A stretch of 64,000 bases of DNA, taken from the NCBI GenBank assembly GCA_020832235.1, contig JAFIEZ010000018.1, positions 310,001 through 374,000 on the forward strand, read 5' to 3'. Made by a program: the position numbers and the translations under genes. The notes under the pieces are model-generated. The model saw only the letters and a program-made list of their open reading frames with translations. It was not told where the DNA came from and made no database searches. Each line of letters starts with the position of its first letter. Within the stretch, counting starts at the first letter, position 1. This DNA is from Bacteroidota bacterium. Lineage in GTDB: Bacteria; Bacteroidota; Rhodothermia; Balneolales; HLUCCA01. Shown piece after piece: positions 1 to 64,000 of the stretch.

Positions 1-1320
1 TATGGCCGAGGATGTGGCCATTACCGAGTCGTTGAGTCCCATACCACCGATGTACAAGATGGATAACCCTCCAAATACGGCGAGCAGCTGCCATCCCAGA
101 GAAAACAACATGAGCCCTTTGATTTCAACGGCATCCCGACCGCCTGCATTTTTTAACACGCGCAGAGCCCAGACGGTGAATAAAATCCCGGCAAGTACAA
201 TAAGCATGGTGTATGGAATGAGCAATGCTCCGGCCGTTGCACTGGCGGCAAGCAGGGAAAAGACAAAAATGTGGCCGATAAAGGGTACGTTAATCATAAT
301 CGGTGCCCGAACGGCCGCTTCCGGGCCTAAGTCGCCGGCGGTACAGGCTCCGGTGAGTCCCGAGTGCGATAAGGATCCCGCCATACCAGGTGCCAGATTG
401 CGGATATTATTCGCCCTCCCGAAATAAATGAGAATGGAGAGTCCTCCAAACATCCAGAATAACTGACCAAAAAAGCCATACGAAAGTACATTCGTCATTC
501 CGGTTAATGCAAAGGCCTCGGCAATACGAGACCCCCCTACCATAAAGTTGGCTGCCAGTACCACCGGGATGCCGGCAAAGAGTAAAGCCCGAATGGTAGG
601 ACCAAATTTCCATCGCGAGAAAATCATCCCCAGCGTTACAGAAAGTACCATGGCAAAAAAGATCTCCGGCAGAGCCAGGTGAGGTTTAATCCATCGGGCA
701 ATGTAAAAGGCAATCACCAAGACAACCAAAATCACGGCGGTTTCCAGTATCCCCTTACGGATGTACTGGGCCTTGTTGGTAATTTGCGCCTTCGGATCAA
801 TCAAAATAATGGATGCCGTAAGGCCGATGTAGCCCAAAACCGGATAATAGGCATCCAACGGAGCACCGGAATCGAACCCGATGATGACTCGTTTTACCGA
901 CTCAATTCCGATCAATACAAAAAAAGCACGTACTAAAAACATGAATTGGGTCCACTTTGTACCCAGAAACAATTCTTCGTGCGAGGGGGTGATGATGTCG
1001 GTCTTATCGATCTCCTGATTACTCAACAGTTTGCGTATCTCCTGTCCACCCATAAAAAACGAGGCTATGAGGGCCGTTATGGTCACTTTACTCGTAAAAT
1101 CTACAATCGGGAATTCCTGCAAGCCCGGCGAAGCCATGCCGGTTTGCGTGAGGATATACCCCATCAGGAGTCCGAAAATGACGATAATAAGAATGGGAGA
1201 ATAGCGGGTTCCGGCAACGAAGGTACGCGAAACGAGTACCATTGTAATTACCATCAGAAAGGTGAGCCAGAATTGATTTAAAATATGTGATGTACCGGCA
1301 AAGTCAGTAAAATTTTCCAT
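1..1320 (-). CDS. Multi-pass inner-membrane protein, transporter-like, 3' part cut by window edge
   Basis: An open frame runs from an ATG at 1320 through 440 codons to the window edge without a stop. The protein starts MENFTDFAGTSHI and is very hydrophobic, with roughly ten or more membrane segments separated by short loops. A cytosolic-looking stretch near residues 95-125 contains several Lys, Asp and Glu. The late Gly-rich segment PGMAGSLSHSG, followed by GACTAGDLGPEAAV, lies between two membrane segments and could be a substrate- or ion-binding re-entrant loop. The overall pattern resembles secondary transporters of the glutamate-symporter or cation/proton-antiporter kind, but I do not recognise a family with certainty. 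The plus-strand open frames here are antisense shadows. The coding call is strong; the function is open. Confidence 0.8.
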   Translation of the reverse strand, partial: MENFTDFAGTSHILNQFWLTFLMVITMVLVSRTFVAGTRYSPILIIVIFGLLMGYILTQTGMASPGLQEFPIVDFTSKVTITALIASFFMGGQEIRKLLSNQEIDKTDIITPSHEELFLGTKWTQFMFLVRAFFVLIGIESVKRVIIGFDSGAPLDAYYPVLGYIGLTASIILIDPKAQITNKAQYIRKGILETAVILVVLVIAFYIARWIKPHLALPEIFFAMVLSVTLGMIFSRWKFGPTIRALLFAGIPVVLAANFMVGGSRIAEAFALTGMTNVLSYGFFGQLFWMFGGLSILIYFGRANNIRNLAPGMAGSLSHSGLTGACTAGDLGPEAAVRAPIMINVPFIGHIFVFSLLAASATAGALLIPYTMLIVLAGILFTVWALRVLKNAGGRDAVEIKGLMLFSLGWQLLAVFGGLSILYIGGMGLNDSVMATSSAI

Positions 1321-1473
1321 GTGCTTTTAAACAAAATAATATCAGGATCAGCAATTACATCCCAGTTCGAAGCCAAAATCCCTCTCTACCCCGGAGAATA
1401 CTTCACATAATATGTGAGGATTTAGACTAGAGCCAACGTGCAAAAGCTATTTAATAATAAGGTGCGTTTATAA

Positions 1474-3384
1474 TCAGACGAAATTTACGATAAATGCAGC
1501 ACCTTTGTCGGGTTCACTTTCAAGATCAATGGTACCACCCATTGCTTCAACTTGATTTTTCATGAGGAAGAGTCCCAGCCCTCTTGCGTCTTCATTTCCG
1601 TGGAACGTACGATACATACCAAATAGTTGATCTCGATATTTTGCAGCATCCAGGCCAAGCCCATTGTCCACAACCCGTAACTGCACGCCTTTTGAAGTTT
1701 TGGCTACATCAATTCGTAGTTCAAGTTTTCGTTCTGGGGAACGGTATTTAATCGAGTTGCTGATTAGATTTGTCAAAATATTACTCAAATAGGCAGGAAC
1801 CACGCGTATGGTAAGTTGGTCAGGAACATTTAAGATAATCTGTGCATTCAACGTATCGAGGGTGCCAGAAAATGATGCAAGCACTATTTGAATTTCTTCA
1901 CCTACATTAACCGGTTCTTTTATCGGATTGGCATTCCTGGTAATAGTAAGTACTTCATTCAGGTTATGAAGTGTTTCATCGAGTTTTTTACCCGTTTCGC
2001 CAAGCATTTCAAGCATTCGATTAACTTCTTGCTCGGAGCTGGATTCGCGGATAATTTCGAGGAGGCCCATTATATTACTGGTATGGCTGCGAATGTTATG
2101 AGAAACAATCTGAGCGAAATTTAGTAATCGATTATTTTGCTGTGTTGTCATCTTTACCAGATTTTCCAGTATGAGATTCTGTCGTTGCAGCTCGGTAATA
2201 TCTTGCGCGTAGCCAAACCAGGTAATTTGTCCGTTGCTTAATCGCTCTGGTTTTGCCTCTACCTGAACCAGCTTTTTGCCTCCGGCAACATCAAACGTGA
2301 TGCTTTGATTGAACGGCTCCAAGTAGTTGGCAGAATCTTCCAGAAGATCTAACATGCGTTCGGTTTGCTCTGGACCAAGTAATAGTTCTAGCCCTTCGCT
2401 TTGGTTTGCGGTAATCATTTCCGGTTTCAAGTGTGGCATGATTGCCTGTATACCCTCACTCAGGTACGAAACAAAAATCTCTCGAGGACCAACTCTTAAT
2501 AATTGAAAAATGACCCCGGGAACTGAATTGGTTGTTTTCTTAAGCTGGTAAAGCGTATCGTCGAGTTGTTGCCGTGTTCTAATTTCTTCATCTACATCTC
2601 TTATAGTGGCGAAATAAGTCAGTAGATCACCTTGCTTACTATAGACCTTTGAGGGCGAAACCATCACTTTGAATCGCTCACCATTCTTCTTTTTGAATAC
2701 CAGTTTAAAAGCCTTCCCTGGTTCGGGATCTTGCTTAAACCGGTCGAAAATATAATCGTAATACTCTTCAGGCCAATATGGGTATGGCGGAATCTGGCCA
2801 ACCAGCTCTTGCTCGCTAAAACCAGTCATTTTACAAAAAGCCGGATTCGCACTAACCTGTATATATTGACCATTGAGAATAGATACGCCTTCCTGCATAG
2901 CTTCAATAAGAGAGGCTGTAAGACCACCAGATTCCAGCAGCGATTTTTCGGCGATTTTGAGATCGGTAATATCCTGAATTAGTCCATAAATCCTGACCAT
3001 CTTACCATTGACAGATTCGACCTTGCCCGACGTTTTTACATGTCTGAGCTGACCGCCAGGTCTCACAATTCTACACGTAACAGTGTAGGGTATACCGCTT
3101 TCCACCGCTTTTTTAACAGCATCTTCAATAACAGGCCTGTCAACCGGATGATAGAATGACAAAGCATCTCCCAAATTAGGATTAAAATCCTCTGGATCTA
3201 CTCCATGGAGATGGTAAACTTCATCTGTCCATAGTACGTTGCCACTTGAGGCATCAAGTTCCCATGCACCTACCCCAATAAGAGACTGTGTTTCGCTCAG
3301 TAAGTTTGCCAGTCGCTGTAAATTCGCGTCTGCAGACTTTTGATAAAACACATTTTTATCACCACTCATAGTTAGCTGATACAA
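1474..3384 (-). CDS. Multi-PAS sensor histidine kinase
   Basis: The protein has 636 residues and no obvious membrane segment or signal peptide, so it is probably a cytosolic sensor. Three PAS-like modules follow one another at about residues 25-145, 150-275 and 280-400; the first two end in GLIQDITDLK and TIRDVDEE, typical PAS/PAC ends. A dimerisation/phosphoacceptor segment follows with the H-box VSHNIRSHTSN. The C-terminal ATPase domain shows the N-box (NILTNLISNSIKYR), the G1 box (DNGLGLD) and the G2 box (RGLGLFLMKNQVEAMGG), so it should be catalytically competent. No response regulator or receiver domain is nearby. The gene diverges from the kinase-like gene at 3744 across 359 bases, and the two may share control. 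The signal sensed cannot be read from the sequence. Confidence 0.92.
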   Translation of the reverse strand: MYQLTMSGDKNVFYQKSADANLQRLANLLSETQSLIGVGAWELDASSGNVLWTDEVYHLHGVDPEDFNPNLGDALSFYHPVDRPVIEDAVKKAVESGIPYTVTCRIVRPGGQLRHVKTSGKVESVNGKMVRIYGLIQDITDLKIAEKSLLESGGLTASLIEAMQEGVSILNGQYIQVSANPAFCKMTGFSEQELVGQIPPYPYWPEEYYDYIFDRFKQDPEPGKAFKLVFKKKNGERFKVMVSPSKVYSKQGDLLTYFATIRDVDEEIRTRQQLDDTLYQLKKTTNSVPGVIFQLLRVGPREIFVSYLSEGIQAIMPHLKPEMITANQSEGLELLLGPEQTERMLDLLEDSANYLEPFNQSITFDVAGGKKLVQVEAKPERLSNGQITWFGYAQDITELQRQNLILENLVKMTTQQNNRLLNFAQIVSHNIRSHTSNIMGLLEIIRESSSEQEVNRMLEMLGETGKKLDETLHNLNEVLTITRNANPIKEPVNVGEEIQIVLASFSGTLDTLNAQIILNVPDQLTIRVVPAYLSNILTNLISNSIKYRSPERKLELRIDVAKTSKGVQLRVVDNGLGLDAAKYRDQLFGMYRTFHGNEDARGLGLFLMKNQVEAMGGTIDLESEPDKGAAFIVNFV

Positions 3385-3743
3385 TAGGTTGCTATTTAAT
3401 TGCTTATCGGCATTGCGCTTGTATCACATAAGTAAAACAACAAACTTCCCACTACGTCTTGAATACGGCTTACCAATGTGAGCATTACAGTTGGTTTATC
3501 CAAATTTAAAATACGACCATCAAATAAATTACGTGATTTAAATAGTCACATTAGCACATAGTTTTAGCATAGAGAACAGCGCTACATGACATAACCACAC
3601 ATTGTTAAGGAAAAACATGACATAAAATAAAACCGTACAATTGCTATTAATTAATTTTTCGATTCGACCGATAAGGACACATATTCAACGTGTTGTAATG
3701 CACTCTATTGGGGTAATGGTATAAAATTTAAGAATGATTCACT
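3385..3743. promoter_or_regulatory. AT-rich divergent intergenic region with an 11-bp direct repeat
   Basis: This 359-base gap separates the two divergent kinase genes and must hold both promoters. ACATGACATAA occurs exactly twice, at 3584-3594 and 3615-3625, so the copies start 31 bases apart, about three DNA turns. A short inverted pair, GTGA...TCAC, sits near 3532-3548. I see no open frame and no terminator. The repeat is directly visible; a role as a regulator binding site is inference. Confidence 0.45.
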
Positions 3744-4673
3744 ATGGAAATTGAAATTGCACTGGATACCAAATTAGATGATGCTACCATTTTCAATCTG
3801 GAAATGCACTCTTTCTTGAACGTACTATCCGTTTTGAGTGGCATTATGCAATATTTTAAATCTCAGCCGGGTTGTGATACCTATTTCACATCTGAAATTG
3901 ATCAAATCCATCAATTCGTCGATGCCATCGACTATAATAAAAAAGAGCTGGTTACTCCCGAGGCGTTGAATAACTTAAAAATGGCACTTATCCGGGCAAT
4001 GGACACATTTCGCATTGAGCAAAAGGATTATGCCGCGGGTGGGGAATATGCCGAATTAACCGACCCGCTCGATGAAGTACTGGCCGTAATGGATGTTAGA
4101 ATAGCAGAGCTAAAAGTACGCAACGAAAATCCAGACGAGTGGAAAACTATATCGGTTGACGATTATACCAAAGAGTTTGAGCACTTTTTCCTGGCTGTTC
4201 AGAAAAATAGTCTTGGCAGGTACCGTATCATTCATAACCTGGCAGATCGTACCGACAAAGATTACCTGGTGAATCTGAAAATCGACAGCGACACCAATAA
4301 TGCGGTTCCCCTTACCCTGCTATTCAAAGATGTTATCCGTGATGTGACTGCCAATGCACGAAAGTACACCGCGCCGGGTGGAGAAATTACCATCGGTATT
4401 TCCTACAGAAAAGGTAAACTTAGATTCGTATGTGAAGACAGTGGTATTGGCATTCCAGAAGATGAGATCCAAAAAGTAGTGGGTTTTCAGTACCGTGCCA
4501 GTAATGTAGATAACAAGATTCGAACCATGGGAAATGGATCTGGTCTCACGAAAGCCGGGTATGTTACGCAAAAGCTTGGAGGTCGAATGTGGATAGACTC
4601 AGAATTGGGTAAAGGCACGCGAATCACTATTGAGATCCCGGTTCCACCTCAAGCCTTCGGTAAAACGGGCTGA
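3744..4673 (+). CDS. Histidine-kinase-like ATPase protein
   Basis: The protein has 309 residues and starts at the ATG at 3744 (MEIEIALDTKLDD). It has no membrane segment and no PAS domain. The N-terminal helix carries MHSFLNVLSVLSGIM around residue 22, which resembles the H-box of HWE/HisKA_2-type kinases, where a His starts a helix followed by FLN or KNNL. The C-terminal half is a GHKL ATPase domain with the N-box VTANARKYTAPGG, the G1 box CEDSGIGIPEDE and a G2 region NGSGLTKAGYVTQKLGG. It could be a soluble histidine kinase or a partner of the larger kinase at 1474-3384, from which it diverges. No receiver domain gene is adjacent. Its stop codon lies inside the first copy of a tandem repeat. 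Confidence 0.85.
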   Translation: MEIEIALDTKLDDATIFNLEMHSFLNVLSVLSGIMQYFKSQPGCDTYFTSEIDQIHQFVDAIDYNKKELVTPEALNNLKMALIRAMDTFRIEQKDYAAGGEYAELTDPLDEVLAVMDVRIAELKVRNENPDEWKTISVDDYTKEFEHFFLAVQKNSLGRYRIIHNLADRTDKDYLVNLKIDSDTNNAVPLTLLFKDVIRDVTANARKYTAPGGEITIGISYRKGKLRFVCEDSGIGIPEDEIQKVVGFQYRASNVDNKIRTMGNGSGLTKAGYVTQKLGGRMWIDSELGKGTRITIEIPVPPQAFGKTG

Positions 4674-4788
4674 TTTTTGCAGGTACGGTTGATGCGCACT
4701 TCACAACATGTAAACCGTGTGTCAAGCCGGCTGATTTTTGCAGGTAGGTCTTATGCACGCTTCACAGAATGCAAGCAGCGTGTCAAGC
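4668..4788. repeat. Two-copy tandem repeat of about 61 bp
   Basis: Two imperfect copies follow head to tail, 4668-4728 and 4729-4788. Each begins GGCTGATTTTTGCAGGTA and ends GTGTCAAGC, and the interior is partly diverged. The first copy includes the TGA stop of the kinase-like gene at 3744-4673. The repeat lies between that gene and the convergent gene ending at 4817. No T-run hairpin is obvious. Confidence 0.8.
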
Positions 4789-4816
4789 TGTGGTGATTAT
4801 TCCAACGTTGATGGCT

Positions 4817-6880
4817 TCACCTTGTCGTGTGGCTAGGGGGGTTATTGTATAGCTGACTAACAATGTCCGCTATGGCAGCTTCTGCATCCGTTACGTCACT
4901 GAAATCTTCCGCAAACATAGTGACTACATAGTCATGCTGACCAAATAACACCCCACTATCGCCTCTTACATAGTCCAGAATCCCGGTTTTATGAGCGACC
5001 GTTACGCCGGATGGGGCACCGGCTCGGAGCATCGTGTCGTCGTCGCAGGTAGCCAGAATATCCCAAAATAATCCGGCCATTTCGCTGCTGAGTACTTTCC
5101 CATGTAGCACCGCGATTAAAAATCGGTTCATATCGGCGGCACTGGTGTAGTTTTGTCGTCCCTGCGTGATGGCATCGAAGTCCATCATGTAACGAGCCAG
5201 CACCGAAGATCCCATCTCGTGTTCGCGCATGATTTCGTTGACGGCCTGCATCCCTACTGACCGGATGATGACGTTTGTGGCGGTATTGTCGGAGGTGCGG
5301 ATCATGTGCCTGGCATAGTCCATCAGCGTAAGGGTTAACCCCGCTCCGCTTCGCTGCAGCTCGCCTTCTCCACCAACGATGTCGGACTCCTGCAGGATGT
5401 AGGTATCATTCGGATTGATGATGCCGTTAGATGCCGCCTGCAAAAAGGCCGCGAGAATAGGCACTTTGATTACGCTGGCCGAAGGGACCTGCTTCTCGGA
5501 TGCATGCTCGAACAGGATTTGTCCGTCTGTAGACTGAACAATAACCGATAGCGAAATGTCGTCGGGGAGTTGTATGGGTACGCTCATCATGGTAACTGGG
5601 ATGGGATGGTCGGGGAAAAATTCCGCTACGCGGAGGCGGATTTCCTTCGCTCGGAGTTGGAGTTGTTCGATTTCTTGTTGATGTAGCTGGACATCGAAAT
5701 GACGTCGCTCACTACCGGAAGCCTGCTGTTGCTCTAAACTTGACCGACTCTCAGGAATTTGTTGCTGATTACCATACCTGAGCCGAGCCTGCACCTCGTA
5801 TAGCTCCGCGCGCAACAAATGGGCCTCACGTGCGAGATAACTGTCCGGGAATGACCGCACCGAGCGAAGCAGCCGCTCCAGGGCTTCATCCACTAAATGA
5901 TTGTCGGCGTCAGTGTCGCTCGATGTATTGACTATTCTGGCAGCATGGGTATCACCGGGAGCATCGACCTGAGTGGAGGCGCCGATTTGAGCCGAGGCGC
6001 CGATTTGCCTTGTCGCATCCGATGCTTCCAGGGCTTTGACCTGGCCAAGACGATCAATTTCAGCCCCCTTTAACATGGCAACAATACTTCTGCCAAATGC
6101 AACATCTTCTTTCCACAGCAGCGCTTCGGGCTGCATGCGCTCCGCTTCCTGAAACACAGGCAAAGGTTCTACCACCGCTTCGTACGGCTCGATAATGCGC
6201 CGTTCGGGGCGCTCGCTCAGCAAAAAAGCGTTGATGGCCTTGAACAACGCCTCGGCTTCGATCTTGTTATAGGCGGTTTGCTTCAGGCGCTCCTCCTCCG
6301 CAGGATGGGTAAAAAAGCTGGCCTCACTGATGATTGCGGGAATACCGTACGTTCCCCGCAACACTCCGGCACCACGGGTGGGAAAAATCGTATGATCCGA
6401 CACATTGCTTACCGGTCCCTCGCCGTTGAACATAGCCTCGCGCAGCGCATCACCAACCATGCGACCAAGCAGCACCGAAGCCCGATTCTGCGATGCGTTT
6501 CCGTGATAATAGATAATCGGGAAGTTCACGGTGGCGTCGGCCGTTGCGTTATGATGCACCGAGATGAACAGATTCGCTGCGTTTTCCATCGCTATCCGGG
6601 CGCGGTCGGCCAGGTCAACGTGTACGTCTTCGGTTCGGGTAAGGATGACGCGGGCGCCGGCATCCTCCAGTAAATCACGCAGCATTAACGACACGCGCAG
6701 ATTAATCCATTCTTCCCGCTCTCCTGCAGGACCAACGCGATAGGAGTCGGTTTCGGCCGTGCCCCCGTGTCCGGGATCAATGACAACGGTGAATCCCTCG
6801 AGGGGTTTTTCGGATGCCGGAGGACTGCAAGCCAAGGTTCCCATCATGATAAGTGTACCCAAAAGTGTTCGAATAACCAT
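4817..6880 (-). CDS. Lipoprotein: N-acetylmuramoyl-L-alanine amidase fused to a class A beta-lactamase-like domain
   Basis: The protein has 687 residues. A lipoprotein signal (lipobox ending GTLAC, Cys18) suggests an envelope location. Residues 30-225 form an Amidase_3 zinc domain: H38 in DPGHGG, a Glu at about 56-57, H109/H110 in ISVHH and E186 in IISEAS. Residues 225-430 form a linker rich in Gln, Glu and Ala. Residues 440-680 form a serine beta-lactamase/PBP-type domain with S469-V-I-K472, S530-D-N532 and K631-T-G633. The omega-loop segment that in class A enzymes carries the deacylating Glu reads RYMMDFDAIT, so that Glu appears absent. I infer a cell-wall enzyme, or a regulator that both cuts stem peptides and binds peptidoglycan or beta-lactam, rather than a resistance enzyme. 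The upstream gene ends one base before this ATG, so the two are probably translationally coupled. Confidence 0.88.
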   Translation of the reverse strand: MVIRTLLGTLIMMGTLACSPPASEKPLEGFTVVIDPGHGGTAETDSYRVGPAGEREEWINLRVSLMLRDLLEDAGARVILTRTEDVHVDLADRARIAMENAANLFISVHHNATADATVNFPIIYYHGNASQNRASVLLGRMVGDALREAMFNGEGPVSNVSDHTIFPTRGAGVLRGTYGIPAIISEASFFTHPAEEERLKQTAYNKIEAEALFKAINAFLLSERPERRIIEPYEAVVEPLPVFQEAERMQPEALLWKEDVAFGRSIVAMLKGAEIDRLGQVKALEASDATRQIGASAQIGASTQVDAPGDTHAARIVNTSSDTDADNHLVDEALERLLRSVRSFPDSYLAREAHLLRAELYEVQARLRYGNQQQIPESRSSLEQQQASGSERRHFDVQLHQQEIEQLQLRAKEIRLRVAEFFPDHPIPVTMMSVPIQLPDDISLSVIVQSTDGQILFEHASEKQVPSASVIKVPILAAFLQAASNGIINPNDTYILQESDIVGGEGELQRSGAGLTLTLMDYARHMIRTSDNTATNVIIRSVGMQAVNEIMREHEMGSSVLARYMMDFDAITQGRQNYTSAADMNRFLIAVLHGKVLSSEMAGLFWDILATCDDDTMLRAGAPSGVTVAHKTGILDYVRGDSGVLFGQHDYVVTMFAEDFSDVTDAEAAIADIVSQLYNNPPSHTTR

Positions 6881-6881
6881 A

Positions 6882-8156
6882 TTACTTCACTAAAACCATG
6901 GATCTTGTTAACTGAAATCCGCCGCTCTCAAGCCGGTAAACATACACGCCACTGCTCAGCCCGCTCCCATCGAAGCGAACCTGATGCTCGCCCACGGCAA
7001 AATGTCCGTCGGCAAGGGTTGCAACCAAACTACCGCGCACATCGAATACCTGCAAGCGAACCGTTGCGGATTCAGCTAATGTAAAAGTAATTCGCGTTGA
7101 AGGATTAAACGGATTGGGGAAGTTCTGATGTAAGCCCAGCCAGGACGGGGTTTCAGCCGCAGTTATCCCCGTGTCAATGGCCATGAGGCGGGATGCGGCC
7201 TCACTAAGAGTTACAAATTCTACGTGACTTCTATACTCGGCTTTAACCGAATCAATGACCTCAGCGAACCAGTCGATGAGCAGTCCGTTTCGATAACCAT
7301 ATCGGGTAAATGGGTCATGTAGCAGCAGGGTGTACACGCCCTCAGCCTCCCCTCGGTTTCGGATGTCGGCCAACGCCTCGGTTCTGCGTTGCACATAGTT
7401 TGCGGGAGTGAGTTCCCATCCGAAATCTTCTGCCGTACCTACGTTGAACAGGTTGGGCTGAAGCAAGGATACCGGTTTATCGATGGCAATTCCGTGAAAA
7501 TCGTAATCCACCAGCAACTGATGGGTGGTGGCGTCGCTGGCATGTCCGGGTGGAATGAAGGTAGTTGGACGAACCCCTACACTATCGGCCAGAATCTTGA
7601 GTCCGTCAACGATTAAGCGCTCCTGCTGAGCATAGGTTAAGGGTCGGTTGAGCACCGTACAGTACATTTCATGTCCCCAGAATGCGGCTCCCGACACCGA
7701 CTGACATTGCTGACACAGGTGGATGTAGCCGTGCAGGGAGATTTCATGTCCGTTGGCAACGCTCACGAGCAGGTCGCGGGTCATTTCCCCCCGGTTCACG
7801 TTCGCCTCCAGAAAACGATGGGGCATCACTCCCCAGGTTACGGGAACACCCGCAGTTTCGGCAGCCTCCTGAAAGGGAATGATGGAGCTGGGCATAAAGG
7901 TCTGGTTCCGCGATAAAATATCATCTACACGCACTATGAAAAGGAAAGAGCCGTCGTCGGAGGGGAGTTGCGCATGGGATTGCTTTGCTGGAAACAGCGA
8001 CAAGAGCATCAATAACAGGATGCAGACCCGGGGAAGTCCGGCAGTAGCGGGTAAATATGATGTGGCCTCGCGACGGTTTACATGGCTTAAAATACGAGCC
8101 TCTTCAGGTGCGATGGACTTGATATTGTGCATAAATTGCATAACAAATGTACTCAT
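6882..8156 (-). CDS. Secreted polysaccharide-deacetylase-like protein with T9SS sorting domain
   Basis: The protein has 424 residues from the ATG at 8156. The hydrophobic signal sequence is at about residues 42-62, ending in QSHAQ, which leaves an unusually long positively charged leader, so the true start is uncertain. The core resembles the NodB/DUF2334 deacetylase fold: VRVDDIL supplies an acidic metal-site pair and HEISLHGYIH the His residues. The C-terminal 85 residues are a type A T9SS sorting domain that starts NFPNPFNPSTRITF and ends in LTRSMVLVK, so the protein should cross the outer membrane and be anchored or released. It lies one base upstream of the amidase/beta-lactamase fusion, which suggests a shared role in glycan or peptidoglycan processing. 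The substrate is not known from sequence. Confidence 0.83.
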   Translation of the reverse strand: MSTFVMQFMHNIKSIAPEEARILSHVNRREATSYLPATAGLPRVCILLLMLLSLFPAKQSHAQLPSDDGSFLFIVRVDDILSRNQTFMPSSIIPFQEAAETAGVPVTWGVMPHRFLEANVNRGEMTRDLLVSVANGHEISLHGYIHLCQQCQSVSGAAFWGHEMYCTVLNRPLTYAQQERLIVDGLKILADSVGVRPTTFIPPGHASDATTHQLLVDYDFHGIAIDKPVSLLQPNLFNVGTAEDFGWELTPANYVQRRTEALADIRNRGEAEGVYTLLLHDPFTRYGYRNGLLIDWFAEVIDSVKAEYRSHVEFVTLSEAASRLMAIDTGITAAETPSWLGLHQNFPNPFNPSTRITFTLAESATVRLQVFDVRGSLVATLADGHFAVGEHQVRFDGSGLSSGVYVYRLESGGFQLTRSMVLVK

Positions 8157-8205
8157 AATATGGTCAATTAAAACAGCTCAAAGACGCTGTATAGATCTGT
8201 AGATG

Positions 8206-8219
8206 TTCGAAATTTCGAA
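8206..8219. promoter_or_regulatory. Perfect 14-bp palindrome in a divergent promoter region
   Basis: TTCGAAATTTCGAA is its own reverse complement. It sits 50 bases upstream of the deacetylase-like gene (start 8156, minus) and 201 bases upstream of trpB2 (start 8421, plus), the classic place for an operator. The rest of 8157-8420 shows no open frame and no riboswitch that I recognise. A regulatory role is inference. Confidence 0.4.
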
Positions 8220-8420
8220 GGTTGGATGTACGCCAAGATAACCTTTAGATCTTATGGAAACCATATGCAGTTTCTTGTGGTTTTCAGTATTCTAGTTACC
8301 TGAAAAGGTCCTGGACAAGCGTTGAACCCTGGGCACCGCTGATAGGTAGTATTAAAAAACGGTCGTTGAACCGTATGCGACATGTAACTCAACTAAATAA
8401 TCAAACAAAAGGTCATTCAC

Positions 8421-9785
8421 ATGCAGAAGAAGATTTTCCTGAATGAGTCGGATATGCCAACACATTGGTACAACATTGTAGCCGACATGCCCAATAAGCC
8501 ACTCCCTCCACTGAATCCAAAAACGAAGCAGCCGGTTGGTCCCGAAGATCTGGCTCCTCTTTTCCCGATGGAGCTCATCAAGCAGGAAGTAAGTGCAGAA
8601 CGCTACATTGAAATCCCTGATGAAGTTCGCGAAATCTACAAAATCTGGCGGCCTTCGCCGCTGTTCCGTGCTACGGGACTCGAAAAAATGCTCGATACCC
8701 CAGCCAAAATTTATTACAAGTACGAGGGTGTGTCGCCCAGTGGATCGCATAAGCCCAACACTGCGGTGCCTCAGGCCTATTATAACAAGATGGAAGGCGT
8801 GAAGAAAATCACCACCGAAACCGGTGCCGGACAATGGGGCACGGCCCTGAGTTTTGCCTGCGCTCAGTTTGGAATCGAGTGCGAGGTGTACATGGTGCGC
8901 ATCAGTTACGACCAGAAGCCCTATCGCAAGATTATGATGAACACATTCGGGGCATCGGTGTTTCCATCGCCAAGCAATCGTACCAACGCCGGACGTGCCA
9001 TCCTCGAAAAAGATCCGAATTCAACGGGTAGCCTGGGCATAGCCATATCCGAGGCCATTGAAATGGCTGTGCAGGATGAAAGCACGAAATACGCGCTGGG
9101 GTCGGTGTTGAATCATGTGCTCCTCCACCAGACGATTATTGGTCAGGAGGCGGTCAAGCAATTGGAATATGCCGGCGATTTCCCCGACATCGTTATTGCT
9201 CCACTCGGAGGGGGATCCAACTTTGCAGGAATTGCCTTCCCATTCTTACATCAGAACCTCGTACATGGCAAAAATGTGCGACTTCTGGCCGTGGAGCCCG
9301 CATCTTGTCCGAAACTAACCCAGGGCGAATTCATGTATGATTTCGGTGATACAGCGGGTTATACGCCGTTGTTGCCCATGTACACCCTGGGACATAACTT
9401 CCAGCCGGCTGCGATTCACGCGGGTGGTCTGCGCTACCACGGTGCCAGCGTGCTGTGTTCTCAGTTACTTAAAGACGGACTGATTGATGCGGTTGCGCTT
9501 CAGCAGCTCGAGTGCTTTGAAGCCGGTGTGAAGTTTGCCAAATCGGAGGGTATTATTGCCGCACCGGAAGCAACGCATGCCATTGCTCAGGTTATTCGCG
9601 AGGCCGAACAAGCCAAGAAAGAAGGCAAAGAGAAAATCATTCTGTTCAACATGTGCGGACATGGCTTTGTAGATATGCAGGCTTATAACGACTATTTCGA
9701 AGGCAAACTATCCGATCACAGCTTTACCGAACATGAGCTGAAGGACGGGCTTGCAGAAATACGTACGATGCAGCCTACGGCCTGA
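8421..9785 (+). CDS. trpB2: Tryptophan synthase beta chain, TrpB2 type
   Basis: The protein has 454 residues, the length of the TrpB2 subfamily (classical TrpB1 is about 400). The PLP lysine is K111 in SPSGSHKPNTA. TETGAGQWG (residues 132-140) and the phosphate-binding loop PLGGGSNF are present. The N-terminus (PTHWYNIVADMP) and the block around IWRPSPLF are characteristic of TrpB2. The enzyme joins serine and indole to tryptophan in a PLP reaction. No trpA or other trp gene is adjacent, so it may salvage indole or pair with a distant TrpA. The ATG at 8421 follows a 264-base upstream region. The minus-strand open frame over its 5' half is a shadow. Confidence 0.96.
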   Translation: MQKKIFLNESDMPTHWYNIVADMPNKPLPPLNPKTKQPVGPEDLAPLFPMELIKQEVSAERYIEIPDEVREIYKIWRPSPLFRATGLEKMLDTPAKIYYKYEGVSPSGSHKPNTAVPQAYYNKMEGVKKITTETGAGQWGTALSFACAQFGIECEVYMVRISYDQKPYRKIMMNTFGASVFPSPSNRTNAGRAILEKDPNSTGSLGIAISEAIEMAVQDESTKYALGSVLNHVLLHQTIIGQEAVKQLEYAGDFPDIVIAPLGGGSNFAGIAFPFLHQNLVHGKNVRLLAVEPASCPKLTQGEFMYDFGDTAGYTPLLPMYTLGHNFQPAAIHAGGLRYHGASVLCSQLLKDGLIDAVALQQLECFEAGVKFAKSEGIIAAPEATHAIAQVIREAEQAKKEGKEKIILFNMCGHGFVDMQAYNDYFEGKLSDHSFTEHELKDGLAEIRTMQPTA

Positions 9786-9800
9786 TTCTTCTGCATCTTG

Positions 9801-9825
9801 CTTGTTAAACCGTTATTTTAACAGG
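9801..9825 (+). terminator. Hairpin after trpB2, no T-run
   Basis: TGTTAAA at 9803-9809 pairs with TTTAACA at 9817-9823, extended by one wobble and one C-G pair, with a 7-base loop. It lies between the trpB2 stop (9785) and the next start (9840). There is no U-tract, so termination is only a possibility; it may be a transcript-stabilising stem or an operator. Confidence 0.3.
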
Positions 9826-9839
9826 TGCAACAACTGTAA

Positions 9840-10751
9840 ATGCCGGTTGCATCCCGCTTCCGGCGTTTTTTTTCATCAAACCCCATCGCTTTGAAATTAC
9901 TTCGTTTTTTGCCCCTCATGCTCATCGCCGCAGGCTGTGCCTCCCCGGCTGTATTCCAGAACCCGGATATTACGGAAGTCGACCAGTCGGTAGAGTCCCT
10001 CAGTTTTGAGGAGGTGCGTTTCTACCACATTTTTGACGTACGAAATGCGCAAGCGTATGTGGCCGAACTCCAGACGGTATCGTATTCGGTTACCGTGGGA
10101 GAGCGTGTAATCACCGATGGGGTGTTGGAGCCCGGACTCCGCGTGGATGCCGGGGATATTGAGGCGCTTACAGTTCCGCTGCGAGTGAACTATGCCCAGC
10201 TGCAGAACCAAATCGGCTCCTTTCCCGAACGCGAAAACCTGCCCTATGCACTGGAAGTGATTGTTACATCGGCTTCTGTACCGGAACAGGCTGACCAATC
10301 CCCTGCTACGGCTATCGATACGCTTTCATTTTCGGGCGACTTCCCCCTGCTGCAGGAACCGCGCTTGTTCGTCGATACACTCATGATCAAGTCGTTTAAT
10401 CTGGCCATAGCCGAGCTCGAAATGCGGGTCCGACTGGTGAATCCCAATGCTGTACCCATCACATTTAACACGGGGTCGTATGCACTTGAAGTTGATGGCG
10501 CAACCTGGCACAATCAGTCCATCAGTCAGAACATCACTATCCCCGCCCAGTCCGACGTCGTGCTTGACACCCCTTTTTCCATGCGTCCTCGCGAGTTCAA
10601 TACCCAGGTGTATCGCATGCTGAATATGGAACAACCGTTCGACTACACCGTTACCGGAAGCTTTGGCATCCGGGTGTCGCACCCTTCGTTTATGCGGGCC
10701 CACACCTGGTCGTTCAGTCGACCGGGTAATCATCAGTTTCCGAGATTATAA
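9840..10751 (+). CDS. LEA-2-type lipoprotein
   Basis: The protein has 303 residues. An N-terminal signal ends in the lipobox LIAAGC (near residues 28-33), so it should be lipid-anchored in the envelope. The body carries two beta-rich repeats of the late-embryogenesis-abundant type 2 (WHy) kind: the first covers about residues 50-140 and the second about 185-290. The second contains the typical phrase MRVRLVNPNAVPITFN, followed later by the pattern of polar residues around NITIPAQSDV. Proteins of this family are widespread in bacteria, but their molecular role is not established. It follows trpB2 by 54 bases and precedes the gamma-carbonic-anhydrase gene by 56 bases, so the three may be cotranscribed. 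A downstream Met in the leader is not available before the lipobox, so the ATG at 9840 is kept. Confidence 0.82.
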   Translation: MPVASRFRRFFSSNPIALKLLRFLPLMLIAAGCASPAVFQNPDITEVDQSVESLSFEEVRFYHIFDVRNAQAYVAELQTVSYSVTVGERVITDGVLEPGLRVDAGDIEALTVPLRVNYAQLQNQIGSFPERENLPYALEVIVTSASVPEQADQSPATAIDTLSFSGDFPLLQEPRLFVDTLMIKSFNLAIAELEMRVRLVNPNAVPITFNTGSYALEVDGATWHNQSISQNITIPAQSDVVLDTPFSMRPREFNTQVYRMLNMEQPFDYTVTGSFGIRVSHPSFMRAHTWSFSRPGNHQFPRL

Positions 10752-10807
10752 AACAACTGCCAATACGTTGTTTACCCTATCAATACTCCACAATTAGTAT
10801 CACATTT

Positions 10808-11362
10808 ATGGTTTACGAATTCCTCGACAAAAAACCCCGGCTTAATGAATCGAATTTCATTGCACCCAGTGCGGACATTATCGGTGATGTAACCCTCGGC
10901 GATGAGGCCAGCGTCTGGTTTAACTGCACCATTCGGGGGGATGTAAACTGGATTGAAATTGGTGACCGCAGCAACGTGCAAGACAATTGCTGTATTCACG
11001 TGACCAATCAGACCTGTCCTACAAAGATCGGAAATGAGGTGACGATAGGTCATGGCGCCGTGATTCACGGATGCACCATTCACGACCGTGTGCTGGTAGG
11101 GATGAATGCCGTTGTGCTGGATAAGGCCGTTATCGAAAGTGATGTGATTATTGCCGCGGGCAGCCTTGTTCCTCCAGGAAAAACCATGCCTTCAGGACAC
11201 CTGTGCATGGGTTCGCCTTGTAAACCGGTTCGTAAACTCACCGATGAGGAAATCGCCTCCATCCGTCAGTACTCTCAGAATTACGTGAAATACTCACGCG
11301 CCTACCTGCGAAAAGACACATACACGAGTAATCCGTTCTATACCGATGAGCGGGGAAAATAG
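10808..11362 (+). CDS. Gamma-carbonic-anhydrase-like hexapeptide protein
   Basis: The protein has 184 residues, the usual size of the YrdA/PaaY group. It is a left-handed beta-helix of hexapeptide repeats (ADIIGDVTLGDEASVWF and onwards). The three metal-binding His of the family are at H64 (CCIHV), H82 and H87 (IGHGAVIHGC). RGDVNWIEIGDRSNVQDN matches the conserved face of the family. It could hydrate CO2 or act on a related acyl or metal substrate; many members have no measured activity. The C-terminus is a short helix, as in YrdA. Confidence 0.93.
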   Translation: MVYEFLDKKPRLNESNFIAPSADIIGDVTLGDEASVWFNCTIRGDVNWIEIGDRSNVQDNCCIHVTNQTCPTKIGNEVTIGHGAVIHGCTIHDRVLVGMNAVVLDKAVIESDVIIAAGSLVPPGKTMPSGHLCMGSPCKPVRKLTDEEIASIRQYSQNYVKYSRAYLRKDTYTSNPFYTDERGK

Positions 11363-11429
11363 ACCTTTTGTTATATCCCTAAAAGTTGGCAATTGTTTTA
11401 TTACCAAAATCCAACCTATAAGTAATAAT

Positions 11430-11960
11430 CTATAACGATTCAGCATTTCGTTTTACCCAAGTAATTGCACGTTCTTTCAATTCGCTTTGGGTATCAGTAG
11501 ACCACAGTCTATCTAAAAGAGTGTCAATATCTATCATATTTTCAATCATCAAAAGCCTGACGAACTCTGTATCCTTATCCCGAAATGCAATTAATTTACT
11601 AGCTGCTAGGTCATGAACATCTAAGCAGTGTCCTACATTTGATTGGTCCATATAGTCATGGACTTTTATGGTTCTCTCTTCCCAGCCTGTCGGGAGTATA
11701 GCCGTTTCTATAGGTACGCCGTGCACATAAAACCCATGTGTTTTGTGAAACATAGAGTTCTCACCAAGTGCACCATCTATCTTATCTACAGCATTTGGTT
11801 TGTTTTTGGGAGATGCATCTATTTCAATAGACTTTCTTAAATCCGGATGAGGCTCAGGAAACTGTGCTAATACTGACTGAGAGCCGAAAATTATGAGTTC
11901 TTTATCATCAGACACATTGCAGGCAGCTCGGATAGCGTGCTCAAGTTGTTGTCTATTCAT
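11430..11960 (-). CDS. DUF6036-like nucleotidyltransferase, second gene of a two-gene module
   Basis: The protein has 176 residues. IIFGSQSVLAQF (G26, S27) followed by SIEIDAS (E46, D48) matches the Gly-Ser and acidic-pair core of a DNA-polymerase-beta-type nucleotidyltransferase fold, with a longer insert between them than in MNT toxins. A later block (DVHDLAASKLIAFRDKD) resembles the substrate-side Lys/Arg region of this family. It overlaps the upstream winged-helix gene by 8 bases, so the pair is coupled. The base composition is clearly more AT-rich than that of the flanking genes, consistent with horizontal gain. By position (regulator first, nucleotidyltransferase second) it resembles AbiE-type toxin-antitoxin pairs. 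That role is inference. Confidence 0.75.
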   Translation of the reverse strand: MNRQQLEHAIRAACNVSDDKELIIFGSQSVLAQFPEPHPDLRKSIEIDASPKNKPNAVDKIDGALGENSMFHKTHGFYVHGVPIETAILPTGWEERTIKVHDYMDQSNVGHCLDVHDLAASKLIAFRDKDTEFVRLLMIENMIDIDTLLDRLWSTDTQSELKERAITWVKRNAESL

Positions 11961-12930
11961 TCGTCTCCAATTGAAGTTTTAAACGTTCAAATTTAGCTAT
12001 TTCCTCCTCGCGGAGCACATTCCAGAATGGCATAGACTGTCTCAATCGAACTGATTTTTCTGAATCTGACTCGATCACTTTCTTTAACCGTTGAAAAGAG
12101 CTGTTCTCTAGTAAATTTTTCCACTCCATTAGTTCTTTTTTTTCGCCTGTAGTGGTTTGGTCGATTTCTTTATTCAAAAACAAGATTGTTTTTGGAATAA
12201 TACTGGGATGTGCCCTTAACAACGCCGTCCATGCTTTAGCGTAGATATAAGACCTCTTATCAAATTGTTGATGACTGGTAATTTTTCCTGCTCTGTCTTC
12301 ATCAGTACTCATCAAATCTTTTGGCGAAATCCCCCAAAGATGTATGATTTCATTTGTGAAATAATCCGGTTTCACTTCTAAATCTGCCATTGTTAGTCCC
12401 ACCACGTCTAGCGTAAGATCGAACCTTTTCTCTATTTGATTTAGAACTATAAACTCTCTCAGTGTATTAACCACAGTATCAACAGACCGTAATTTCCCCA
12501 CCAATGCTATTTGTATGGGGTCACCATAGCTATCAGCAAATCGCGCAGCAGTACCAAATATCCACGCTGAATCAGGTTGTTCCTCTAAGGAACTGATTAT
12601 CGAACGCAATTCCCCTAAGATATTTTCAAAACGTTCGGCTTCTGCTACAAATAAATCTTTTATAACTTGAGTAAGTGGAAACTCCTTTCTGAGTTCAAGC
12701 AACTGCCCCCTTCCAACCCCAACGTGCTCTATCACACCAGTTTCTAGAAGTCTACCGGCAATGTCATATACCCCTTGTCTGGATATACTTGTTCGATCAA
12801 GTAATTCTGAATGACTGATTGGATTGCCCGACATTACCATAGCACGAATCACTTCTATATGACCTTTCGAACCTAAAATAGATGTAATAGGATGCCTTAG
12901 TGCACTGTTCTGCCTATCGGTTAATTTCAT
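11953..12930 (-). CDS. Winged-helix DNA-binding protein with degenerate nucleotidyltransferase-like domain
   Basis: The protein has 325 residues. About residues 18-85 form a winged helix: HIEVIRAMVMSGNPISHSEL, then a recognition-helix-like TSISRQGVYDIAGRLLETG and a wing with GVGRGQLLEL. Residues 118-200 look like a nucleotidyltransferase core (IFGTAARFADSYGDP), but where active enzymes have Asp-x-Asp this one has D137-P-I-Q, so it is probably inactive. The C-terminal part (200-325) is helical and charged and I do not recognise it. It is the promoter-proximal gene of the module and overlaps the next gene. The cluster of TGACA half-sites 33-90 bases upstream suggests that it represses its own operon. 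Antitoxin is the most natural guess, unproven. Confidence 0.75.
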   Translation of the reverse strand: MKLTDRQNSALRHPITSILGSKGHIEVIRAMVMSGNPISHSELLDRTSISRQGVYDIAGRLLETGVIEHVGVGRGQLLELRKEFPLTQVIKDLFVAEAERFENILGELRSIISSLEEQPDSAWIFGTAARFADSYGDPIQIALVGKLRSVDTVVNTLREFIVLNQIEKRFDLTLDVVGLTMADLEVKPDYFTNEIIHLWGISPKDLMSTDEDRAGKITSHQQFDKRSYIYAKAWTALLRAHPSIIPKTILFLNKEIDQTTTGEKKELMEWKNLLENSSFQRLKKVIESDSEKSVRLRQSMPFWNVLREEEIAKFERLKLQLETNE

Positions 12931-12962
12931 AACGGTTTACATAAATTGAAGAGTTATCTAAA

Positions 12963-13019
12963 GTCAAATATTTATGACAAAAATAAACTTTACATGACAA
13001 ATGTCAAGTAATATTGACA
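12963..13019. promoter_or_regulatory. Cluster of five TGAC/GTCA half-sites, probable operator
   Basis: Half-sites occur at 12963-12966 (GTCA), 12975-12979 (TGACA), 12995-12999 (TGACA), 13002-13006 (TGTCA) and 13015-13019 (TGACA). They form overlapping inverted repeats: TGACA-aa-TGTCA at 12995-13006 and TGTCAA-6-TTGACA at 13002-13019. They lie in the AT-rich promoter region of the minus-strand module starting at 12930. The following 13020-13200 is AT-rich and shows nothing else. Autoregulation by the winged-helix protein is inference. Confidence 0.55.
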
Positions 13020-13200
13020 ATATTCATTTAAATATCCTAACTATTCAATTCGAAAAGTCACAGCAAACTATCCAAATATCTAAGAAACAGTTTTCATATA
13101 GCCCAAACACATACACAACTTATATATAGTGCGTAGCGTCTGTACCATTTATTTATGCATGATTTGTAACAACAAAAACGAATCCCCCCCGGGAATAACC

Positions 13201-15168
13201 CTACAACACGCGCAAAAGCCAACCATCGGGATCAATTTCAAAAGGTTGGTTGTAGAGTCGGATGCGGCCCAGTCCCTCATTGATTTCAACATGGTGGATG
13301 GACTCTCCGATGCGCACCGGTACGGGCATGGTAAAATCGACATCAACCGGTGTCTTCCATTCCACCAGCAGGTGATCATCATCTACGTAGTAGAGCAACT
13401 CCGGAAGCTCGGGCTGATGCAGATACACATCAAACAGCCAGTCAAGCGACCTGCCGGTCAAACGCTCTGTCATAAGCTTGAATTCATCGGTTGAGGTAAA
13501 CCGAAGCGCCCGGCCATCGGCATATCGTTCGAGGGCAGGATCCGGATAAGCGAATCTGCGCAACAGCATGAAAAAGTCTTCATCTCCTATGAGATAGCGC
13601 AGTGTATGCAGAAAGAAGGCGCCTTTGTAGTAGATATCCCTCCCGGCGTACATATCGCGCGAGCTTTGAGGCGATCGAGGCGCCATGGGCGCGGTATTCT
13701 GCAAAAAACCGCGGAATAATCGCATCTGGCTTTGGTATAAGCGCGCGCCATGCAGCTCCTCGGTGTACAAAGCCTGCATATAGGTTGCGAATCCTTCGTG
13801 AATCCAGAAATCTTTCCAATCATGCACGGTTACGAGGTTTCCCCACCACTCGTGGGCGAGTTCATGATGGTGAAGGTCGTCATACCCGGCCCCCATCCGA
13901 AATAACACATCGTTGCGGAATCCCGCTCCGTAGGCAATCAGGGTCTGGTGTTCCATGCCAAGGTAAGAGGTCTGAACAACCCCGTATTTTTCGTTTCGGA
14001 AGGGATAAGGACCTAAAAATCGCTCAAAAAAGTTGAGCTGCTCCGAGAATTGCGGCATAAGTTCGCGGGCGCGGAGGGTGTCTTCGGGAAGCACCCAGAA
14101 GTAAATGGCCAGGCTGTCGCCGCTGGTGCTGATGTACGTTTCGCGCAGCTCCGTGTAGGGACCGGCATTTACAGTGACATTATAATTGCTGATGGGTGAG
14201 GATGAGAACCAGTGATACGTTGCGGTACCGTTGGCATTAGATGACTTGCCTTGATAGCGACCGTTGGATGCCGCAAAGAGCGGATCGGGAACCGTGATGT
14301 GAATGGCTACGGAGTCGGCCCGGTCGGAGTTATGGTCCTTCACGGGCCACCATAGGTCTGCGCCGTTGGTCTGGCACGACACCCCTATCCACGGATACCC
14401 ATCCGGAGTTTCCCGCCATGAAAATCCGCCGTCCCAGGGTGGATTAGGCGCTATGCGGGGTTTCCCGCTGTAATGCATCTGTATTACGAGTTCCTCGCCC
14501 GGCTGCCATGTTCGGGGCAGTTGCATCCACACCCGGTTGCCGCGGCGTTCCGTGCGCAGCTGCCAGCTATATTCAGGCGCAGTAATGGTAAAACTAGTAC
14601 GATTTTCGGCCGTTCGTTGCCTCCAGGAATCGTCGGGGAACACCGCTTTGTGAATGGTGAGTGTTGTGTCGAGGTCTACGACATACCAGTCGAGCGGATG
14701 CACAATGTCAACAACGGCCGTTACCACGCCTGTGACCGACTGGTCACTCGGATGCAGCGCTACATCCAAATCATAATAACGAACGTTATAGGCCGCCATT
14801 TCGGGAATCAACGGCATGCCTGAGTCCAGAATCTGGTCGTTAAGCGGACGCTGATGATGCGGGATGAATTCGGGGATTTCAATGCGGCGTACGCGGCTGG
14901 CAGCACCACTGGTGTCGGAGGATGCCGTTGCAGCCGTTGCTTCCGCACCGGTTTGCGTGGTACCCGGCTCGCGCTGTCCTGCTGAATGGGTCCCGGCAGT
15001 GACTTCGCCCGTACCATTTGAATCCATTCTGGAGTCATCAGATCCAGCTACCGATTCGCTTCGTATTTCGGCGTTTTCGGATGTATTCGCGGTATGCATC
15101 GCACCACTCGACGGTGCACATCCGCCCATGATGACGGCATAAAGCGTAATTAGTGTAAATCGACCCAT
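13201..15168 (-). CDS. M1-family zinc aminopeptidase, lipoprotein
   Basis: The protein has 655 residues. A lipobox ending MGGC (Cys17) is followed by a long Ser/Thr/Ala/Glu-rich linker (18-95), so the enzyme is tethered in the envelope on a flexible arm. The peptidase part shows the M1 motif G404-M-E-H-Q (GxMEN type), the zinc site H435-E-L-A-H439 and the third ligand E458 in [21 protein letters not shown] is characteristic of M1. A C-terminal helical ERAP-type domain is short or absent. It should cleave N-terminal residues from peptides in the periplasm or outside the cell. Its start lies 75 bases from the divergent ATG chosen at 15243. Confidence 0.95.
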
Positions 15169-15242
15169 AAATCTTGGTAAACTTCCGTTATTATACTATC
15201 GTTACCCAGCAATATACCACTCCAGACATTAATATATCGGCT

Positions 15243-15635
15243 ATGCTCACATCCTCACATTCGGTTCCATTTCGTATCACAGGCGTAAACAGCGGATTTA
15301 CGGAGGTAAGTGGGTTGCTGCATTTTGATGGAATCACGCTGAAAATGGAATTTGAGTCGGCTTTGGTTGGCATACTCAAAAGCGATGTGCGGGTGGTTAC
15401 CCTCAGCATGGACCAAATTCGGAAGGTCACGCTGAAAAGCGGCTTCTTATCGGGCACGAAGCTGGTCATTCAGACCCGTTCTATGGCGGATGCAGCCGAT
15501 GTTCCGGGCGCTAAGTCCGGTCAGGTAACACTGGCCATTAAACGCTCCGACCGCACGGATGCAGCATCTTTGAACAGCGCATTTCAGTTGGCATTTTCAG
15601 AGTATCGACTAGGCAAAATGGACGAGGGTGAGTAG
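15243..15635 (+). CDS. Small PH-like-fold protein of unknown function
   Basis: I prefer the ATG at 15243 (130 residues) to the earlier ATG at 15174, because the residues before it look non-coding and would overlap the promoter of the divergent peptidase gene. The chain has alternating beta strands (VSGLLHFDGITLKMEFES, VRVVTLSMDQIRKVTL, GTKLVIQTRS) and a C-terminal helix (SLNSAFQLAFSEYRLGK), an arrangement like bacterial PH-domain proteins. There is no signal peptide. The stop lies only 3 bases from the stop of the convergent aminotransferase gene. Function unknown. Confidence 0.65.
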   Translation: MLTSSHSVPFRITGVNSGFTEVSGLLHFDGITLKMEFESALVGILKSDVRVVTLSMDQIRKVTLKSGFLSGTKLVIQTRSMADAADVPGAKSGQVTLAIKRSDRTDAASLNSAFQLAFSEYRLGKMDEGE

Positions 15636-15638
15636 AGG

Positions 15639-16796
15639 CTACTTATCTAACATCTGCTGTAAAACGGACAGCCCACGCACGAGTTCTTCTTTCACCGGAC
15701 CATAACTGATGCGCACAAATCCGTTCGTCTGGTTTCCAAACGCCGATCCGGGAGTGGTCATTACGAGGTTCTCCATCATGGCTCGCATCACCCAGTCTTC
15801 ATCAGTACCCCCGCCAAGGTCGGCATCCGTAAGACGGAAAACCCAGTAAAAAGCGCCCTCTCCTCCGAATAGATCACGTTTCCCACCAAGGTATGCCTCC
15901 ACCAGATCACGCTTTTCTTTGTACAATGCGTTCTGGTAGCGCAGCCAGTCTGCCTCCTCTTGCGTGCCTCGAATGGCGTTGAAGGTTTCCTGCGTGAGGG
16001 TTGATACACAGGTGGTAATGTATTGGTGCGAAGCAACATATGCTTTGGATATGGCCTCGGGGAGTATGGTCCAGCCGAGCCTCCATCCGGTCATGTGGTG
16101 CGACTTGCTGGCACCCCGAAGCACAACGATGTACGGATATTCATCCATGAAATCGGCCAGACTGGCAGATTCGGTGTAACTCATTCCGGCATACACTTCA
16201 TCTGAAATGAGCCAAAGCGGTCCCTCTTTGCGATTTTTGGCAAAATCTACCAATTTGCGCAGCTCTTCGTGCGAGGCAACCGAACCGGTTGGGTTCGACG
16301 GATGTGCCACCAGCACGGCAGAGGTCTTCGCTGTTACGGCTTCCATAACCCGATCGGCGTTGAAACGAAAGTTATCTTCCGCTTTTAGGGAGTAGTAGCG
16401 CGGTACGGTTTTGTTTAGGGCTGCGAGGGATGGATAGGTCAGAAAACCGGGGTCCGGCAACAGGATTTCGGCGATTTCGTCGAGGAGGACGTAAAACAAA
16501 GCGTATAATCCTTCCTGAACGCCGGCTGTCACGCAAATTTGAGCGGGTGTGATGCCTTTGTGTGCGTACTCTGCGGCCAGCTTTTCACGCAGGCTAATAA
16601 GTCCGGCGTTTAGGGTATACCCCATGGGTTTGTCCATGACTAGCCGTGCCGCTGCCTCGCGAATAAAAGCGGGAGTGTCTTCGCCGGGCTGACCAAGGCC
16701 TAAATTGATGCACCCTTTCGGGGCTTTTTCGAAGATTTGTCGCAATTTGCTTTGACGCAAATTGGCATTCTGCGGGAAGTAGGGTGCGTTTTGCAT
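15639..16796 (-). CDS. PLP-dependent class I/II aminotransferase, possibly DapC-type
   Basis: The start is placed at 16796 (MQNAPYFPQNAN); the upstream in-frame extension to 16901 has no family similarity. The protein is then about 385 residues, typical for fold-type I aminotransferases. The PLP-binding Lys is in RGASKSHHMTGWRLGW. LVAHPSNPTGSVA and SDEVYAGM are the Asn and Asp/Tyr cofactor contacts, and GFVRISYGP holds the C-terminal carboxylate-binding Arg. Downstream of asd and dapD on the same strand, it is a reasonable candidate for N-succinyl-diaminopimelate aminotransferase, although an aspartate or general aminotransferase fits equally well by motif. The family assignment is strong; the substrate is inferred only from neighbours. 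Confidence 0.9.
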   Translation of the reverse strand: MQNAPYFPQNANLRQSKLRQIFEKAPKGCINLGLGQPGEDTPAFIREAAARLVMDKPMGYTLNAGLISLREKLAAEYAHKGITPAQICVTAGVQEGLYALFYVLLDEIAEILLPDPGFLTYPSLAALNKTVPRYYSLKAEDNFRFNADRVMEAVTAKTSAVLVAHPSNPTGSVASHEELRKLVDFAKNRKEGPLWLISDEVYAGMSYTESASLADFMDEYPYIVVLRGASKSHHMTGWRLGWTILPEAISKAYVASHQYITTCVSTLTQETFNAIRGTQEEADWLRYQNALYKEKRDLVEAYLGGKRDLFGGEGAFYWVFRLTDADLGGGTDEDWVMRAMMENLVMTTPGSAFGNQTNGFVRISYGPVKEELVRGLSVLQQMLDK

Positions 16797-17069
16797 AGGA
16801 TTTCGTGGCGAATAAGCTGTAGGTAGTACTAGAATTTCATAGGTCGTGCCCGAAATATAACAAGGCCGTCGGAAGGCAGCACTAATGAAATTTGATTTCA
16901 TGTCATAGGCTAATCATGAACGCCCGCCGCCAGATATTTAACAACCTACATTAAAGGAGCTCAACAAAACGGCAAATTGTGTGCACAGACGCTCTGGTAC
17001 CGATTGGGTCAAAATCACTCCGGCATCTAGAAACACAGACAACACATGTATACAATTAGGACTTACACC

Positions 17070-17915
17070 TTACCGCAGCAATTCTTCAATCCGGGTTGCA
17101 TCGTCGGTTTTCTCATCGCGGTACTTGATGATAATCGGCGTTGCTACGGCAAGTCCGCGACTGCTGGCAAATTCATTTCCGGAAATGGGACGTGACCCTG
17201 GAATGACCACCGCTCCGGCGGGAATCATCAACGGTATCTCAGCTGAGCCACGATACACGGTTTCTTTTACGAGGTCATACACGGGTACCGACCGGGTCAG
17301 AATAACGCCGGCGCCGATCACCGCTCCCTCGCCAATCTGAGTACCTTCATAAATACCCGAATTGCCACCAATCATACAGTCGTCTTCTACGATTACGGGC
17401 GTTGCGCCAATCGGCTCTAACACACCACCTATCTGCGCAGCTGCACTCAGGTGAACCCGTTTGCCAATCTGTGCACAGCTACCGACCAGTGCGTGGGAAT
17501 CAATCATGGTACCATCATCAACATAGGCGCCGCAATTCACATACATAGGCGGCATCATGGTCACATTCGAACCGATGTAGGCCCCGCTCCGAACGCTGGA
17601 TCCACCGGGAACAATACGGATGTTCTTATCAACACCCGGAACCTGCTGCGTCGGATAGGTATGCTTATCGAAGAAGTGAAAGGCTCCGGTGCTGTCCAGC
17701 TCGCGATTTTTCCCATAACGAAATCCGAGCAATATACCTTGCTTAACCCAGGCATTCGCTCGCCAAACGCCGTTTACCTTCTCGGCTGAGCGAATAGCGC
17801 CGGTTTGCAAAGCTTCCAGAAATTGTTCGAACAGTTCGTAAAATCCAGCCGGTGCCGATTTAGGCGGTTCGGCAGCGATACGTTCGATTTGGGTTTTCAA
17901 AGCAGTTACATCCAT
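17070..17915 (-). CDS. dapD: 2,3,4,5-tetrahydropyridine-2,6-dicarboxylate N-succinyltransferase
   Basis: The start is taken at 17915 ([14 protein letters not shown]), giving 281 residues, close to the family size; the 13 extra residues upstream look non-coding. The N-terminal helical domain (to about residue 95) is followed by a left-handed beta-helix of hexapeptide repeats. [20 protein letters not shown] and [19 protein letters not shown] are DapD hallmarks. The enzyme succinylates tetrahydrodipicolinate on the succinylase route to meso-diaminopimelate and lysine. The gene lies 146 bases after asd and 273 bases before the aminotransferase, all on the minus strand, so one pathway appears grouped here. 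Confidence 0.96.
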
Positions 17916-18061
17916 GATTTCGTAAAGTTCTATTTGAAAAATGACAGCAGGCAAGGTATATACGTACTGATGAACTCAAGATTCCAATCACAGACCGCCA
18001 CGTGACGAATGCGTGTATCAGAAAAAACTCCACCTGTACCCGTTATCTATCTGCCCGACAT

Positions 18062-19123
18062 TTACTTGATAAAGCCCTGATGCACGAGCAATTCAGCGTT
18101 CAAAATCGCCACACCAGCCGCACCGCGACAGGTATTATGACCCAACGCCACAAATCCGGCATCAAAGAATTCAAGCATACGAACACGTCCCACCCCTACC
18201 TGCATTCCATTTTCGTTGTAGGCATTCTTACGCGGTTGCGGAAAACGCTCGTCATCATACACTTTTAAGGCATTTTTCGGGGAGGATGGCAGGTTTAGTC
18301 CGGTTAGCGGGTGCTTCCAGCTTCGCAGTACCTGCTTGATTTCGTCAGCTGAACCCGGTCGTTTCGTGAATTTCGCCTTGACGGTTAACAGATGTCCTTC
18401 GATGGTGGGAACCCGTGTAGCGGTGGCATCAATCGGGAATTTCGCCTCTGTGACCGTGTGGTCATCACTCAACGAGCCGAGCAATTTCATGGGCTCAGAA
18501 GCGATTTTGGGCTCCTCTCCGCCAATGAAGGGAATCACGTTCCCCATAATATCCAGACTTGGCACACCGGGATATCCCGCGCCCGATACCGATTGAAGCG
18601 AGGTTACAGCAATGGCCTCAATCCCGTAGGCATCCATCAGCGGTTTTAGCGCCATAACCAGCGGTACGGCCACGCAATTCGGATTCGTAACGATGAAGCC
18701 CTTGCCGGAGGGATCAAAATCCTGGGCGTTGATCATCGCGGTATGATCGGCATTTACCTCAGGCACCAGCAAAGGCACATGTTTGTGGGTACGATAGTTC
18801 TTGGCGTTCGATATTACCGGGATGCCGGCACGGGCTAAATCCCCCTCCAGCTCGGTAGCCACCGAAGCATCGAGTCCGGAAAACACAAAGTCCACACCCT
18901 TCATGGATGCAGGAGAACAATCGGTTACCGTCATGGCAGCAACATCTTCAGGAAGCTCAACGGCTTCGATCCAGTTCGCGGCCTCTGCGTAGGTCTTACC
19001 GGCAGATCGCTCCGAAGCCCCTAGTGCGGCAATGGTAAACCAGGGATGACCTTGAAGAAGGTTAATAAATTTTTGTCCTACAGCGCCTGTAGCGCCCAAA
19101 ATTCCAACTTTAAATTGTTTCAT
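18062..19123 (-). CDS. asd: Aspartate-semialdehyde dehydrogenase
   Basis: The protein has 353 residues. The N-terminal Rossmann motif is GILGATGAVGQKF (residues 7-19). The catalytic Cys is C150 in TNPNCVAVPLVMALKPL, the form seen in the archaeal/yeast-like ASADH group rather than the enteric one. The SVSGAGYPG segment and the His in RVPTIEGHLLTV are the expected substrate-binding parts. It reduces aspartyl phosphate to the semialdehyde, the branch point to lysine/DAP, threonine and methionine. It is the first gene of the asd-dapD-aminotransferase row. Confidence 0.96.
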   Translation of the reverse strand: MKQFKVGILGATGAVGQKFINLLQGHPWFTIAALGASERSAGKTYAEAANWIEAVELPEDVAAMTVTDCSPASMKGVDFVFSGLDASVATELEGDLARAGIPVISNAKNYRTHKHVPLLVPEVNADHTAMINAQDFDPSGKGFIVTNPNCVAVPLVMALKPLMDAYGIEAIAVTSLQSVSGAGYPGVPSLDIMGNVIPFIGGEEPKIASEPMKLLGSLSDDHTVTEAKFPIDATATRVPTIEGHLLTVKAKFTKRPGSADEIKQVLRSWKHPLTGLNLPSSPKNALKVYDDERFPQPRKNAYNENGMQVGVGRVRMLEFFDAGFVALGHNTCRGAAGVAILNAELLVHQGFIK

Positions 19124-19475
19124 AATACTATGTGATGTTTATGAGATTACTCGCGCCTTGCTCAAAAAGCAATGCTATTCATACCTCTGGTAAAGCCCGC
19201 GCAAGTTGTCCGCTTATTCATTATTCGCCAACCCTAACGTTCCGAATTTCGGCATACCTCGGCCGGACAGCCAATATAGCATATTTCTTCGTTTCAGATG
19301 TATTTCCAATACTCGGAACTCCCCGCTAATATTACTATATTTCCCCACTTTAAGGGATGTGCGCCACCGGGCAAAAAATGGGGTTATGATATGCAGTATC
19401 TCATTTACAGACTTCAAACCCCGCAGCAACGTCATCCCAAATCACTACGAAAACACGAATCTATTTTCAACCACC
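19124..19475. other. Divergent intergenic region, asd to glyS
   Basis: These 352 bases separate asd (minus) from glyS (plus). An open frame continues upstream from glyS to 19206, but its translation has no synthetase similarity, so I treat it as leader. A small inverted repeat (CCGAA-T-TTCGG) lies at 19242-19252. I see no T-box, riboswitch or terminator. Confidence 0.4.
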
Positions 19476-20948
19476 ATGTCTGAGCTCAAGAGTCTCGAAA
19501 AAATCGTATCCCTATCTAAAGCCCGTGGCTTCATTTTTCAGTCATCCGAAATTTACGGCGGACTGGCATCCGTGTACGATTACGCCCCCCTCGGCGTGGA
19601 ACTCAAACGTAAGCTGAATCAGGCCTGGTGGGCATCCATGACCCAGAAACACAGCAATATCGTAGGTATCGATGCAGCTATTCTGATGCATCCCAAGGTC
19701 TGGAAAGCCAGCGGACACGTCGATAGTTTCAACGATCCCATGATCGACGATAAGGCCTCCAAAATGCGTTATCGCGCCGACCATATTATCGAAGGCCACA
19801 TCGCCAAGCTTACAGAAAAAGGCAAACAGGAGGAAGCCGACAAGATTCAGCACCTGCTCGATACCGCCGGCACCCGCAAAAGCATGACCGAAGACCTCTA
19901 CGACATCATTATGTCGGAGGAAATCAAAGCTCCCGATTCCGGTGCCTTCGACTGGACGGAAGTTCGTCAGTTTAACCTCATGTTCAGCACGAAATTCGGC
20001 GCTACAGCCCAGGGTGAAGACTCAACCGTGTATCTGCGTCCCGAAACCGCACAAGGTATCTTCGTGAATTTCCTGAATGTGCTGAATACCTCACGCGTGG
20101 CGGTTCCGTTTGGAATTGCGCAGATTGGAAAAGCTTTCCGAAACGAAGTGGTCGCCCGGCAATTTGTATTTCGTATGCGCGAGTTCGAGCAGATGGAAAT
20201 GCAATACTTCGTGAAGCCCGGCTCCGATATGGAACAATACGAAGCCTGGAAAGAAGAGCGGATGAACTGGCATAAGAGCATTGGTATTCGTCCGGAAAAT
20301 CTGCGATTTGCCGATCACCCTCAAGACAAACTGGCACACTATGCCAAAGCTGCAGTTGATATTCAGTACAAATTCCCGATTGGCTGGCAAGAACTCGAAG
20401 GTATTCACAACCGAACCGATTTCGATTTGAGTCAGCATCAGGAATTCAGTGGTAAAAAACTCGAGTACTTTGACCCACAATCGCAGGAACGCTACATCCC
20501 GTATGTCATTGAGACCTCCGTCGGCCTCGACCGTACCACACTTATGGTACTTTGTGATGCATACCGAGAGGAAGTCGTCGCCGGAGAAAAGGAAGGCACG
20601 CAAGAAACACGCGTGGTACTGAAAATGCATCCTAAACTTGCACCGATAACGGCCGGCATCTTCCCGCTCATTAAAAAACCGGAACTGATTGAAGTTGCCC
20701 GCAAAATCGAAAACGAACTGAGTGATGATTATAAAGTACTCTTCGACGAGAAAGGCTCTATCGGCAAGCGTTACCGACGACTGGATGAGGCAGGTACTCC
20801 ATTCTGTTTAACCGTAGACTTTGACACGCTTGAGGATCAGGCCGTCACCATTCGTGACCGAGACAGCATGACCCAAGAGCGTATTCCACTAGATAAAATT
20901 GGAAGCGTGATTAAGTCTAAGTTGAAATCCTGGACACCCCCGGCCTAA
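19476..20948 (+). CDS. glyS: Glycyl-tRNA synthetase, single-chain (dimeric) type
   Basis: The start is set at 19476 (MSELKSLEKIVSLSKARGF), 490 residues; the longer frame adds 90 residues of non-coding appearance. Motifs of the alpha2 glycyl enzyme are present: FIFQSSEIYGGLASVYDYAPLG near the N-terminus, YLRPETAQGIFVNF (class II motif 2 region), RNEVVARQFVFRMREFEQME and the motif 3 stretch ETSVGLDRTTL. The C-terminal anticodon-binding domain includes KLAPITAGIFPL. It charges tRNA-Gly. It is monocistronic, with a strong terminator at 21014-21053. Confidence 0.97.
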   Translation: MSELKSLEKIVSLSKARGFIFQSSEIYGGLASVYDYAPLGVELKRKLNQAWWASMTQKHSNIVGIDAAILMHPKVWKASGHVDSFNDPMIDDKASKMRYRADHIIEGHIAKLTEKGKQEEADKIQHLLDTAGTRKSMTEDLYDIIMSEEIKAPDSGAFDWTEVRQFNLMFSTKFGATAQGEDSTVYLRPETAQGIFVNFLNVLNTSRVAVPFGIAQIGKAFRNEVVARQFVFRMREFEQMEMQYFVKPGSDMEQYEAWKEERMNWHKSIGIRPENLRFADHPQDKLAHYAKAAVDIQYKFPIGWQELEGIHNRTDFDLSQHQEFSGKKLEYFDPQSQERYIPYVIETSVGLDRTTLMVLCDAYREEVVAGEKEGTQETRVVLKMHPKLAPITAGIFPLIKKPELIEVARKIENELSDDYKVLFDEKGSIGKRYRRLDEAGTPFCLTVDFDTLEDQAVTIRDRDSMTQERIPLDKIGSVIKSKLKSWTPPA

Positions 20949-21013
20949 GGCACGTACCCATATAAACCCCGAACAAACTTAGGTTTAGCTCAGACAGCTG
21001 CACCGATTTACCC

Positions 21014-21053
21014 AAAAAGCACATAATGCGCTGAGCTATAATGTGCTTTTTTT
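21014..21053 (+). terminator. Rho-independent terminator after glyS
   Basis: AAAAAGCACAT at 21014-21024 pairs with ATGTGCTTTTT at 21041-21051 around a 16-base loop and is followed by more T. It lies 65 bases downstream of the glyS stop. The following 21054-21289 is AT-rich and holds only an 81-codon open frame starting inside the terminator, which I do not accept as a gene. Confidence 0.85.
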
Positions 21054-21300
21054 ATGTATAGGGGTCATTTTTAAGAAAAAAGGAACAAAAGGATTAGTTT
21101 TTGATAATTTTTCAAATTACACTTTACTAATTCTCCCATATAGATTACTTTTCTGTGTGTCTATGAGTTCAATAGCGAACAAAATACTGGGGAGTATATG
21201 CGCTATTGATTTACTCACATCTATTAAAAACGAGTTCTTACAGTTCGTCACTTCACTGTGTTTACGTATCTGTAACTATTTAAAATAATGAGGTCGCAGA

Positions 21301-21840
21301 GTGAGAAAAAAAAGAAGTCCAGAAATGAAAGGAATCAGCCGGATAGATTCCAAAGGTACGCACGGGTGGTATGTACGGATATATCGAGCTGGAAAAACAT
21401 ATTCCAAACTGTATTCCGACAATAAATACGGGGGAAAAGAAAAAGCACTTGTTCTTGCACAAAAAGCACGACAAGCAGCACTCGAAACCCTGGATAAAAC
21501 CATGGGTGAACGTCAGCGCAGGCTGGTAACCCACGATAAACGTAATAAGTCTGGTATAATTGGCGTTTCACGCACCACAAAAACCAATGCCAACGGAGAT
21601 GTCAGTCTCTACTATCAGGTCACCTGGTCGCCGGAAAGAGGCAAAATCAAAAACCGGCAGTGGAGCGTAAGAAAATATGGCGAGGAAGAAGCTTTCCGCA
21701 GAGCAAAAGAATTCCGCGACAGCGTGATGGCGGAAATCTACGGTGAGGAATATAAAGCCATGGTGAGAGAACGGCTGCAAGAAAAAGGTGTAAATATGCC
21801 CGACCCAGATGAGGTGCAACCCATCGGATTACGGCAGTAA
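21301..21840 (+). CDS. AP2-like DNA-binding protein
   Basis: The protein has 179 residues and begins with a GTG at 21301, preceded at 7 bases by GAGGT, a usable ribosome-binding site; the first ATG is at 21325. It is strongly basic. Two repeats resemble AP2/ERF modules: residues 10-55 (KGISRIDSKGTHGWYVRIYRAGKTY...) and 80-135 (SGIIGVSRTT...YYQVTWSP...KNRQWSVRKYGEEEAFRRA). Each has three strands with conserved Gly and Trp, then a helix. Such domains occur in phage and homing endonucleases and as stand-alone bacterial proteins. No nuclease motif (HNH, GIY) is visible. It sits alone between two terminators in an AT-rich pocket, which suggests an acquired gene. The role is unknown; nucleic-acid binding is the safe inference. 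Confidence 0.75.
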   Translation: MRKKRSPEMKGISRIDSKGTHGWYVRIYRAGKTYSKLYSDNKYGGKEKALVLAQKARQAALETLDKTMGERQRRLVTHDKRNKSGIIGVSRTTKTNANGDVSLYYQVTWSPERGKIKNRQWSVRKYGEEEAFRRAKEFRDSVMAEIYGEEYKAMVRERLQEKGVNMPDPDEVQPIGLRQ

Positions 21841-21947
21841 ACCTTTGAAAGTCGATATATCCGGTCTTTTAGAAAACCCGTTCCCATCTTCGTAATGCAT
21901 GATGCGCTCAAATTGTGATTTCAAGAGGAAATCATGATCATTTTAAT

Positions 21948-21984
21948 AAAAAGCCTGTACTTCCAATGAATGCAGGCTTTTTTT
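21948..21984 (+). terminator. Rho-independent terminator after the AP2-like gene
   Basis: AAAAAGCCTG at 21948-21957 pairs with CAGGCTTTTTTT at 21973-21984. Just before it, TGATTTC (21916-21922) and GAAATCA (21928-21934) form a second small stem with a 5-base loop. The region 21985-22104 then contains an ATAGTT...AACTAT inverted pair and is AT-rich, probably the promoter of the rluD-like gene. Confidence 0.85.
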
Positions 21985-22104
21985 GTTGAGAAAACAAATA
22001 CTGAACTAAAGAAGCTTCTCTCTTGATGAATAACATTAAGTGATAGTTGTTTAGTTATACTATAACTATTTTGAATTGTTTCCAGATATCTTAACTACGT
22101 CTCA

Positions 22105-23094
22105 TTGGATCCCGATAAAACATACATAAACTTTGTGGTGCCTCCCGGGCACACCACCGGCCAGCGTCTCGATGTGTACATCACCTCTTTTGTACAGAAT
22201 GCAACACGAAATAAGGTTCAGGAAGCCATAAAAGCCGGTCATGTGTTAGTGAACGGCAAACGCGAGAAAGCATCCTATAAAATGCAGCCCGGCGACAGCA
22301 TTGCTATCACCCTGCCCAAACCTCCACCGCCCGAGGCCATGCCCGAGGAAATCCCCCTCAATATTGTGCACGAAGATGACGATATCATCATTTTGAATAA
22401 ACCCCCCGACATGGTGGTACACCCCGGAGTTGGAAACTATACCGGCACTTTAGTGAACGGATTACTACACTATGCCGATACATTATCTGAGGTAAACGAC
22501 CCTATGGTCCGACCTGGAATTGTGCACCGAATCGACAAAAACACCTCTGGTCTGCTGGTTATAGCCAAGCACAATCAGGCTCATGCCTATCTGGCTGAAC
22601 AATTTGCCCGACACGATTTGGAAAGATCATACTGGGCCGTCGTCTGGGGACAACCACCCGCCGAAGGGACCTTTACCGGAAACATTGGCAGATCGAAAGG
22701 TGACCGCAAAGTGATGGCCGTAGTGCCCGAACCAGATGGCAAACATGCCGTAACCCACTACAAAGTAACCGAGTACTTTGACTACCTCGCCCTTGTTGAA
22801 ATCAAGCTTGAAACCGGCAGAACACACCAGATACGAGTTCATTTTGCCCATCACGGCTTTCCTGTTTTCGGAGACCTCACCTACGGTGGATCATCCGTAC
22901 GATACGGACCCAACACAGGAGCCCGCAAAGCCATGTATGAAAATCTCTTTGAGTCACTCAACCGGCAATGCCTCCATGCCAAAACACTCGGATTTAAACA
23001 CCCGAGAACCAGAGAATTTGTATCGTTCGACTCTGAGTTACCCGGAGATTTCAGGAATGTACTGAGTAAACTACGGGTTATGGCAAAAGTCTGA
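22105..23094 (+). CDS. rluD: RluA/RluD-family rRNA pseudouridine synthase
   Basis: The protein has 329 residues and probably starts at the TTG at 22105; no ATG occurs before the S4 domain, and a GTG about ten codons later is the alternative. An S4 RNA-binding domain (about 15-80; QRLDVYITSF, HVLVNGKRE) is followed by the synthase domain with the catalytic Asp in GIVHRIDKNTSGLLVIAK. LETGRTHQIRVH and PVFGDLTYGG are further family motifs. It converts uridines to pseudouridine in 23S rRNA helix 69 if truly RluD; other RluA-family specificities cannot be excluded. nth follows after 50 bases. Confidence 0.92.
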   Translation: MDPDKTYINFVVPPGHTTGQRLDVYITSFVQNATRNKVQEAIKAGHVLVNGKREKASYKMQPGDSIAITLPKPPPPEAMPEEIPLNIVHEDDDIIILNKPPDMVVHPGVGNYTGTLVNGLLHYADTLSEVNDPMVRPGIVHRIDKNTSGLLVIAKHNQAHAYLAEQFARHDLERSYWAVVWGQPPAEGTFTGNIGRSKGDRKVMAVVPEPDGKHAVTHYKVTEYFDYLALVEIKLETGRTHQIRVHFAHHGFPVFGDLTYGGSSVRYGPNTGARKAMYENLFESLNRQCLHAKTLGFKHPRTREFVSFDSELPGDFRNVLSKLRVMAKV

Positions 23095-23144
23095 TAAGGT
23101 ACATCGTGTCCAAATAAATCTATTCACTATAAACAAAGCGCATC

Positions 23145-23828
23145 ATGCCCCGCCCCCTCTCCAAGAAAAAGCGAAAAGAAATTGCAGCCGAGCTACTCGA
23201 TGTGCTCTACACGTACTACCCCAACCCCCATTGTGAACTGAATTTCACAACTCCTTTCGAACTCCTCATAGCCACCATCCTAAGTGCACAATGCACAGAT
23301 GTGCGCGTGAATATGGTGACGGAAAAACTATTCAAAAAGTACCCCTCACCCCAGCACTTTATGGATGCAGACCTTGCGGAGCTGGAAATAGATGTTAAGC
23401 CCACAGGATTCTACAGAAATAAAGCGCTGAGCATAAAAGAAACAGCAACACGTATTATGGAGGTTTACGGGGGTGAGGTTCCTCAGAATATGGATGATTT
23501 ACTTACGCTGAGGGGAGCTGCCCGAAAAACAGCAAATGTGGTACTTGGCAATGCATTTGGTATTAACCACGGCGTAGTCGTTGATACTCATGTGAGGCGA
23601 TTATCCAACCGATTCGGTCTCACCGTTCAGCAAGATCCGGTTAAAATTGAAAAAGACTTGATTGAGCTCTTCCCTCAGGGAGAGTGGACAAACATCTCTC
23701 ACCTCATGATTTTGCACGGGAGAGCAGCCTGCAAAGCCCGATTTGCCAAAGCCCCCGACCATGAAATATGCCGGAATTATGGCGTCCGTTGCGAGTGCGG
23801 GAAGATGCGGGAGCAGTCCGAAAAATGA
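23145..23828 (+). CDS. nth: Endonuclease III-like DNA glycosylase with atypical Cys cluster
   Basis: The protein has 227 residues, near the normal length. The catalytic Lys is K128 and the catalytic Asp is D147 in VVDTHVRRLSNR, so glycosylase/AP-lyase chemistry should be possible. ILSAQCTDVRVN matches the family. Two features deviate. The helix-hairpin-helix loop, usually LPGVGRKTA, reads LRGAARKTA. The C-terminal iron-sulfur Cys pattern, usually C-x6-C-x2-C-x5-C, is here C196-x12-C209-x6-C216-x-C218. The cluster may be lost or rebuilt. It removes oxidised pyrimidines from DNA in base-excision repair. It follows the rluD-like gene closely. Confidence 0.93.
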   Translation: MPRPLSKKKRKEIAAELLDVLYTYYPNPHCELNFTTPFELLIATILSAQCTDVRVNMVTEKLFKKYPSPQHFMDADLAELEIDVKPTGFYRNKALSIKETATRIMEVYGGEVPQNMDDLLTLRGAARKTANVVLGNAFGINHGVVVDTHVRRLSNRFGLTVQQDPVKIEKDLIELFPQGEWTNISHLMILHGRAACKARFAKAPDHEICRNYGVRCECGKMREQSEK

Positions 23829-24011
23829 TTCCTTTGGTTGCAGGCCGTTCGAACAGTTGCCGCTCGGGTTAAACGGCTCTTTGGTATGGCTATTGCAAGG
23901 TTATGCAGCCACTTGTGATACTGATGTTAAACCCCGGATGCTTAGAGAGTAGCCTCCGGTTCAGATATCCTCTCTGTTATTGGGCAAAGGCCAACCACAA
24001 ACCAGGCTCTG

Positions 24012-24362
24012 TTACGATTCTGACTTGTTTTCATCTGGGGAGATGATTTCCATCTTTTCCGCGAAATAATGGCAAAAATCACGCATGTCACCAGCTATAC
24101 GCTCGTCAGCTATTGATTTTTCCAGCGTATCTGCCATAGTCAGCAAGGTCTCATGGAAAAAGATCTTCATCTCATCTACAGTCATATCGCGGGTCCACAA
24201 ATCAAGTCGCATCGTGTCTTTTTTACGGTGGTCCCACATCGAGAGTATCATGGCCCGGCAGGCAGTAGGCTCATCCATTCCGGCATCTTCCGCATCCCAT
24301 TCTATCGACTTGGGAACGTTTTCATTGTCGAGTTCTACGTTGATGCGGACTTGCTTTTTCAT
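24012..24362 (-). CDS. gldC: GldC-like gliding motility/T9SS-associated protein
   Basis: The protein has 116 residues. It shows the GldC pattern: VRINVELDNENVPKSIEWDAED at the N-terminus, AMILSMWDHRKKDTMRLDLWTRDMTVDEMK in the middle and MRDFCHYFAEKMEI near the end. There is no signal peptide, so it is cytosolic. GldC is known from gliding Bacteroidota, where it supports the gliding/type IX secretion machinery, although its biochemical action is unclear. The two T9SS-tagged proteins encoded in this window agree with an active T9SS. No other gld gene is nearby. The preceding 23829-24011 shows no gene. Confidence 0.88.
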   Translation of the reverse strand: MKKQVRINVELDNENVPKSIEWDAEDAGMDEPTACRAMILSMWDHRKKDTMRLDLWTRDMTVDEMKIFFHETLLTMADTLEKSIADERIAGDMRDFCHYFAEKMEIISPDENKSES

Positions 24363-24582
24363 ATCAAATATCGATGTAAACAGGTTAACGTGATGGTCAC
24401 TTGGTTGAGCTAAAGATAATCATTTGAGGAAGGCCGAACGTAAACGGATTTGAAAAATTACTGTGAGTTTTGTGTAAATCATGTAAGAATTTTCGGCTTC
24501 CTTACTCATTAATGGTACTGAACACAACAGCAGGGTGGCAGACAGCCTCTGGTCTGTAAACCTGTAGATGCAGTCCTATTCA

Positions 24583-24615
24583 GGCTCCGGTGGTGGAAAC
24601 CTCCGGGGCTTTTTT
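24583..24615 (+). terminator. Terminator-like hairpin, possibly the end of a small RNA
   Basis: GCTCCGG at 24584-24590 pairs with CCGGGGC at 24603-24609 (one G-U) and a T-run follows. Upstream, CAGAC...GTCTG (about 24542-24557) forms another stem. The nearest plus-strand gene (nth) ends 750 bases away, behind a minus-strand gene, so this hairpin may end an unrecognised transcript of about 100-130 nt beginning near 24490. I do not see the conserved SRP RNA loop or a cobalamin riboswitch. The rest of 24363-24692 holds no gene. Confidence 0.5.
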
Positions 24616-24692
24616 AATTCACCTGCTGTTAGTTGACACCATACCCTAAGGTAGTTACCACTGTTGATCAAAACGCTCAATCACTTCACCAT

Positions 24693-27329
24693 ATGAAAGC
24701 CAGCAACAAAGAAATGAAAACTCTTTTTTTGAGTTGTCTGCTATTCCTGATACATCCGCTCAATCACTTAATACAAGCTCAAATTGCTAGTAATGATGAA
24801 AATGTTATACTATTTAATGATTATAGTCATTATCCAGATAATTTTTGGTTAGGAGAAACCATTCGGTTTCAACCTGAAGATACACCACATGGTACCTTTC
24901 TCAGACAAAAAGGTGACCCGCAGGCCGGTTCCCACACCATTTACACGAATAGTTCCGTTTACTTCGGAAGCTGGGATTTTTCCGTAATGTTCGATGGTTT
25001 TACCACCAGTAACCAGAACAGAGTTTGGGTTTGGCTCACTGCAGATGATAATGAACACCCTCAAGGCTACGCCGTGCGGATTGGCGAGAGTGGTAGTATG
25101 AAATACGCCCGTCTGTTTCGCCTGCGTGGGTTGGAGCCCCCGGTAGAACTACTTCGCAGCAACCGCATACTTCCAGACGACAACCTCCCTTTCAATGTAA
25201 GGGTAGAAAGAACCATTGGCGGTATCTGGAGGCTTGGGGTAAAAACAACATACGATTCCAACTATCAGTGGAGTGAAACGGAAGACCATGCATCACCGTT
25301 TTTTGCCCCTTTCTTCGGATTTCAGACCAACTTTACGGCCACCCGTGCCGACAGGTTTCTCTTCGGACCTGTTCGTATTGAACGAGAGCCTCTTGGCATT
25401 CGTAGGGTCCATGCACACACATCAGAAATCATCGAAATTGAACTTAATGACAGACTCCCTGAACCGTTCTCTGTTTTTCCGAAAGTTGAAATTCGGCAAA
25501 CAGAGGGGTACCAAGCTGAAATAAAAACGATGCGTGTCAGCAACTTTTCGGTCATCATAGAGCTGGAATCTCCCCTGCGAGGTGGAACGTACATCCTCGA
25601 TACCGGACCATTTACAGATTACAGAACTGGCGCTCAACAACCGGCTCAACGCCATGAATTACTCATTTTTGATGACCCTGCGTTTGGAGATGTAGTTATC
25701 AGTGAGGTTGCGCCTCGAGCGCTGGAGGGTACGACTCCTCAATTCGTAGAGTTGTATAACACAAGCACAAAATTATTTAATCTGGATACATGGAGCATTA
25801 GAAGAGGTTCCCAGTCTGTACCACTTCCTCCGCAGATCCTGCACCCTGGTGAGTTCGTGGTCGTATCGCGGAACACCGTTTATACAACTGGTAACAGCAA
25901 TAATAGGTTTATAACGGCTCCCCTACCGTCCTTTTCCGTCAACCAAGATCAGATCTGGCTCACAGACCCGGAAGGAAACATGGTAGACAGCATAGCCTAC
26001 ACCTCAAAAGTTACAAGCAAGCTTTCTGATGGCCAATCTTTGGAACGGATTGATCCACGATATCCGGGCAGTGACTCAAATAACTGGAATCCACATCCTG
26101 AAGGTCATCATAGCGCAGGCAAACACAACCTTTCTTACACGCTCGGATTGCCCGATCTAACCCTGCTTAATGCCCGGCTTACACGGCAAAATACAGTAAT
26201 CATTGATTTTAACATGATTCCGGATTTAAATGATGCAACTACTTTTTCAATAAACAGTACTCCAGTCAACTCCGTTACGTGGAGTATTTCCAACGGAAAG
26301 CAAATTCAACTGGATGAGTTACCTGAAAAAGACTGGATAAACAATAGCCCGGGGATATTGCAGATTACTGACATTACCAGATTCGGGGATTCCAGTCACG
26401 TTCATTTCCAGATAGAAGTTGCGCAACCTGTATATAAGCAAGGAGATATACTTATCAATGAGCTTTTATATCAGCCAATACAAAATCGGTTCAGCGCATT
26501 CAGTGATCAATCTGAGTTTATTGAAATCTACAATACGCGCACGTATAGCCTTGATTTAAGTGATGTTTTCATCGCAGATACTCCCGATAAACATAAGCAG
26601 TATCGGTCATGGAATCCGGAAAACCCTTATCTCTGGAGAGTACATGGAAATGGGTACGCTGTACTTCATGCCGACACGGCAAGATACTGGGAAAACTCAC
26701 GTATGGCACGTTTTTTCCAAATTCCAGGTGGTTCTCATATGTCCCGAGCCAACAGGTCAACGTTAGGGCTCACAAGTACCGGACGGGGTGTGTATCTGAG
26801 GACTGCAGATGTTGTGATTGATTCTGTGTACTATAACCCAGCCTGGCATCATCCGTATATTCACGATCCAAGAGGACGCAGTCTTGAACGTGTTAGTACC
26901 GACTTGACGGTAGCAGCATTATGGTCAACTTCAGCATCGGTACTTGGTGGTACTCCGGGAGAAAGAAACAGTATTTCCCAAGACGGCATACCATCTGCAG
27001 ACGAGCCATCAAAAATGGGACTTCGTATATACCCAAATCCGTTCTCACCTGATATGGATGGCCAAAGTGACGTAGTTGAAATTAACCTGACTTCTCATCA
27101 TCCAGGGTACCTGGCCTCAATATTTATCTTCAATCGGCACGGGCGAATGGTAAGAACATTGGTCCGGGATGAGTACATAGGCAATACATTCAGCGTTCAT
27201 TGGAATGGAATTGACGACCGGGGCAGACTCCTTCCTACTGGGGTATATATCGTACATGTAGAGCTAAACCAACATGGCAGACCGGTTCATTCGTACACCG
27301 AACCACTCGTTCTGGCAAGAAGCAAATAG
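24693..27329 (+). CDS. Secreted lamin-tail-domain protein with T9SS C-terminal domain
   Basis: I choose the ATG at 24693 (MKASNKEMKTLFLSCLLF), which puts the signal peptide at the N-terminus; the ATG at 24633 would bury it. About 878 residues. An N-terminal beta-rich region (to about 240) resembles concanavalin-type folds. Two lamin-tail (LTD) domains follow: about residues 330-440 (DVVISEVAPRAL...QFVELYNTS) and 590-710 (DILINELLYQPI...EFIEIYNTR). The last 100 residues (RIYPNPFSPDMDGQSD...FIFNRHGRMVRTL...LLPTGVYIVHVEL) are a FlgD/CHU_C-like T9SS sorting domain. LTD proteins of this sort are surface or secreted, often linked with nucleases, but no nuclease is visible here. Export by T9SS fits the GldC-like gene next door. 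Confidence 0.87.
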   Translation: MKASNKEMKTLFLSCLLFLIHPLNHLIQAQIASNDENVILFNDYSHYPDNFWLGETIRFQPEDTPHGTFLRQKGDPQAGSHTIYTNSSVYFGSWDFSVMFDGFTTSNQNRVWVWLTADDNEHPQGYAVRIGESGSMKYARLFRLRGLEPPVELLRSNRILPDDNLPFNVRVERTIGGIWRLGVKTTYDSNYQWSETEDHASPFFAPFFGFQTNFTATRADRFLFGPVRIEREPLGIRRVHAHTSEIIEIELNDRLPEPFSVFPKVEIRQTEGYQAEIKTMRVSNFSVIIELESPLRGGTYILDTGPFTDYRTGAQQPAQRHELLIFDDPAFGDVVISEVAPRALEGTTPQFVELYNTSTKLFNLDTWSIRRGSQSVPLPPQILHPGEFVVVSRNTVYTTGNSNNRFITAPLPSFSVNQDQIWLTDPEGNMVDSIAYTSKVTSKLSDGQSLERIDPRYPGSDSNNWNPHPEGHHSAGKHNLSYTLGLPDLTLLNARLTRQNTVIIDFNMIPDLNDATTFSINSTPVNSVTWSISNGKQIQLDELPEKDWINNSPGILQITDITRFGDSSHVHFQIEVAQPVYKQGDILINELLYQPIQNRFSAFSDQSEFIEIYNTRTYSLDLSDVFIADTPDKHKQYRSWNPENPYLWRVHGNGYAVLHADTARYWENSRMARFFQIPGGSHMSRANRSTLGLTSTGRGVYLRTADVVIDSVYYNPAWHHPYIHDPRGRSLERVSTDLTVAALWSTSASVLGGTPGERNSISQDGIPSADEPSKMGLRIYPNPFSPDMDGQSDVVEINLTSHHPGYLASIFIFNRHGRMVRTLVRDEYIGNTFSVHWNGIDDRGRLLPTGVYIVHVELNQHGRPVHSYTEPLVLARSK

Positions 27330-27364
27330 TTAAAATTCGCTTTCCAATTTTAGATTGAACTTGC

Positions 27365-27381
27365 TATTCTACAATAGAATA
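27365..27381. promoter_or_regulatory. 17-bp perfect inverted repeat upstream of murI
   Basis: TATTCTA at 27365-27371 and TAGAATA at 27375-27381 are exact reverse complements around CAA. It lies 35 bases upstream of the murI ATG and 36 bases after the previous stop. It could be a weak terminator of the upstream gene without T-run, or an operator. Confidence 0.4.
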
Positions 27382-27415
27382 AGGCAAAGCAGAAATCTAT
27401 TATCAAAGGAATAGC

Positions 27416-28231
27416 ATGAAACTTGCGCAACATGCGCCGATTGGGGTTTTCGATTCAGGGATTGGTGGTCTTACTGTAGTGGATGCGGTAATGAAAACAC
27501 TCCCAAATGAGAATATTATATACTTTGGCGACACCGCCAGAGTCCCTTATGGTATTAAATCATCAGAAACAGTAAAAGAATACTCCCTGCAAATCACCGA
27601 TTTTCTCTTAAAGAAAAAGGTCAAAATGATTTTAATTGCATGTAATAGTGTTGCAGCCTCATCGAAAGAAGCGATACAGAGTAGGGCAGGAAAAATCCCC
27701 GTACTTGATGTAGTTTACGCCGGTGCTCTGGCAGCGTCGGCCATTAAAAGAAAACACAACCTCCTCGGTGTTATCGGCACCCTTGCTACCGTTGCATCCG
27801 GAGCTTATGAAAAGTCGTTAAGACAATTAGACTCCTCCATATCTGTGTTTTCAAAAGCATGCCCTTTACTTGTGCCACTAGCTGAAGAAGGCTGGACAGA
27901 CAATGATGTTGCCAGAGCAACACTCGACATCTATCTAAAAGATTTTAAAGCAACCGCTTTCGATGGTCTCATTCTGGGTTGTACACATTACCCATTGTTT
28001 AAACATAGTATTCGGGAGTATTTCAATAACGACGAATTGGAAATTATAGACTCAGCTAATTCAATCGCTGAAATCGCAAAAACATATTTAGAGAAACACG
28101 ATTTATTGAACCCGGAGCCTGCCGGTCGGTTTGATTGTTATGTAAGTGACAAACCGCAACGTTTTCAGGCACTCGCAGAACGTTTTCTAGGTAAGCCAAT
28201 CAACCGAGTTGAAGTGGTAAACATGCCGTAA
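27416..28231 (+). CDS. murI: Glutamate racemase
   Basis: The protein has 271 residues, typical for the family. The two catalytic Cys are C76 in LIACNSVAAS and C189 in LGCTHYPLF. The substrate loop IGVFDSGIGGLTV at the N-terminus and YFGDTARVPYG are conserved; the first Cys motif reads ACNS where ACNT is commoner, a conservative change. It supplies D-glutamate for peptidoglycan. It stands alone, convergent to the methyltransferase gene at 28306-29130. Confidence 0.97.
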   Translation: MKLAQHAPIGVFDSGIGGLTVVDAVMKTLPNENIIYFGDTARVPYGIKSSETVKEYSLQITDFLLKKKVKMILIACNSVAASSKEAIQSRAGKIPVLDVVYAGALAASAIKRKHNLLGVIGTLATVASGAYEKSLRQLDSSISVFSKACPLLVPLAEEGWTDNDVARATLDIYLKDFKATAFDGLILGCTHYPLFKHSIREYFNNDELEIIDSANSIAEIAKTYLEKHDLLNPEPAGRFDCYVSDKPQRFQALAERFLGKPINRVEVVNMP

Positions 28232-28264
28232 TCATAGGATGAACAAGTTTCGGAACTTTTATCT

Positions 28265-28291
28265 GTATACACTACACTTCGTCGTGTATAC
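28265..28291. terminator. Hairpin between convergent murI and methyltransferase genes
   Basis: GTATACAC at 28265-28272 pairs with GTGTATAC at 28284-28291. It lies 34 bases after the murI stop and 15 before the convergent gene's end. No T-run follows on either strand, so its function as a bidirectional terminator is uncertain. Confidence 0.4.
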
Positions 28292-28305
28292 CGCCCGGAA
28301 GCGAG

Positions 28306-29130
28306 CTACTGCAAATTATACTTCTTGTTGACGATAAGTGAATATAAGGCGATTGAACCGCTAATGGCCGCATTAAGGCTCTCAACCCTATGTGAATTCC
28401 CGGGTATCAGTACTCTTGTATAGCGAGCGTCATTTCTTAAGATTGGATCAATCCCGTTACCCTCATTGCCTACAACCAGAACACTTTTGGACGTCAGTTT
28501 TAAATCCGGCAGAGGAACAGCTCCGTCTCCAGCATCCAGCAAGTAAATTGACCATCCGAAACGTAAAAGCGTATCAAATATCTCCTGGATATCGGCACCA
28601 TACACCACCGGCACTGAGCCTAAAGCTCCTGCTGTACTTCTCACCGTTTTGGGGTTAAATAGATCTACAGAACCCTTACCCAAAATAAACCCCTTAGCAC
28701 CAAACCAGGCAGCAGACCGGTACAAAGCTCCCATGTTTCCCGGATCTTGTATTGCATCAACAACCAGTAGGGTTCCATCATCAAGATGTTCAAAGCTGTC
28801 TGTATGAAACCCAGCAGGAGCCATTACAACAGCAACAACTCCTTGCGATTGTTGTGTATCTGCGAGTTCACAGAATTGTTCAGCTGAAACAACGTAAATA
28901 GATACAGACGCGTCCAGAGCGTGAAAATCCAGTACAACACCTTCCATAAAGATAATACACTCAATCTCCAGCTGACCAGAGTCAACAATTTGCTGAACTG
29001 TACGTAGTCCTTCCGCAAGGAACTTTCCTTCCAATTCGCGAAATTTTCGTTGCTTCAGCTTTCGAAAGCTTGACCACCGGGCTTTACTGAGCAAGGGATA
29101 TTGCTTATTCACATCTAGCTGATTAACCAT
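28306..29130 (-). CDS. TrmH/SpoU-family RNA 2'-O-methyltransferase
   Basis: The protein has 274 residues. An N-terminal substrate-binding domain (RKLKQRKFRELEGKFLAEGL) precedes the knotted SPOUT domain with the three family motifs: DAIQDPGNMGALYRSAAWFGA, VLVVGNEGNGIDP and RVLIPGNSHRVESLNAAIS. It methylates a ribose 2'-OH in rRNA or tRNA using S-adenosylmethionine; RlmB-like 23S rRNA activity is possible, but the exact target cannot be read from sequence. The start is the ATG at 29130. The next gene diverges. Confidence 0.93.
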   Translation of the reverse strand: MVNQLDVNKQYPLLSKARWSSFRKLKQRKFRELEGKFLAEGLRTVQQIVDSGQLEIECIIFMEGVVLDFHALDASVSIYVVSAEQFCELADTQQSQGVVAVVMAPAGFHTDSFEHLDDGTLLVVDAIQDPGNMGALYRSAAWFGAKGFILGKGSVDLFNPKTVRSTAGALGSVPVVYGADIQEIFDTLLRFGWSIYLLDAGDGAVPLPDLKLTSKSVLVVGNEGNGIDPILRNDARYTRVLIPGNSHRVESLNAAISGSIALYSLIVNKKYNLQ

Positions 29131-29266
29131 AATTAAACTTCAAAATACAGATTTAACACCCCCAGACGAAATTCTTTTAGTGGATACTCCAGGTCAACAT
29201 CTATCGGTCTATTTAGGTATACTTATTTCAAGTGTTGAATCGCCGAGTAAAGATAACGTGCTAGTA

Positions 29267-31279
29267 ATGCCCCGCTTTCTCCATATCATACGAGTTGCCC
29301 TTGTAGCCACTGCGCTGCTTACGTCAGGTGCGGGAGTAAGTTCAGCCCAAAATAAGCAGTCAGAAATAGATCAAAGTCGATCTCATAGCGGAGAACAATA
29401 TATTGAAGGGCAAACGCGCTTCATCCGGCAGCTTGATGCTGTATCATGGAACTTAAATATTGCAGCAGGTTACACATCGAATAAAATTGACCTGTCTGTT
29501 TACAATCGGATGGGCACGCGGCTTTTTCTCTTCAACGGTGAGGCTCAAAATATTCAGGATGAATATGATGCCGGTATGAGTTTAAGCTATCAGCTCATCC
29601 CGGGAGCCGGATTTACAAGTACTGCGGGAACGTATACCTTCACAAATACAAACTTAAGACAGGATGTGTTTCTTGCCGGAATTTTTATCCAGCCTTATGA
29701 ACAGCTTCGGTTTAGTGCATTGGGAGGTATCTTACGCGACCAACGTAGCGACCGTGATGACCAGGGATTCAGCTGGCAGGTCGGCTTGCATACGCCCACA
29801 CTGCGGTTTGGTGATTTCCAGTTCGAGCCGGCTGCGATAGCCGATATTGCCTACATCAATCCCCGTAAGCTCCAAACAGTTCGTTACGGTACAACACTTC
29901 GGTACCGCGATGAGAACAACATGCTGCTCACCTCCGAAATCTGGCTCGGAAACGCCCGCCGCGACAGCTACCAGTCAAGCAGTCTGCTAAATCGTACCGA
30001 GGCCAACTTTATTGAAGCCATAGAAAGCGACTCTGCCATGGTTTCCATCTTTCTGCAAACACCGGTTACATCAACTACATTTGCTGACTTCTCCATAGAC
30101 GGTCTCAGCAATGTAAGGCGTATCCTGAATAATCCATTGGAAGAAACCGGAAACATCGCTCTGTACGACTCCCGCAGTGAAAGGCAATTCCTCAATATGG
30201 GTATTGCACTACGCAGACCAACGCCAGGTCTGCAACTGCAGGGCGGCGTCCGCTGGGCTTTTCAGGTTCGTGAATCAAGACTTATAAACACCACAGGACT
30301 GCCTGTTGACCAGGTTCGCAGAAGAGCAGATATCCTGGAAAACTCAAATTTCAGTCAAAGACGATTTGAACTCTTCACACAAAACACCGCAAACTTCACA
30401 CAACGATACAGCGCCTCATTAGCCGGAAATATTAGCATACTCCGCTATAATACGCCGGAAATAAACAAAGACGACCGCGATGAGCTGGCTATTCTGTTAC
30501 GTACCACACACCGTTATCAAATCACGGAGGCACTTCAAGGCAGCGTAACACTGGCCGGAGAAGCCTTTCATTTCGTGTATTTATTCAGCGAACGAAGCAT
30601 CGAAAACAACTGGCGCCGATCTATCCGTCTTATTCCGGAAATCAACTGGCAACCCTCCCCTACATTTTACATGAACAACCGGTTTACCGTTAGAGCAAAC
30701 TACACGGTTGAAGACTTTGAACTACCAAACAGACCTAAAAACGACCAGTCGGCGCGGGAGTTTATTGCTGCCAATACCACCAGCTGGACCTTTGCGCCGG
30801 GATGGAATGTGCAGGCTGAGTTCTCACGAAGCGAACTGCGAATCGGTAAGCTCTTCTGGGAAACTTTCCAGGAAACACCCATCGATACCATCATCACCTG
30901 GGATGTTCGCACCATGGTTAGCCGTCAATATGGCGATATTGTTATCAGCAGCGGCGTTCGCTATTTTCATAAATTCGATTTTCTGCAACAAGCCAGCCTG
31001 GCTGTGGATGTAGAAGAAAATGGCACCATAACTCGTGTAAACAGGATTTCTACAGGAAATAGAACCACAACACAATGGGGACCGTCTGTAATGATTCGCC
31101 TTCCGATGAGCGCTCGCAACGAATTATTCATCAATGGATGGTATCAGATGCAGGCTACACGCCAGAAACTGTACACAGAATATCCGGAAGTTTATCGAAG
31201 CGCCTTTCTTCGAGCCGAACGAAGAGCAGACCGAAGAAGCTTTCCTAACATTGAAATCTCGGTTCGTTTCAGGTTTTAA
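29267..31279 (+). CDS. Predicted outer-membrane beta-barrel protein, unknown family
   Basis: The start is taken at 29267 (MPRFLHIIRVALVATALL), where a clean signal peptide ends in SSAQ; the frame opens earlier at 29180 without signal character. About 670 residues. The mature chain is a run of amphipathic beta strands with aromatic girdle residues and ends in EISVRFRF, a C-terminal Phe typical of outer-membrane barrels. I recognise no specific family; a porin-like or structural role is possible. It precedes the dehydrogenase gene by 62 bases on the same strand. Confidence 0.75.
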   Translation: MPRFLHIIRVALVATALLTSGAGVSSAQNKQSEIDQSRSHSGEQYIEGQTRFIRQLDAVSWNLNIAAGYTSNKIDLSVYNRMGTRLFLFNGEAQNIQDEYDAGMSLSYQLIPGAGFTSTAGTYTFTNTNLRQDVFLAGIFIQPYEQLRFSALGGILRDQRSDRDDQGFSWQVGLHTPTLRFGDFQFEPAAIADIAYINPRKLQTVRYGTTLRYRDENNMLLTSEIWLGNARRDSYQSSSLLNRTEANFIEAIESDSAMVSIFLQTPVTSTTFADFSIDGLSNVRRILNNPLEETGNIALYDSRSERQFLNMGIALRRPTPGLQLQGGVRWAFQVRESRLINTTGLPVDQVRRRADILENSNFSQRRFELFTQNTANFTQRYSASLAGNISILRYNTPEINKDDRDELAILLRTTHRYQITEALQGSVTLAGEAFHFVYLFSERSIENNWRRSIRLIPEINWQPSPTFYMNNRFTVRANYTVEDFELPNRPKNDQSAREFIAANTTSWTFAPGWNVQAEFSRSELRIGKLFWETFQETPIDTIITWDVRTMVSRQYGDIVISSGVRYFHKFDFLQQASLAVDVEENGTITRVNRISTGNRTTTQWGPSVMIRLPMSARNELFINGWYQMQATRQKLYTEYPEVYRSAFLRAERRADRRSFPNIEISVRFRF

Positions 31280-31341
31280 AGTTTGAAGTGCAGTATCTTG
31301 CCATCTGCGAACCTATTGAAATCATACAAATATCAGATACT

Positions 31342-32868
31342 ATGGACTTTCTAAAGCGACTCGGCCTTGAAGCCGACAACGCCGGAACAACTACCGGCAA
31401 TAAAACCATGTTCACCAAAAGTGCAACCCGCATCGAATCACACTCCCCAATCGATGGCAAATTAATCGGGGCAGTGTACAGCACCACAAAAGAAGAATAC
31501 GAAACCGTTGTAAACACAGCTGCAGAAGCATTCAAGACCTGGCGGAAAATGCCGGCTCCCCAGCGTGGTGAAATCATACGTCAGATCGGTGACGCCCTGC
31601 GTGAACATAAAGAAGACCTCGGCAAGCTCGTTTCACTCGAAATGGGCAAAATTTATCAGGAAGGCCTCGGTGAAGTTCAGGAGATGATCGACATTTGCGA
31701 TTTTGCCGTGGGATTGTCCCGACAGCTCTATGGCCTTACTATGCACAGCGAGCGCCCCGATCACCGCATGTACGAGCAATATCATCCACTGGGCATCGTA
31801 GGCGTAATCTCAGCATTCAATTTCCCTGTGGCGGTCTGGAGCTGGAACGCCATGATTGCAGCTGTCTGCGGCGATACCATCATCTGGAAACCATCCGAAA
31901 AAACACCCCTTTGTGCCGTTGCCTGCCAGAATATCATCAAAGATGTGCTGGCCAAAAATGACTTGCCCGAGGGAATTTTCTGTATGATTAACGGCGACCG
32001 TGAGGTGGGTGAATGGATGACATCCGACAAGCGTGTACCACTGATTTCAGCTACCGGCTCTATCCGAATGGGCAAGCAGGTGGCGCAGGTTGTAGCTGCT
32101 CGACTTGGAAAAACATTGCTCGAACTCGGCGGAAACAATGCTATCATTATCAGTCCGCAGGCCGACATCGAAATGGCTGTTCGGGCTACGGTATTCGGCG
32201 CAGTTGGAACGGCAGGTCAGCGATGTACATCAACCCGACGACTCATCGTTCACGAATCTATCTTTGATCAGGTAAAAGACCGCCTGGTATCTATCTATAA
32301 AAACATTGCTATTGGAAGTCCGCTCGAGGAAGGCACACTGGTTGGACCTCTCATCGACAAACAGGCCGTAGATATGATGCAGAGCGCCCTCGAATCCCTC
32401 AAAGATGCCGGAGGAGAGTTGGTTTACGGAGGCGAAGTACTGCAGGGAGGGGTGTATGACAGTGGCACCTATGTTCGTCCAGCCATTTGCATTGCCGAAA
32501 ATCACTATCAAATTGTGCAGGACGAAACCTTTGCTCCCATTCTGTATTTGATTCGATACCGTGAAATGGAAGAAGCCATGGAATATCATAATGGTGTTGT
32601 ACAGGGACTCAGCTCTGCAATATTTACCCTGAACCTACGCGAAGCCGAACAGTTTCTGAGTCACGCAGGATCAGATTGCGGTATTGCCAATGTGAATATT
32701 GGTACCAGCGGGGCGGAAATCGGTGGAGCATTCGGTGGTGAGAAAGAAACCGGAGGAGGACGCGAAAGCGGATCCGATTCCTGGAAGATCTATATGCGCC
32801 GCCAAACGAATACCATTAACTGGGGAAGCAGCCTGCCACTTGCACAGGGAATTCGTTTCGACGTGTAA
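31342..32868 (+). CDS. Aldehyde dehydrogenase, ALDH7 (antiquitin) family
   Basis: The start is taken at 31342 (MDFLKRLGLEADNAG), 508 residues. The catalytic Glu is in ELGGNNAII and the catalytic Cys in GTAGQRCTSTRRL. ALDH7-specific blocks are clear: EMIDICDFAVGLSRQLYG, MYEQYHPLGIVGVISAFNFP and NWGSSLPLAQGI near the C-terminus. Members oxidise alpha-aminoadipic semialdehyde (piperideine-6-carboxylate) in lysine breakdown, or related aldehydes such as betaine aldehyde. No lysine-catabolism gene flanks it. The terminator is at 32925-32961. Confidence 0.94.
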   Translation: MDFLKRLGLEADNAGTTTGNKTMFTKSATRIESHSPIDGKLIGAVYSTTKEEYETVVNTAAEAFKTWRKMPAPQRGEIIRQIGDALREHKEDLGKLVSLEMGKIYQEGLGEVQEMIDICDFAVGLSRQLYGLTMHSERPDHRMYEQYHPLGIVGVISAFNFPVAVWSWNAMIAAVCGDTIIWKPSEKTPLCAVACQNIIKDVLAKNDLPEGIFCMINGDREVGEWMTSDKRVPLISATGSIRMGKQVAQVVAARLGKTLLELGGNNAIIISPQADIEMAVRATVFGAVGTAGQRCTSTRRLIVHESIFDQVKDRLVSIYKNIAIGSPLEEGTLVGPLIDKQAVDMMQSALESLKDAGGELVYGGEVLQGGVYDSGTYVRPAICIAENHYQIVQDETFAPILYLIRYREMEEAMEYHNGVVQGLSSAIFTLNLREAEQFLSHAGSDCGIANVNIGTSGAEIGGAFGGEKETGGGRESGSDSWKIYMRRQTNTINWGSSLPLAQGIRFDV

Positions 32869-32924
32869 GCTACTCTTAGAGTTCCGGCTAAAGAAGTTTC
32901 TAACTTCCCAATTAATCTGAATTA

Positions 32925-32961
32925 AGGCCGTGTTACAGTGCTTCTGTAGCCGGCCTTTTTT
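32925..32961 (+). terminator. Rho-independent terminator after the ALDH7 gene
   Basis: AGGCCG at 32925-32930 pairs with CGGCCT at 32951-32956, followed by a T-run to 32961, 57 bases after the stop. The region from there to 33114 shows no gene. Confidence 0.85.
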
Positions 32962-33114
32962 ATTATCAGGGGGAACCTATGTTGTTTCTGAATAGACCAA
33001 GATACGACACCGGCTGCAACAGGTATCATAAAATATTATGCCCACCAACATTTTTATCAGCGAACAATGAGCACTGAACATCTTTACCCTGGTTATGGCA
33101 GGAAACAGACTTTA

Positions 33115-34611
33115 TTAACCCCGAGCTGCTGCTTCCAGCCTACGGACGAGTTCGGGTACATAAGCTTGCTGATCGGGCTTCATTAAAACACTTCGAAGAA
33201 CCGTAATAGTAGGTGTATCAGCTATAATTTCGGGAAATATTGTCGACACATCAGACGAAGGTACCGTAAACAAACTCACAAATACCCCATCACTGCCTTT
33301 ATCCATCCCTCTTTGAAACACTTTCGTATTCATTCTGCTCAACGCGCTGGCAGTAAAACGGGGATCTGAAGGTTGAACCGAGTAGACAACGATATCCAGC
33401 TCTGGTCGATACAACATTTTGAAATAAAGCGATTGATTTACCGCTTCGGAAAAGTGCAGAGCGGCTTTCCGACAATCAAGCATTATTTCAGCCATTTTAC
33501 CATTTTCTGCGAGGGGGAACATCTGCAGGGTGGCCCACAATGCAGCCGCAGCAGCTCCGGCACGGGAACATTCCAGCGATATTTCTCCTAGATGAAGCTC
33601 TTCTGAAGAGAAATAGGTATACGGGGAGTCGTGCTTATAATATCTGCCTACCGACGGATCTTTAAATAGCACACAGCCGCAACCATAGGGCTGAAGTCCA
33701 TGTTTATGGGGATCAATTACAATACTATCCGCTTCGGCTGTACATGCCCATGCCTCCGGATGTATCAGTCCGGACTGCTCTATAAGTTTGAAATATCCGC
33801 CATAAGCCGCATCCAGATGCACTCGTTTACCATTATTTTTTGCAAAGTTGATAATCTCATGCAGCGGTTCCACTCTCCCGGCTCCGGTTGTTCCCATAGT
33901 AACTACAAGCGTACCAATCTGATCAGAGACGGATTCAAGATAATGGAAATCCCACTTTCCGTCTTCCAAAAGTGGAATCTGGAACGACTTCATTCCCAGT
34001 ACATTACACATTCGTTCGTGCGTATAGTGCGATTGCTTCGAAAAGGCAATTCCCTTATCCGGATGTTCATTCCTGGCAATCCACAGGGCTTCCAGGTTAG
34101 CAATAGTTCCCGAACTGGTAAGATGCCCCAGAACGGTATGTTTAAAGCCAAACATACGAGCGAACGCCGGTATGACTTCCTTTTCCATTTCAGAAGTGGG
34201 GGGACCGCCGTCCAGGGCATGATTATTCGGATTAATAAGCATTGTGAGAGCATAAGCCGCCCAGGCGATATCGTGGGGTGGCTTGAGCATCTGTCCGGCA
34301 TACACATTACTGTGAAAAGGATAGTTACCCTTAAGCCTATCGGTGAGCATGCTTAGCACGTTTTCAGCATCCCGGGTACAGATAGTCCCCGATTCGCCTT
34401 CTTCCGACCTCGGGGATGTTGTATTACCTCGATCGTTGTAACTGACGGAACCCTCCGAAGCGTTCTTGTTCGTAGAGCTATTGTCTGGGGAAAGTGTACC
34501 AGCAGTATGTTGTTTGGCAATCCCGCTATCAGATACCGGATAAGAAAAAAGCCATCGTTCTAAAGAATCGACAGCTTTTTTTAAAAGATCAATGCGGTTG
34601 GAAGAGTTCAT
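33115..34611 (-). CDS. PLP-dependent group II amino-acid decarboxylase
   Basis: The protein has 498 residues. The PLP Lys is K303 in DPHKHGLQPYGCG; D267 in VHLDAAYGGYF holds the pyridine nitrogen and H195 (SKQSHYTH) stacks on the ring. This is the fold of aromatic-L-amino-acid, glutamate and aspartate decarboxylases. Residues 28-78 are a Ser/Thr/Asn/Gly-rich low-complexity insertion that most homologues lack. The substrate cannot be fixed from motifs. The context (between the ALDH7 and DUF3078 genes) gives no pathway. A 53-base gap separates it from the DUF3078 gene upstream on the same strand. Confidence 0.93.
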   Translation of the reverse strand: MNSSNRIDLLKKAVDSLERWLFSYPVSDSGIAKQHTAGTLSPDNSSTNKNASEGSVSYNDRGNTTSPRSEEGESGTICTRDAENVLSMLTDRLKGNYPFHSNVYAGQMLKPPHDIAWAAYALTMLINPNNHALDGGPPTSEMEKEVIPAFARMFGFKHTVLGHLTSSGTIANLEALWIARNEHPDKGIAFSKQSHYTHERMCNVLGMKSFQIPLLEDGKWDFHYLESVSDQIGTLVVTMGTTGAGRVEPLHEIINFAKNNGKRVHLDAAYGGYFKLIEQSGLIHPEAWACTAEADSIVIDPHKHGLQPYGCGCVLFKDPSVGRYYKHDSPYTYFSSEELHLGEISLECSRAGAAAAALWATLQMFPLAENGKMAEIMLDCRKAALHFSEAVNQSLYFKMLYRPELDIVVYSVQPSDPRFTASALSRMNTKVFQRGMDKGSDGVFVSLFTVPSSDVSTIFPEIIADTPTITVLRSVLMKPDQQAYVPELVRRLEAAARG

Positions 34612-34664
34612 TGCTTTTCCCGGTGCAGGTTTAGGTTAAACTGCTGTAAAGATGTTCATGTAGT

Positions 34665-35549
34665 CTACAAAAATCGATAGCTGAACCCTATTGAAAGAAT
34701 CTGCTTAATCTGTAGTTCTTTACTCACATTATCATCATACAAAAATGCAAGCTCAAGATTTGCAGTCAGATAGTTGTTGATACGACCAACAAGTTCATTC
34801 GAAAAACGAACCGTTGAACTCGATACCGGCTCGAGAAGGTTGGTAAATGTTTCCGCCTGTCCGATGTATACAACATTAGTTAGTATTTCCCGCTCGAATT
34901 TCGCCCCAATTGAGATACCCCCTTCATTACGAATCCAGTCTCCCTGAGGCAATCCATAACGAGTGGAAAGTGTGGTATCACGAACAATCGTCTGCCTCAT
35001 TGAAATACCCATATCAAGCTGGAAACTTCGTTCCGGATTAAAAGCAAAACCAATAGTTTCAACAACGTACGCAGGTGCGAAAAATCGTGATACCGTATTG
35101 GTATTTGATGCATCACGCCCGATATCGAACTGGGTGTTGAAGTTAATCTGTGCGATAAGTGAGAAGCGCTCGTCATCCAAAAGTCGACGAATTTGATTTC
35201 TCATCCGAATTTCGTCATCTGTTTTTCGAAACTCGTTGCCATTTACACGCGATTGACCGTAACGAAGGTTGGTTGTGTGATTGAAAACATAACGGTCTTT
35301 TCGGTACTCAGCAGTAAAACGGGCACTGCTGGTGCCTGTAACGTTATTCACACCACCCTGCTGCCAATTTCGAAACGAAGCCTGACTGCCGTTTAAGCTC
35401 AAAGATCCCCCGAAATCCCATGGAGATACTTCTTCTGGAGTTTCCTCCTCTGTTTCATCTGAAATGCCATATACTGGCTTAACACAGGTTGCAGAAATGA
35501 ACACAATGAAAAATACAGTTACTACGTAACGAAACATGAATACATACAT
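34665..35549 (-). CDS. DUF3078-family outer-membrane protein
   Basis: I set the start at 35549 (MYVFMFRYVVTVFFIVF), 294 residues, so that the signal sequence is N-terminal and the gene does not overlap pyrR; the ATG at 35537 is equally possible. The mature part shows the DUF3078 hallmark WDFGGSLSLNGSQASFRNWQQGG, followed by strands of a barrel-like protein ending in GFSYRFL with a C-terminal hydrophobic/aromatic end. DUF3078 proteins are abundant in Bacteroidota outer membranes; their role is unknown. Confidence 0.85.
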   Translation of the reverse strand: MYVFMFRYVVTVFFIVFISATCVKPVYGISDETEEETPEEVSPWDFGGSLSLNGSQASFRNWQQGGVNNVTGTSSARFTAEYRKDRYVFNHTTNLRYGQSRVNGNEFRKTDDEIRMRNQIRRLLDDERFSLIAQINFNTQFDIGRDASNTNTVSRFFAPAYVVETIGFAFNPERSFQLDMGISMRQTIVRDTTLSTRYGLPQGDWIRNEGGISIGAKFEREILTNVVYIGQAETFTNLLEPVSSSTVRFSNELVGRINNYLTANLELAFLYDDNVSKELQIKQILSIGFSYRFL

Positions 35550-35562
35550 TTTAATTGAATAT

Positions 35563-36084
35563 TTAAGAGCCCGTTTGCACAAGGCGTACAGAGTCGGGGA
35601 TTCCGTTTCCATCGAACGAAACAGAAACGTGTTCGCGAAGTTTGGTTGGAGAAGTTATGCCAACATAATCGGGCTGGATGGGATATTTACGGTGACCTCG
35701 ATCAACCAAAACAGCTATTTTCATGGTTTTGGGCTGAACTACATCCAGTACAAACCTGAATGCCTTCAGCATAGTGGAGCCACTGAATAAAACATCATCT
35801 ACCAAGATGATATGTCTGGTTTCTGCCAGGGTGGTGAACTCTTTCTCACCGGTTAATTTGTCGTGGTGAACATCCAGATTCAGCGCAAGAGTATGGGGAA
35901 GTCCAGAGGTGTGGAGAGCTTTCTGAAGCTGCTCTGCAATAAAGAATCCACGTTTATTGATTCCTACAAGCAAGACCTCGTTTTCCTTCTGCAAATCCTC
36001 AACTATTTGAATTGCAATCCGCCGTATAGCACGGTGAATCTGACCGGATTCCATTATTGATATGGACTGTTCTGCAGGGTTCAT
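35563..36084 (-). CDS. pyrR: PyrR-type uracil phosphoribosyltransferase / pyrimidine regulator
   Basis: The start is set at 36084 (MNPAEQSISIMESGQ), 8 bases after the upstream stop; the ATG ten codons later (36054) is an alternative. About 173 residues, the PyrR size. The PRPP-binding loop is HIILVDDVLFSGSTM, with GINKRGFFIAEQL and the C-terminal DRGHRKYPIQPDYVG also conserved. PyrR uses UMP to control attenuation of pyr operons and has modest uracil phosphoribosyltransferase activity. The pyr gene in the window (pyrF, 43683) is not adjacent. It is flanked by envelope genes, probably in one transcript. Confidence 0.93.
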   Translation of the reverse strand: MNPAEQSISIMESGQIHRAIRRIAIQIVEDLQKENEVLLVGINKRGFFIAEQLQKALHTSGLPHTLALNLDVHHDKLTGEKEFTTLAETRHIILVDDVLFSGSTMLKAFRFVLDVVQPKTMKIAVLVDRGHRKYPIQPDYVGITSPTKLREHVSVSFDGNGIPDSVRLVQTGS

Positions 36085-36091
36085 CCGTGTC

Positions 36092-36550
36092 TTACTGAAA
36101 CATCGACTTGATGCTACCCCATGTTCGTCGTACGGCAGAGGTGGTGTATTGTACATGACGGTGAGCTTCATACCTGGTACCATCTGTCATGTAAATGTAG
36201 AGCACATACTCTACGTCATTACCATTTTCACCCTTGAAGAGCTGATTGTCGATGTATTCGAAATAGGGAGGTGGATTTCTACGAATTGCAGCCGTAATGG
36301 TCAGCTCAGAGTCGTCTAACTTCACAAATTCATTCTTGCCGGAACGATTATGCTCCCACTTTCGATAAACTTCAAATTTTTGGACCTGTGACAAGTCATT
36401 GACGTTCCAGTTCAGTATAACCTCAGCATTATTAACCATAACACTGAAGGTACTCAGAGGTGACGCACTGAAGCCCATCAACACCAGTAAAATTGCAATT
36501 AAGCCTATGTATCGTACCATGCTCTCTAACGTTATCTTGTAAGCAATCAA
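36092..36550 (-). CDS. Small secreted or anchored Fn3-like protein
   Basis: The protein has 152 residues from 36550; the Met at 36520 (MVRYIGLIAILLVLMGF) gives a better signal peptide and is the likelier start. The mature part (VMVNNAEVILNWNVNDLSQVQKFEVYRKW...) has the strand pattern of a fibronectin type III-like domain. It precedes pyrR by 7 bases on the same strand, so it probably leads the operon. Function unknown. Confidence 0.65.
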   Translation of the reverse strand: MIAYKITLESMVRYIGLIAILLVLMGFSASPLSTFSVMVNNAEVILNWNVNDLSQVQKFEVYRKWEHNRSGKNEFVKLDDSELTITAAIRRNPPPYFEYIDNQLFKGENGNDVEYVLYIYMTDGTRYEAHRHVQYTTSAVRRTWGSIKSMFQ

Positions 36551-36731
36551 ATTTAGAATAAATTCTCTCCAATACCAATTTAAGGTTTACAGAGTTTTTT
36601 TTTCATTTATATACCTAAGAGGGTTTAATCACGTTGAAGTATTGTAGTGAAAATAGTACATTACACTTAGAATAGAATGACATTCCATTCATTCTTCAAT
36701 CAACAATCAACCGACCGAAAAGGGAGATATC

Positions 36732-37034
36732 ATGAGCACTAAAAATGGTTTAAACATTTTGGTTGCAGCAGTAGGGCTTTTCGCCGCAGGTATAGCTGCG
36801 GGGCTCTTGCTTTCACCCAAAAGTGGCAGAGAAAATCGGGATTATATACGGAAAGGTGCTGATAGCGCCGGTAGCTGGGTGCACACAAAGCGCTCTGAAG
36901 CCCAGCAAAAAGCACATCAGGTTTCCGATAAAGTTAAACGCACTGTAAAGGAACATGTTCCCGACCTGTATGAAGCAACGAATAGCCTGCATCTGGACGA
37001 AGACGACGTAAAAACATCGCGTGAGACCAATTAA
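36732..37034 (+). CDS. YtxH-domain membrane protein
   Basis: The protein has 100 residues. An N-terminal membrane helix with small residues (ILVAAVGLFAAGIAAGLLLSP) is followed by KSGRENRDYIRK and an amphipathic charged region, the standard YtxH layout. Such proteins are linked to general stress responses in several phyla, mechanism unclear. The ATG at 36732 follows GGGAGATATC, a possible ribosome-binding site. A triple direct repeat follows the stop. Confidence 0.82.
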   Translation: MSTKNGLNILVAAVGLFAAGIAAGLLLSPKSGRENRDYIRKGADSAGSWVHTKRSEAQQKAHQVSDKVKRTVKEHVPDLYEATNSLHLDEDDVKTSRETN

Positions 37035-37046
37035 TACCGAAGTAAC

Positions 37047-37114
37047 GTACAAACCAGTACTGAAGCAGGTACAAACCAGTACTGAAGCAAGGTACAAACC
37101 GGTACCGAAGCAAC
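37047..37114. repeat. Three tandem copies of a 22-23 bp unit
   Basis: GTACAAACC(A/G)GTAC(T/C)GAAGCA occurs at 37047-37068, 37069-37091 and 37092-37114, starting 12 bases after the YtxH stop and 13 bases before its terminator stem. A shorter partial copy (ACCGAAGTAAC) precedes it at about 37036. The copies are almost identical, suggesting recent slippage. Confidence 0.85.
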
Positions 37115-37127
37115 GCTTAAAAAAATC

Positions 37128-37159
37128 AAAGCCGGGTAGCTATGCTATTCGGCTTTTTT
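37128..37159 (+). terminator. Rho-independent terminator after the YtxH gene
   Basis: AAAGCCG at 37128-37134 pairs with CGGCTTT at 37150-37156, followed by T to 37159. Confidence 0.85.
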
Positions 37160-37299
37160 ATTTCATTCACGTTTTGTGTATTTTTAATTCACTTGTCTGA
37201 ATAGGAAACCCGCCTGCATCAAATTCCTCTGATGCATCAAATTCAATGGCAGTCAACGTACGCTACTGCCATTCATTATATACGAATTCAGGTATAATC

Positions 37300-38457
37300 A
37301 TGCGGGAACTTGTTTTTCAACGTCTATGGCAACACCTCGCTTTTCAGCGCCGTGCGTTACGCACTACATGCGGCAAGCATGTGGAAATTGAATCCCCCGG
37401 TCAGCTCAACACTTTTGATGGTCCCGATTTCCGATCCGGTATTGTAGTGATAAATGGCAAGCGACTCAGGGGTGATATTGAATTACACATACAATGCGCC
37501 GACTGGTATGCACATCATCATCAAACCGACCAAAATTACAATAGTGTTATACTACACGTATGCCTATTTGAGCATAAAGCGGGGCCCGTTCGTTGTCAAA
37601 ATCAAACGGAAGTACCAACCGTAGTACTTAAACCTTATCTGCATAAACGATGGCAGCAAAAGCTGTTGGAAATTGAGCAACATTCGAATCTTGCGTGCAG
37701 CGGGAGCCTTCACGAAATTTCCCGGGATGTGAAAGAACATCAGCTGCGAAATGCCGCAAAACTATATTTTGATATAAAACGTGAATCTATGTTTACCTGG
37801 TTCGAGGTACACAGAACCCCATCCGACGCTTTTTTACGAATGGTATGGATTTCACTGTGTGATGCTTTGGGGATTCCAGCTAACCGCAATCCCATGCAAC
37901 TTCTCGCGAAAAAAACGTGGGATTACAAGATGACAAGCCCCCCTGACGAAAATCAATGTTTTAGCCTGCTGCAGGATGTGGTAACTATGGAACTCGCAGA
38001 TAATTTGGGTGCATTCGGATGGAAAAACAAGTCTGGCCGGCCGGTCAATAACAAAGAGAACCGACTCCGACAGGCGGCATCTGCCTTACATTTTTTAAAA
38101 AAAGAAGGCATGGGCTGGTTTATCAGCAGGAATCTGCAAACTTGTGCAGACCAGTTCAAACAAATGCACTTCTGTAAAGGTGAACGTGGTGCGATTATCA
38201 TTCAAACGGTCTTAATACCGGCCATGTATATACTTGGTGAGCTCGTTTATAAACCAGCGCTTCAGGAGGAGGCTGAAAAAATGTGGATTGATGGCAATCT
38301 TCCGGCACCATCAAAAGTGCGGGCTGCATTTATGAAAGCAGATGAGTCTATGAGGCTTTTCTCCGAACATCCGGGGCTTTTGCCCCAGCATCGCTATTAT
38401 TGCAGCACAGGTAAGTGTAACGAATGTTATATTTTTAAAAACATACTAAGGGGTTGA
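37300..38457 (+). CDS. DUF2851-family protein
   Basis: The start is set at 37300 (MRELVFQRLWQHLAFQ), 385 residues; the 18 codons upstream look non-coding. Family blocks are visible: VEIESPGQLNTFDGPDFRSG, GDIELHIQCADWYAHHH and NSVILHVCLFE near the N-terminus, and a Cys-rich end (CSTGKCNECYIF) that could bind a metal. DUF2851 proteins are common in Bacteroidota and have no assigned function. There is no signal peptide. Confidence 0.87.
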   Translation: MRELVFQRLWQHLAFQRRALRTTCGKHVEIESPGQLNTFDGPDFRSGIVVINGKRLRGDIELHIQCADWYAHHHQTDQNYNSVILHVCLFEHKAGPVRCQNQTEVPTVVLKPYLHKRWQQKLLEIEQHSNLACSGSLHEISRDVKEHQLRNAAKLYFDIKRESMFTWFEVHRTPSDAFLRMVWISLCDALGIPANRNPMQLLAKKTWDYKMTSPPDENQCFSLLQDVVTMELADNLGAFGWKNKSGRPVNNKENRLRQAASALHFLKKEGMGWFISRNLQTCADQFKQMHFCKGERGAIIIQTVLIPAMYILGELVYKPALQEEAEKMWIDGNLPAPSKVRAAFMKADESMRLFSEHPGLLPQHRYYCSTGKCNECYIFKNILRG

Positions 38458-38507
38458 CTTGAACTTCAAATGTTTCTAAATTTGGAGTCTGTCGAAAGGC
38501 AGTGATT

Positions 38508-38578
38508 TGCCCGGTCGTCTAAGGGTAGGACAGCGGTTTTTGGTACCGTATGTGGGGGTTCGAATCCTCCCCGGGCAA
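38508..38578 (+). tRNA. tRNA-Gln (anticodon UUG)
   Basis: The acceptor arms TGCCCGG (38508-38514) and CCGGGCA (38571-38577) pair fully. The anticodon loop TTTTGGT gives anticodon TTG at about 38540-38542, reading CAA (Gln). The T arm GGGGGTTCGAATCCTCC is canonical. CCA is not encoded. Length 71 nt. Confidence 0.96.
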
Positions 38579-38598
38579 CATAATTCTGATATATTTTC

Positions 38599-38631
38599 AA
38601 AGGATGTTTCTATCGATTCATCCTTTTTTTT
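38599..38631 (+). terminator. Strong terminator between tRNA-Gln and prs
   Basis: AAAGGATG at 38599-38606 pairs with CATCCTTT at 38619-38626, followed by T to 38631. It ends only 22 bases before the prs GTG start. Confidence 0.85.
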
Positions 38632-38653
38632 GCATAATTAAACCTCAACCATC

Positions 38654-39586
38654 GTGGATCAGCCCCTTGCTATTTTTGCGGGACGCAGTAACATTGCCCT
38701 GGCACGAGCTATTGCCGAACAATACGGCACCACGTTAGGTGAAGTTACCATCAAGGCATTTTCCGATGGTGAAATTTATGTGAAATACCAGCAAAGTATT
38801 CGCGGCTCCGACATTTTCATTGTGCAGTCTACTCCACCTCCTAGTGAGAACATCATGGAGTTGCTCATGCTTATTGATGCAGCCAAAAGGGCTTCTGCCT
38901 ACAGAGTAACTGCAGTTATACCTTATTTCGGGTATGCACGGCAAGACAGGAAAGATCAACCCAGGGTTTCGATAGCATCAAAACTCATGGCAAACCTGTT
39001 AACAACAGCTGGCGCAGACCGTGTACTGACAATGGACTTGCATGCACCTCAGATTCAGGGATTCTTCGACATCCCGCTGGATCACTTGTATGCGAGTAGC
39101 ATTTTTGTAGACTATTTCACCAAAAATCCGATGGAGAATCTGGTTGTGGTTGCGCCTGATGTGGGCAGCTTAAAGATGGCCAGATCCTATTCGAAGCGTC
39201 TTGGTGCCGGACTAGCTTTTGTAGATAAGCGAAGACCGCAGCAGAACGTCGCGGAAGTGATGAATATCATTGGTGAAATTCAAGACAAAAACATATTACT
39301 GGTTGATGATATGATTGATACGGCTGGTACTATAACCAATGCCGCAACTGCTTTGCGTGAACGCGGAGCCAAGAAAATCATCACCGCCTGCACGCATCCG
39401 ATACTTTCAGGTCCGGCCTTTCAGCGCATCGAAGATTCTCCAATCGACTTGATGCTGGTTACCGATACGGTACCCCTGAAAAGACCGTCCGCGAAAATTA
39501 AAGTATTGAGCGTTGCAGAAATTTTCGCAGATTCGATTCGCAGGATTTATACCGACGATTCAATCAGCACACTTTTTGACGATTAA
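38654..39586 (+). CDS. prs: Ribose-phosphate pyrophosphokinase
   Basis: The protein has 310 residues and starts with a GTG at 38654 (DQPLAIFAGRSNIALA); the conserved N-terminus fixes this start. DLHAPQIQGFFDIPLDHLY, the phosphate-binding loop VDDMIDTAGTITNAA and the ATP-site FSDGEIYVKY are present. The enzyme makes PRPP from ribose 5-phosphate and ATP for nucleotide, His and Trp synthesis. Next to it are rplY and pth, a common bacterial order (prs-rplY-pth). Only 19 bases separate it from rplY. Confidence 0.97.
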   Translation: MDQPLAIFAGRSNIALARAIAEQYGTTLGEVTIKAFSDGEIYVKYQQSIRGSDIFIVQSTPPPSENIMELLMLIDAAKRASAYRVTAVIPYFGYARQDRKDQPRVSIASKLMANLLTTAGADRVLTMDLHAPQIQGFFDIPLDHLYASSIFVDYFTKNPMENLVVVAPDVGSLKMARSYSKRLGAGLAFVDKRRPQQNVAEVMNIIGEIQDKNILLVDDMIDTAGTITNAATALRERGAKKIITACTHPILSGPAFQRIEDSPIDLMLVTDTVPLKRPSAKIKVLSVAEIFADSIRRIYTDDSISTLFDD

Positions 39587-39605
39587 AACACACCCCCGAA
39601 AGAAC

Positions 39606-40244
39606 ATGGAAAAGCCAAAAACAATTGAAATCACCGCTGTAGAGCGAAACATTGATCCTAAGCGATTGGGTAACATCCGAAAGGAAGATCTGGTACCTGC
39701 CGTTGTTTACGGTCCTGGTGTAGAAGGCAATCTGCACTTCAGCGTACCGCGAATCGCACTGGAGAAGTTTCTGACTAAGAAAAGTCTGCAGTTCATCAAG
39801 CTCACCTTTGAAGGCGGCAAATCAGTAGAAGCCATCCTGAAAGTAACACAGTTCGACCCGGTTACGGATGCGCCCGTTCACGCTGACTTCTACGCCATCA
39901 AACAAGACAAACCGGTTACTGTTACCATCCCTATACGCATCAAGGGTACATCCCCTGGTGTAATTGAAGGCGGTAGACTGTACCAATCGCTACGTAAGCT
40001 TTCTGTATCTGCTTTACCAGGCGACCTCCCGTCTGAATTGGTAGTGGATATCAGCAAACTACAGATCGGGCACAACCTCAAAGTACGAACGCTGAAACTT
40101 CAGAATATTACTCCTCTGATGTCACCAGATCGTACCATTCTGGTTATTCGTCCGCCACGTGGTGGAAAAGCCAAAATCGTTGAATTCGCTGATGAAGAGG
40201 GTGGCGAGGAAGCACCCGCTGAAGCAGAAGCAACTGCAGAATAA
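39606..40244 (+). CDS. rplY: 50S ribosomal protein L25, Ctc form
   Basis: The start is set at 39606 (MEKPKTIEITAVERN), 212 residues; an in-frame extension from 39513 lies inside prs. The N-terminal L25 domain (about 1-95; RKEDLVPAVVYGPG) binds 5S rRNA, followed by the TL5/Ctc C-terminal domain (about 95-185; DFYAIKQDKPVTVTIPIRI). An acidic Glu/Ala tail ends the protein. The terminator is at 40272-40305. Confidence 0.95.
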   Translation: MEKPKTIEITAVERNIDPKRLGNIRKEDLVPAVVYGPGVEGNLHFSVPRIALEKFLTKKSLQFIKLTFEGGKSVEAILKVTQFDPVTDAPVHADFYAIKQDKPVTVTIPIRIKGTSPGVIEGGRLYQSLRKLSVSALPGDLPSELVVDISKLQIGHNLKVRTLKLQNITPLMSPDRTILVIRPPRGGKAKIVEFADEEGGEEAPAEAEATAE

Positions 40245-40271
40245 CTCTGTAACATGTATGCGAAATAATCA

Positions 40272-40305
40272 AGCTGCAGCAGTACTATCTGTCTGCGGCT
40301 TTTTT
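40272..40305 (+). terminator. Terminator between rplY and pth
   Basis: AGCTGCAG at 40272-40279 pairs with CTGCGGCT at 40293-40300 (one G-U) and T follows. It lies 24 bases before the pth start, so pth may need read-through or a promoter in the short gap. Confidence 0.7.
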
Positions 40306-40328
40306 CGCTTTTATTAACCCTACTTTTT

Positions 40329-40886
40329 ATGGCCTTAATCGTAGGACTTGGGAATATTGGTGAGGAATATATGGGAACCCGGCATAACATCGGGTTCGAT
40401 ATCATTTTTCATGTTGCAGATACCCTTTCAATTCAGCTGAAACCGGGCGGAGGCCCCTTTTTCAGCGGAGAAGGTCGATTTAAAGGCCAGCGCGTTGTTC
40501 TTGTCACTCCAACAACGTATATGAATAATAGTGGATTAGCTGTTTCTAAAGCACTGAATTTTTTCGATATTCCACTCTCCGAGTGTCTGGTTTGCACCGA
40601 TGACATCAATTTGCCTCCGGGAAAAGTTCGAATTAAGCCTTCGGGCCGATCTGGCGGTCATAATGGTTTAAGCGACATCATCGACCGACTGGGAACCGAC
40701 CAGTTCGCACGCCTACGATTCGGAGTTGGAAACAGTTTTGCCAGAGGTCGTCAGGCCGATTACGTTTTGTCTCCGTTTGGTTCGGAGGAGGAAGAAGACA
40801 TAGCGGCCGGTATAGATAAAGCGCACGATGCGATATTAAATTTCGTGCGCGATGGCATCACAACGACTATGAACAGATATAACTAA
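40329..40886 (+). CDS. pth: Peptidyl-tRNA hydrolase
   Basis: The protein has 185 residues, normal for the family. The catalytic His is H19 in GTRHNIGF; LVGLGNIGEEY, PTTYMNNSGLAV and RSGGHNGL are conserved. It frees tRNA from prematurely released peptides. It is 34 bases upstream of hppA. Confidence 0.97.
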   Translation: MALIVGLGNIGEEYMGTRHNIGFDIIFHVADTLSIQLKPGGGPFFSGEGRFKGQRVVLVTPTTYMNNSGLAVSKALNFFDIPLSECLVCTDDINLPPGKVRIKPSGRSGGHNGLSDIIDRLGTDQFARLRFGVGNSFARGRQADYVLSPFGSEEEEDIAAGIDKAHDAILNFVRDGITTTMNRYN

Positions 40887-40919
40887 ATGCATCTAAACCT
40901 TCATTAAAAAACACTACAC

Positions 40920-43085
40920 ATGGAAAATCTGATTTATCTGATTCCTGTTGCGGGTCTGTTGGCCCTGCTCTTTACCTATATTAAGTCTCAGTGGGTGAGC
41001 AAACAGGATGTGGGTTCGGAAAAAATGGCCAGTATTGCCAAATACATAGCCGATGGGGCGATGGCCTTTCTCCGCGCTGAATACAAAATCCTGTCAATCT
41101 TTGTTGTTATCGTTGCTGTTCTTCTTGGTGTACAGGGGTCTATGACCGAGGGCAGTTCTTCTCTCGTTGCTCTTTCTTTCGTTATTGGAGCTTTGTGTTC
41201 CGGAGCAGCCGGCTTCATCGGTATGCGCGTTGCTACCAAAGCGAACGTACGCACGGCTAATGCCGCCCGTGTAAGCTTGGGTAAAGCACTCGAAGTAGCA
41301 TTCTCCGGCGGTTCTGTAATGGGTCTTGCTGTAGTGGGCCTTGGCGTTCTTGGTCTGAGTTCACTCTTCATTCTCTATAGCAATATATTCGAAGATATGA
41401 ATCAGGTGATTACGGTAATCACCGGCTTTTCTTTCGGTGCATCTTCAATTGCTCTTTTTGCTCGTGTTGGTGGCGGTATTTATACCAAAGCCGCTGATGT
41501 TGGCGCCGACCTTGTAGGTAAAGTTGAAGCAGGTATCCCCGAAGATCACCCCCTGAACCCTGCAACCATTGCCGATAACGTGGGCGATAACGTGGGTGAC
41601 GTGGCCGGTATGGGTGCCGACCTTTTCGAGTCATTCGTAGGCTCTATTATTGCCGCGATGGTTCTTGGTGCCGTTTTCATGACATTACCCGAATTCTCGG
41701 AGTTCAATCTTGCCGGTGTAATGCTGCCATTACTTCTGGCTGCAACCGGTATTGTCATTTCTATCGTTGGTACCTTTTTTGTTAAAGTAAAAGAAGGAGG
41801 CGACCCGCATAAAGCCTTAAACCTTGGCGAATTTGGCTCTGCAGGTTTGATGATTATTGCTTTTTATTTCCTCATCACTACCATCCTGCCAGAGACATGG
41901 ACGTACCACGATGCCCTTTATGGAATTGAAAGAACAATCACCGCCCACGGTATTTTCTTTGCTACGATAATAGGTCTTGTATCTGGTGTATTGATAGGAG
42001 TTATCACCGAGTATTATACCGGTTATGGCAAAAAGCCCGTTTTCCAGATTGCACAACAATCACTTACCGGATCTGCTACCAACATCATTTCGGGTCTACA
42101 GGTAGGGATGATGTCTACCGGTCTGCCAATCATTGTTATTGCAATGGCTATCATTGGTTCCTTTCATTTTGGTGGACTATACGGTATTGCTATTGCGGCG
42201 GTAGGGATGCTTGCCAATACAGGTATTCAGCTGGCTGTTGATGCTTACGGTCCGATTTCAGATAACGCCGGTGGTATCGCTGAAATGGCGGAACTTCCTA
42301 AAGAAGTACGTCAGCGCACCGACCGTCTCGACGCTGTAGGTAACACAACAGCGGCTATCGGAAAAGGGTTTGCCATTGGTTCTGCTGCGCTAACAGCACT
42401 GGCTTTGTTTGGCGCTTACATGACGGCTGCAGGCATTACAAGTATTGATATTTCAGAATCTACGGTAATGGCCGGGCTCTTTGTGGGTGGTATGCTCACA
42501 TTCGTCTTCTCCGCCCTATCTATGGGTGCCGTAGGCCGGGCGGCCATGTCTATGATTAACGAAGTACGTCGTCAATTTGCTGACATTCCGCCACTCAAAG
42601 CTGCTCTGGCCGTAATGCGTAAAAACGAAGGCAAAGAAATGAACACATGGAGTGATGAAGATCAAGCAACCTTCCGCGCTGCAGATGGTACTCCTGAGTA
42701 CGGTAAGTGTGTTGAGATATCAACCAAAGCAGCTATTCGCGAAATGGTTGTTCCAGGGCTCCTGGCCGTAATTGTGCCTGTTTTTGTCGGTTTCGTTTTT
42801 GGCAAAGAAGCCCTTGGTGGCCTACTTGCCGGTGTAACCGTCTCCGGTGTACTCATGGCCATCTTCCAGGCAAATGCCGGCGGAGCATGGGATAATGCCA
42901 AAAAAATGTTCGAAGCGGGCGTTGAAATCAACGGTGAAATGCACTACAAAGGCTCAGAAGCTCACAAAGCTACCGTTGTTGGTGATACTGTAGGTGATCC
43001 ATTGAAAGACACTTCAGGTCCTTCACTGAACATTCTGCTTAAGTTGATTTCAGTAGTTGCTCTTGTTATTGCAACTGCCCTTTAA
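40920..43085 (+). CDS. hppA: Membrane-bound ion-translocating pyrophosphatase
   Basis: The protein has 721 residues with about 16 membrane helices. The pyrophosphate site [33 protein letters not shown] and the C-terminal [19 protein letters not shown] are hallmarks. [11 protein letters not shown] has Ala where potassium-independent enzymes have Lys, so it should be of the potassium-dependent class; H+ or Na+ as pumped ion cannot be decided by eye. It couples PPi hydrolysis to ion pumping at the inner membrane. The terminator is at 43122-43157. Confidence 0.97.
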
Positions 43086-43121
43086 GATTATTATCATCTA
43101 AAGAAGTCGAATCCAAGCTAT

Positions 43122-43157
43122 AAAGCCCGTCATTCTTTGTGAATGCGGGCTTTTTTT
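43122..43157 (+). terminator. Terminator after hppA, overlapping the 3' end of rnhA
   Basis: AAAGCCCG (43122-43129) pairs with CGGGCTTT (43146-43153), with inner CATTC...GAATG pairing and a T-run to 43157. The right arm lies inside the convergent rnhA coding end (43130-43591). Confidence 0.9.
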
Positions 43158-43591
43158 GATGCTATAACAGCCAGCTCATCCACCCGGTTATTTCGGGCGT
43201 CATCGGCATGCCCTTTTACTTTTTTCCAGTTAATGATATGGTCCCCGATTGCATCAAGCATATCGCTCCAAAGGTCCATATTCTCTACCGGCTTCTTATC
43301 AGCCTTCTTCCATCCCCTCTTTTGCCAACCTTCTATCCATCCCTGAGTGAAGGCGTTAATGATAAGAGCACTGTCACTGCATATGGTCACCTCACAGGGT
43401 CTCCGCAACGCTCTGAGCCCCTCTATTATGGCTTGCATTTCCATCCTGTTGTTGGTTGTATCCGGCGCACCACCCGAGCCTTCCTTGAGCTTACCATTCC
43501 ATTCAAGCGTATATGCCCACCCGCCTGGACCGGGATTTCCACTACAGGCGCCATCTGTATACATTAAGATTTTAGGCTTTTGTTTATCCAA
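43130..43591 (-). CDS. rnhA: Ribonuclease HI
   Basis: The protein has 153 residues. The catalytic acids are D13 (YTDGACSGNPG), E51, D73 (ICSDSALII) and D138 (NNRVDELA), with H128 in KGHADD. It cleaves RNA in RNA-DNA hybrids during replication and repair. Its 3' end overlaps the hppA terminator stem. Confidence 0.97.
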   Translation of the reverse strand: MDKQKPKILMYTDGACSGNPGPGGWAYTLEWNGKLKEGSGGAPDTTNNRMEMQAIIEGLRALRRPCEVTICSDSALIINAFTQGWIEGWQKRGWKKADKKPVENMDLWSDMLDAIGDHIINWKKVKGHADDARNNRVDELAVIASKKARIHKE

Positions 43592-43682
43592 TGTAATGCA
43601 AAATAAAATTCATAATTAGGCGGTTAACCAAACGGTTATTTCAAAGTACTATTCGGGCCAAAAGAAATTCGTTTATCCTTCT

Positions 43683-44534
43683 TCAGCCTTCAGTATAGCG
43701 CGCCGCAATCGGTTTGAGCAAATTGTGATAACCTTCTGCTCGCAAGCGAATGCCCTCTATATAGTCAGATTCTTCAAGGGGATTATCACTGTAAATAATA
43801 GACCTGCTCACATTCACAAGAGGTAGTCCGTTATGTACTTTAAGGGCATCCTTCAGGCTATCAATATTTCCACCTTGTGAACCTACGCCCGGAATCAGTA
43901 AACTGGCGTTAGGGTGAATGTTTAGCAGCTCCTGTAATTTCGCAGTCTGCGTAGCGCCAAGCACCATACCAGTATGAGCTGGAAAACGCTCGTACATTTC
44001 AGCGGATTTTTCGGCAATTAATGTACTGACGGTTTTACCTGAGGCTAGCCTCTGCTCGAAGATATCTACTGCACCAGGATTAGATGTTAGTGCGAGTACG
44101 TACACCCCCTTTGAAGAATCAGTAAGGTATGGAGTAATCGTATCGAATCCCATCAGAGGTGACAACGTTACGGCATCGTAATTCCACCGATCAAAAAACG
44201 CCGTTTTATATCGATGTGCAGTGTTGCCAATATCGCCTCTTTTGGCGTCGGCTATCGTAATGACATCTTCAGGAAATAACGTACTTAACTCTTCAAAAAC
44301 AGCAATACCATCAGCTCCCAGAGCCTCAAAGAATCCAAGGTTGGGCTTGTATGCAGCAGCGTAGGTCCGCGTGTGCATAATGATGTTTTTGCAAAACTCT
44401 AAAACCTGTTCTGATTCAGACATTCCTGAACTCCGAAGCTTCTCAGGCATACGAGCTGGAACAGGATCCAGACCGACGCATAGTACGGAACCCGTGCGGG
44501 TGATAGCATGTAGCAGTTTGTCTGTATATTTCAT
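43683..44534 (-). CDS. pyrF: Orotidine 5'-phosphate decarboxylase, type 2
   Basis: The protein has 283 residues, the longer type 2 form. The active-site stretch is ITIADAKRGDIGNTAHRY with the Asp-Lys-Asp triad; CVGLDPVPARMP and LIPGVGSQGG are conserved. It makes UMP from OMP. It is alone, 91 bases from rnhA on the same strand. Confidence 0.96.
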   Translation of the reverse strand: MKYTDKLLHAITRTGSVLCVGLDPVPARMPEKLRSSGMSESEQVLEFCKNIIMHTRTYAAAYKPNLGFFEALGADGIAVFEELSTLFPEDVITIADAKRGDIGNTAHRYKTAFFDRWNYDAVTLSPLMGFDTITPYLTDSSKGVYVLALTSNPGAVDIFEQRLASGKTVSTLIAEKSAEMYERFPAHTGMVLGATQTAKLQELLNIHPNASLLIPGVGSQGGNIDSLKDALKVHNGLPLVNVSRSIIYSDNPLEESDYIEGIRLRAEGYHNLLKPIAARYTEG

Positions 44535-44660
44535 GAATCGATAATACGAATATTACGTTTAAAAATGGTAGATGAGGCACCTTTCACAGCATCACTTTGC
44601 TATCTGCCAAATATTGATGTCATACATACAAGAACGGACCTTTCAACATGTATATAAAAT

Positions 44661-44692
44661 AAAAGCCCCACAGAATGAACCATGGGGCTTTT
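44661..44692 (-). terminator. Bidirectional-type terminator after the TonB receptor gene
   Basis: AAAAGCCCCA (44661-44670) and TGGGGCTTTT (44683-44692) pair exactly over 10 bp. It lies 22 bases past the receptor stop (minus strand). With A- and T-ends on both sides it could work in either direction. Confidence 0.88.
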
Positions 44693-44713
44693 CATATTTC
44701 CGGTGCCAGATGC

Positions 44714-47668
44714 TTATCTGCGGAACACGTTATCGTATGTAAAGGAGACGTAGAAAATTCCGCCTACTGAAGGTCCACCAGCACTGAGTACGTATGGATT
44801 GTTCAATACGTTAGATCCACCCACTTTAACAATAGAGTCAAGCGAAGGCAATCGGTATGTTACCTGCGCATCCAGCATGGAAACAGCAGGAATATCGGCG
44901 GTAGCAAATGAAGACTCCCAGCGGAAGGCATCTTGCCAGCGATAGGTTACATTAAAGCCAATGCGATCGGTAAGCCTTCTGTTACCAAAAGAGACATTTA
45001 TCTTATGCTCCGGGGTGTTGAAGTCGTTCTGGAATGACCCATCAAGACCGCTGATTAACTGGTTCCAGTTATAGTTGGAACCAACCGTATAGCCTCCGGG
45101 AAGACTGTACTCAAAACCGATTACAGCACCCTGTGCTTTTACGGTATTGTCTGTATTGGTGTAGATTTGGTATGTATTATTGAAATCACCTGACAACAAG
45201 CTCGTTGACGCTTGTATTGCACCAGGAATAGTAGCCGGATTAGACGGATCCGGATTAATTGGTCCCGCTGCACGTCGTACACGAATCTGTGTTATGAAAT
45301 CATTATATACGTTATAGTAGTAAGCCGCATCAATAAACAAATTATTATTTACAAGTGCCTTGTACCCAACCTCGATAGATTGTACTTGTTCAGGCTGAAC
45401 TGCACGGTGGTTGTCATATCGCTCCAGGAGCGCAATTGCAGCCAGTGCATTAGCCGGATCTGCAGGGTTTTGCAAAAATTGATTTGTGTATGCGTTAACC
45501 GACTCTACTGTGTAGGTATTATTGGTGATATCATACTGTTGAGCGAATTGTGGAAGACCGCCAAGCAGTCTAGCTGTAATTACATTCAGGTTGATATATT
45601 GTCCCTGAGTAGTTGGATTACGGAAACCAGTTTGATACGATGCACGAACATTATGACCATCAGCTACACGTATTACAGAGGAGATACGTGGACTAAACTG
45701 GCCATCAAAGTTTTCATTCTTATCGTATCGAAGTGATGCACTTAGGCGGAGTCTGTCTTCAAGAAACGACTTACCGGCCTGCAAGTATCCGCCAAATTCA
45801 TTGATGTTAACACCATCGGCATCATCGAAGATAGTGCCGTTTGATCGAAGCTGAAATTGTCGGAAGCTTGCTCCCATCTGAACATCTGCAAAACGAATTT
45901 CATTTTTGAAGTCGTACTGACCCTCAACCATATAAAATCTGGATTGGTCATCGAAAAGAGCTCCATTAGGAACACGTGCTCCCAGAGCTGCCTCAACAGC
46001 CGCGTCAAATTGGGGTGTCCCAGGCTCGAACCTACCGGTATCGGCGGCGCCACGTGCTGCAGCATGCAGCTGAGCTACAGCCGCAGGATTGCTTAAAATG
46101 GCTGAAACCGTTGCTGGATTATAGGTAGGATTACCACCCTGTGCAGCGGTAGCCGCTTGTAGAAGACCTCCGGCAAATGTAGCACCATATAGACCAAACC
46201 ACTCGGCATTTGGTCTGTATGCTTCATTTACTGCAAAACCAACGAAATCAGCGATATAAGAGTCCCCGGAATTTTCGAAAGTTCCGTATGCGCGAACCAT
46301 GAAATTATCGCCGTTGAGCTCTAGCTTATGCTGACCTATGCTAAAGTTCTTTAAACTGTAACGCTGTGCACCTGTGTAGATCGAGGTACCAAAACCATAG
46401 TTAAATGTATAGCTGGCTTCAACCAGATCGCTGAGACGATAATGGACTGAAGTGTTAATTTTCATGTTTTCCGCATTATAATCGATGAGGTCGACTTCAC
46501 GATAACCAGTACGGTTAACGGGCTGTGCAGGGAGTGATCCTACATATTGCTCTGCTAATGCTACAGGTATAGCACCACCACTTTGAGCACTAATTCCCTG
46601 TGCAAGCTGATTTCTAAGGGCCGGATTAATAGCTAGCAAACCAATATTGAATGAGCCATCGTCACCAAACATGTGCACACCGTCAAACGCCGGATTACGA
46701 CCAGCGCCTGTCCAAAAAGAAGCGTTTTTGTCTGAAAAGTCGGAACCATGCCAATCCGTTGCCCTGCTGTAGGTGAAATTTGCTTTGGCAGCCAACCTGT
46801 TATTGAACACCTGAGCATGTCGAGCTGAAAACTCATACATAGGCTGAGGGCTACCAGGCTCACCAAGCGACTCATCACTATTGACATGATTTACTCCACT
46901 TCTCACCATGAAAGAGGTCCCGGGAAACTCAAACGGGCTTTTGCTGTTAATAAGCAAGACTCCGTTGAATGCATTAGCACCATACAGAGCAGAAGCCGCA
47001 CCAGGAATAAATTCGATACTAGCAATATCCAGCTCAGATGGACCATTCAAGTTTCCAACCGGAAAGTTAAGCGCCGGAGCCTGGGTATCCATGCCATCAA
47101 TCAGCTGAACCATTCGTGTGTTACCTGTAGAGCTGAATCCACGTGAGTTAATAATCTGAAAGTTAATTGAACTGGTCGTTATATCAACTCCCTTCAAATT
47201 ACCAAGCGCTTTGTAATAGTTATCAGAAGCTATTTGCCCGATAGCTATCATGTCCATTGATTCAATGGTCACAGGAGCGTCCAAAATACTCTCCTCAATT
47301 CTTGACGCAGAAAACACAACAGGATTCAAACTTACACCAGGATCTAGCCTCAGGTTGATCGTTGTAGTCTCCCCATCGCGTATTACCACATCTGTTACCC
47401 GTTGTTCCAGATAACCAACATACGTGACACGCATCGTGTAGGTACCCGCAGGTAGATTTGAAAAAGTGTAACGACCGTCCAGACCCGTATTGATACCACG
47501 GGTTCTGGCTGACTCCTCCTGTTGCAGTAAAATATTGGCTCCAATCAATACTTCACCGTCGCTAGCGTCGGTAATTAAACCAGTTAACACTCCCTGAGCA
47601 GATGTATTACCGGCAAAGAGCAATGCCATTACGGCAACTAAAAACATAGTAGACAAACTACGAGACAT
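44714..47668 (-). CDS. TonB-dependent outer-membrane receptor
   Basis: The protein has 984 residues. The signal peptide ends in GNTSAQG. Residues about 27-105 are a CarboxypepD-regulatory-like domain (GLITDASDGEVLIGANILL...LPAGTYTMRVTYVGY). The plug follows (about 115-235; RIEESILDAPVTIESMDMI, GVLLINSKSP) and then a 22-stranded barrel. No partner SusD gene is adjacent, so it is more like a siderophore, vitamin or peptide receptor than a glycan system. The substrate is not readable. A 21-bp palindrome about 240 bases upstream may control it. Confidence 0.95.
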   Translation of the reverse strand: MSRSLSTMFLVAVMALLFAGNTSAQGVLTGLITDASDGEVLIGANILLQQEESARTRGINTGLDGRYTFSNLPAGTYTMRVTYVGYLEQRVTDVVIRDGETTTINLRLDPGVSLNPVVFSASRIEESILDAPVTIESMDMIAIGQIASDNYYKALGNLKGVDITTSSINFQIINSRGFSSTGNTRMVQLIDGMDTQAPALNFPVGNLNGPSELDIASIEFIPGAASALYGANAFNGVLLINSKSPFEFPGTSFMVRSGVNHVNSDESLGEPGSPQPMYEFSARHAQVFNNRLAAKANFTYSRATDWHGSDFSDKNASFWTGAGRNPAFDGVHMFGDDGSFNIGLLAINPALRNQLAQGISAQSGGAIPVALAEQYVGSLPAQPVNRTGYREVDLIDYNAENMKINTSVHYRLSDLVEASYTFNYGFGTSIYTGAQRYSLKNFSIGQHKLELNGDNFMVRAYGTFENSGDSYIADFVGFAVNEAYRPNAEWFGLYGATFAGGLLQAATAAQGGNPTYNPATVSAILSNPAAVAQLHAAARGAADTGRFEPGTPQFDAAVEAALGARVPNGALFDDQSRFYMVEGQYDFKNEIRFADVQMGASFRQFQLRSNGTIFDDADGVNINEFGGYLQAGKSFLEDRLRLSASLRYDKNENFDGQFSPRISSVIRVADGHNVRASYQTGFRNPTTQGQYINLNVITARLLGGLPQFAQQYDITNNTYTVESVNAYTNQFLQNPADPANALAAIALLERYDNHRAVQPEQVQSIEVGYKALVNNNLFIDAAYYYNVYNDFITQIRVRRAAGPINPDPSNPATIPGAIQASTSLLSGDFNNTYQIYTNTDNTVKAQGAVIGFEYSLPGGYTVGSNYNWNQLISGLDGSFQNDFNTPEHKINVSFGNRRLTDRIGFNVTYRWQDAFRWESSFATADIPAVSMLDAQVTYRLPSLDSIVKVGGSNVLNNPYVLSAGGPSVGGIFYVSFTYDNVFRR

Positions 47669-47910
47669 AAATGACCCCTTTGGTTATTTGAATAGATAAT
47701 GCCTGACAGCTCATTATTCAATTGCTGTTAATTGACTCATGAGCCAGAAAAGCCCTTTCATAGCTACTAAATTAACCCAATTTTCACTCTGCTCAAATCC
47801 AATTCGATGATAAATTCTATCCTTGATTCAATACTTAACACCCCCTAAACCCCATTCCATTTACAAGAAGCACCAACAAAGAGAAACATAACTTCAACCA
47901 CCATGCACAG

Positions 47911-47931
47911 ATGCCTTAATAATTAAGGCAT
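47911..47931. promoter_or_regulatory. Perfect 10+1+10 bp palindrome upstream of the TonB receptor gene
   Basis: ATGCCTTAAT (47911-47920) and ATTAAGGCAT (47922-47931) are exact reverse complements around one A. It lies in the 369-base gap 47669-48037, which otherwise is AT-rich with no gene. It is not followed by T, so an operator is likelier than a terminator. It does not match the Fur consensus. Confidence 0.5.
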
Positions 47932-47995
47932 ATCGTCTTTTTGATTGACAGGCTAACGTGCAATGAAGATGCGAAAATATGTTAATCTTACCCTA

Positions 47996-48025
47996 AAACT
48001 ATGTGACCATCCAGTCACATAGGTT
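47996..48025 (-). terminator. Terminator of the 48038-48691 gene
   Basis: CTATGTGAC (47999-48007) pairs with GTCACATAG (48014-48022); on the minus strand the stem is followed by TTTT. It starts 16 bases after that gene's stop. Confidence 0.7.
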
Positions 48026-48037
48026 TCATTACCAGTA

Positions 48038-48691
48038 TCAATAAAAGGCCGTGTCATGGAATACTTCCTCAAAACCATGCGGAGGCTGATGCAGAGACCA
48101 TGTTTCAAAGTAGAACAGACGTTCACTTTTTGCTCGTTTTCCATTAATACTAAAGAAACGTAAATCAGGTCGTATGAGGGGTTTAAACGCGTAGAAAAAA
48201 TCACGATAGATATTCGCTCTTGAGAAAACATGCAGGTCAAATCCATGGTGAGCTTTCACTTTAAACAAAACAAGGTGTCCCTTATCTAAAATGTTCGTAA
48301 GCTCCGGTATATAGTCCCGAAAGCTGCCACTTGGGTCAATGGCAGGGAAGGGTTTAACAATATCATCTCCCTTTATCAACACGATAGCACCACCATCACC
48401 TACACGGTCTAAGGCTTCGTGCAACGTACTGCAAACGGTACCATCGGAAAGTAAATAGCTCTTAATCTCACCAATACCTTTTTCAAAAGCATGCATCAGG
48501 CTATTAAAGTCGTCACTGGCGCTGAGTCCAAACGCTTGTCTTGTCAAGTCTGTTGCCGAGAAATAAAATCTGCTGTAAGTCGGAACGGGCTTCAAGAATT
48601 CCTCAAGCGATGATTCTCTCTTGGGAGATTTGGGTTGACCGACGGGTTCCAGCACCATATCGTGCTCAAATATGAGTTTAAACAGGGTCAT
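48038..48691 (-). CDS. Unrecognised cytosolic protein
   Basis: The protein has 217 residues, no signal peptide and no membrane segment. It contains a Pro/Lys/Ser-rich patch (residues 17-27), then a mixed alpha/beta region (GGAIVLIKGDDIVKPF, HLVLFKVKAHHGFDLHVFSR) and a Phe/Tyr-rich C-terminus. I recognise no family. The coding call rests on length, a regular start at 48691 and a terminator. The 29-bp direct repeats upstream (48743-48837) may belong to its promoter. Confidence 0.6.
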   Translation of the reverse strand: MTLFKLIFEHDMVLEPVGQPKSPKRESSLEEFLKPVPTYSRFYFSATDLTRQAFGLSASDDFNSLMHAFEKGIGEIKSYLLSDGTVCSTLHEALDRVGDGGAIVLIKGDDIVKPFPAIDPSGSFRDYIPELTNILDKGHLVLFKVKAHHGFDLHVFSRANIYRDFFYAFKPLIRPDLRFFSINGKRAKSERLFYFETWSLHQPPHGFEEVFHDTAFY

Positions 48692-48742
48692 TTCGATGTA
48701 TTTTCTTTTGAGGTTTGTACAATTGGGATGTAGGATCTAATC

Positions 48743-48837
48743 AATTCGTTTCAAAATCAAGTATTACTCAAGGAGATTGCCAAAATGAGCGATGCGGAGC
48801 TTCTAATGAATTCTTTTCAAAATCAAGTATTACACAA
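48743..48837. repeat. 29-bp direct repeat pair
   Basis: AATTC(G/T)TTTCAAAATCAAG and the following TATTAC(T/A)CAA occur at 48743-48771 and 48809-48837, 27 of 29 identical, 66 bases apart. They lie between the tsaD stop (48844, minus) and the start of the 48038-48691 gene. Confidence 0.85.
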
Positions 48838-48843
48838 TCGACC

Positions 48844-49848
48844 TTAAGCCGTCTGAGATGCAAAGGGTTCCAACGAAACTAGTTCGTCAAATTGACCGCT
48901 TTTAGCTTTATAATATCCGGTTACAGCGATCATAGCAGCATTATCGGTGCAGTACACCGGCTTGGGAATATGTACGCGTACACCGGTTTCAGTACCTAGT
49001 GCCGTCATTTTTTCGCGTAGCATGGAGTTTGCCGATACACCACCGGCCAGTACCAGATCTTTCACACCGTGTTCCTTAAGCGCCCGGCGGGTTTTCTTGG
49101 TCAGTACCTCCGTAATCGCTTCCGAAATGGAGGCACAAAGGTCGTTCATATTTTTTTCGAGATAGGCGGCGCGTTCTGGCTCGTCAATAGCCTCAATATG
49201 ATATAAAACCGAGGTTTTAAGTCCTGAAAAGCTGAATTCGTAGCCTTCCGATAACAACGCCTGGGGGAATTTCACAAACTTCCGGTCGCCTTCCCTGGCC
49301 CGGCGATCCATTTCCGGACCACCCGGATAGGGCAAGCCCAAAATTTTGGCGGTTTTATCAAACGCTTCTCCGGAGGCATCATCCCGTGTGTCGCCAAGCA
49401 GCACATGGTCGAGGAAGCCCTTTACCAGTACCAGCCTGGTATGTCCGCCCGAAACAATGAGCGAAACAAAGGGATATTCCGGCTTCGATTCAATGAAATT
49501 CGCATAAATATGCGCATCGATGTGGTTTACGCCAATGATAGGCTTCCCGAGCGATAAGGCAAGTCCCTTGGCAAAGCAAAGTCCCACAAGCAACGCTCCC
49601 ATCAAACCGGGACCATTCGTTACCGCGATGGCGTCGATGTCTTTTAATTGGAGTCCCGCCTCTTCAAGAGCCTGCTCGGTAACACCCCAGATCGACTGCT
49701 GATGCGCGCGAGAGGCCAGTTCGGGCACAACTCCGCCATACCGCCGATGTACGGTCTGGGAGGCAATCACGTTCGAAAGCAGTCCCGCATCCGAATATAC
49801 GGCCACGGCTGTCTCATCGCAGGAAGACTCGATTCCAAGTATGTTCAC
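48844..49848 (-). CDS. tsaD: tRNA N6-threonylcarbamoyladenosine synthase subunit TsaD
   Basis: The protein has 334 residues. GIESSCDETAVAVY, the metal-binding HIDAHIYANF and SGGHTRLVLV, and ASGEAFDKTAKILGL are diagnostic of TsaD/Kae1. It transfers threonylcarbamoyl to A37 of tRNAs reading ANN codons. It is next in line after dnaK on the minus strand, separated by 243 bases with a terminator. Confidence 0.97.
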   Translation of the reverse strand: MNILGIESSCDETAVAVYSDAGLLSNVIASQTVHRRYGGVVPELASRAHQQSIWGVTEQALEEAGLQLKDIDAIAVTNGPGLMGALLVGLCFAKGLALSLGKPIIGVNHIDAHIYANFIESKPEYPFVSLIVSGGHTRLVLVKGFLDHVLLGDTRDDASGEAFDKTAKILGLPYPGGPEMDRRAREGDRKFVKFPQALLSEGYEFSFSGLKTSVLYHIEAIDEPERAAYLEKNMNDLCASISEAITEVLTKKTRRALKEHGVKDLVLAGGVSANSMLREKMTALGTETGVRVHIPKPVYCTDNAAMIAVTGYYKAKSGQFDELVSLEPFASQTA

Positions 49849-49928
49849 AGTGTTCAGGTCAGAGGTTAATTTAGGATGCTTACTTCGGCAAGATATACGT
49901 TTATACGAATCTCACTTCCCCAAATAAT

Positions 49929-49937
49929 GGGGGGGGG
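49929..49937. repeat. Nine-base G homopolymer upstream of tsaD
   Basis: Nine consecutive G on the plus strand, followed by CGGCGGAGGG, lie 81 bases upstream of the tsaD ATG on its coding strand side as a C-tract. Such tracts can vary in length by slippage. Confidence 0.6.
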
Positions 49938-50033
49938 CGGCGGAGGGAAAGCCCCTCATTCGTGAGGAATATCAATCACCATAAAAGCGTCATCAGAGTT
50001 CCCGACAATAGACTTTGACAGCGCCGTTATGAT

Positions 50034-50068
50034 GAAAAAAAAGCCTCCCGTCATGACAACAGGAGGCT
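50034..50068 (-). terminator. Terminator after dnaK
   Basis: On the minus strand AGCCTCC...GGAGGCT (50062-50068 and 50042-50048) is followed by eight T (A at 50034-50041 on plus). It lies 24 bases past the dnaK stop. Confidence 0.88.
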
Positions 50069-50091
50069 CTTTAAATGTACGGGTTTTTGAC

Positions 50092-52029
50092 TTACTTCTT
50101 GTCGTCGTCATCAACCACTTCATACTCCGCATCAATCGGATCGCCTTTATCGGACGAGGATTCCGTAGGGCTTCCTTCCTCGGCTGCGCCACCGGTTTCA
50201 GCACCGCCTTGAGCACCTTCTGCCTTGGCAGCTTGCTCATACAGCTCAGTTGAAGCCGCAGCCCATGCCTGATTCAACGATTCCATCGCAGCATCGAGCT
50301 CTTCCACTTTTTCTTCTTTGTGGAGTTCTTCAAGCTTGGTAAGCGCCGCGTTGATGGCATCTTTGTTGGCATCCGAAAGCTTGTCTTTATGCTCTTCGAG
50401 TTGCTTCTTGGTAGAGAATACAAGTCCGTCAGCAGCATTCAGCTTGTCGATGCGCTCTTTGAGTTTCTTGTCTTCATCGGCATGAGCCTGCGCATCGTTA
50501 CGCATCTTCTCTATCTCGGCATCCGACAACCCGGAGCTGCTTTCAATTCGAATCTTCTGCTCTTTGCCTGTGGCTTTGTCGGTGGCACTTACGTTAAGTA
50601 CACCGTTGGCATCGAGGTCGAATTTCACTTCAATCTGCGGTACACCACGTGGCGCCGACATGATACCATCCAGGTGGAAACGTCCAAGCGTGCGGTTGTC
50701 TACGGCACGTGTACGCTCGCCCTGTAGCACATGGATTTCAACACTTGGCTGGTTGTCAGCTGCGGTTGAGAAGGTCTCCGATTTGCTGGTTGGGATGGTG
50801 GTGTTGGATTCAATCAGTTTGGTCATCACGCCGCCAAGGGTTTCAATACCCAACGAGAGCGGAGTCACATCCAACAGAACTACATCCTGCACTTCACCGG
50901 TAAGCACACCACCCTGAATCGCAGCACCAACGGCTACCACTTCATCGGGATTCACGCCTTTGCTCGGATCTTTGCCGAAGAATTCTTTAACCACTTCCTG
51001 AATTTTAGGAATACGGGTAGAACCACCCACCAGAATGACCTGGTCAATTTCAGACTTGCTCAATCCTGCATCTTTCAGCGCGTTTTCGCACGGCTTGAGG
51101 GTGCGTTGAACCAGATCATCAACCAGTGACTCGAATTTCGAGCGGGTAATGTCGATGTTCAAGTGCTTAGGACCAGACTGATCTGCCGTAATGAACGGGA
51201 GGTTCACGTTGGTTTTGGTTGAACCTGAAAGCTCGATTTTAGCTTTCTCTGCCGCATCTTTTAGACGCTGCATGGCCATGGCATCTTTGCGAAGGTCAAT
51301 GCCTTCTTCTTTCTTGAACTCATCGGCAAGGAAGTCGATGAGTCGACCGTCGAAGTCGTCACCACCAAGATGGGTATCACCGTTGGTTGATTTCACCTCA
51401 AAAACGCCATCGCCCAGCTCAAGTACAGATACGTCGAAGGTACCTCCACCAAGGTCATACACAGCGATCGTCTGTGATTTGTCTTTTTTGTCGAGTCCGT
51501 ATGCCAGCGCAGCGGCAGTGGGCTCGTTGATAATTCGTTTTACATCGAGCCCGGCAATTTTACCTGCTTCCTGAGTAGCCTTACGCTGCGCGTCGTTGAA
51601 GTACGCCGGTACCGTAATAACCGCCTCGGTTACTTTCTCACCAAGGTAATCTTCGGCTGTCTGCTTCATTTTTTGCAGTACCATGGCCGAAATCTCCTGT
51701 GGAGCATACTTGCGGTCGTCGATGTTTACACGCGCAGTACCATCTTCGGCTTTAACGACTTCGTAGCTCACTTGTGAGGTTTCGTTTTTCACCTCGTCGT
51801 GCATGCGTCCCATGAAACGCTTGATGGAGGCTACCGTTTTCTTCGGATTGGTAATAGCCTGACGCTTGGCAGCAGCACCAACCAGACGCTCACCGTCTTT
51901 GGTAAATGCCACAACCGATGGCGTGGTACGTCCGCCTTCCGGATTCGGAATAACAACCGGCTCGTTACCTTCCATTACCGATACGCACGAGTTCGTGGTA
52001 CCTAAATCAATTCCAATAATCTTTCCCAT
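50092..52029 (-). CDS. dnaK: Chaperone DnaK (Hsp70)
   Basis: The protein has 645 residues. The ATPase domain has [34 protein letters not shown] and the linker [11 protein letters not shown]; the substrate domain follows, ending in the Gly/Ala-rich tail and [17 protein letters not shown]. It refolds proteins with DnaJ and GrpE, which are not adjacent. It lies downstream of hsp20 on the same strand, 89 bases apart, suggesting joint heat-shock control. Confidence 0.98.
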
Positions 52030-52118
52030 AATAGTAGTGTCGTTTTTTTGTTAGTGTATATCGTTTATTACAATCTGATTTCCCCACTCAATTTGAGCTG
52101 GAGACGAAATTCGTTTGT

Positions 52119-52547
52119 TTAGTCGATGTCGATGGTGGTGTCTTGAGGACCCATATCTTCAGCTTTAATCAAAATTTTGAGAACGCCATCTTTAAATTGA
52201 GCCGAAACGTCGGACTTGCTCACTGGCACCGGAACAGGAAATGATCTCGAAAAACTACCGTAATGACGCTCTCTGCGTAACCAGGCAACTTGCAAATCAG
52301 TTTCATTGATCGTGCGCTCTCCCTTGATGGTTAGCATAGCATCAGTCAATTCAACTTTAATATCGCTTTTAGTAAGACCGGGGAGGTCCATCAGGATTTC
52401 AAATCCTTCTGATGTTTGCACAAAATCAGCTTTCGGTGAGAATACATCCAGCTCGTCTTCTGAAACAAGGTTTTCGAAAAACGATTGAACCTCTTTACCG
52501 ATGCGGTGCAACCTGTCTTCAAAAGCTTTGGTATTAAAATCGGTCAT
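52119..52547 (-). CDS. Small heat-shock protein, Hsp20/alpha-crystallin family
   Basis: The protein has 142 residues. The alpha-crystallin domain spans about 40-135: GFEILMDLPGLTKSDIKVEL, then RERHYGSFSRSFPVP and AQFKDGVLKILIKA. It holds unfolding proteins for DnaK. I see no CIRCE inverted repeat in the upstream 52548-52657. Confidence 0.95.
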   Translation of the reverse strand: MTDFNTKAFEDRLHRIGKEVQSFFENLVSEDELDVFSPKADFVQTSEGFEILMDLPGLTKSDIKVELTDAMLTIKGERTINETDLQVAWLRRERHYGSFSRSFPVPVPVSKSDVSAQFKDGVLKILIKAEDMGPQDTTIDID

Positions 52548-52657
52548 TGTTGAACTCCTGTATTTCTAAACGTTCACAATGTACTGAGCAACGATAGTGC
52601 CAAAGGAGGAATGCCAGACATAATGACAAGATTAGCACGAAGGCCCGTGCCATTTCG

Positions 52658-53950
52658 TCACATTTCAGAGAGTACTGACAAATCGTCCCAAAATCTTGGA
52701 TAAGAAATAGCGGTGCAGGAGGCGTCTTTAATTACGGACTTGCCGGAGCTTCTACCTGCCAGAATCGCAGCCGACATGGCAATTCGATGATCATGGAGGG
52801 ATTCATAGGTAGCTGGGGCAGCCACAAAACCTGGGTTTCCCTGAATGGTCAGACCATCATGATGCTCTTCAAAGTCAACGCCGGCACCGCGCAACAAGGC
52901 CGCCACGGCAGCCAACCGATCACTTTCTTTATGTCGGAGGTCTTCGGCTCCACGGAATGATGAAACTCCCTGTGCAAAAGCCATGGCCACACTGAGTATG
53001 GGCAACTCGTCAATACAATTCGGAACTTCTTCCGGCAGGATGTCGGTCGCATGAAGCTGTGAAAACCGAACGGTCATATCGGCAACCGGCTCCGAAACCC
53101 GCAGGCTATGATTCGTAATCTCAATATCGGCACCCATTCTTTTTAGAATGTTCATTGCTGCCGTTCTTGTTGGATTGATGCCCACATTTTTCAATGTTAT
53201 ATCCGCATTAGGATAAATACAACCAGCTACCAGCCAAAAAGCTGCTGCCGAAAAATCGCCCGGAACGCTGTAATTCTGAAGTGGTATCTCGGTATCTGTC
53301 GAGGTACTGATGTATCGAACTCCGTCTTTTTCCAGAACAGGAAGATTCAACAATTTCTCTGTGTGATCCCGACTGACAACAGGCTCTGCAACCACAGTTG
53401 GTTCAGACCCGAATAATCCGGCCAACAGAATGCATGACTTCACCTGCGCGCTAGGTATAGGCAGCGAATACTCCATCGGAATTACGCGATGGTCGGATGC
53501 GGGTATAATACGGAGTGGAAGAAAATCTCCATCTCTTGCTTCAAAGGAAACTCCCATCTGTGAAAGTGGAGCCATAATTCGACGCATCGTTCGGGATGAG
53601 AGCGAGTCGTCACCCACAAGGGTGGCCTCAATTCCGGCACCAGCCAGAATACCCGTCAGTAAGCGGGCGGTAGTTCCCGAGTTGCCGCAATCTATAGGCG
53701 CCTCTGGTCTGGAAAACCCGCTTCGACCAACGCCTTTTACCGTTACTGTTGTTCCGGTTTGCTCAATATTAACGCCAAGCTGACGAAAACAAGACAAGGT
53801 GGTTTGCGGATCGGCCGCCATGGAATAGTTCTCTATAACCGATTCCCCATCTGCCAATGCCGCGAACATGGCAGAACGGTGGGCAATAGATTTATCCGGT
53901 GGCATTGTTATAGCCCCTTTTAGCGATGTTAACCCGAAAACCTGTTTCAT
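52658..53950 (-). CDS. aroA: 3-phosphoshikimate 1-carboxyvinyltransferase (EPSP synthase)
   Basis: The protein has 430 residues. MPPDKSIAHRSAMFAALADG is the shikimate-3-phosphate site; DCGNSGTTARLLTGILAG and RHKESDRLAAV are conserved. It joins PEP and shikimate 3-phosphate on the way to aromatic amino acids. The AMP-type active-site region around GNSGTT has the usual Gly. It follows the TPR gene (54080-57073) with a 10-bp tandem repeat array between. Confidence 0.97.
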   Translation of the reverse strand: MKQVFGLTSLKGAITMPPDKSIAHRSAMFAALADGESVIENYSMAADPQTTLSCFRQLGVNIEQTGTTVTVKGVGRSGFSRPEAPIDCGNSGTTARLLTGILAGAGIEATLVGDDSLSSRTMRRIMAPLSQMGVSFEARDGDFLPLRIIPASDHRVIPMEYSLPIPSAQVKSCILLAGLFGSEPTVVAEPVVSRDHTEKLLNLPVLEKDGVRYISTSTDTEIPLQNYSVPGDFSAAAFWLVAGCIYPNADITLKNVGINPTRTAAMNILKRMGADIEITNHSLRVSEPVADMTVRFSQLHATDILPEEVPNCIDELPILSVAMAFAQGVSSFRGAEDLRHKESDRLAAVAALLRGAGVDFEEHHDGLTIQGNPGFVAAPATYESLHDHRIAMSAAILAGRSSGKSVIKDASCTAISYPRFWDDLSVLSEM

Positions 53951-54001
53951 GCGTACTTGGTATAAACCTGATTTATTAATTTCGTAAATGCATCACGCGC
54001 C

Positions 54002-54071
54002 GAATGACGCCGGATGACGCCGGATGACGCCGAATGACGCCGGATGACGCCGGATGACGCCGGATGACGCC
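54002..54071. repeat. Seven tandem copies of a 10-bp unit
   Basis: G(G/A)ATGACGCC repeats seven times without a break, 54002-54071; copies 1 and 4 read GAATGACGCC, the others GGATGACGCC. A degenerate unit (CATCACGCGCC) precedes it. It ends 8 bases before the stop of the TPR gene and 52 bases past the aroA start side. Confidence 0.9.
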
Positions 54072-54079
54072 AAAATTAA

Positions 54080-57073
54080 TCAATTACCCTGTAAAACCCT
54101 TCTTGCAATGTTAGCAGCCTCCGTTTCGGGATAACGTTCCAGTACAGACTGGTACGTAGCACGAGCTTCATTCGTATTCCCCTGAGCACGCTGAATTTCT
54201 GCAGTCCTCACCAGCGACATCGCAACCCAGTTATCATAGGCCTCAAACAGCACCCGTACCCTGCCATACGTCTGCAGTGCTTCGGTAAGGTTTCCGGCTT
54301 GCTGTTGCACAAATCCCAGCCAATACATTGCTTCAGCACCAATCTCAAACGAATTAGCCTCAGATATTTCTCGGAAAATGGGCTCAGCCTCACTGTGCTC
54401 ACCTTTCCGAAGCAATACCTTACCAAGTCCTAATCGAGCTGCATCCTGTTGGCTTCCTGAACGTTGTAGAACGCGCCTGTAAACTTGCTCCGCTTCATCC
54501 AGCCTGTTCAGAGCAAGAAGAGCATTACCCCTTCCCACACCGGCTTCCGAACCCAAACGCTGCGTTCTGGATTCCAACTGGGTAAAAAAGTCTAATGCAG
54601 CCGCAAACTCTCCCCTGTCGAAATTCATCATCCCTAAATTCAGAAGTGCCGATTCAGCACGTCCGCTTCGCGGATGATCTCTCAAAATGGTTTCATAAGC
54701 CTGTTCAGCACGACGTTGATCACCAAGGCTCCTGAATGCCTCCGCAAGATTGAAATGAGCCTCGGGAAGCAATCGTGTCGAATTCGTTACACGGATATAA
54801 TCTTCAAAGGCTGCGATAGCACCCTGGTAATCAGCCGTACGCAATAAAAACTCAGCCTGACGGAATCGTAGTCGGTCAGCAGTTGCAGCTTGTGGATTTT
54901 GGCGGATGAAGTCTTCAAGCAGCTCTGAACTTGTATCATCCATTCCAGCCGCCAACATAGAAAACTGAATACCATTTATAGCTTCAATGATAAGTGGACT
55001 TCGAGGATAATTGTCCAATACAGCCTGATACGCTTCGATGGCACGCTCAAATTCCCCTGCATTAAAAAAAGCATCTCCAATGTTGTATTGCGCACGTGCA
55101 GCCCAGTTAGAACCTCTATACTGGCGAATTAGTCTCTGAAATTCCTCAATAGCCTGAGTATAATTCCCATTTAAAAAGAATATGTACCCAATGTTGTACA
55201 TGGCTTGCTCGCGAAGCCTGCTGTCTGGAAACTGCCTGAGCAGTCTTCGGAAAGCCTGTACAGCCTCAAATGTTTGCTCGAGACGATAATAACTGTTGGC
55301 GACCTGATAGAGTGCATAATCAGCGCCCGGGTTCACGCCAATAGCTTTTTCATAGTAGCGAATCGCCTCCCGATATTGACGCATTGCAAAATACGAATCC
55401 CCCAGACGGAGTTGCGTATCGATATCATATGGGAATAGCGCTATAGGCGGTGCCTCATAATACTCCAGAAACAACCTGAATGGTTCAATTGCCTGATCAA
55501 ACTGGTTCATGCGGAAGTGAGACCAACCTAAAGAATACTGAGCGGCACCTGCAAACTCATGATTTGGAAAGTCTCTGAGGAACTGGCGAAACTGCGCAAT
55601 GGCTTTTTCATACTCTTGCATATTAAAGAAAGCATCGGCGCTCCAAAATAATGCTTCTCCACCCAGTCGACCGGCAGGATCATCCGCATGCACCGCTTCA
55701 AATATTGGCTGTGCTACGCGATACGCCTGGTTTTGATACAAGACCCATCCGCGTTGAAATTGTGCTTGTCTTTTAACAGCTGGATCTATATCGGTAAGCA
55801 TTTCAGCGGCTTCAAACGCTTCAATAGACCTGGCAAACTCATTATTGGCGAAATATGCCTCACCCAGGAGGGTATACACCTGACCGGGATTCTCAAGTCG
55901 AGTACCTGACCGGATGAGGTCCAGCAGAATTTCCAGAGCTCCTACATAGTCGCCGATTTCGAAGGTCAGTACTGCCCATTCATAGTAGGCTTCCTCAATC
56001 CAGAAACCTTCTTGAAACCTTCGTCCAAACTCCTGAAACGATCCGAGCGCCAAATCAAAACGGCCGCTGAGTTTTTCGTTTACTGCTTTGTAGTAGAGCG
56101 CTTTACGCGACAGGTCGTCATCACCTGTTACAGCTCGGCCAAACGAACGTGCAGCCCAGTGATAAATGCCTTGTTTGTGATACACCCAGCCAAGTCCATA
56201 ATGAGCGAGACGCTCATTATCGGTTCCTTCATTTCTGTTCACAAATCGTAAATACCAGGTTGCGGCATCATCTAGTTCGTTTAAGAAGTTATAACTCTCG
56301 GCTACCAGTAGAATAGCCTTGCTTTCCTGCTCGTCGTCGTTGAGAGTGGGCAGCGCGCTTCTCAACGCTGTGATAGCCTCACGATACATCCCCTGCTGGA
56401 AATACGATTCACCAAGTGCCGTTCCTATTCGCCGGGTTGTTGGATGAAAAGCATGCCGTTCACGAAGCAGCTCGAAGGCCTCGGTAGTACTGGCAAAATC
56501 CTGCTCTTCCAGATAGAGCCTTCCACGTGCATAAAGAGCGTCAGGAGAGAGCTCCGATCGTCTGTAGGTATCTGAAAGACGCAGATAATAAGCTCTGGCT
56601 GTAGATAAATCACCTATAGAGATATACATTTCAGCCGTCCAGAACATGAGCTGAGCTCCCTTGGAATCATCCATAGGTATTTCCAAAGCCCGTTCGAAAT
56701 AATCTATTGCCAATACGTAATCGCTACTTTTACGATAACGATGACCGAGTTCTATAAGCAAATCGGCCGACCTTTCTGATGCAGGAAACTCCTCAATGAA
56801 TATTTCGAAATAGGTTCCTGTACGCACGGAATCGGATGCAGCTCTTGAACGCGCCAGAAAATAAGACGCCGCTTCGCGTAATGCTGCATTGTTGTTGTCA
56901 GCCAGAAAATGTTCGAGTTGACGAATGGATTGTTCGAAGAAGCCCTCCTCATAGAGACGGATTCCGTTGACATAATCAGCATTAGTAGCCTGCTGGTGCC
57001 CCTGGGCCCAAACAAGTGCCGGAAAACTAACGCAAATCAGGAGGGTGAAAAGGGAGTTGGCTGAGGTTTTCAA
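54080..57073 (-). CDS. Large periplasmic or secreted TPR protein
   Basis: The protein has 997 residues. The signal peptide (MKTSANSLFTLLICVSFPALVWAQG) puts it outside the cytoplasm. Nearly the whole rest is tetratricopeptide repeats, about 25, many ending FP-x-S and with the A-x-Y pattern, like YbgF/CpoB and BamD scaffold modules. There is no catalytic domain and no T9SS tail. It probably holds partners in envelope assembly, as do the large TPR proteins of FCB bacteria. It lies downstream of the CBS gene on the same strand. Confidence 0.9.
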   Translation of the reverse strand: MKTSANSLFTLLICVSFPALVWAQGHQQATNADYVNGIRLYEEGFFEQSIRQLEHFLADNNNAALREAASYFLARSRAASDSVRTGTYFEIFIEEFPASERSADLLIELGHRYRKSSDYVLAIDYFERALEIPMDDSKGAQLMFWTAEMYISIGDLSTARAYYLRLSDTYRRSELSPDALYARGRLYLEEQDFASTTEAFELLRERHAFHPTTRRIGTALGESYFQQGMYREAITALRSALPTLNDDEQESKAILLVAESYNFLNELDDAATWYLRFVNRNEGTDNERLAHYGLGWVYHKQGIYHWAARSFGRAVTGDDDLSRKALYYKAVNEKLSGRFDLALGSFQEFGRRFQEGFWIEEAYYEWAVLTFEIGDYVGALEILLDLIRSGTRLENPGQVYTLLGEAYFANNEFARSIEAFEAAEMLTDIDPAVKRQAQFQRGWVLYQNQAYRVAQPIFEAVHADDPAGRLGGEALFWSADAFFNMQEYEKAIAQFRQFLRDFPNHEFAGAAQYSLGWSHFRMNQFDQAIEPFRLFLEYYEAPPIALFPYDIDTQLRLGDSYFAMRQYREAIRYYEKAIGVNPGADYALYQVANSYYRLEQTFEAVQAFRRLLRQFPDSRLREQAMYNIGYIFFLNGNYTQAIEEFQRLIRQYRGSNWAARAQYNIGDAFFNAGEFERAIEAYQAVLDNYPRSPLIIEAINGIQFSMLAAGMDDTSSELLEDFIRQNPQAATADRLRFRQAEFLLRTADYQGAIAAFEDYIRVTNSTRLLPEAHFNLAEAFRSLGDQRRAEQAYETILRDHPRSGRAESALLNLGMMNFDRGEFAAALDFFTQLESRTQRLGSEAGVGRGNALLALNRLDEAEQVYRRVLQRSGSQQDAARLGLGKVLLRKGEHSEAEPIFREISEANSFEIGAEAMYWLGFVQQQAGNLTEALQTYGRVRVLFEAYDNWVAMSLVRTAEIQRAQGNTNEARATYQSVLERYPETEAANIARRVLQGN

Positions 57074-57209
57074 TCTGTTGAAACTTAGTTCAGATAATCG
57101 GTTGCGATTTGATATTGAATATAAGCACTTGTGTGCACTAGTTCTTAATACTGCAAGCAGTTACTCTACAATTCAACGCTGAGGTTGTTTCAGTAGTATA
57201 TGGGTGGAT

Positions 57210-57881
57210 TTAAATATCCAGAAATCGCATAAAAGCGTCGGCTTTATCTGAAAGCTCATCATCAGACAACTCAGCAGCCGATTCAATAGAGATAAGATAT
57301 CCATAACGACGCAGGGCACTTCCTACCCTGGAAAGGTCGTCCAGATTGAGTTTTACGGAGATACGGTAGTTTTCATTGATCGCGTCGGGAGACTGTACGG
57401 TAAGCGTAAGAATTCGAGCACCTTCCGATTCAATAATTCTTATGATATCAGAGAGCATGAAATCGCGCGGTTTCAACTCCACCATAATAAGTGTTCCGGG
57501 ATCGCCTAAATTCAGCAACCGGGTTATAGACTCAATGAGCTGTGGTTTAGACAGAATGCCAACATACATCCCATCGGGAGCTACTACAGGCAAGGAGTTC
57601 CGCTTGTTGCTCAACATGATATGGGCAGCTTCCAGAACATGCATGCTGGAGCGAATTACAAGTCCGTAACCGGCACCTTTTTCCACTTCTGACTGACCGT
57701 CTGGTGTGTAATTCTGTATATCGTCGAGAGAGGCCTGACCTACAAATACATCAGAATATTGCTCCGATACAATCGGATAGTATCGGAGCCCGGCTACTTG
57801 CATAGCCGCAACAGCTTCACTAACTGTACTGGTGGTGTGCAGTGGCTCTGGTCGATTCTCTATAATTTCATGAATAAGCAT
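57210..57881 (-). CDS. Tandem-CBS protein with ACT-like C-terminal domain
   Basis: The protein has 223 residues. Two CBS motifs cover about residues 1-60 (TVSEAVAAMQVAGLRYYPIVS) and 75-135 (VLEAAHIMLSNKRNSLPVVAPDGMYVGILSK). Residues 145-205 (GTLIMVELKPRDFMLSDIIRIIESEGARIL) resemble an ACT domain, the layout of AcuB-like proteins. It probably binds an adenine nucleotide and an amino acid and regulates an unknown partner. It is 67 bases after hflX. Confidence 0.85.
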   Translation of the reverse strand: MLIHEIIENRPEPLHTTSTVSEAVAAMQVAGLRYYPIVSEQYSDVFVGQASLDDIQNYTPDGQSEVEKGAGYGLVIRSSMHVLEAAHIMLSNKRNSLPVVAPDGMYVGILSKPQLIESITRLLNLGDPGTLIMVELKPRDFMLSDIIRIIESEGARILTLTVQSPDAINENYRISVKLNLDDLSRVGSALRRYGYLISIESAAELSDDELSDKADAFMRFLDI

Positions 57882-57948
57882 AAATTGTGTTTATATGCAT
57901 ATTTATACAAAGATGATGCCACTTTCGTTTCCGAAGTGAATGGTATCT

Positions 57949-59223
57949 TCAGTTATTGGCATACTCATGACCTAACATTGATTTCAGTTTCCCAACATAT
58001 TTTTTATGCATTTCGAACCGGACCTGAGCAAACTCTTCTACGTAATCGAGTTTTTCTACTTCCGCATTTTCATGAATGTAGGCAATTGCCTTAAAATTAG
58101 TAACAGGAATCTTTAAATCATGTATTTCATGGTCACTGGAGGTTTTCTCTAGTAATGTATCTTTAAGCTGCTCTATACCGATTCCTCTGTGCGCGGAGAC
58201 AAAAATAGCGTCTGGATGATCCGCTTTCAGGGCATTAAACTCTGAATCATCCTGAAGGAGGTCTACTTTGTTGAGGATTAACATTTCTGGCTTATCTTCT
58301 GCGCCGATTTCTTTTAACGTCTGATGAACTACCTGAATATATTCGTTGGCATAGGGAGAGGCCGCATCCACAACATGTAGTAACAGGTCGGCTTCGCGAA
58401 TTTCGTCAAGGGTTGACTTAAAGCTTTCTACCAAATTGTGCGGAAGTTTTCTGATAAATCCTACGGTATCTGACAATAGAATAGTATTGTTGCCAATTTC
58501 CATCCTTCGCATGGTGGAATCGAGCGTGGCAAACAATCGGTCTTCAGCAAATACACCGGCATCAACTAAGGTATTCATCAGGCTCGACTTGCCGGCATTG
58601 GTGTAACCCACAAGAGCTACCCGGGGGTATTTTTCACGGCCCTGGCGCTGTGTTGCCCGCTGCTTGTCGAGTTTTTCGAGCTTTTCACGCAGCATGGCAA
58701 TCCGCATTTTGATTATACGACGGTCGGTCTCAATCTGAGTCTCACCCGGACCCTTGGTACCTATTCCACCCTTTTGGCGTGAAAGGTGGGTCCACATTCG
58801 TGTGAGGCGTGGCAGGACATATTGCAGCTGAGCCAGTTCAACCTGAGTCTTTGCTGTGGACGATTTCGCCCTGGATGCGAAGATATCGAGAATCAATCCG
58901 CTTCTGTCAAGCACTTTAATCTCGGTTTCTCGCTCAATGTTACGAGTTTGTGTAGGGGATAGATCGTCATCAAAAATGACGATATCAATAGATTCGGCTT
59001 TGATGAGGGCTTTGAGCTCTTCGAGCTTTCCTTTGCCAACATAGGTACCAATGTGAGGCTTTTCCCGGTTTTGAATGACTTTGAAAAGAACTGTTCCTCC
59101 GGCGGTATCCGTCAATAAAGCCAATTCTTCAAGGTATTCTTCAGCTTTGGTTCGAGGTGTGGTTTGACCATATAGCCCTACCAGCAATGCCCGTTCCTTT
59201 GTAATCGTAATGTGTTCTATCAA
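57949..59223 (-). CDS. hflX: GTPase HflX
   Basis: The protein has 424 residues. The N-terminal HflX domain includes GTYVGKGKLEELK and KVLDRSGLILDIFASRAKSS; the G domain follows with ALVGYTNAGKSSL (G1), LSDTVGFIRKLPH (G3) and LNKVDLL (G4). It binds ribosomes and rescues stalled or heat-damaged 70S particles. It is 8 bases after the small membrane protein gene. Confidence 0.97.
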   Translation of the reverse strand: MIEHITITKERALLVGLYGQTTPRTKAEEYLEELALLTDTAGGTVLFKVIQNREKPHIGTYVGKGKLEELKALIKAESIDIVIFDDDLSPTQTRNIERETEIKVLDRSGLILDIFASRAKSSTAKTQVELAQLQYVLPRLTRMWTHLSRQKGGIGTKGPGETQIETDRRIIKMRIAMLREKLEKLDKQRATQRQGREKYPRVALVGYTNAGKSSLMNTLVDAGVFAEDRLFATLDSTMRRMEIGNNTILLSDTVGFIRKLPHNLVESFKSTLDEIREADLLLHVVDAASPYANEYIQVVHQTLKEIGAEDKPEMLILNKVDLLQDDSEFNALKADHPDAIFVSAHRGIGIEQLKDTLLEKTSSDHEIHDLKIPVTNFKAIAYIHENAEVEKLDYVEEFAQVRFEMHKKYVGKLKSMLGHEYANN

Positions 59224-59231
59224 GTATGTAT

Positions 59232-59828
59232 CTAGTTGAATTGCTTGAAGCCTGGCGCATAAACCGATTCTTCTGTAAATCGCCGCCTCAGCTTGAAATG
59301 TAAGAGTTTTTTGAATGCTTCTTTACGTGAATCTGGTACCAACAGCTCTATTCGAGCAATCTTCCGGTCGCTGATAGGCGTTGCGGGAATCGTGTAAAAG
59401 AACGTGTATTGTACTCCGTTGGAAGTTTGCTTTTCCATGTAGTCGCTAACTGCCGACCACATCACCGTTTGGTTCGGATCATTCACATTTTTTACAATAC
59501 CATTATCCGTTATATAGCGCTTTGACATCTGATAGCTAGAGAAAAACCAGGTTAGTGCTATCCAGCTGTAACATAACATAACCGGAATTAATGACGATTC
59601 CCCTCTGGAGAGGTATATAATGCTTGCCGTAACGGAAAACCCTAAAAAAATGGTTGCAAAGAGCGGATATCCTCCGAGCTTACCTGCCTTCCAGGTAATT
59701 AATGGACTTCGAAGTCGCCAGGCATTGGAAACTGTTACCATGGCCAGCAACGTAAACGCAAGAGTTGCGAATGCCAGCATCATGAGCAGCAATACTTCAA
59801 AACCGGATGAGTTCGAAAGAATATTCAT
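59232..59828 (-). CDS. Small membrane protein with PH-like cytosolic domain, unknown
   Basis: The protein has 198 residues. Membrane segments are at about 8-30, 52-72 and 78-95, followed by a soluble part (ITDNGIVKNVNDPNQTVMWSAVSDYMEK) that looks like a bacterial PH-type domain, then a basic end. It overlaps the BatA-like gene by 4 bases (ATGA), so translation is coupled. Confidence 0.8.
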   Translation of the reverse strand: MNILSNSSGFEVLLLMMLAFATLAFTLLAMVTVSNAWRLRSPLITWKAGKLGGYPLFATIFLGFSVTASIIYLSRGESSLIPVMLCYSWIALTWFFSSYQMSKRYITDNGIVKNVNDPNQTVMWSAVSDYMEKQTSNGVQYTFFYTIPATPISDRKIARIELLVPDSRKEAFKKLLHFKLRRRFTEESVYAPGFKQFN

Positions 59829-61942
59829 GTTATTGTTTCCGCTTTATACCATCTTGCGAGTATGGTTTCAGCTGTTAATATTAATAAGGCGAGTAAAATA
59901 AACCAGTTCCACAGTTCAGAACCAAACCCTGCCGACTCTATACGAGATTGCAGCTGGTCTAGCCCGCGCTCTCCGACGTTAAACACTGTGCTAGTATTAA
60001 CGTGATTTATGAGCATATTTTCAAGTTCTCCTGTTGGTAACGAACGAAAATCGGATTCTGATATATTAAGATTTACAGCCAGCTTCCTGCTTATACTTCC
60101 ATCATGAATGGTATAAATACCAGGAGACCACTCAATCGCAGGATACGTTAGCCGCAGGAAACCAGCTCCGGTTACACGCGTTTCAGGCAGGAAGTTCATC
60201 CCATCAAAGCTGATTTCCACCGTATTCCCCTGCATCGGAAGTTCCATATGAAGAGTTTCTCCAAGCGTGTGTGAAAGCATACTTCCTGTAGGTACAGACG
60301 CCGCATAAAGTGCTGTTCTGTAAGCCAATGGCGCAAAAAGAGGTGAGCCGGGCATCGCACTCCAGCCGGGACTTGCACCAAGCAAATTAATCATTACCCT
60401 TCCGTTGCCAAAGCGCTGCTCAATCAACAGCGGATCCCCCAGTTCTGAACGCAAAATGGTAAGCCCCGAATCATTGCCTCCGCTCCTGTAGCGCAAATAA
60501 TGATAAATGGAAGGACGTGTAAACCTGATTTCTTCATTTTCGGAGATCTGAAAGATATTATCTAGTACCGGGTGCCCCTGCGATACAGTGCCAAGACGTG
60601 TTACAGCCTGAAACGAGCCATAATCGCCAAGAAACCCAGCTATTTGCCCAGCATTAAACCGTGATAAAAACCGATTATACGATGTGACAGAACCTCGCTC
60701 AGACGGATAAAACACCAACCCGTTTCCGGCTTGCACAAAGCGCTGTAGTTCTTCCTGTAAGCCATCGGGGATCTGTACTGGCCCATCCAGAACGACCGCA
60801 TGAATTCCAGAAAGGTCGGGCTGAGCTGCCAGCTCACTGAGTGTAGTCGTGCGAATAACGAGTTGAGCACGAAGTCCTTCACCGGCCCGTAATACAGATT
60901 GAACGTAGGATGTCTGACGCGTATTGAGATCGTCCTGAACAAGCAAAAGCGTGCGGCTCTGTGGAATGTTAACACTGAAGTAGTGCGTATTGTCAGCGGA
61001 AAACCCGTCTCCCTCCAGCAGTACACGTCCTGTAAAGTCTCCTGATGAGGGTGGAATAACCTCAAAAAGATACGACTGGGAAACTCCCGCCTGTAAATTA
61101 GATTGATACTGCCCAACTAGCCGGCCTTCGGCCTCAAGACTAACGAAATAATTGAACACATCCCGTTGACCGGTATTCTCAACGGTAACTTCAAGTTCGA
61201 ATGGAACACCCGGACCAGAGACGGCACTTACAGGCCGAACGGTTCGAACGACTGCATTGGATATACGCTCGTGACTAAGAACCACTTTGTTTATCGGAAG
61301 TGTGTAAATGGCATCACTATTTTCTAAATCGGAGATAACCTTTGCGGCTGCCGGTGACCCTGACCCAATCCAATACAGCGCTTTGCCACCGCCGCCCCAT
61401 TCGTCCAAAGCGTTCAAGACGGAGTGGTATCGTGTTTCGAATTGTGTCCCATAGGCGCCGGCCTGTAAATCATCCAGTGTATTTCTTGCTTGAGCAGGCG
61501 TAAGTACCCCACCCCGCAGAAGCTCGCCATGCGTATTGTAAATTAGGAAGCGGTCTTGTTCGCGGGCATTGTCGATGATTCCCGTTGCAACAATACGCGC
61601 CTGATCAAATAAAGGACCGTCCGATTCAACACGCGTCATCCCTAGACTATTCTCTATCAATAGGCCATAGAGTACCGGCCCGCCACCTGCCAGCCCTATA
61701 CCTCCGGGTAAATATGGCCTGGCTAGTGCAAGGGCCAACAAAATGATTGCCGTTGAACGTAACAGCAATAGAAGCCACCGCTTTAATTTCAGTCGTTTCA
61801 TGGTAGACTGTTGCAACTCCCTGAAGAAAGAGAGTGTTGAAAAAGCGACTTTACGCGGTCGGCGAAAGTTTATCAGATGAATGATAACCGGTACAGCAAT
61901 AGCAATGAGAGCCGCTAAAAAAAGAGGAGCTAAAAACGTCAT
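59825..61942 (-). CDS. BatA-N-domain membrane protein with degenerate VWA-like domain
   Basis: The protein has 705 residues. The first 80 residues hold two membrane helices and the BatA signature (LINFRRPRKVAFSTLSFFREL, then LLLLLRSTAIILLALALARP). Residues about 90-215 have the alpha/beta pattern of a VWA domain, but the metal site, normally DxSxS, reads ENSLGM. About 235-325 is a CARDB-like beta sandwich and 340-480 may be a glutamine-amidotransferase-like fold. A C-terminal helix (about 680-700) anchors it. BatA proteins act in stress/MoxR systems; no MoxR gene is in sight. Confidence 0.85.
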   Translation of the reverse strand: MTFLAPLFLAALIAIAVPVIIHLINFRRPRKVAFSTLSFFRELQQSTMKRLKLKRWLLLLLRSTAIILLALALARPYLPGGIGLAGGGPVLYGLLIENSLGMTRVESDGPLFDQARIVATGIIDNAREQDRFLIYNTHGELLRGGVLTPAQARNTLDDLQAGAYGTQFETRYHSVLNALDEWGGGGKALYWIGSGSPAAAKVISDLENSDAIYTLPINKVVLSHERISNAVVRTVRPVSAVSGPGVPFELEVTVENTGQRDVFNYFVSLEAEGRLVGQYQSNLQAGVSQSYLFEVIPPSSGDFTGRVLLEGDGFSADNTHYFSVNIPQSRTLLLVQDDLNTRQTSYVQSVLRAGEGLRAQLVIRTTTLSELAAQPDLSGIHAVVLDGPVQIPDGLQEELQRFVQAGNGLVFYPSERGSVTSYNRFLSRFNAGQIAGFLGDYGSFQAVTRLGTVSQGHPVLDNIFQISENEEIRFTRPSIYHYLRYRSGGNDSGLTILRSELGDPLLIEQRFGNGRVMINLLGASPGWSAMPGSPLFAPLAYRTALYAASVPTGSMLSHTLGETLHMELPMQGNTVEISFDGMNFLPETRVTGAGFLRLTYPAIEWSPGIYTIHDGSISRKLAVNLNISESDFRSLPTGELENMLINHVNTSTVFNVGERGLDQLQSRIESAGFGSELWNWFILLALLILTAETILARWYKAETIT

Positions 61943-62141
61943 TTATAGGAAAAGTCCTTACTTTCGGAACACATTAATTGGGTTGTTTATTACAGATACT
62001 GCGTTATCACTACCCGAAATATTACAATTTGTACTGCGTTAACCAAGCTGTAGTTAATTTTATTGCATCTGCAGCTGATTTTTTTATGATTGTTTCTGAT
62101 GTTTTTAGCCAGCTAAACCAAGTATTTATCGAAATTTGAAC

Positions 62142-64000
62142 ATGATTCGACAACTCGCCGCATTATCCCTTACCCTACTGATTTTTGCTTCCTGCAACAG
62201 GATGAGTGAAAGGCATTGGTCAGCTGCACTCCCTGAATTTACCCCTTTCGCAATACTGGCACCTTCATCGGGTAGTCCGGCTGAATTACTCTATGGCGAG
62301 CATATGGATCTGTTAGATACTATGACACCCGCTAACCGGGAAAAAACTCAGCGTTTTTTACAGTATGTCACCTCAGACCGTGTACGTGCGGAAGCGTTGG
62401 TTATTTTACCCCACACTGCCGACGACTGGATGCCGGTTCTGGTACTGCAGACTCCACGTGATTTACTACCTGCGGCCCAATCTCGTTTCAGCAGACCCTA
62501 CACCGGAAACAGTTATCGCTTTGGCAAAGCCCGAATTGTGGAATTGTATTTGAGCGAAACGGATGTTCTATATGCCGTTCAGCTGCATAACTGGGTACTG
62601 GTGAGCGAAAGCAGCAGAGCTATTGAGGAAATGGTGCGCGCTTACACAGGTATACAACCTTCCCTAAAAGTAACTGATGCTGACCTACAACCCGGACGGG
62701 TACTTATAAATGCCGGGCATCTCGACCGATTTGCAGCTCTTGAAACGGCCGTTCGTTATCGCCCACGCTTGAAAGGTGCCTTCGCAGGTGCCGGCGTTAC
62801 AGTTAAGGATGTTGTTAATCAACCCAATGCTACAGGCTCAGGAACACCCAAGCTTAGTTTTAACGGAGATCTTCCTCTTGATGCCATTGCCGACAGGGCA
62901 ACGCTGATCCGCGCATTAACAACCAGAAATCACACCAATATCCTGGATCGATATGTTTCGCAGGATGCAACCGCGATGGCGCTGTTAAGCAGACCTCCGG
63001 ATATGGTTTTCCACGACAGCGAATCGGAAGCACCAGCCGACCGTTATCTACGAAATAATAACAGCGTTTTTACGGCTCTTGCTCAGTCGCTAAGTCCAAA
63101 TTTTGCCTTTGCAGCATTTGCTTCTTCCGGTTTAACGAGCGTTGGAGAGACCGCATACTTGCGCTTATTGGAAGACCGTCCGGCTTTTCTGCGTGAAATC
63201 AATCGCATGCTGGAGAATGGCGCTATATCGGAGATGAGCGGTTCTACGTACCTGGTTCGTGGGGCTTCTGTAGCCCGGCTGATCAGTGGAGGATTAGCCA
63301 CGTTCGACATCCATTACCTTACGATTAGCGGTGACGCCGTCATTATTACCCAACGTCCCGCGCTTTCGCAGAAACTGGTGAATGATCGCTCCAGAAGACG
63401 TACGCTATATTTTGAAGAAAATTATCTTACGATCCGTCGGCAATTCAATGAACAGCTCAGCGGATTTCTTTATGTTCAGCGCGAAGACTTCGTTAAATAT
63501 GCGGAATCGCTGCTAAACACTTCCAATTCGGTAGATATTTTGGTGAGCCAGTTTGATGTCTTTGCATCGGGTCTGTATGTAAACGCCAACCAAGAGTCGG
63601 CCCGATGGATAACCCGAACCTACGAAATTGAACAAACCACCCGACCCTTTGAAGAGCGATGGTTGGTATCCTTAGATGGCACAGATATTGCCGGTACACC
63701 TGTCTTTGCACAACTGGGTGGAAGCGGAACAAGAAATGGGGTAATAGCAGCTACCGAAGGCGGCACGGTTGTAGCTCTCGCTGCAGACGGCACACAAGTC
63801 TTTCGCGTATCCACACAAGGAGACACACCTGTTGGTTCACCGGTTGCGTTCGACTGGTACGCGAATAACCAGACGGTAATATTACAAGGTGCCGGGAATA
63901 AAATTTACGCATGGAATAGCAATGGCAATATCCTGCCTAACTTTCCTATTGTGTTAAACGAGCCGATTACCGCACCCATTCGCATAGCCGATGTAACCCG
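62142..64000 (+). CDS. Lipoprotein with DUF3352-like body and propeller-like C-terminus, cut by window edge
   Basis: An ATG at 62142 opens a frame that runs to the window end without a stop (619 full codons); I confirmed the frame at several points. The lipobox ends LIFASC (Cys18). The long middle part is alpha/beta with no clear motif. From about residue 510 onwards, short beta repeats (NGVIAATEGGTVVALAADGTQVF, then GAGNKIYAWNSNGNILPNFPI) look like PQQ/WD-type propeller blades. The 3' end is outside the window. Function unknown. Confidence 0.8.
   Translation, partial: MIRQLAALSLTLLIFASCNRMSERHWSAALPEFTPFAILAPSSGSPAELLYGEHMDLLDTMTPANREKTQRFLQYVTSDRVRAEALVILPHTADDWMPVLVLQTPRDLLPAAQSRFSRPYTGNSYRFGKARIVELYLSETDVLYAVQLHNWVLVSESSRAIEEMVRAYTGIQPSLKVTDADLQPGRVLINAGHLDRFAALETAVRYRPRLKGAFAGAGVTVKDVVNQPNATGSGTPKLSFNGDLPLDAIADRATLIRALTTRNHTNILDRYVSQDATAMALLSRPPDMVFHDSESEAPADRYLRNNNSVFTALAQSLSPNFAFAAFASSGLTSVGETAYLRLLEDRPAFLREINRMLENGAISEMSGSTYLVRGASVARLISGGLATFDIHYLTISGDAVIITQRPALSQKLVNDRSRRRTLYFEENYLTIRRQFNEQLSGFLYVQREDFVKYAESLLNTSNSVDILVSQFDVFASGLYVNANQESARWITRTYEIEQTTRPFEERWLVSLDGTDIAGTPVFAQLGGSGTRNGVIAATEGGTVVALAADGTQVFRVSTQGDTPVGSPVAFDWYANNQTVILQGAGNKIYAWNSNGNILPNFPIVLNEPITAPIRIADVT

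Follow-up and report, generated by a model that had tools for sequence, protein, structure and literature searches.

The window analysed here is a stretch of 64,000 nucleotides of Bacteroidota DNA (contig JAFIEZ010000018.1, from a genome of the Balneolales type), in which two minus-strand genes, designated A and B, overlap by eight bases (11953-11960; Table 1). Their G+C content is 0.35-0.40, as against 0.48-0.58 in the flanks, and their neighbours on both sides are housekeeping-type genes; the segment that carries them has a gamma-carbonic-anhydrase-like gene on one side and an M1-aminopeptidase-like gene on the other. In G223, a genome of the same genus, this site is empty: the flanking genes lie ~35 bp apart, and the aligned flanks are separated by ~50 bp, compared with ~1,860 bp in the window. 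The A/B pair is thus an accessory insertion. A preliminary description of this DNA had correctly reported the two open reading frames on the minus strand, their overlap and their differing composition, and had overlooked the empty site. Relatives were found by scan in Balneolaceae, Rhodohalobacter and Fodinibius; their neighbours differ from one relative to the next, some pairs adjoining integrase-like or AbiE-like genes (judged by reading). Many of the pairs formed by a DUF6036 gene and its partner sit on plasmids. Judged from these comparisons, the A/B pair is a mobile accessory module.

Table 1. Features of the A/B locus (positions are those of the window)
Feature	Position	Strand	Description or basis
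Inserted segment, approximate	11348..13210	none	Alignment with genome G223
Gene B	11430..11960	(-)	176 aa, DUF6036 nucleotidyltransferase, likely toxin
B second motif D117-x4-K122-x7-D130	within 11430..11960	(-)	Alignment of 20 relatives
B E46-x-D48	about 11825-11817	(-)	Alignment of 20 relatives
B motif I G26-S27	about 11885-11880	(-)	Alignment of 20 relatives
Gene A	11953..12930	(-)	325 aa, likely antitoxin and autorepressor
A constant helical domain, residues about 217-310	12001..12282	(-)	HMM from plasmid partners, E 5.7e-13
A nucleotidyltransferase fold, residues 116-188	12367..12585	(-)	PADLOC PDC-M05A, 1.1e-8; hhalign 99.4%; motif, dN/dS
A winged helix, residues 14-80	12691..12891	(-)	Pfam, Foldseek; recognition helix SRQGVYD
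Operator iteron 3	12961..12980	(-)	TTGTCATAAATATTTGACTT
Operator iteron 2	12981..13000	(-)	TTGTCATGTAAAGTTTATTT
Operator iteron 1	13001..13020	(-)	TTGTCAATATTACTTGACAT

When compared with the Pfam model of DUF6036 (PF19502), B scored 44.2 bits, the gathering cut-off being 23.6. In an alignment of 20 diverse relatives from several phyla, residues G26, S27, D48, G66, E67, S69, F71, L89, P90, W93, R96, D117, K122 and D130 were invariant, S44 was nearly so, and E46 was conserved in at least 90% of the sequences. Such conservation is what a working enzyme would show, and B is accordingly predicted to be an active nucleotidyltransferase with its core intact, as the earlier assignment to a DUF6036-like enzyme retaining G26-S27, E46 and D48 had proposed. 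No solved relative of B or of A was returned by a sequence search of the PDB, and the structure model of B, built from 8 sequences, was too poor for use (pLDDT 50). B had no match of any kind in PADLOC, and AbiEii was not recognised in it by Pfam, NCBIfam or PADLOC models (hhalign, 4%). A literature search for DUF6036 or PF19502, to which subscription journals and preprints were out of reach so that an earlier description may exist, found no paper. In several plasmid-borne DUF6036 proteins the C-terminus is extended by a long and variable stretch, for a total of 250-310 aa (L079, L080, L085, L087, L089, L090). A second, classic GG..D-x-D type of DUF6036 protein was left out of the family comparison; the members checked by phmmer do not match B. 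This type occurs in genomes of the phylum with the pattern GG..AV ... T-x-D-I-D-F (L054, L059, L060, L062-L064, L066 and other PF19502 matches), and adjoins upstream ORFs of ~60-80 aa, several of which contain '..KTPEERL..L..LR.QY'; with the small ORF it looks like another candidate toxin-antitoxin pair.

Gene A opens with a winged helix, which gave a weak match to Pfam MarR_2 and matched ArsR/MarR folds by Foldseek (best E 0.018). It is followed by a nucleotidyltransferase fold that reads G-D-P-I-Q where live relatives have S-D-x-D, both aspartates being replaced. All 11 members of the family carry D-P-x-Q, D-P-x-R or D-A-x-Q at the catalytic motif, and their G-S motif is not constant at the serine either; the winged helix and the loss of Asp-x-Asp noted earlier for the window are therefore confirmed, the loss being general among these relatives. 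Mean identity over this domain is nonetheless 53%, and the dN/dS values between L015 and L016 were ~0.16 for A, ~0.09 for the dead domain and ~0.06 for B. The sequences thus portray a fold that is catalytically dead yet kept by purifying selection. As to its origin, residues 12-188 of A align with the whole wHTH-nucleotidyltransferase protein of HEPN-linked modules (hhalign 99.4%, E 5e-22; at most 0.4% with five column-shuffled profiles), and PADLOC assigns A to PDC-M05A, a component of the PDC-M05 nucleotidyltransferase and HEPN pair, itself a predicted toxin-antitoxin module (PMC12988326). Four wHTH-nucleotidyltransferase relatives from the same phylum keep S-D-L-D intact and overlap with the gene downstream; among these four downstream genes, one lies above the Pfam HEPN cut-off and the others are similar to it. 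By these profile comparisons, the first ~188 residues of A derive from the wHTH-nucleotidyltransferase antitoxin of HEPN-linked (PDC-M05-type) modules, and not from B.

The preliminary description had also overlooked the C-terminal domain of A, of ~95 residues, which has the motif W..LL ... RLRQS.PF..L and is common to the partner proteins of DUF6036. At each of 21 sampled plasmid loci (Actinomycetota and alpha-, beta- and gammaproteobacteria), the gene that immediately precedes DUF6036 also ended in this domain; the order was always partner and then DUF6036, and the genes overlapped in 20 of the 21. The W, R and P are invariant in the alignment, and L-R-Q-x-S-P-F is typical. An HMM built from the plasmid partners only matched every intact A at residues about 217-310 (E 1e-11 to 1e-15), shuffled and unrelated sequences reaching at most 4.7 bits, and the domain was present in 8 of 394 genomes of the phylum, exactly the eight with this subfamily of B. 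No Pfam, NCBIfam or PADLOC model matched it. The N-termini of the partners, in contrast, vary: they may be an XRE HTH, a homeodomain-like HTH, an AbiEi winged helix (PADLOC 1.3e-17, in a single distant partner, L079), a weak Phd/YefM match, or no head at all. Since the tail is the sole part common to all DUF6036 partners, it is most simply the part that binds B, and a constant tail combined with exchangeable DNA-binding heads is characteristic of type II-like antitoxins. In Polaromonas plasmids (L083:2525-3579, H87) the partner of DUF6036 bears a Phd/YefM antitoxin annotation, which already hints at a toxin-antitoxin function.

The neighbourhood survey that the preliminary description had called for showed the pair to be co-conserved. 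Among order-level relatives there are 11 loci at which A is intact, and in each of them the next gene downstream is B, be it whole or damaged; the same linkage of partner and DUF6036 holds at the 21 plasmid loci. Damaged copies of B next to an intact partner have a stop (L017/L030), a shortened end (L020/L033), a split frame (L074, plasmid) or the substitution S27F (L032); no damaged A beside an intact B was seen among the loci examined. That the damage falls on B fits B as the costly part, in four cases, some of them from draft or metagenome assemblies. A decayed A without B was found at L035 and L036. At the latter locus, in Fodinibius sediminis (L036:6001-7592), a remnant of the C-terminal domain of A directly precedes an AbiEi-like/AbiEii-like pair, as if replaced by it.

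Upstream of A lie three imperfect 20-bp palindromes in an exact 20-bp register, with a consensus near TTGTCAAGTTAAGTTGACAT; three of the 26 TTGTCA sites of the window fall inside 46 bp there. The five TGACA/TGTCA half-sites described earlier are indeed located upstream of A, although they consist of four exact pentamers and one TTGACt. Scanning detected iterons of 20 bp in 8 of 10 relatives as well as in the window, and reading revealed them in two more: L034, once its start codon was reset to the conserved position, and L032, which has an altered half-site. The consensus was drawn from the scanned sequences, so that counts against shuffles favour it; the register is independent of that. Half-sites of the GTCAA form pair with the recognition helices SRQG or SKQG, and GTTAA half-sites with SLPG (L021, L032); since L021 and L032 may share ancestry, this matched change of helix and half-site represents one or two independent events. 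From the conservation of the iterons and this matched change, we infer that the winged helix of A binds them and represses the operon.

The features described above are best explained, with a probability that we put at about 0.7, if A and B together are a toxin-antitoxin module, mobile and autoregulated, in which B would be the toxin and A the antitoxin. B would act as an active nucleotidyltransferase toxin, most likely adding nucleotides to RNA such as tRNA; with a profile match to AbiEii of just 4%, it is the analogy with AbiEii and MenT that suggests this target. Residues about 217-310 of A, the domain common to all partners, would keep B inactive, while the winged helix, seated on the three iterons, would shut down the operon. 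A itself would have arisen when a HEPN-linked wHTH-nucleotidyltransferase antitoxin became fused to a DUF6036-binding domain; with the HEPN partner gone, its catalytic residues would have been lost, and the middle fold may persist as a pseudoenzyme with a structural, dimerising or ligand-binding part to play. It is conceivable, if quite unlikely, that the dead fold still recognises its ancestral target, whether HEPN toxin or nucleotide, and thereby releases or holds B, in which case a single antitoxin would link toxin-antitoxin systems of two kinds or respond to the nucleotide state. The toxin-antitoxin reading defines a testable family, which databases show only as a 'DUF6036 nucleotidyltransferase' next to a 'hypothetical protein' or 'HTH regulator', and whose members are frequent on the plasmids of soil bacteria. 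It puts a name to a probable toxin-neutralising domain that can be searched for by itself, and it would make A an antitoxin in which the regulator from one type of toxin-antitoxin system has been joined to a blocking tail from a second type, an old enzyme being conserved as a pseudoenzyme.

The preliminary description had proposed a toxin-antitoxin or defence unit. Comparison lends good support to the toxin-antitoxin logic with autoregulation (the genes are co-conserved, overlapping and mobile, the antitoxin modular and the operator conserved), and none to the defence role: B is absent from the phage records searched, and viral contigs searched with A and with B yielded no relatives. Nor does the pair resemble an anti-phage defence system in family or setting, B having no PADLOC match and the pair being set, in the window, between housekeeping-type genes.

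Three other readings were weighed. The nucleotidyltransferase fold is common among drug-modifying enzymes, and pairs of an HTH protein and an enzyme may be ordinary regulated enzymes; B might then modify an antibiotic, a metabolite or another small molecule, and A would be a repressor whose dead fold binds the effector, as the layout of operator and repressor would allow. We consider this unlikely, since the tail is kept with very different heads and even in headless partners, a pattern that suggests binding to B in addition to gene control, and in view of the near-constant overlap and the toxin-antitoxin-rich plasmid settings. A reversal of roles, as in type VII HEPN/MNT systems, with the helical tail of A as the toxin and B as an antitoxin that nucleotidylates this tail, appears less likely still. 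The nucleotidyltransferase of B is intact, relatives of A do occur in HEPN/MNT modules and the conserved tail is helical; however, the tail lacks the HEPN R-x4-6-H motif and is joined to DNA-binding heads, an antitoxin trait, the antitoxin of HEPN/MNT modules is the wHTH-nucleotidyltransferase protein, that is, the kin of the front of A, and four loci combine an intact A with a broken or mutated B, where a toxic A should kill the cell. The earlier suggestion that the fold in A is a dead copy of the toxin, imitating B or capping its active site, is hardly credible: A and B both have nucleotidyltransferase folds and purifying selection acts on the dead domain, but A and B show no sequence or profile relation (0.1% for the dead domain against B), the front of A comes from a wHTH-nucleotidyltransferase antitoxin, and the domain is absent from all 21 other partners, which would need some other means of blocking the same enzyme.

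The proposed toxin-antitoxin pair can be set beside several known systems. Like AbiE and MenAT, it has the DNA-binding antitoxin first and the nucleotidyltransferase toxin second, in overlapping genes behind a palindromic operator. The likeness to AbiE noted earlier thus extends to the way of working and not to the proteins: B belongs to DUF6036 and not to AbiEii (DUF1814), A is not AbiEi, and no family model covers its C-terminal domain. Membership of AbiE/MenAT was rejected, as B gave no AbiEii match and A matched only a weak MarR_2 and PDC-M05A. A serine or threonine before D-x-D is common in nucleotidyltransferases. The alignment of S44-x-E46-x-D48 of B with T39-x-D41-x-D43 of MenT1, in which T39 is the residue phosphorylated when the antitoxin binds (PMC11375011), is for that reason only a lead. 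Xress-MNTss of Streptococcus suis, an autoregulated system with an XRE antitoxin and a nucleotidyltransferase reported as the toxin (PMC8406773), resembles by its description the XRE-headed DUF6036 pairs on plasmids; that system, however, is described as periplasmic and its toxin as kanamycin-nucleotidyltransferase-like, whereas A begins with a winged helix. Type II systems combine a constant toxin-binding part with exchangeable DNA-binding parts in autoregulated, mobile two-gene cassettes (PMC2701414). A and B share with them two co-oriented, overlapping, co-conserved genes and a DNA-binding part separate from a constant, candidate toxin-binding part, and differ from the usual type II in having a nucleotidyltransferase toxin of an unstudied family and an antitoxin with a whole pseudoenzyme domain. 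With PDC-M05 (wHTH-MNT and HEPN) the pair shares the complete wHTH-nucleotidyltransferase part and the arrangement in two overlapping genes, while it differs in having no HEPN gene, in the lost catalytic aspartates and extra C-terminal domain of A, and in the DUF6036 partner. In rhizobial megaplasmids (L040:3983-4979, L041, L042), wHTH-nucleotidyltransferase genes with an intact S-D-V-D were found, some copies being truncated or frame-broken; the ORF downstream of the one at L040, which had no Pfam HEPN match, looked HEPN-like by eye.
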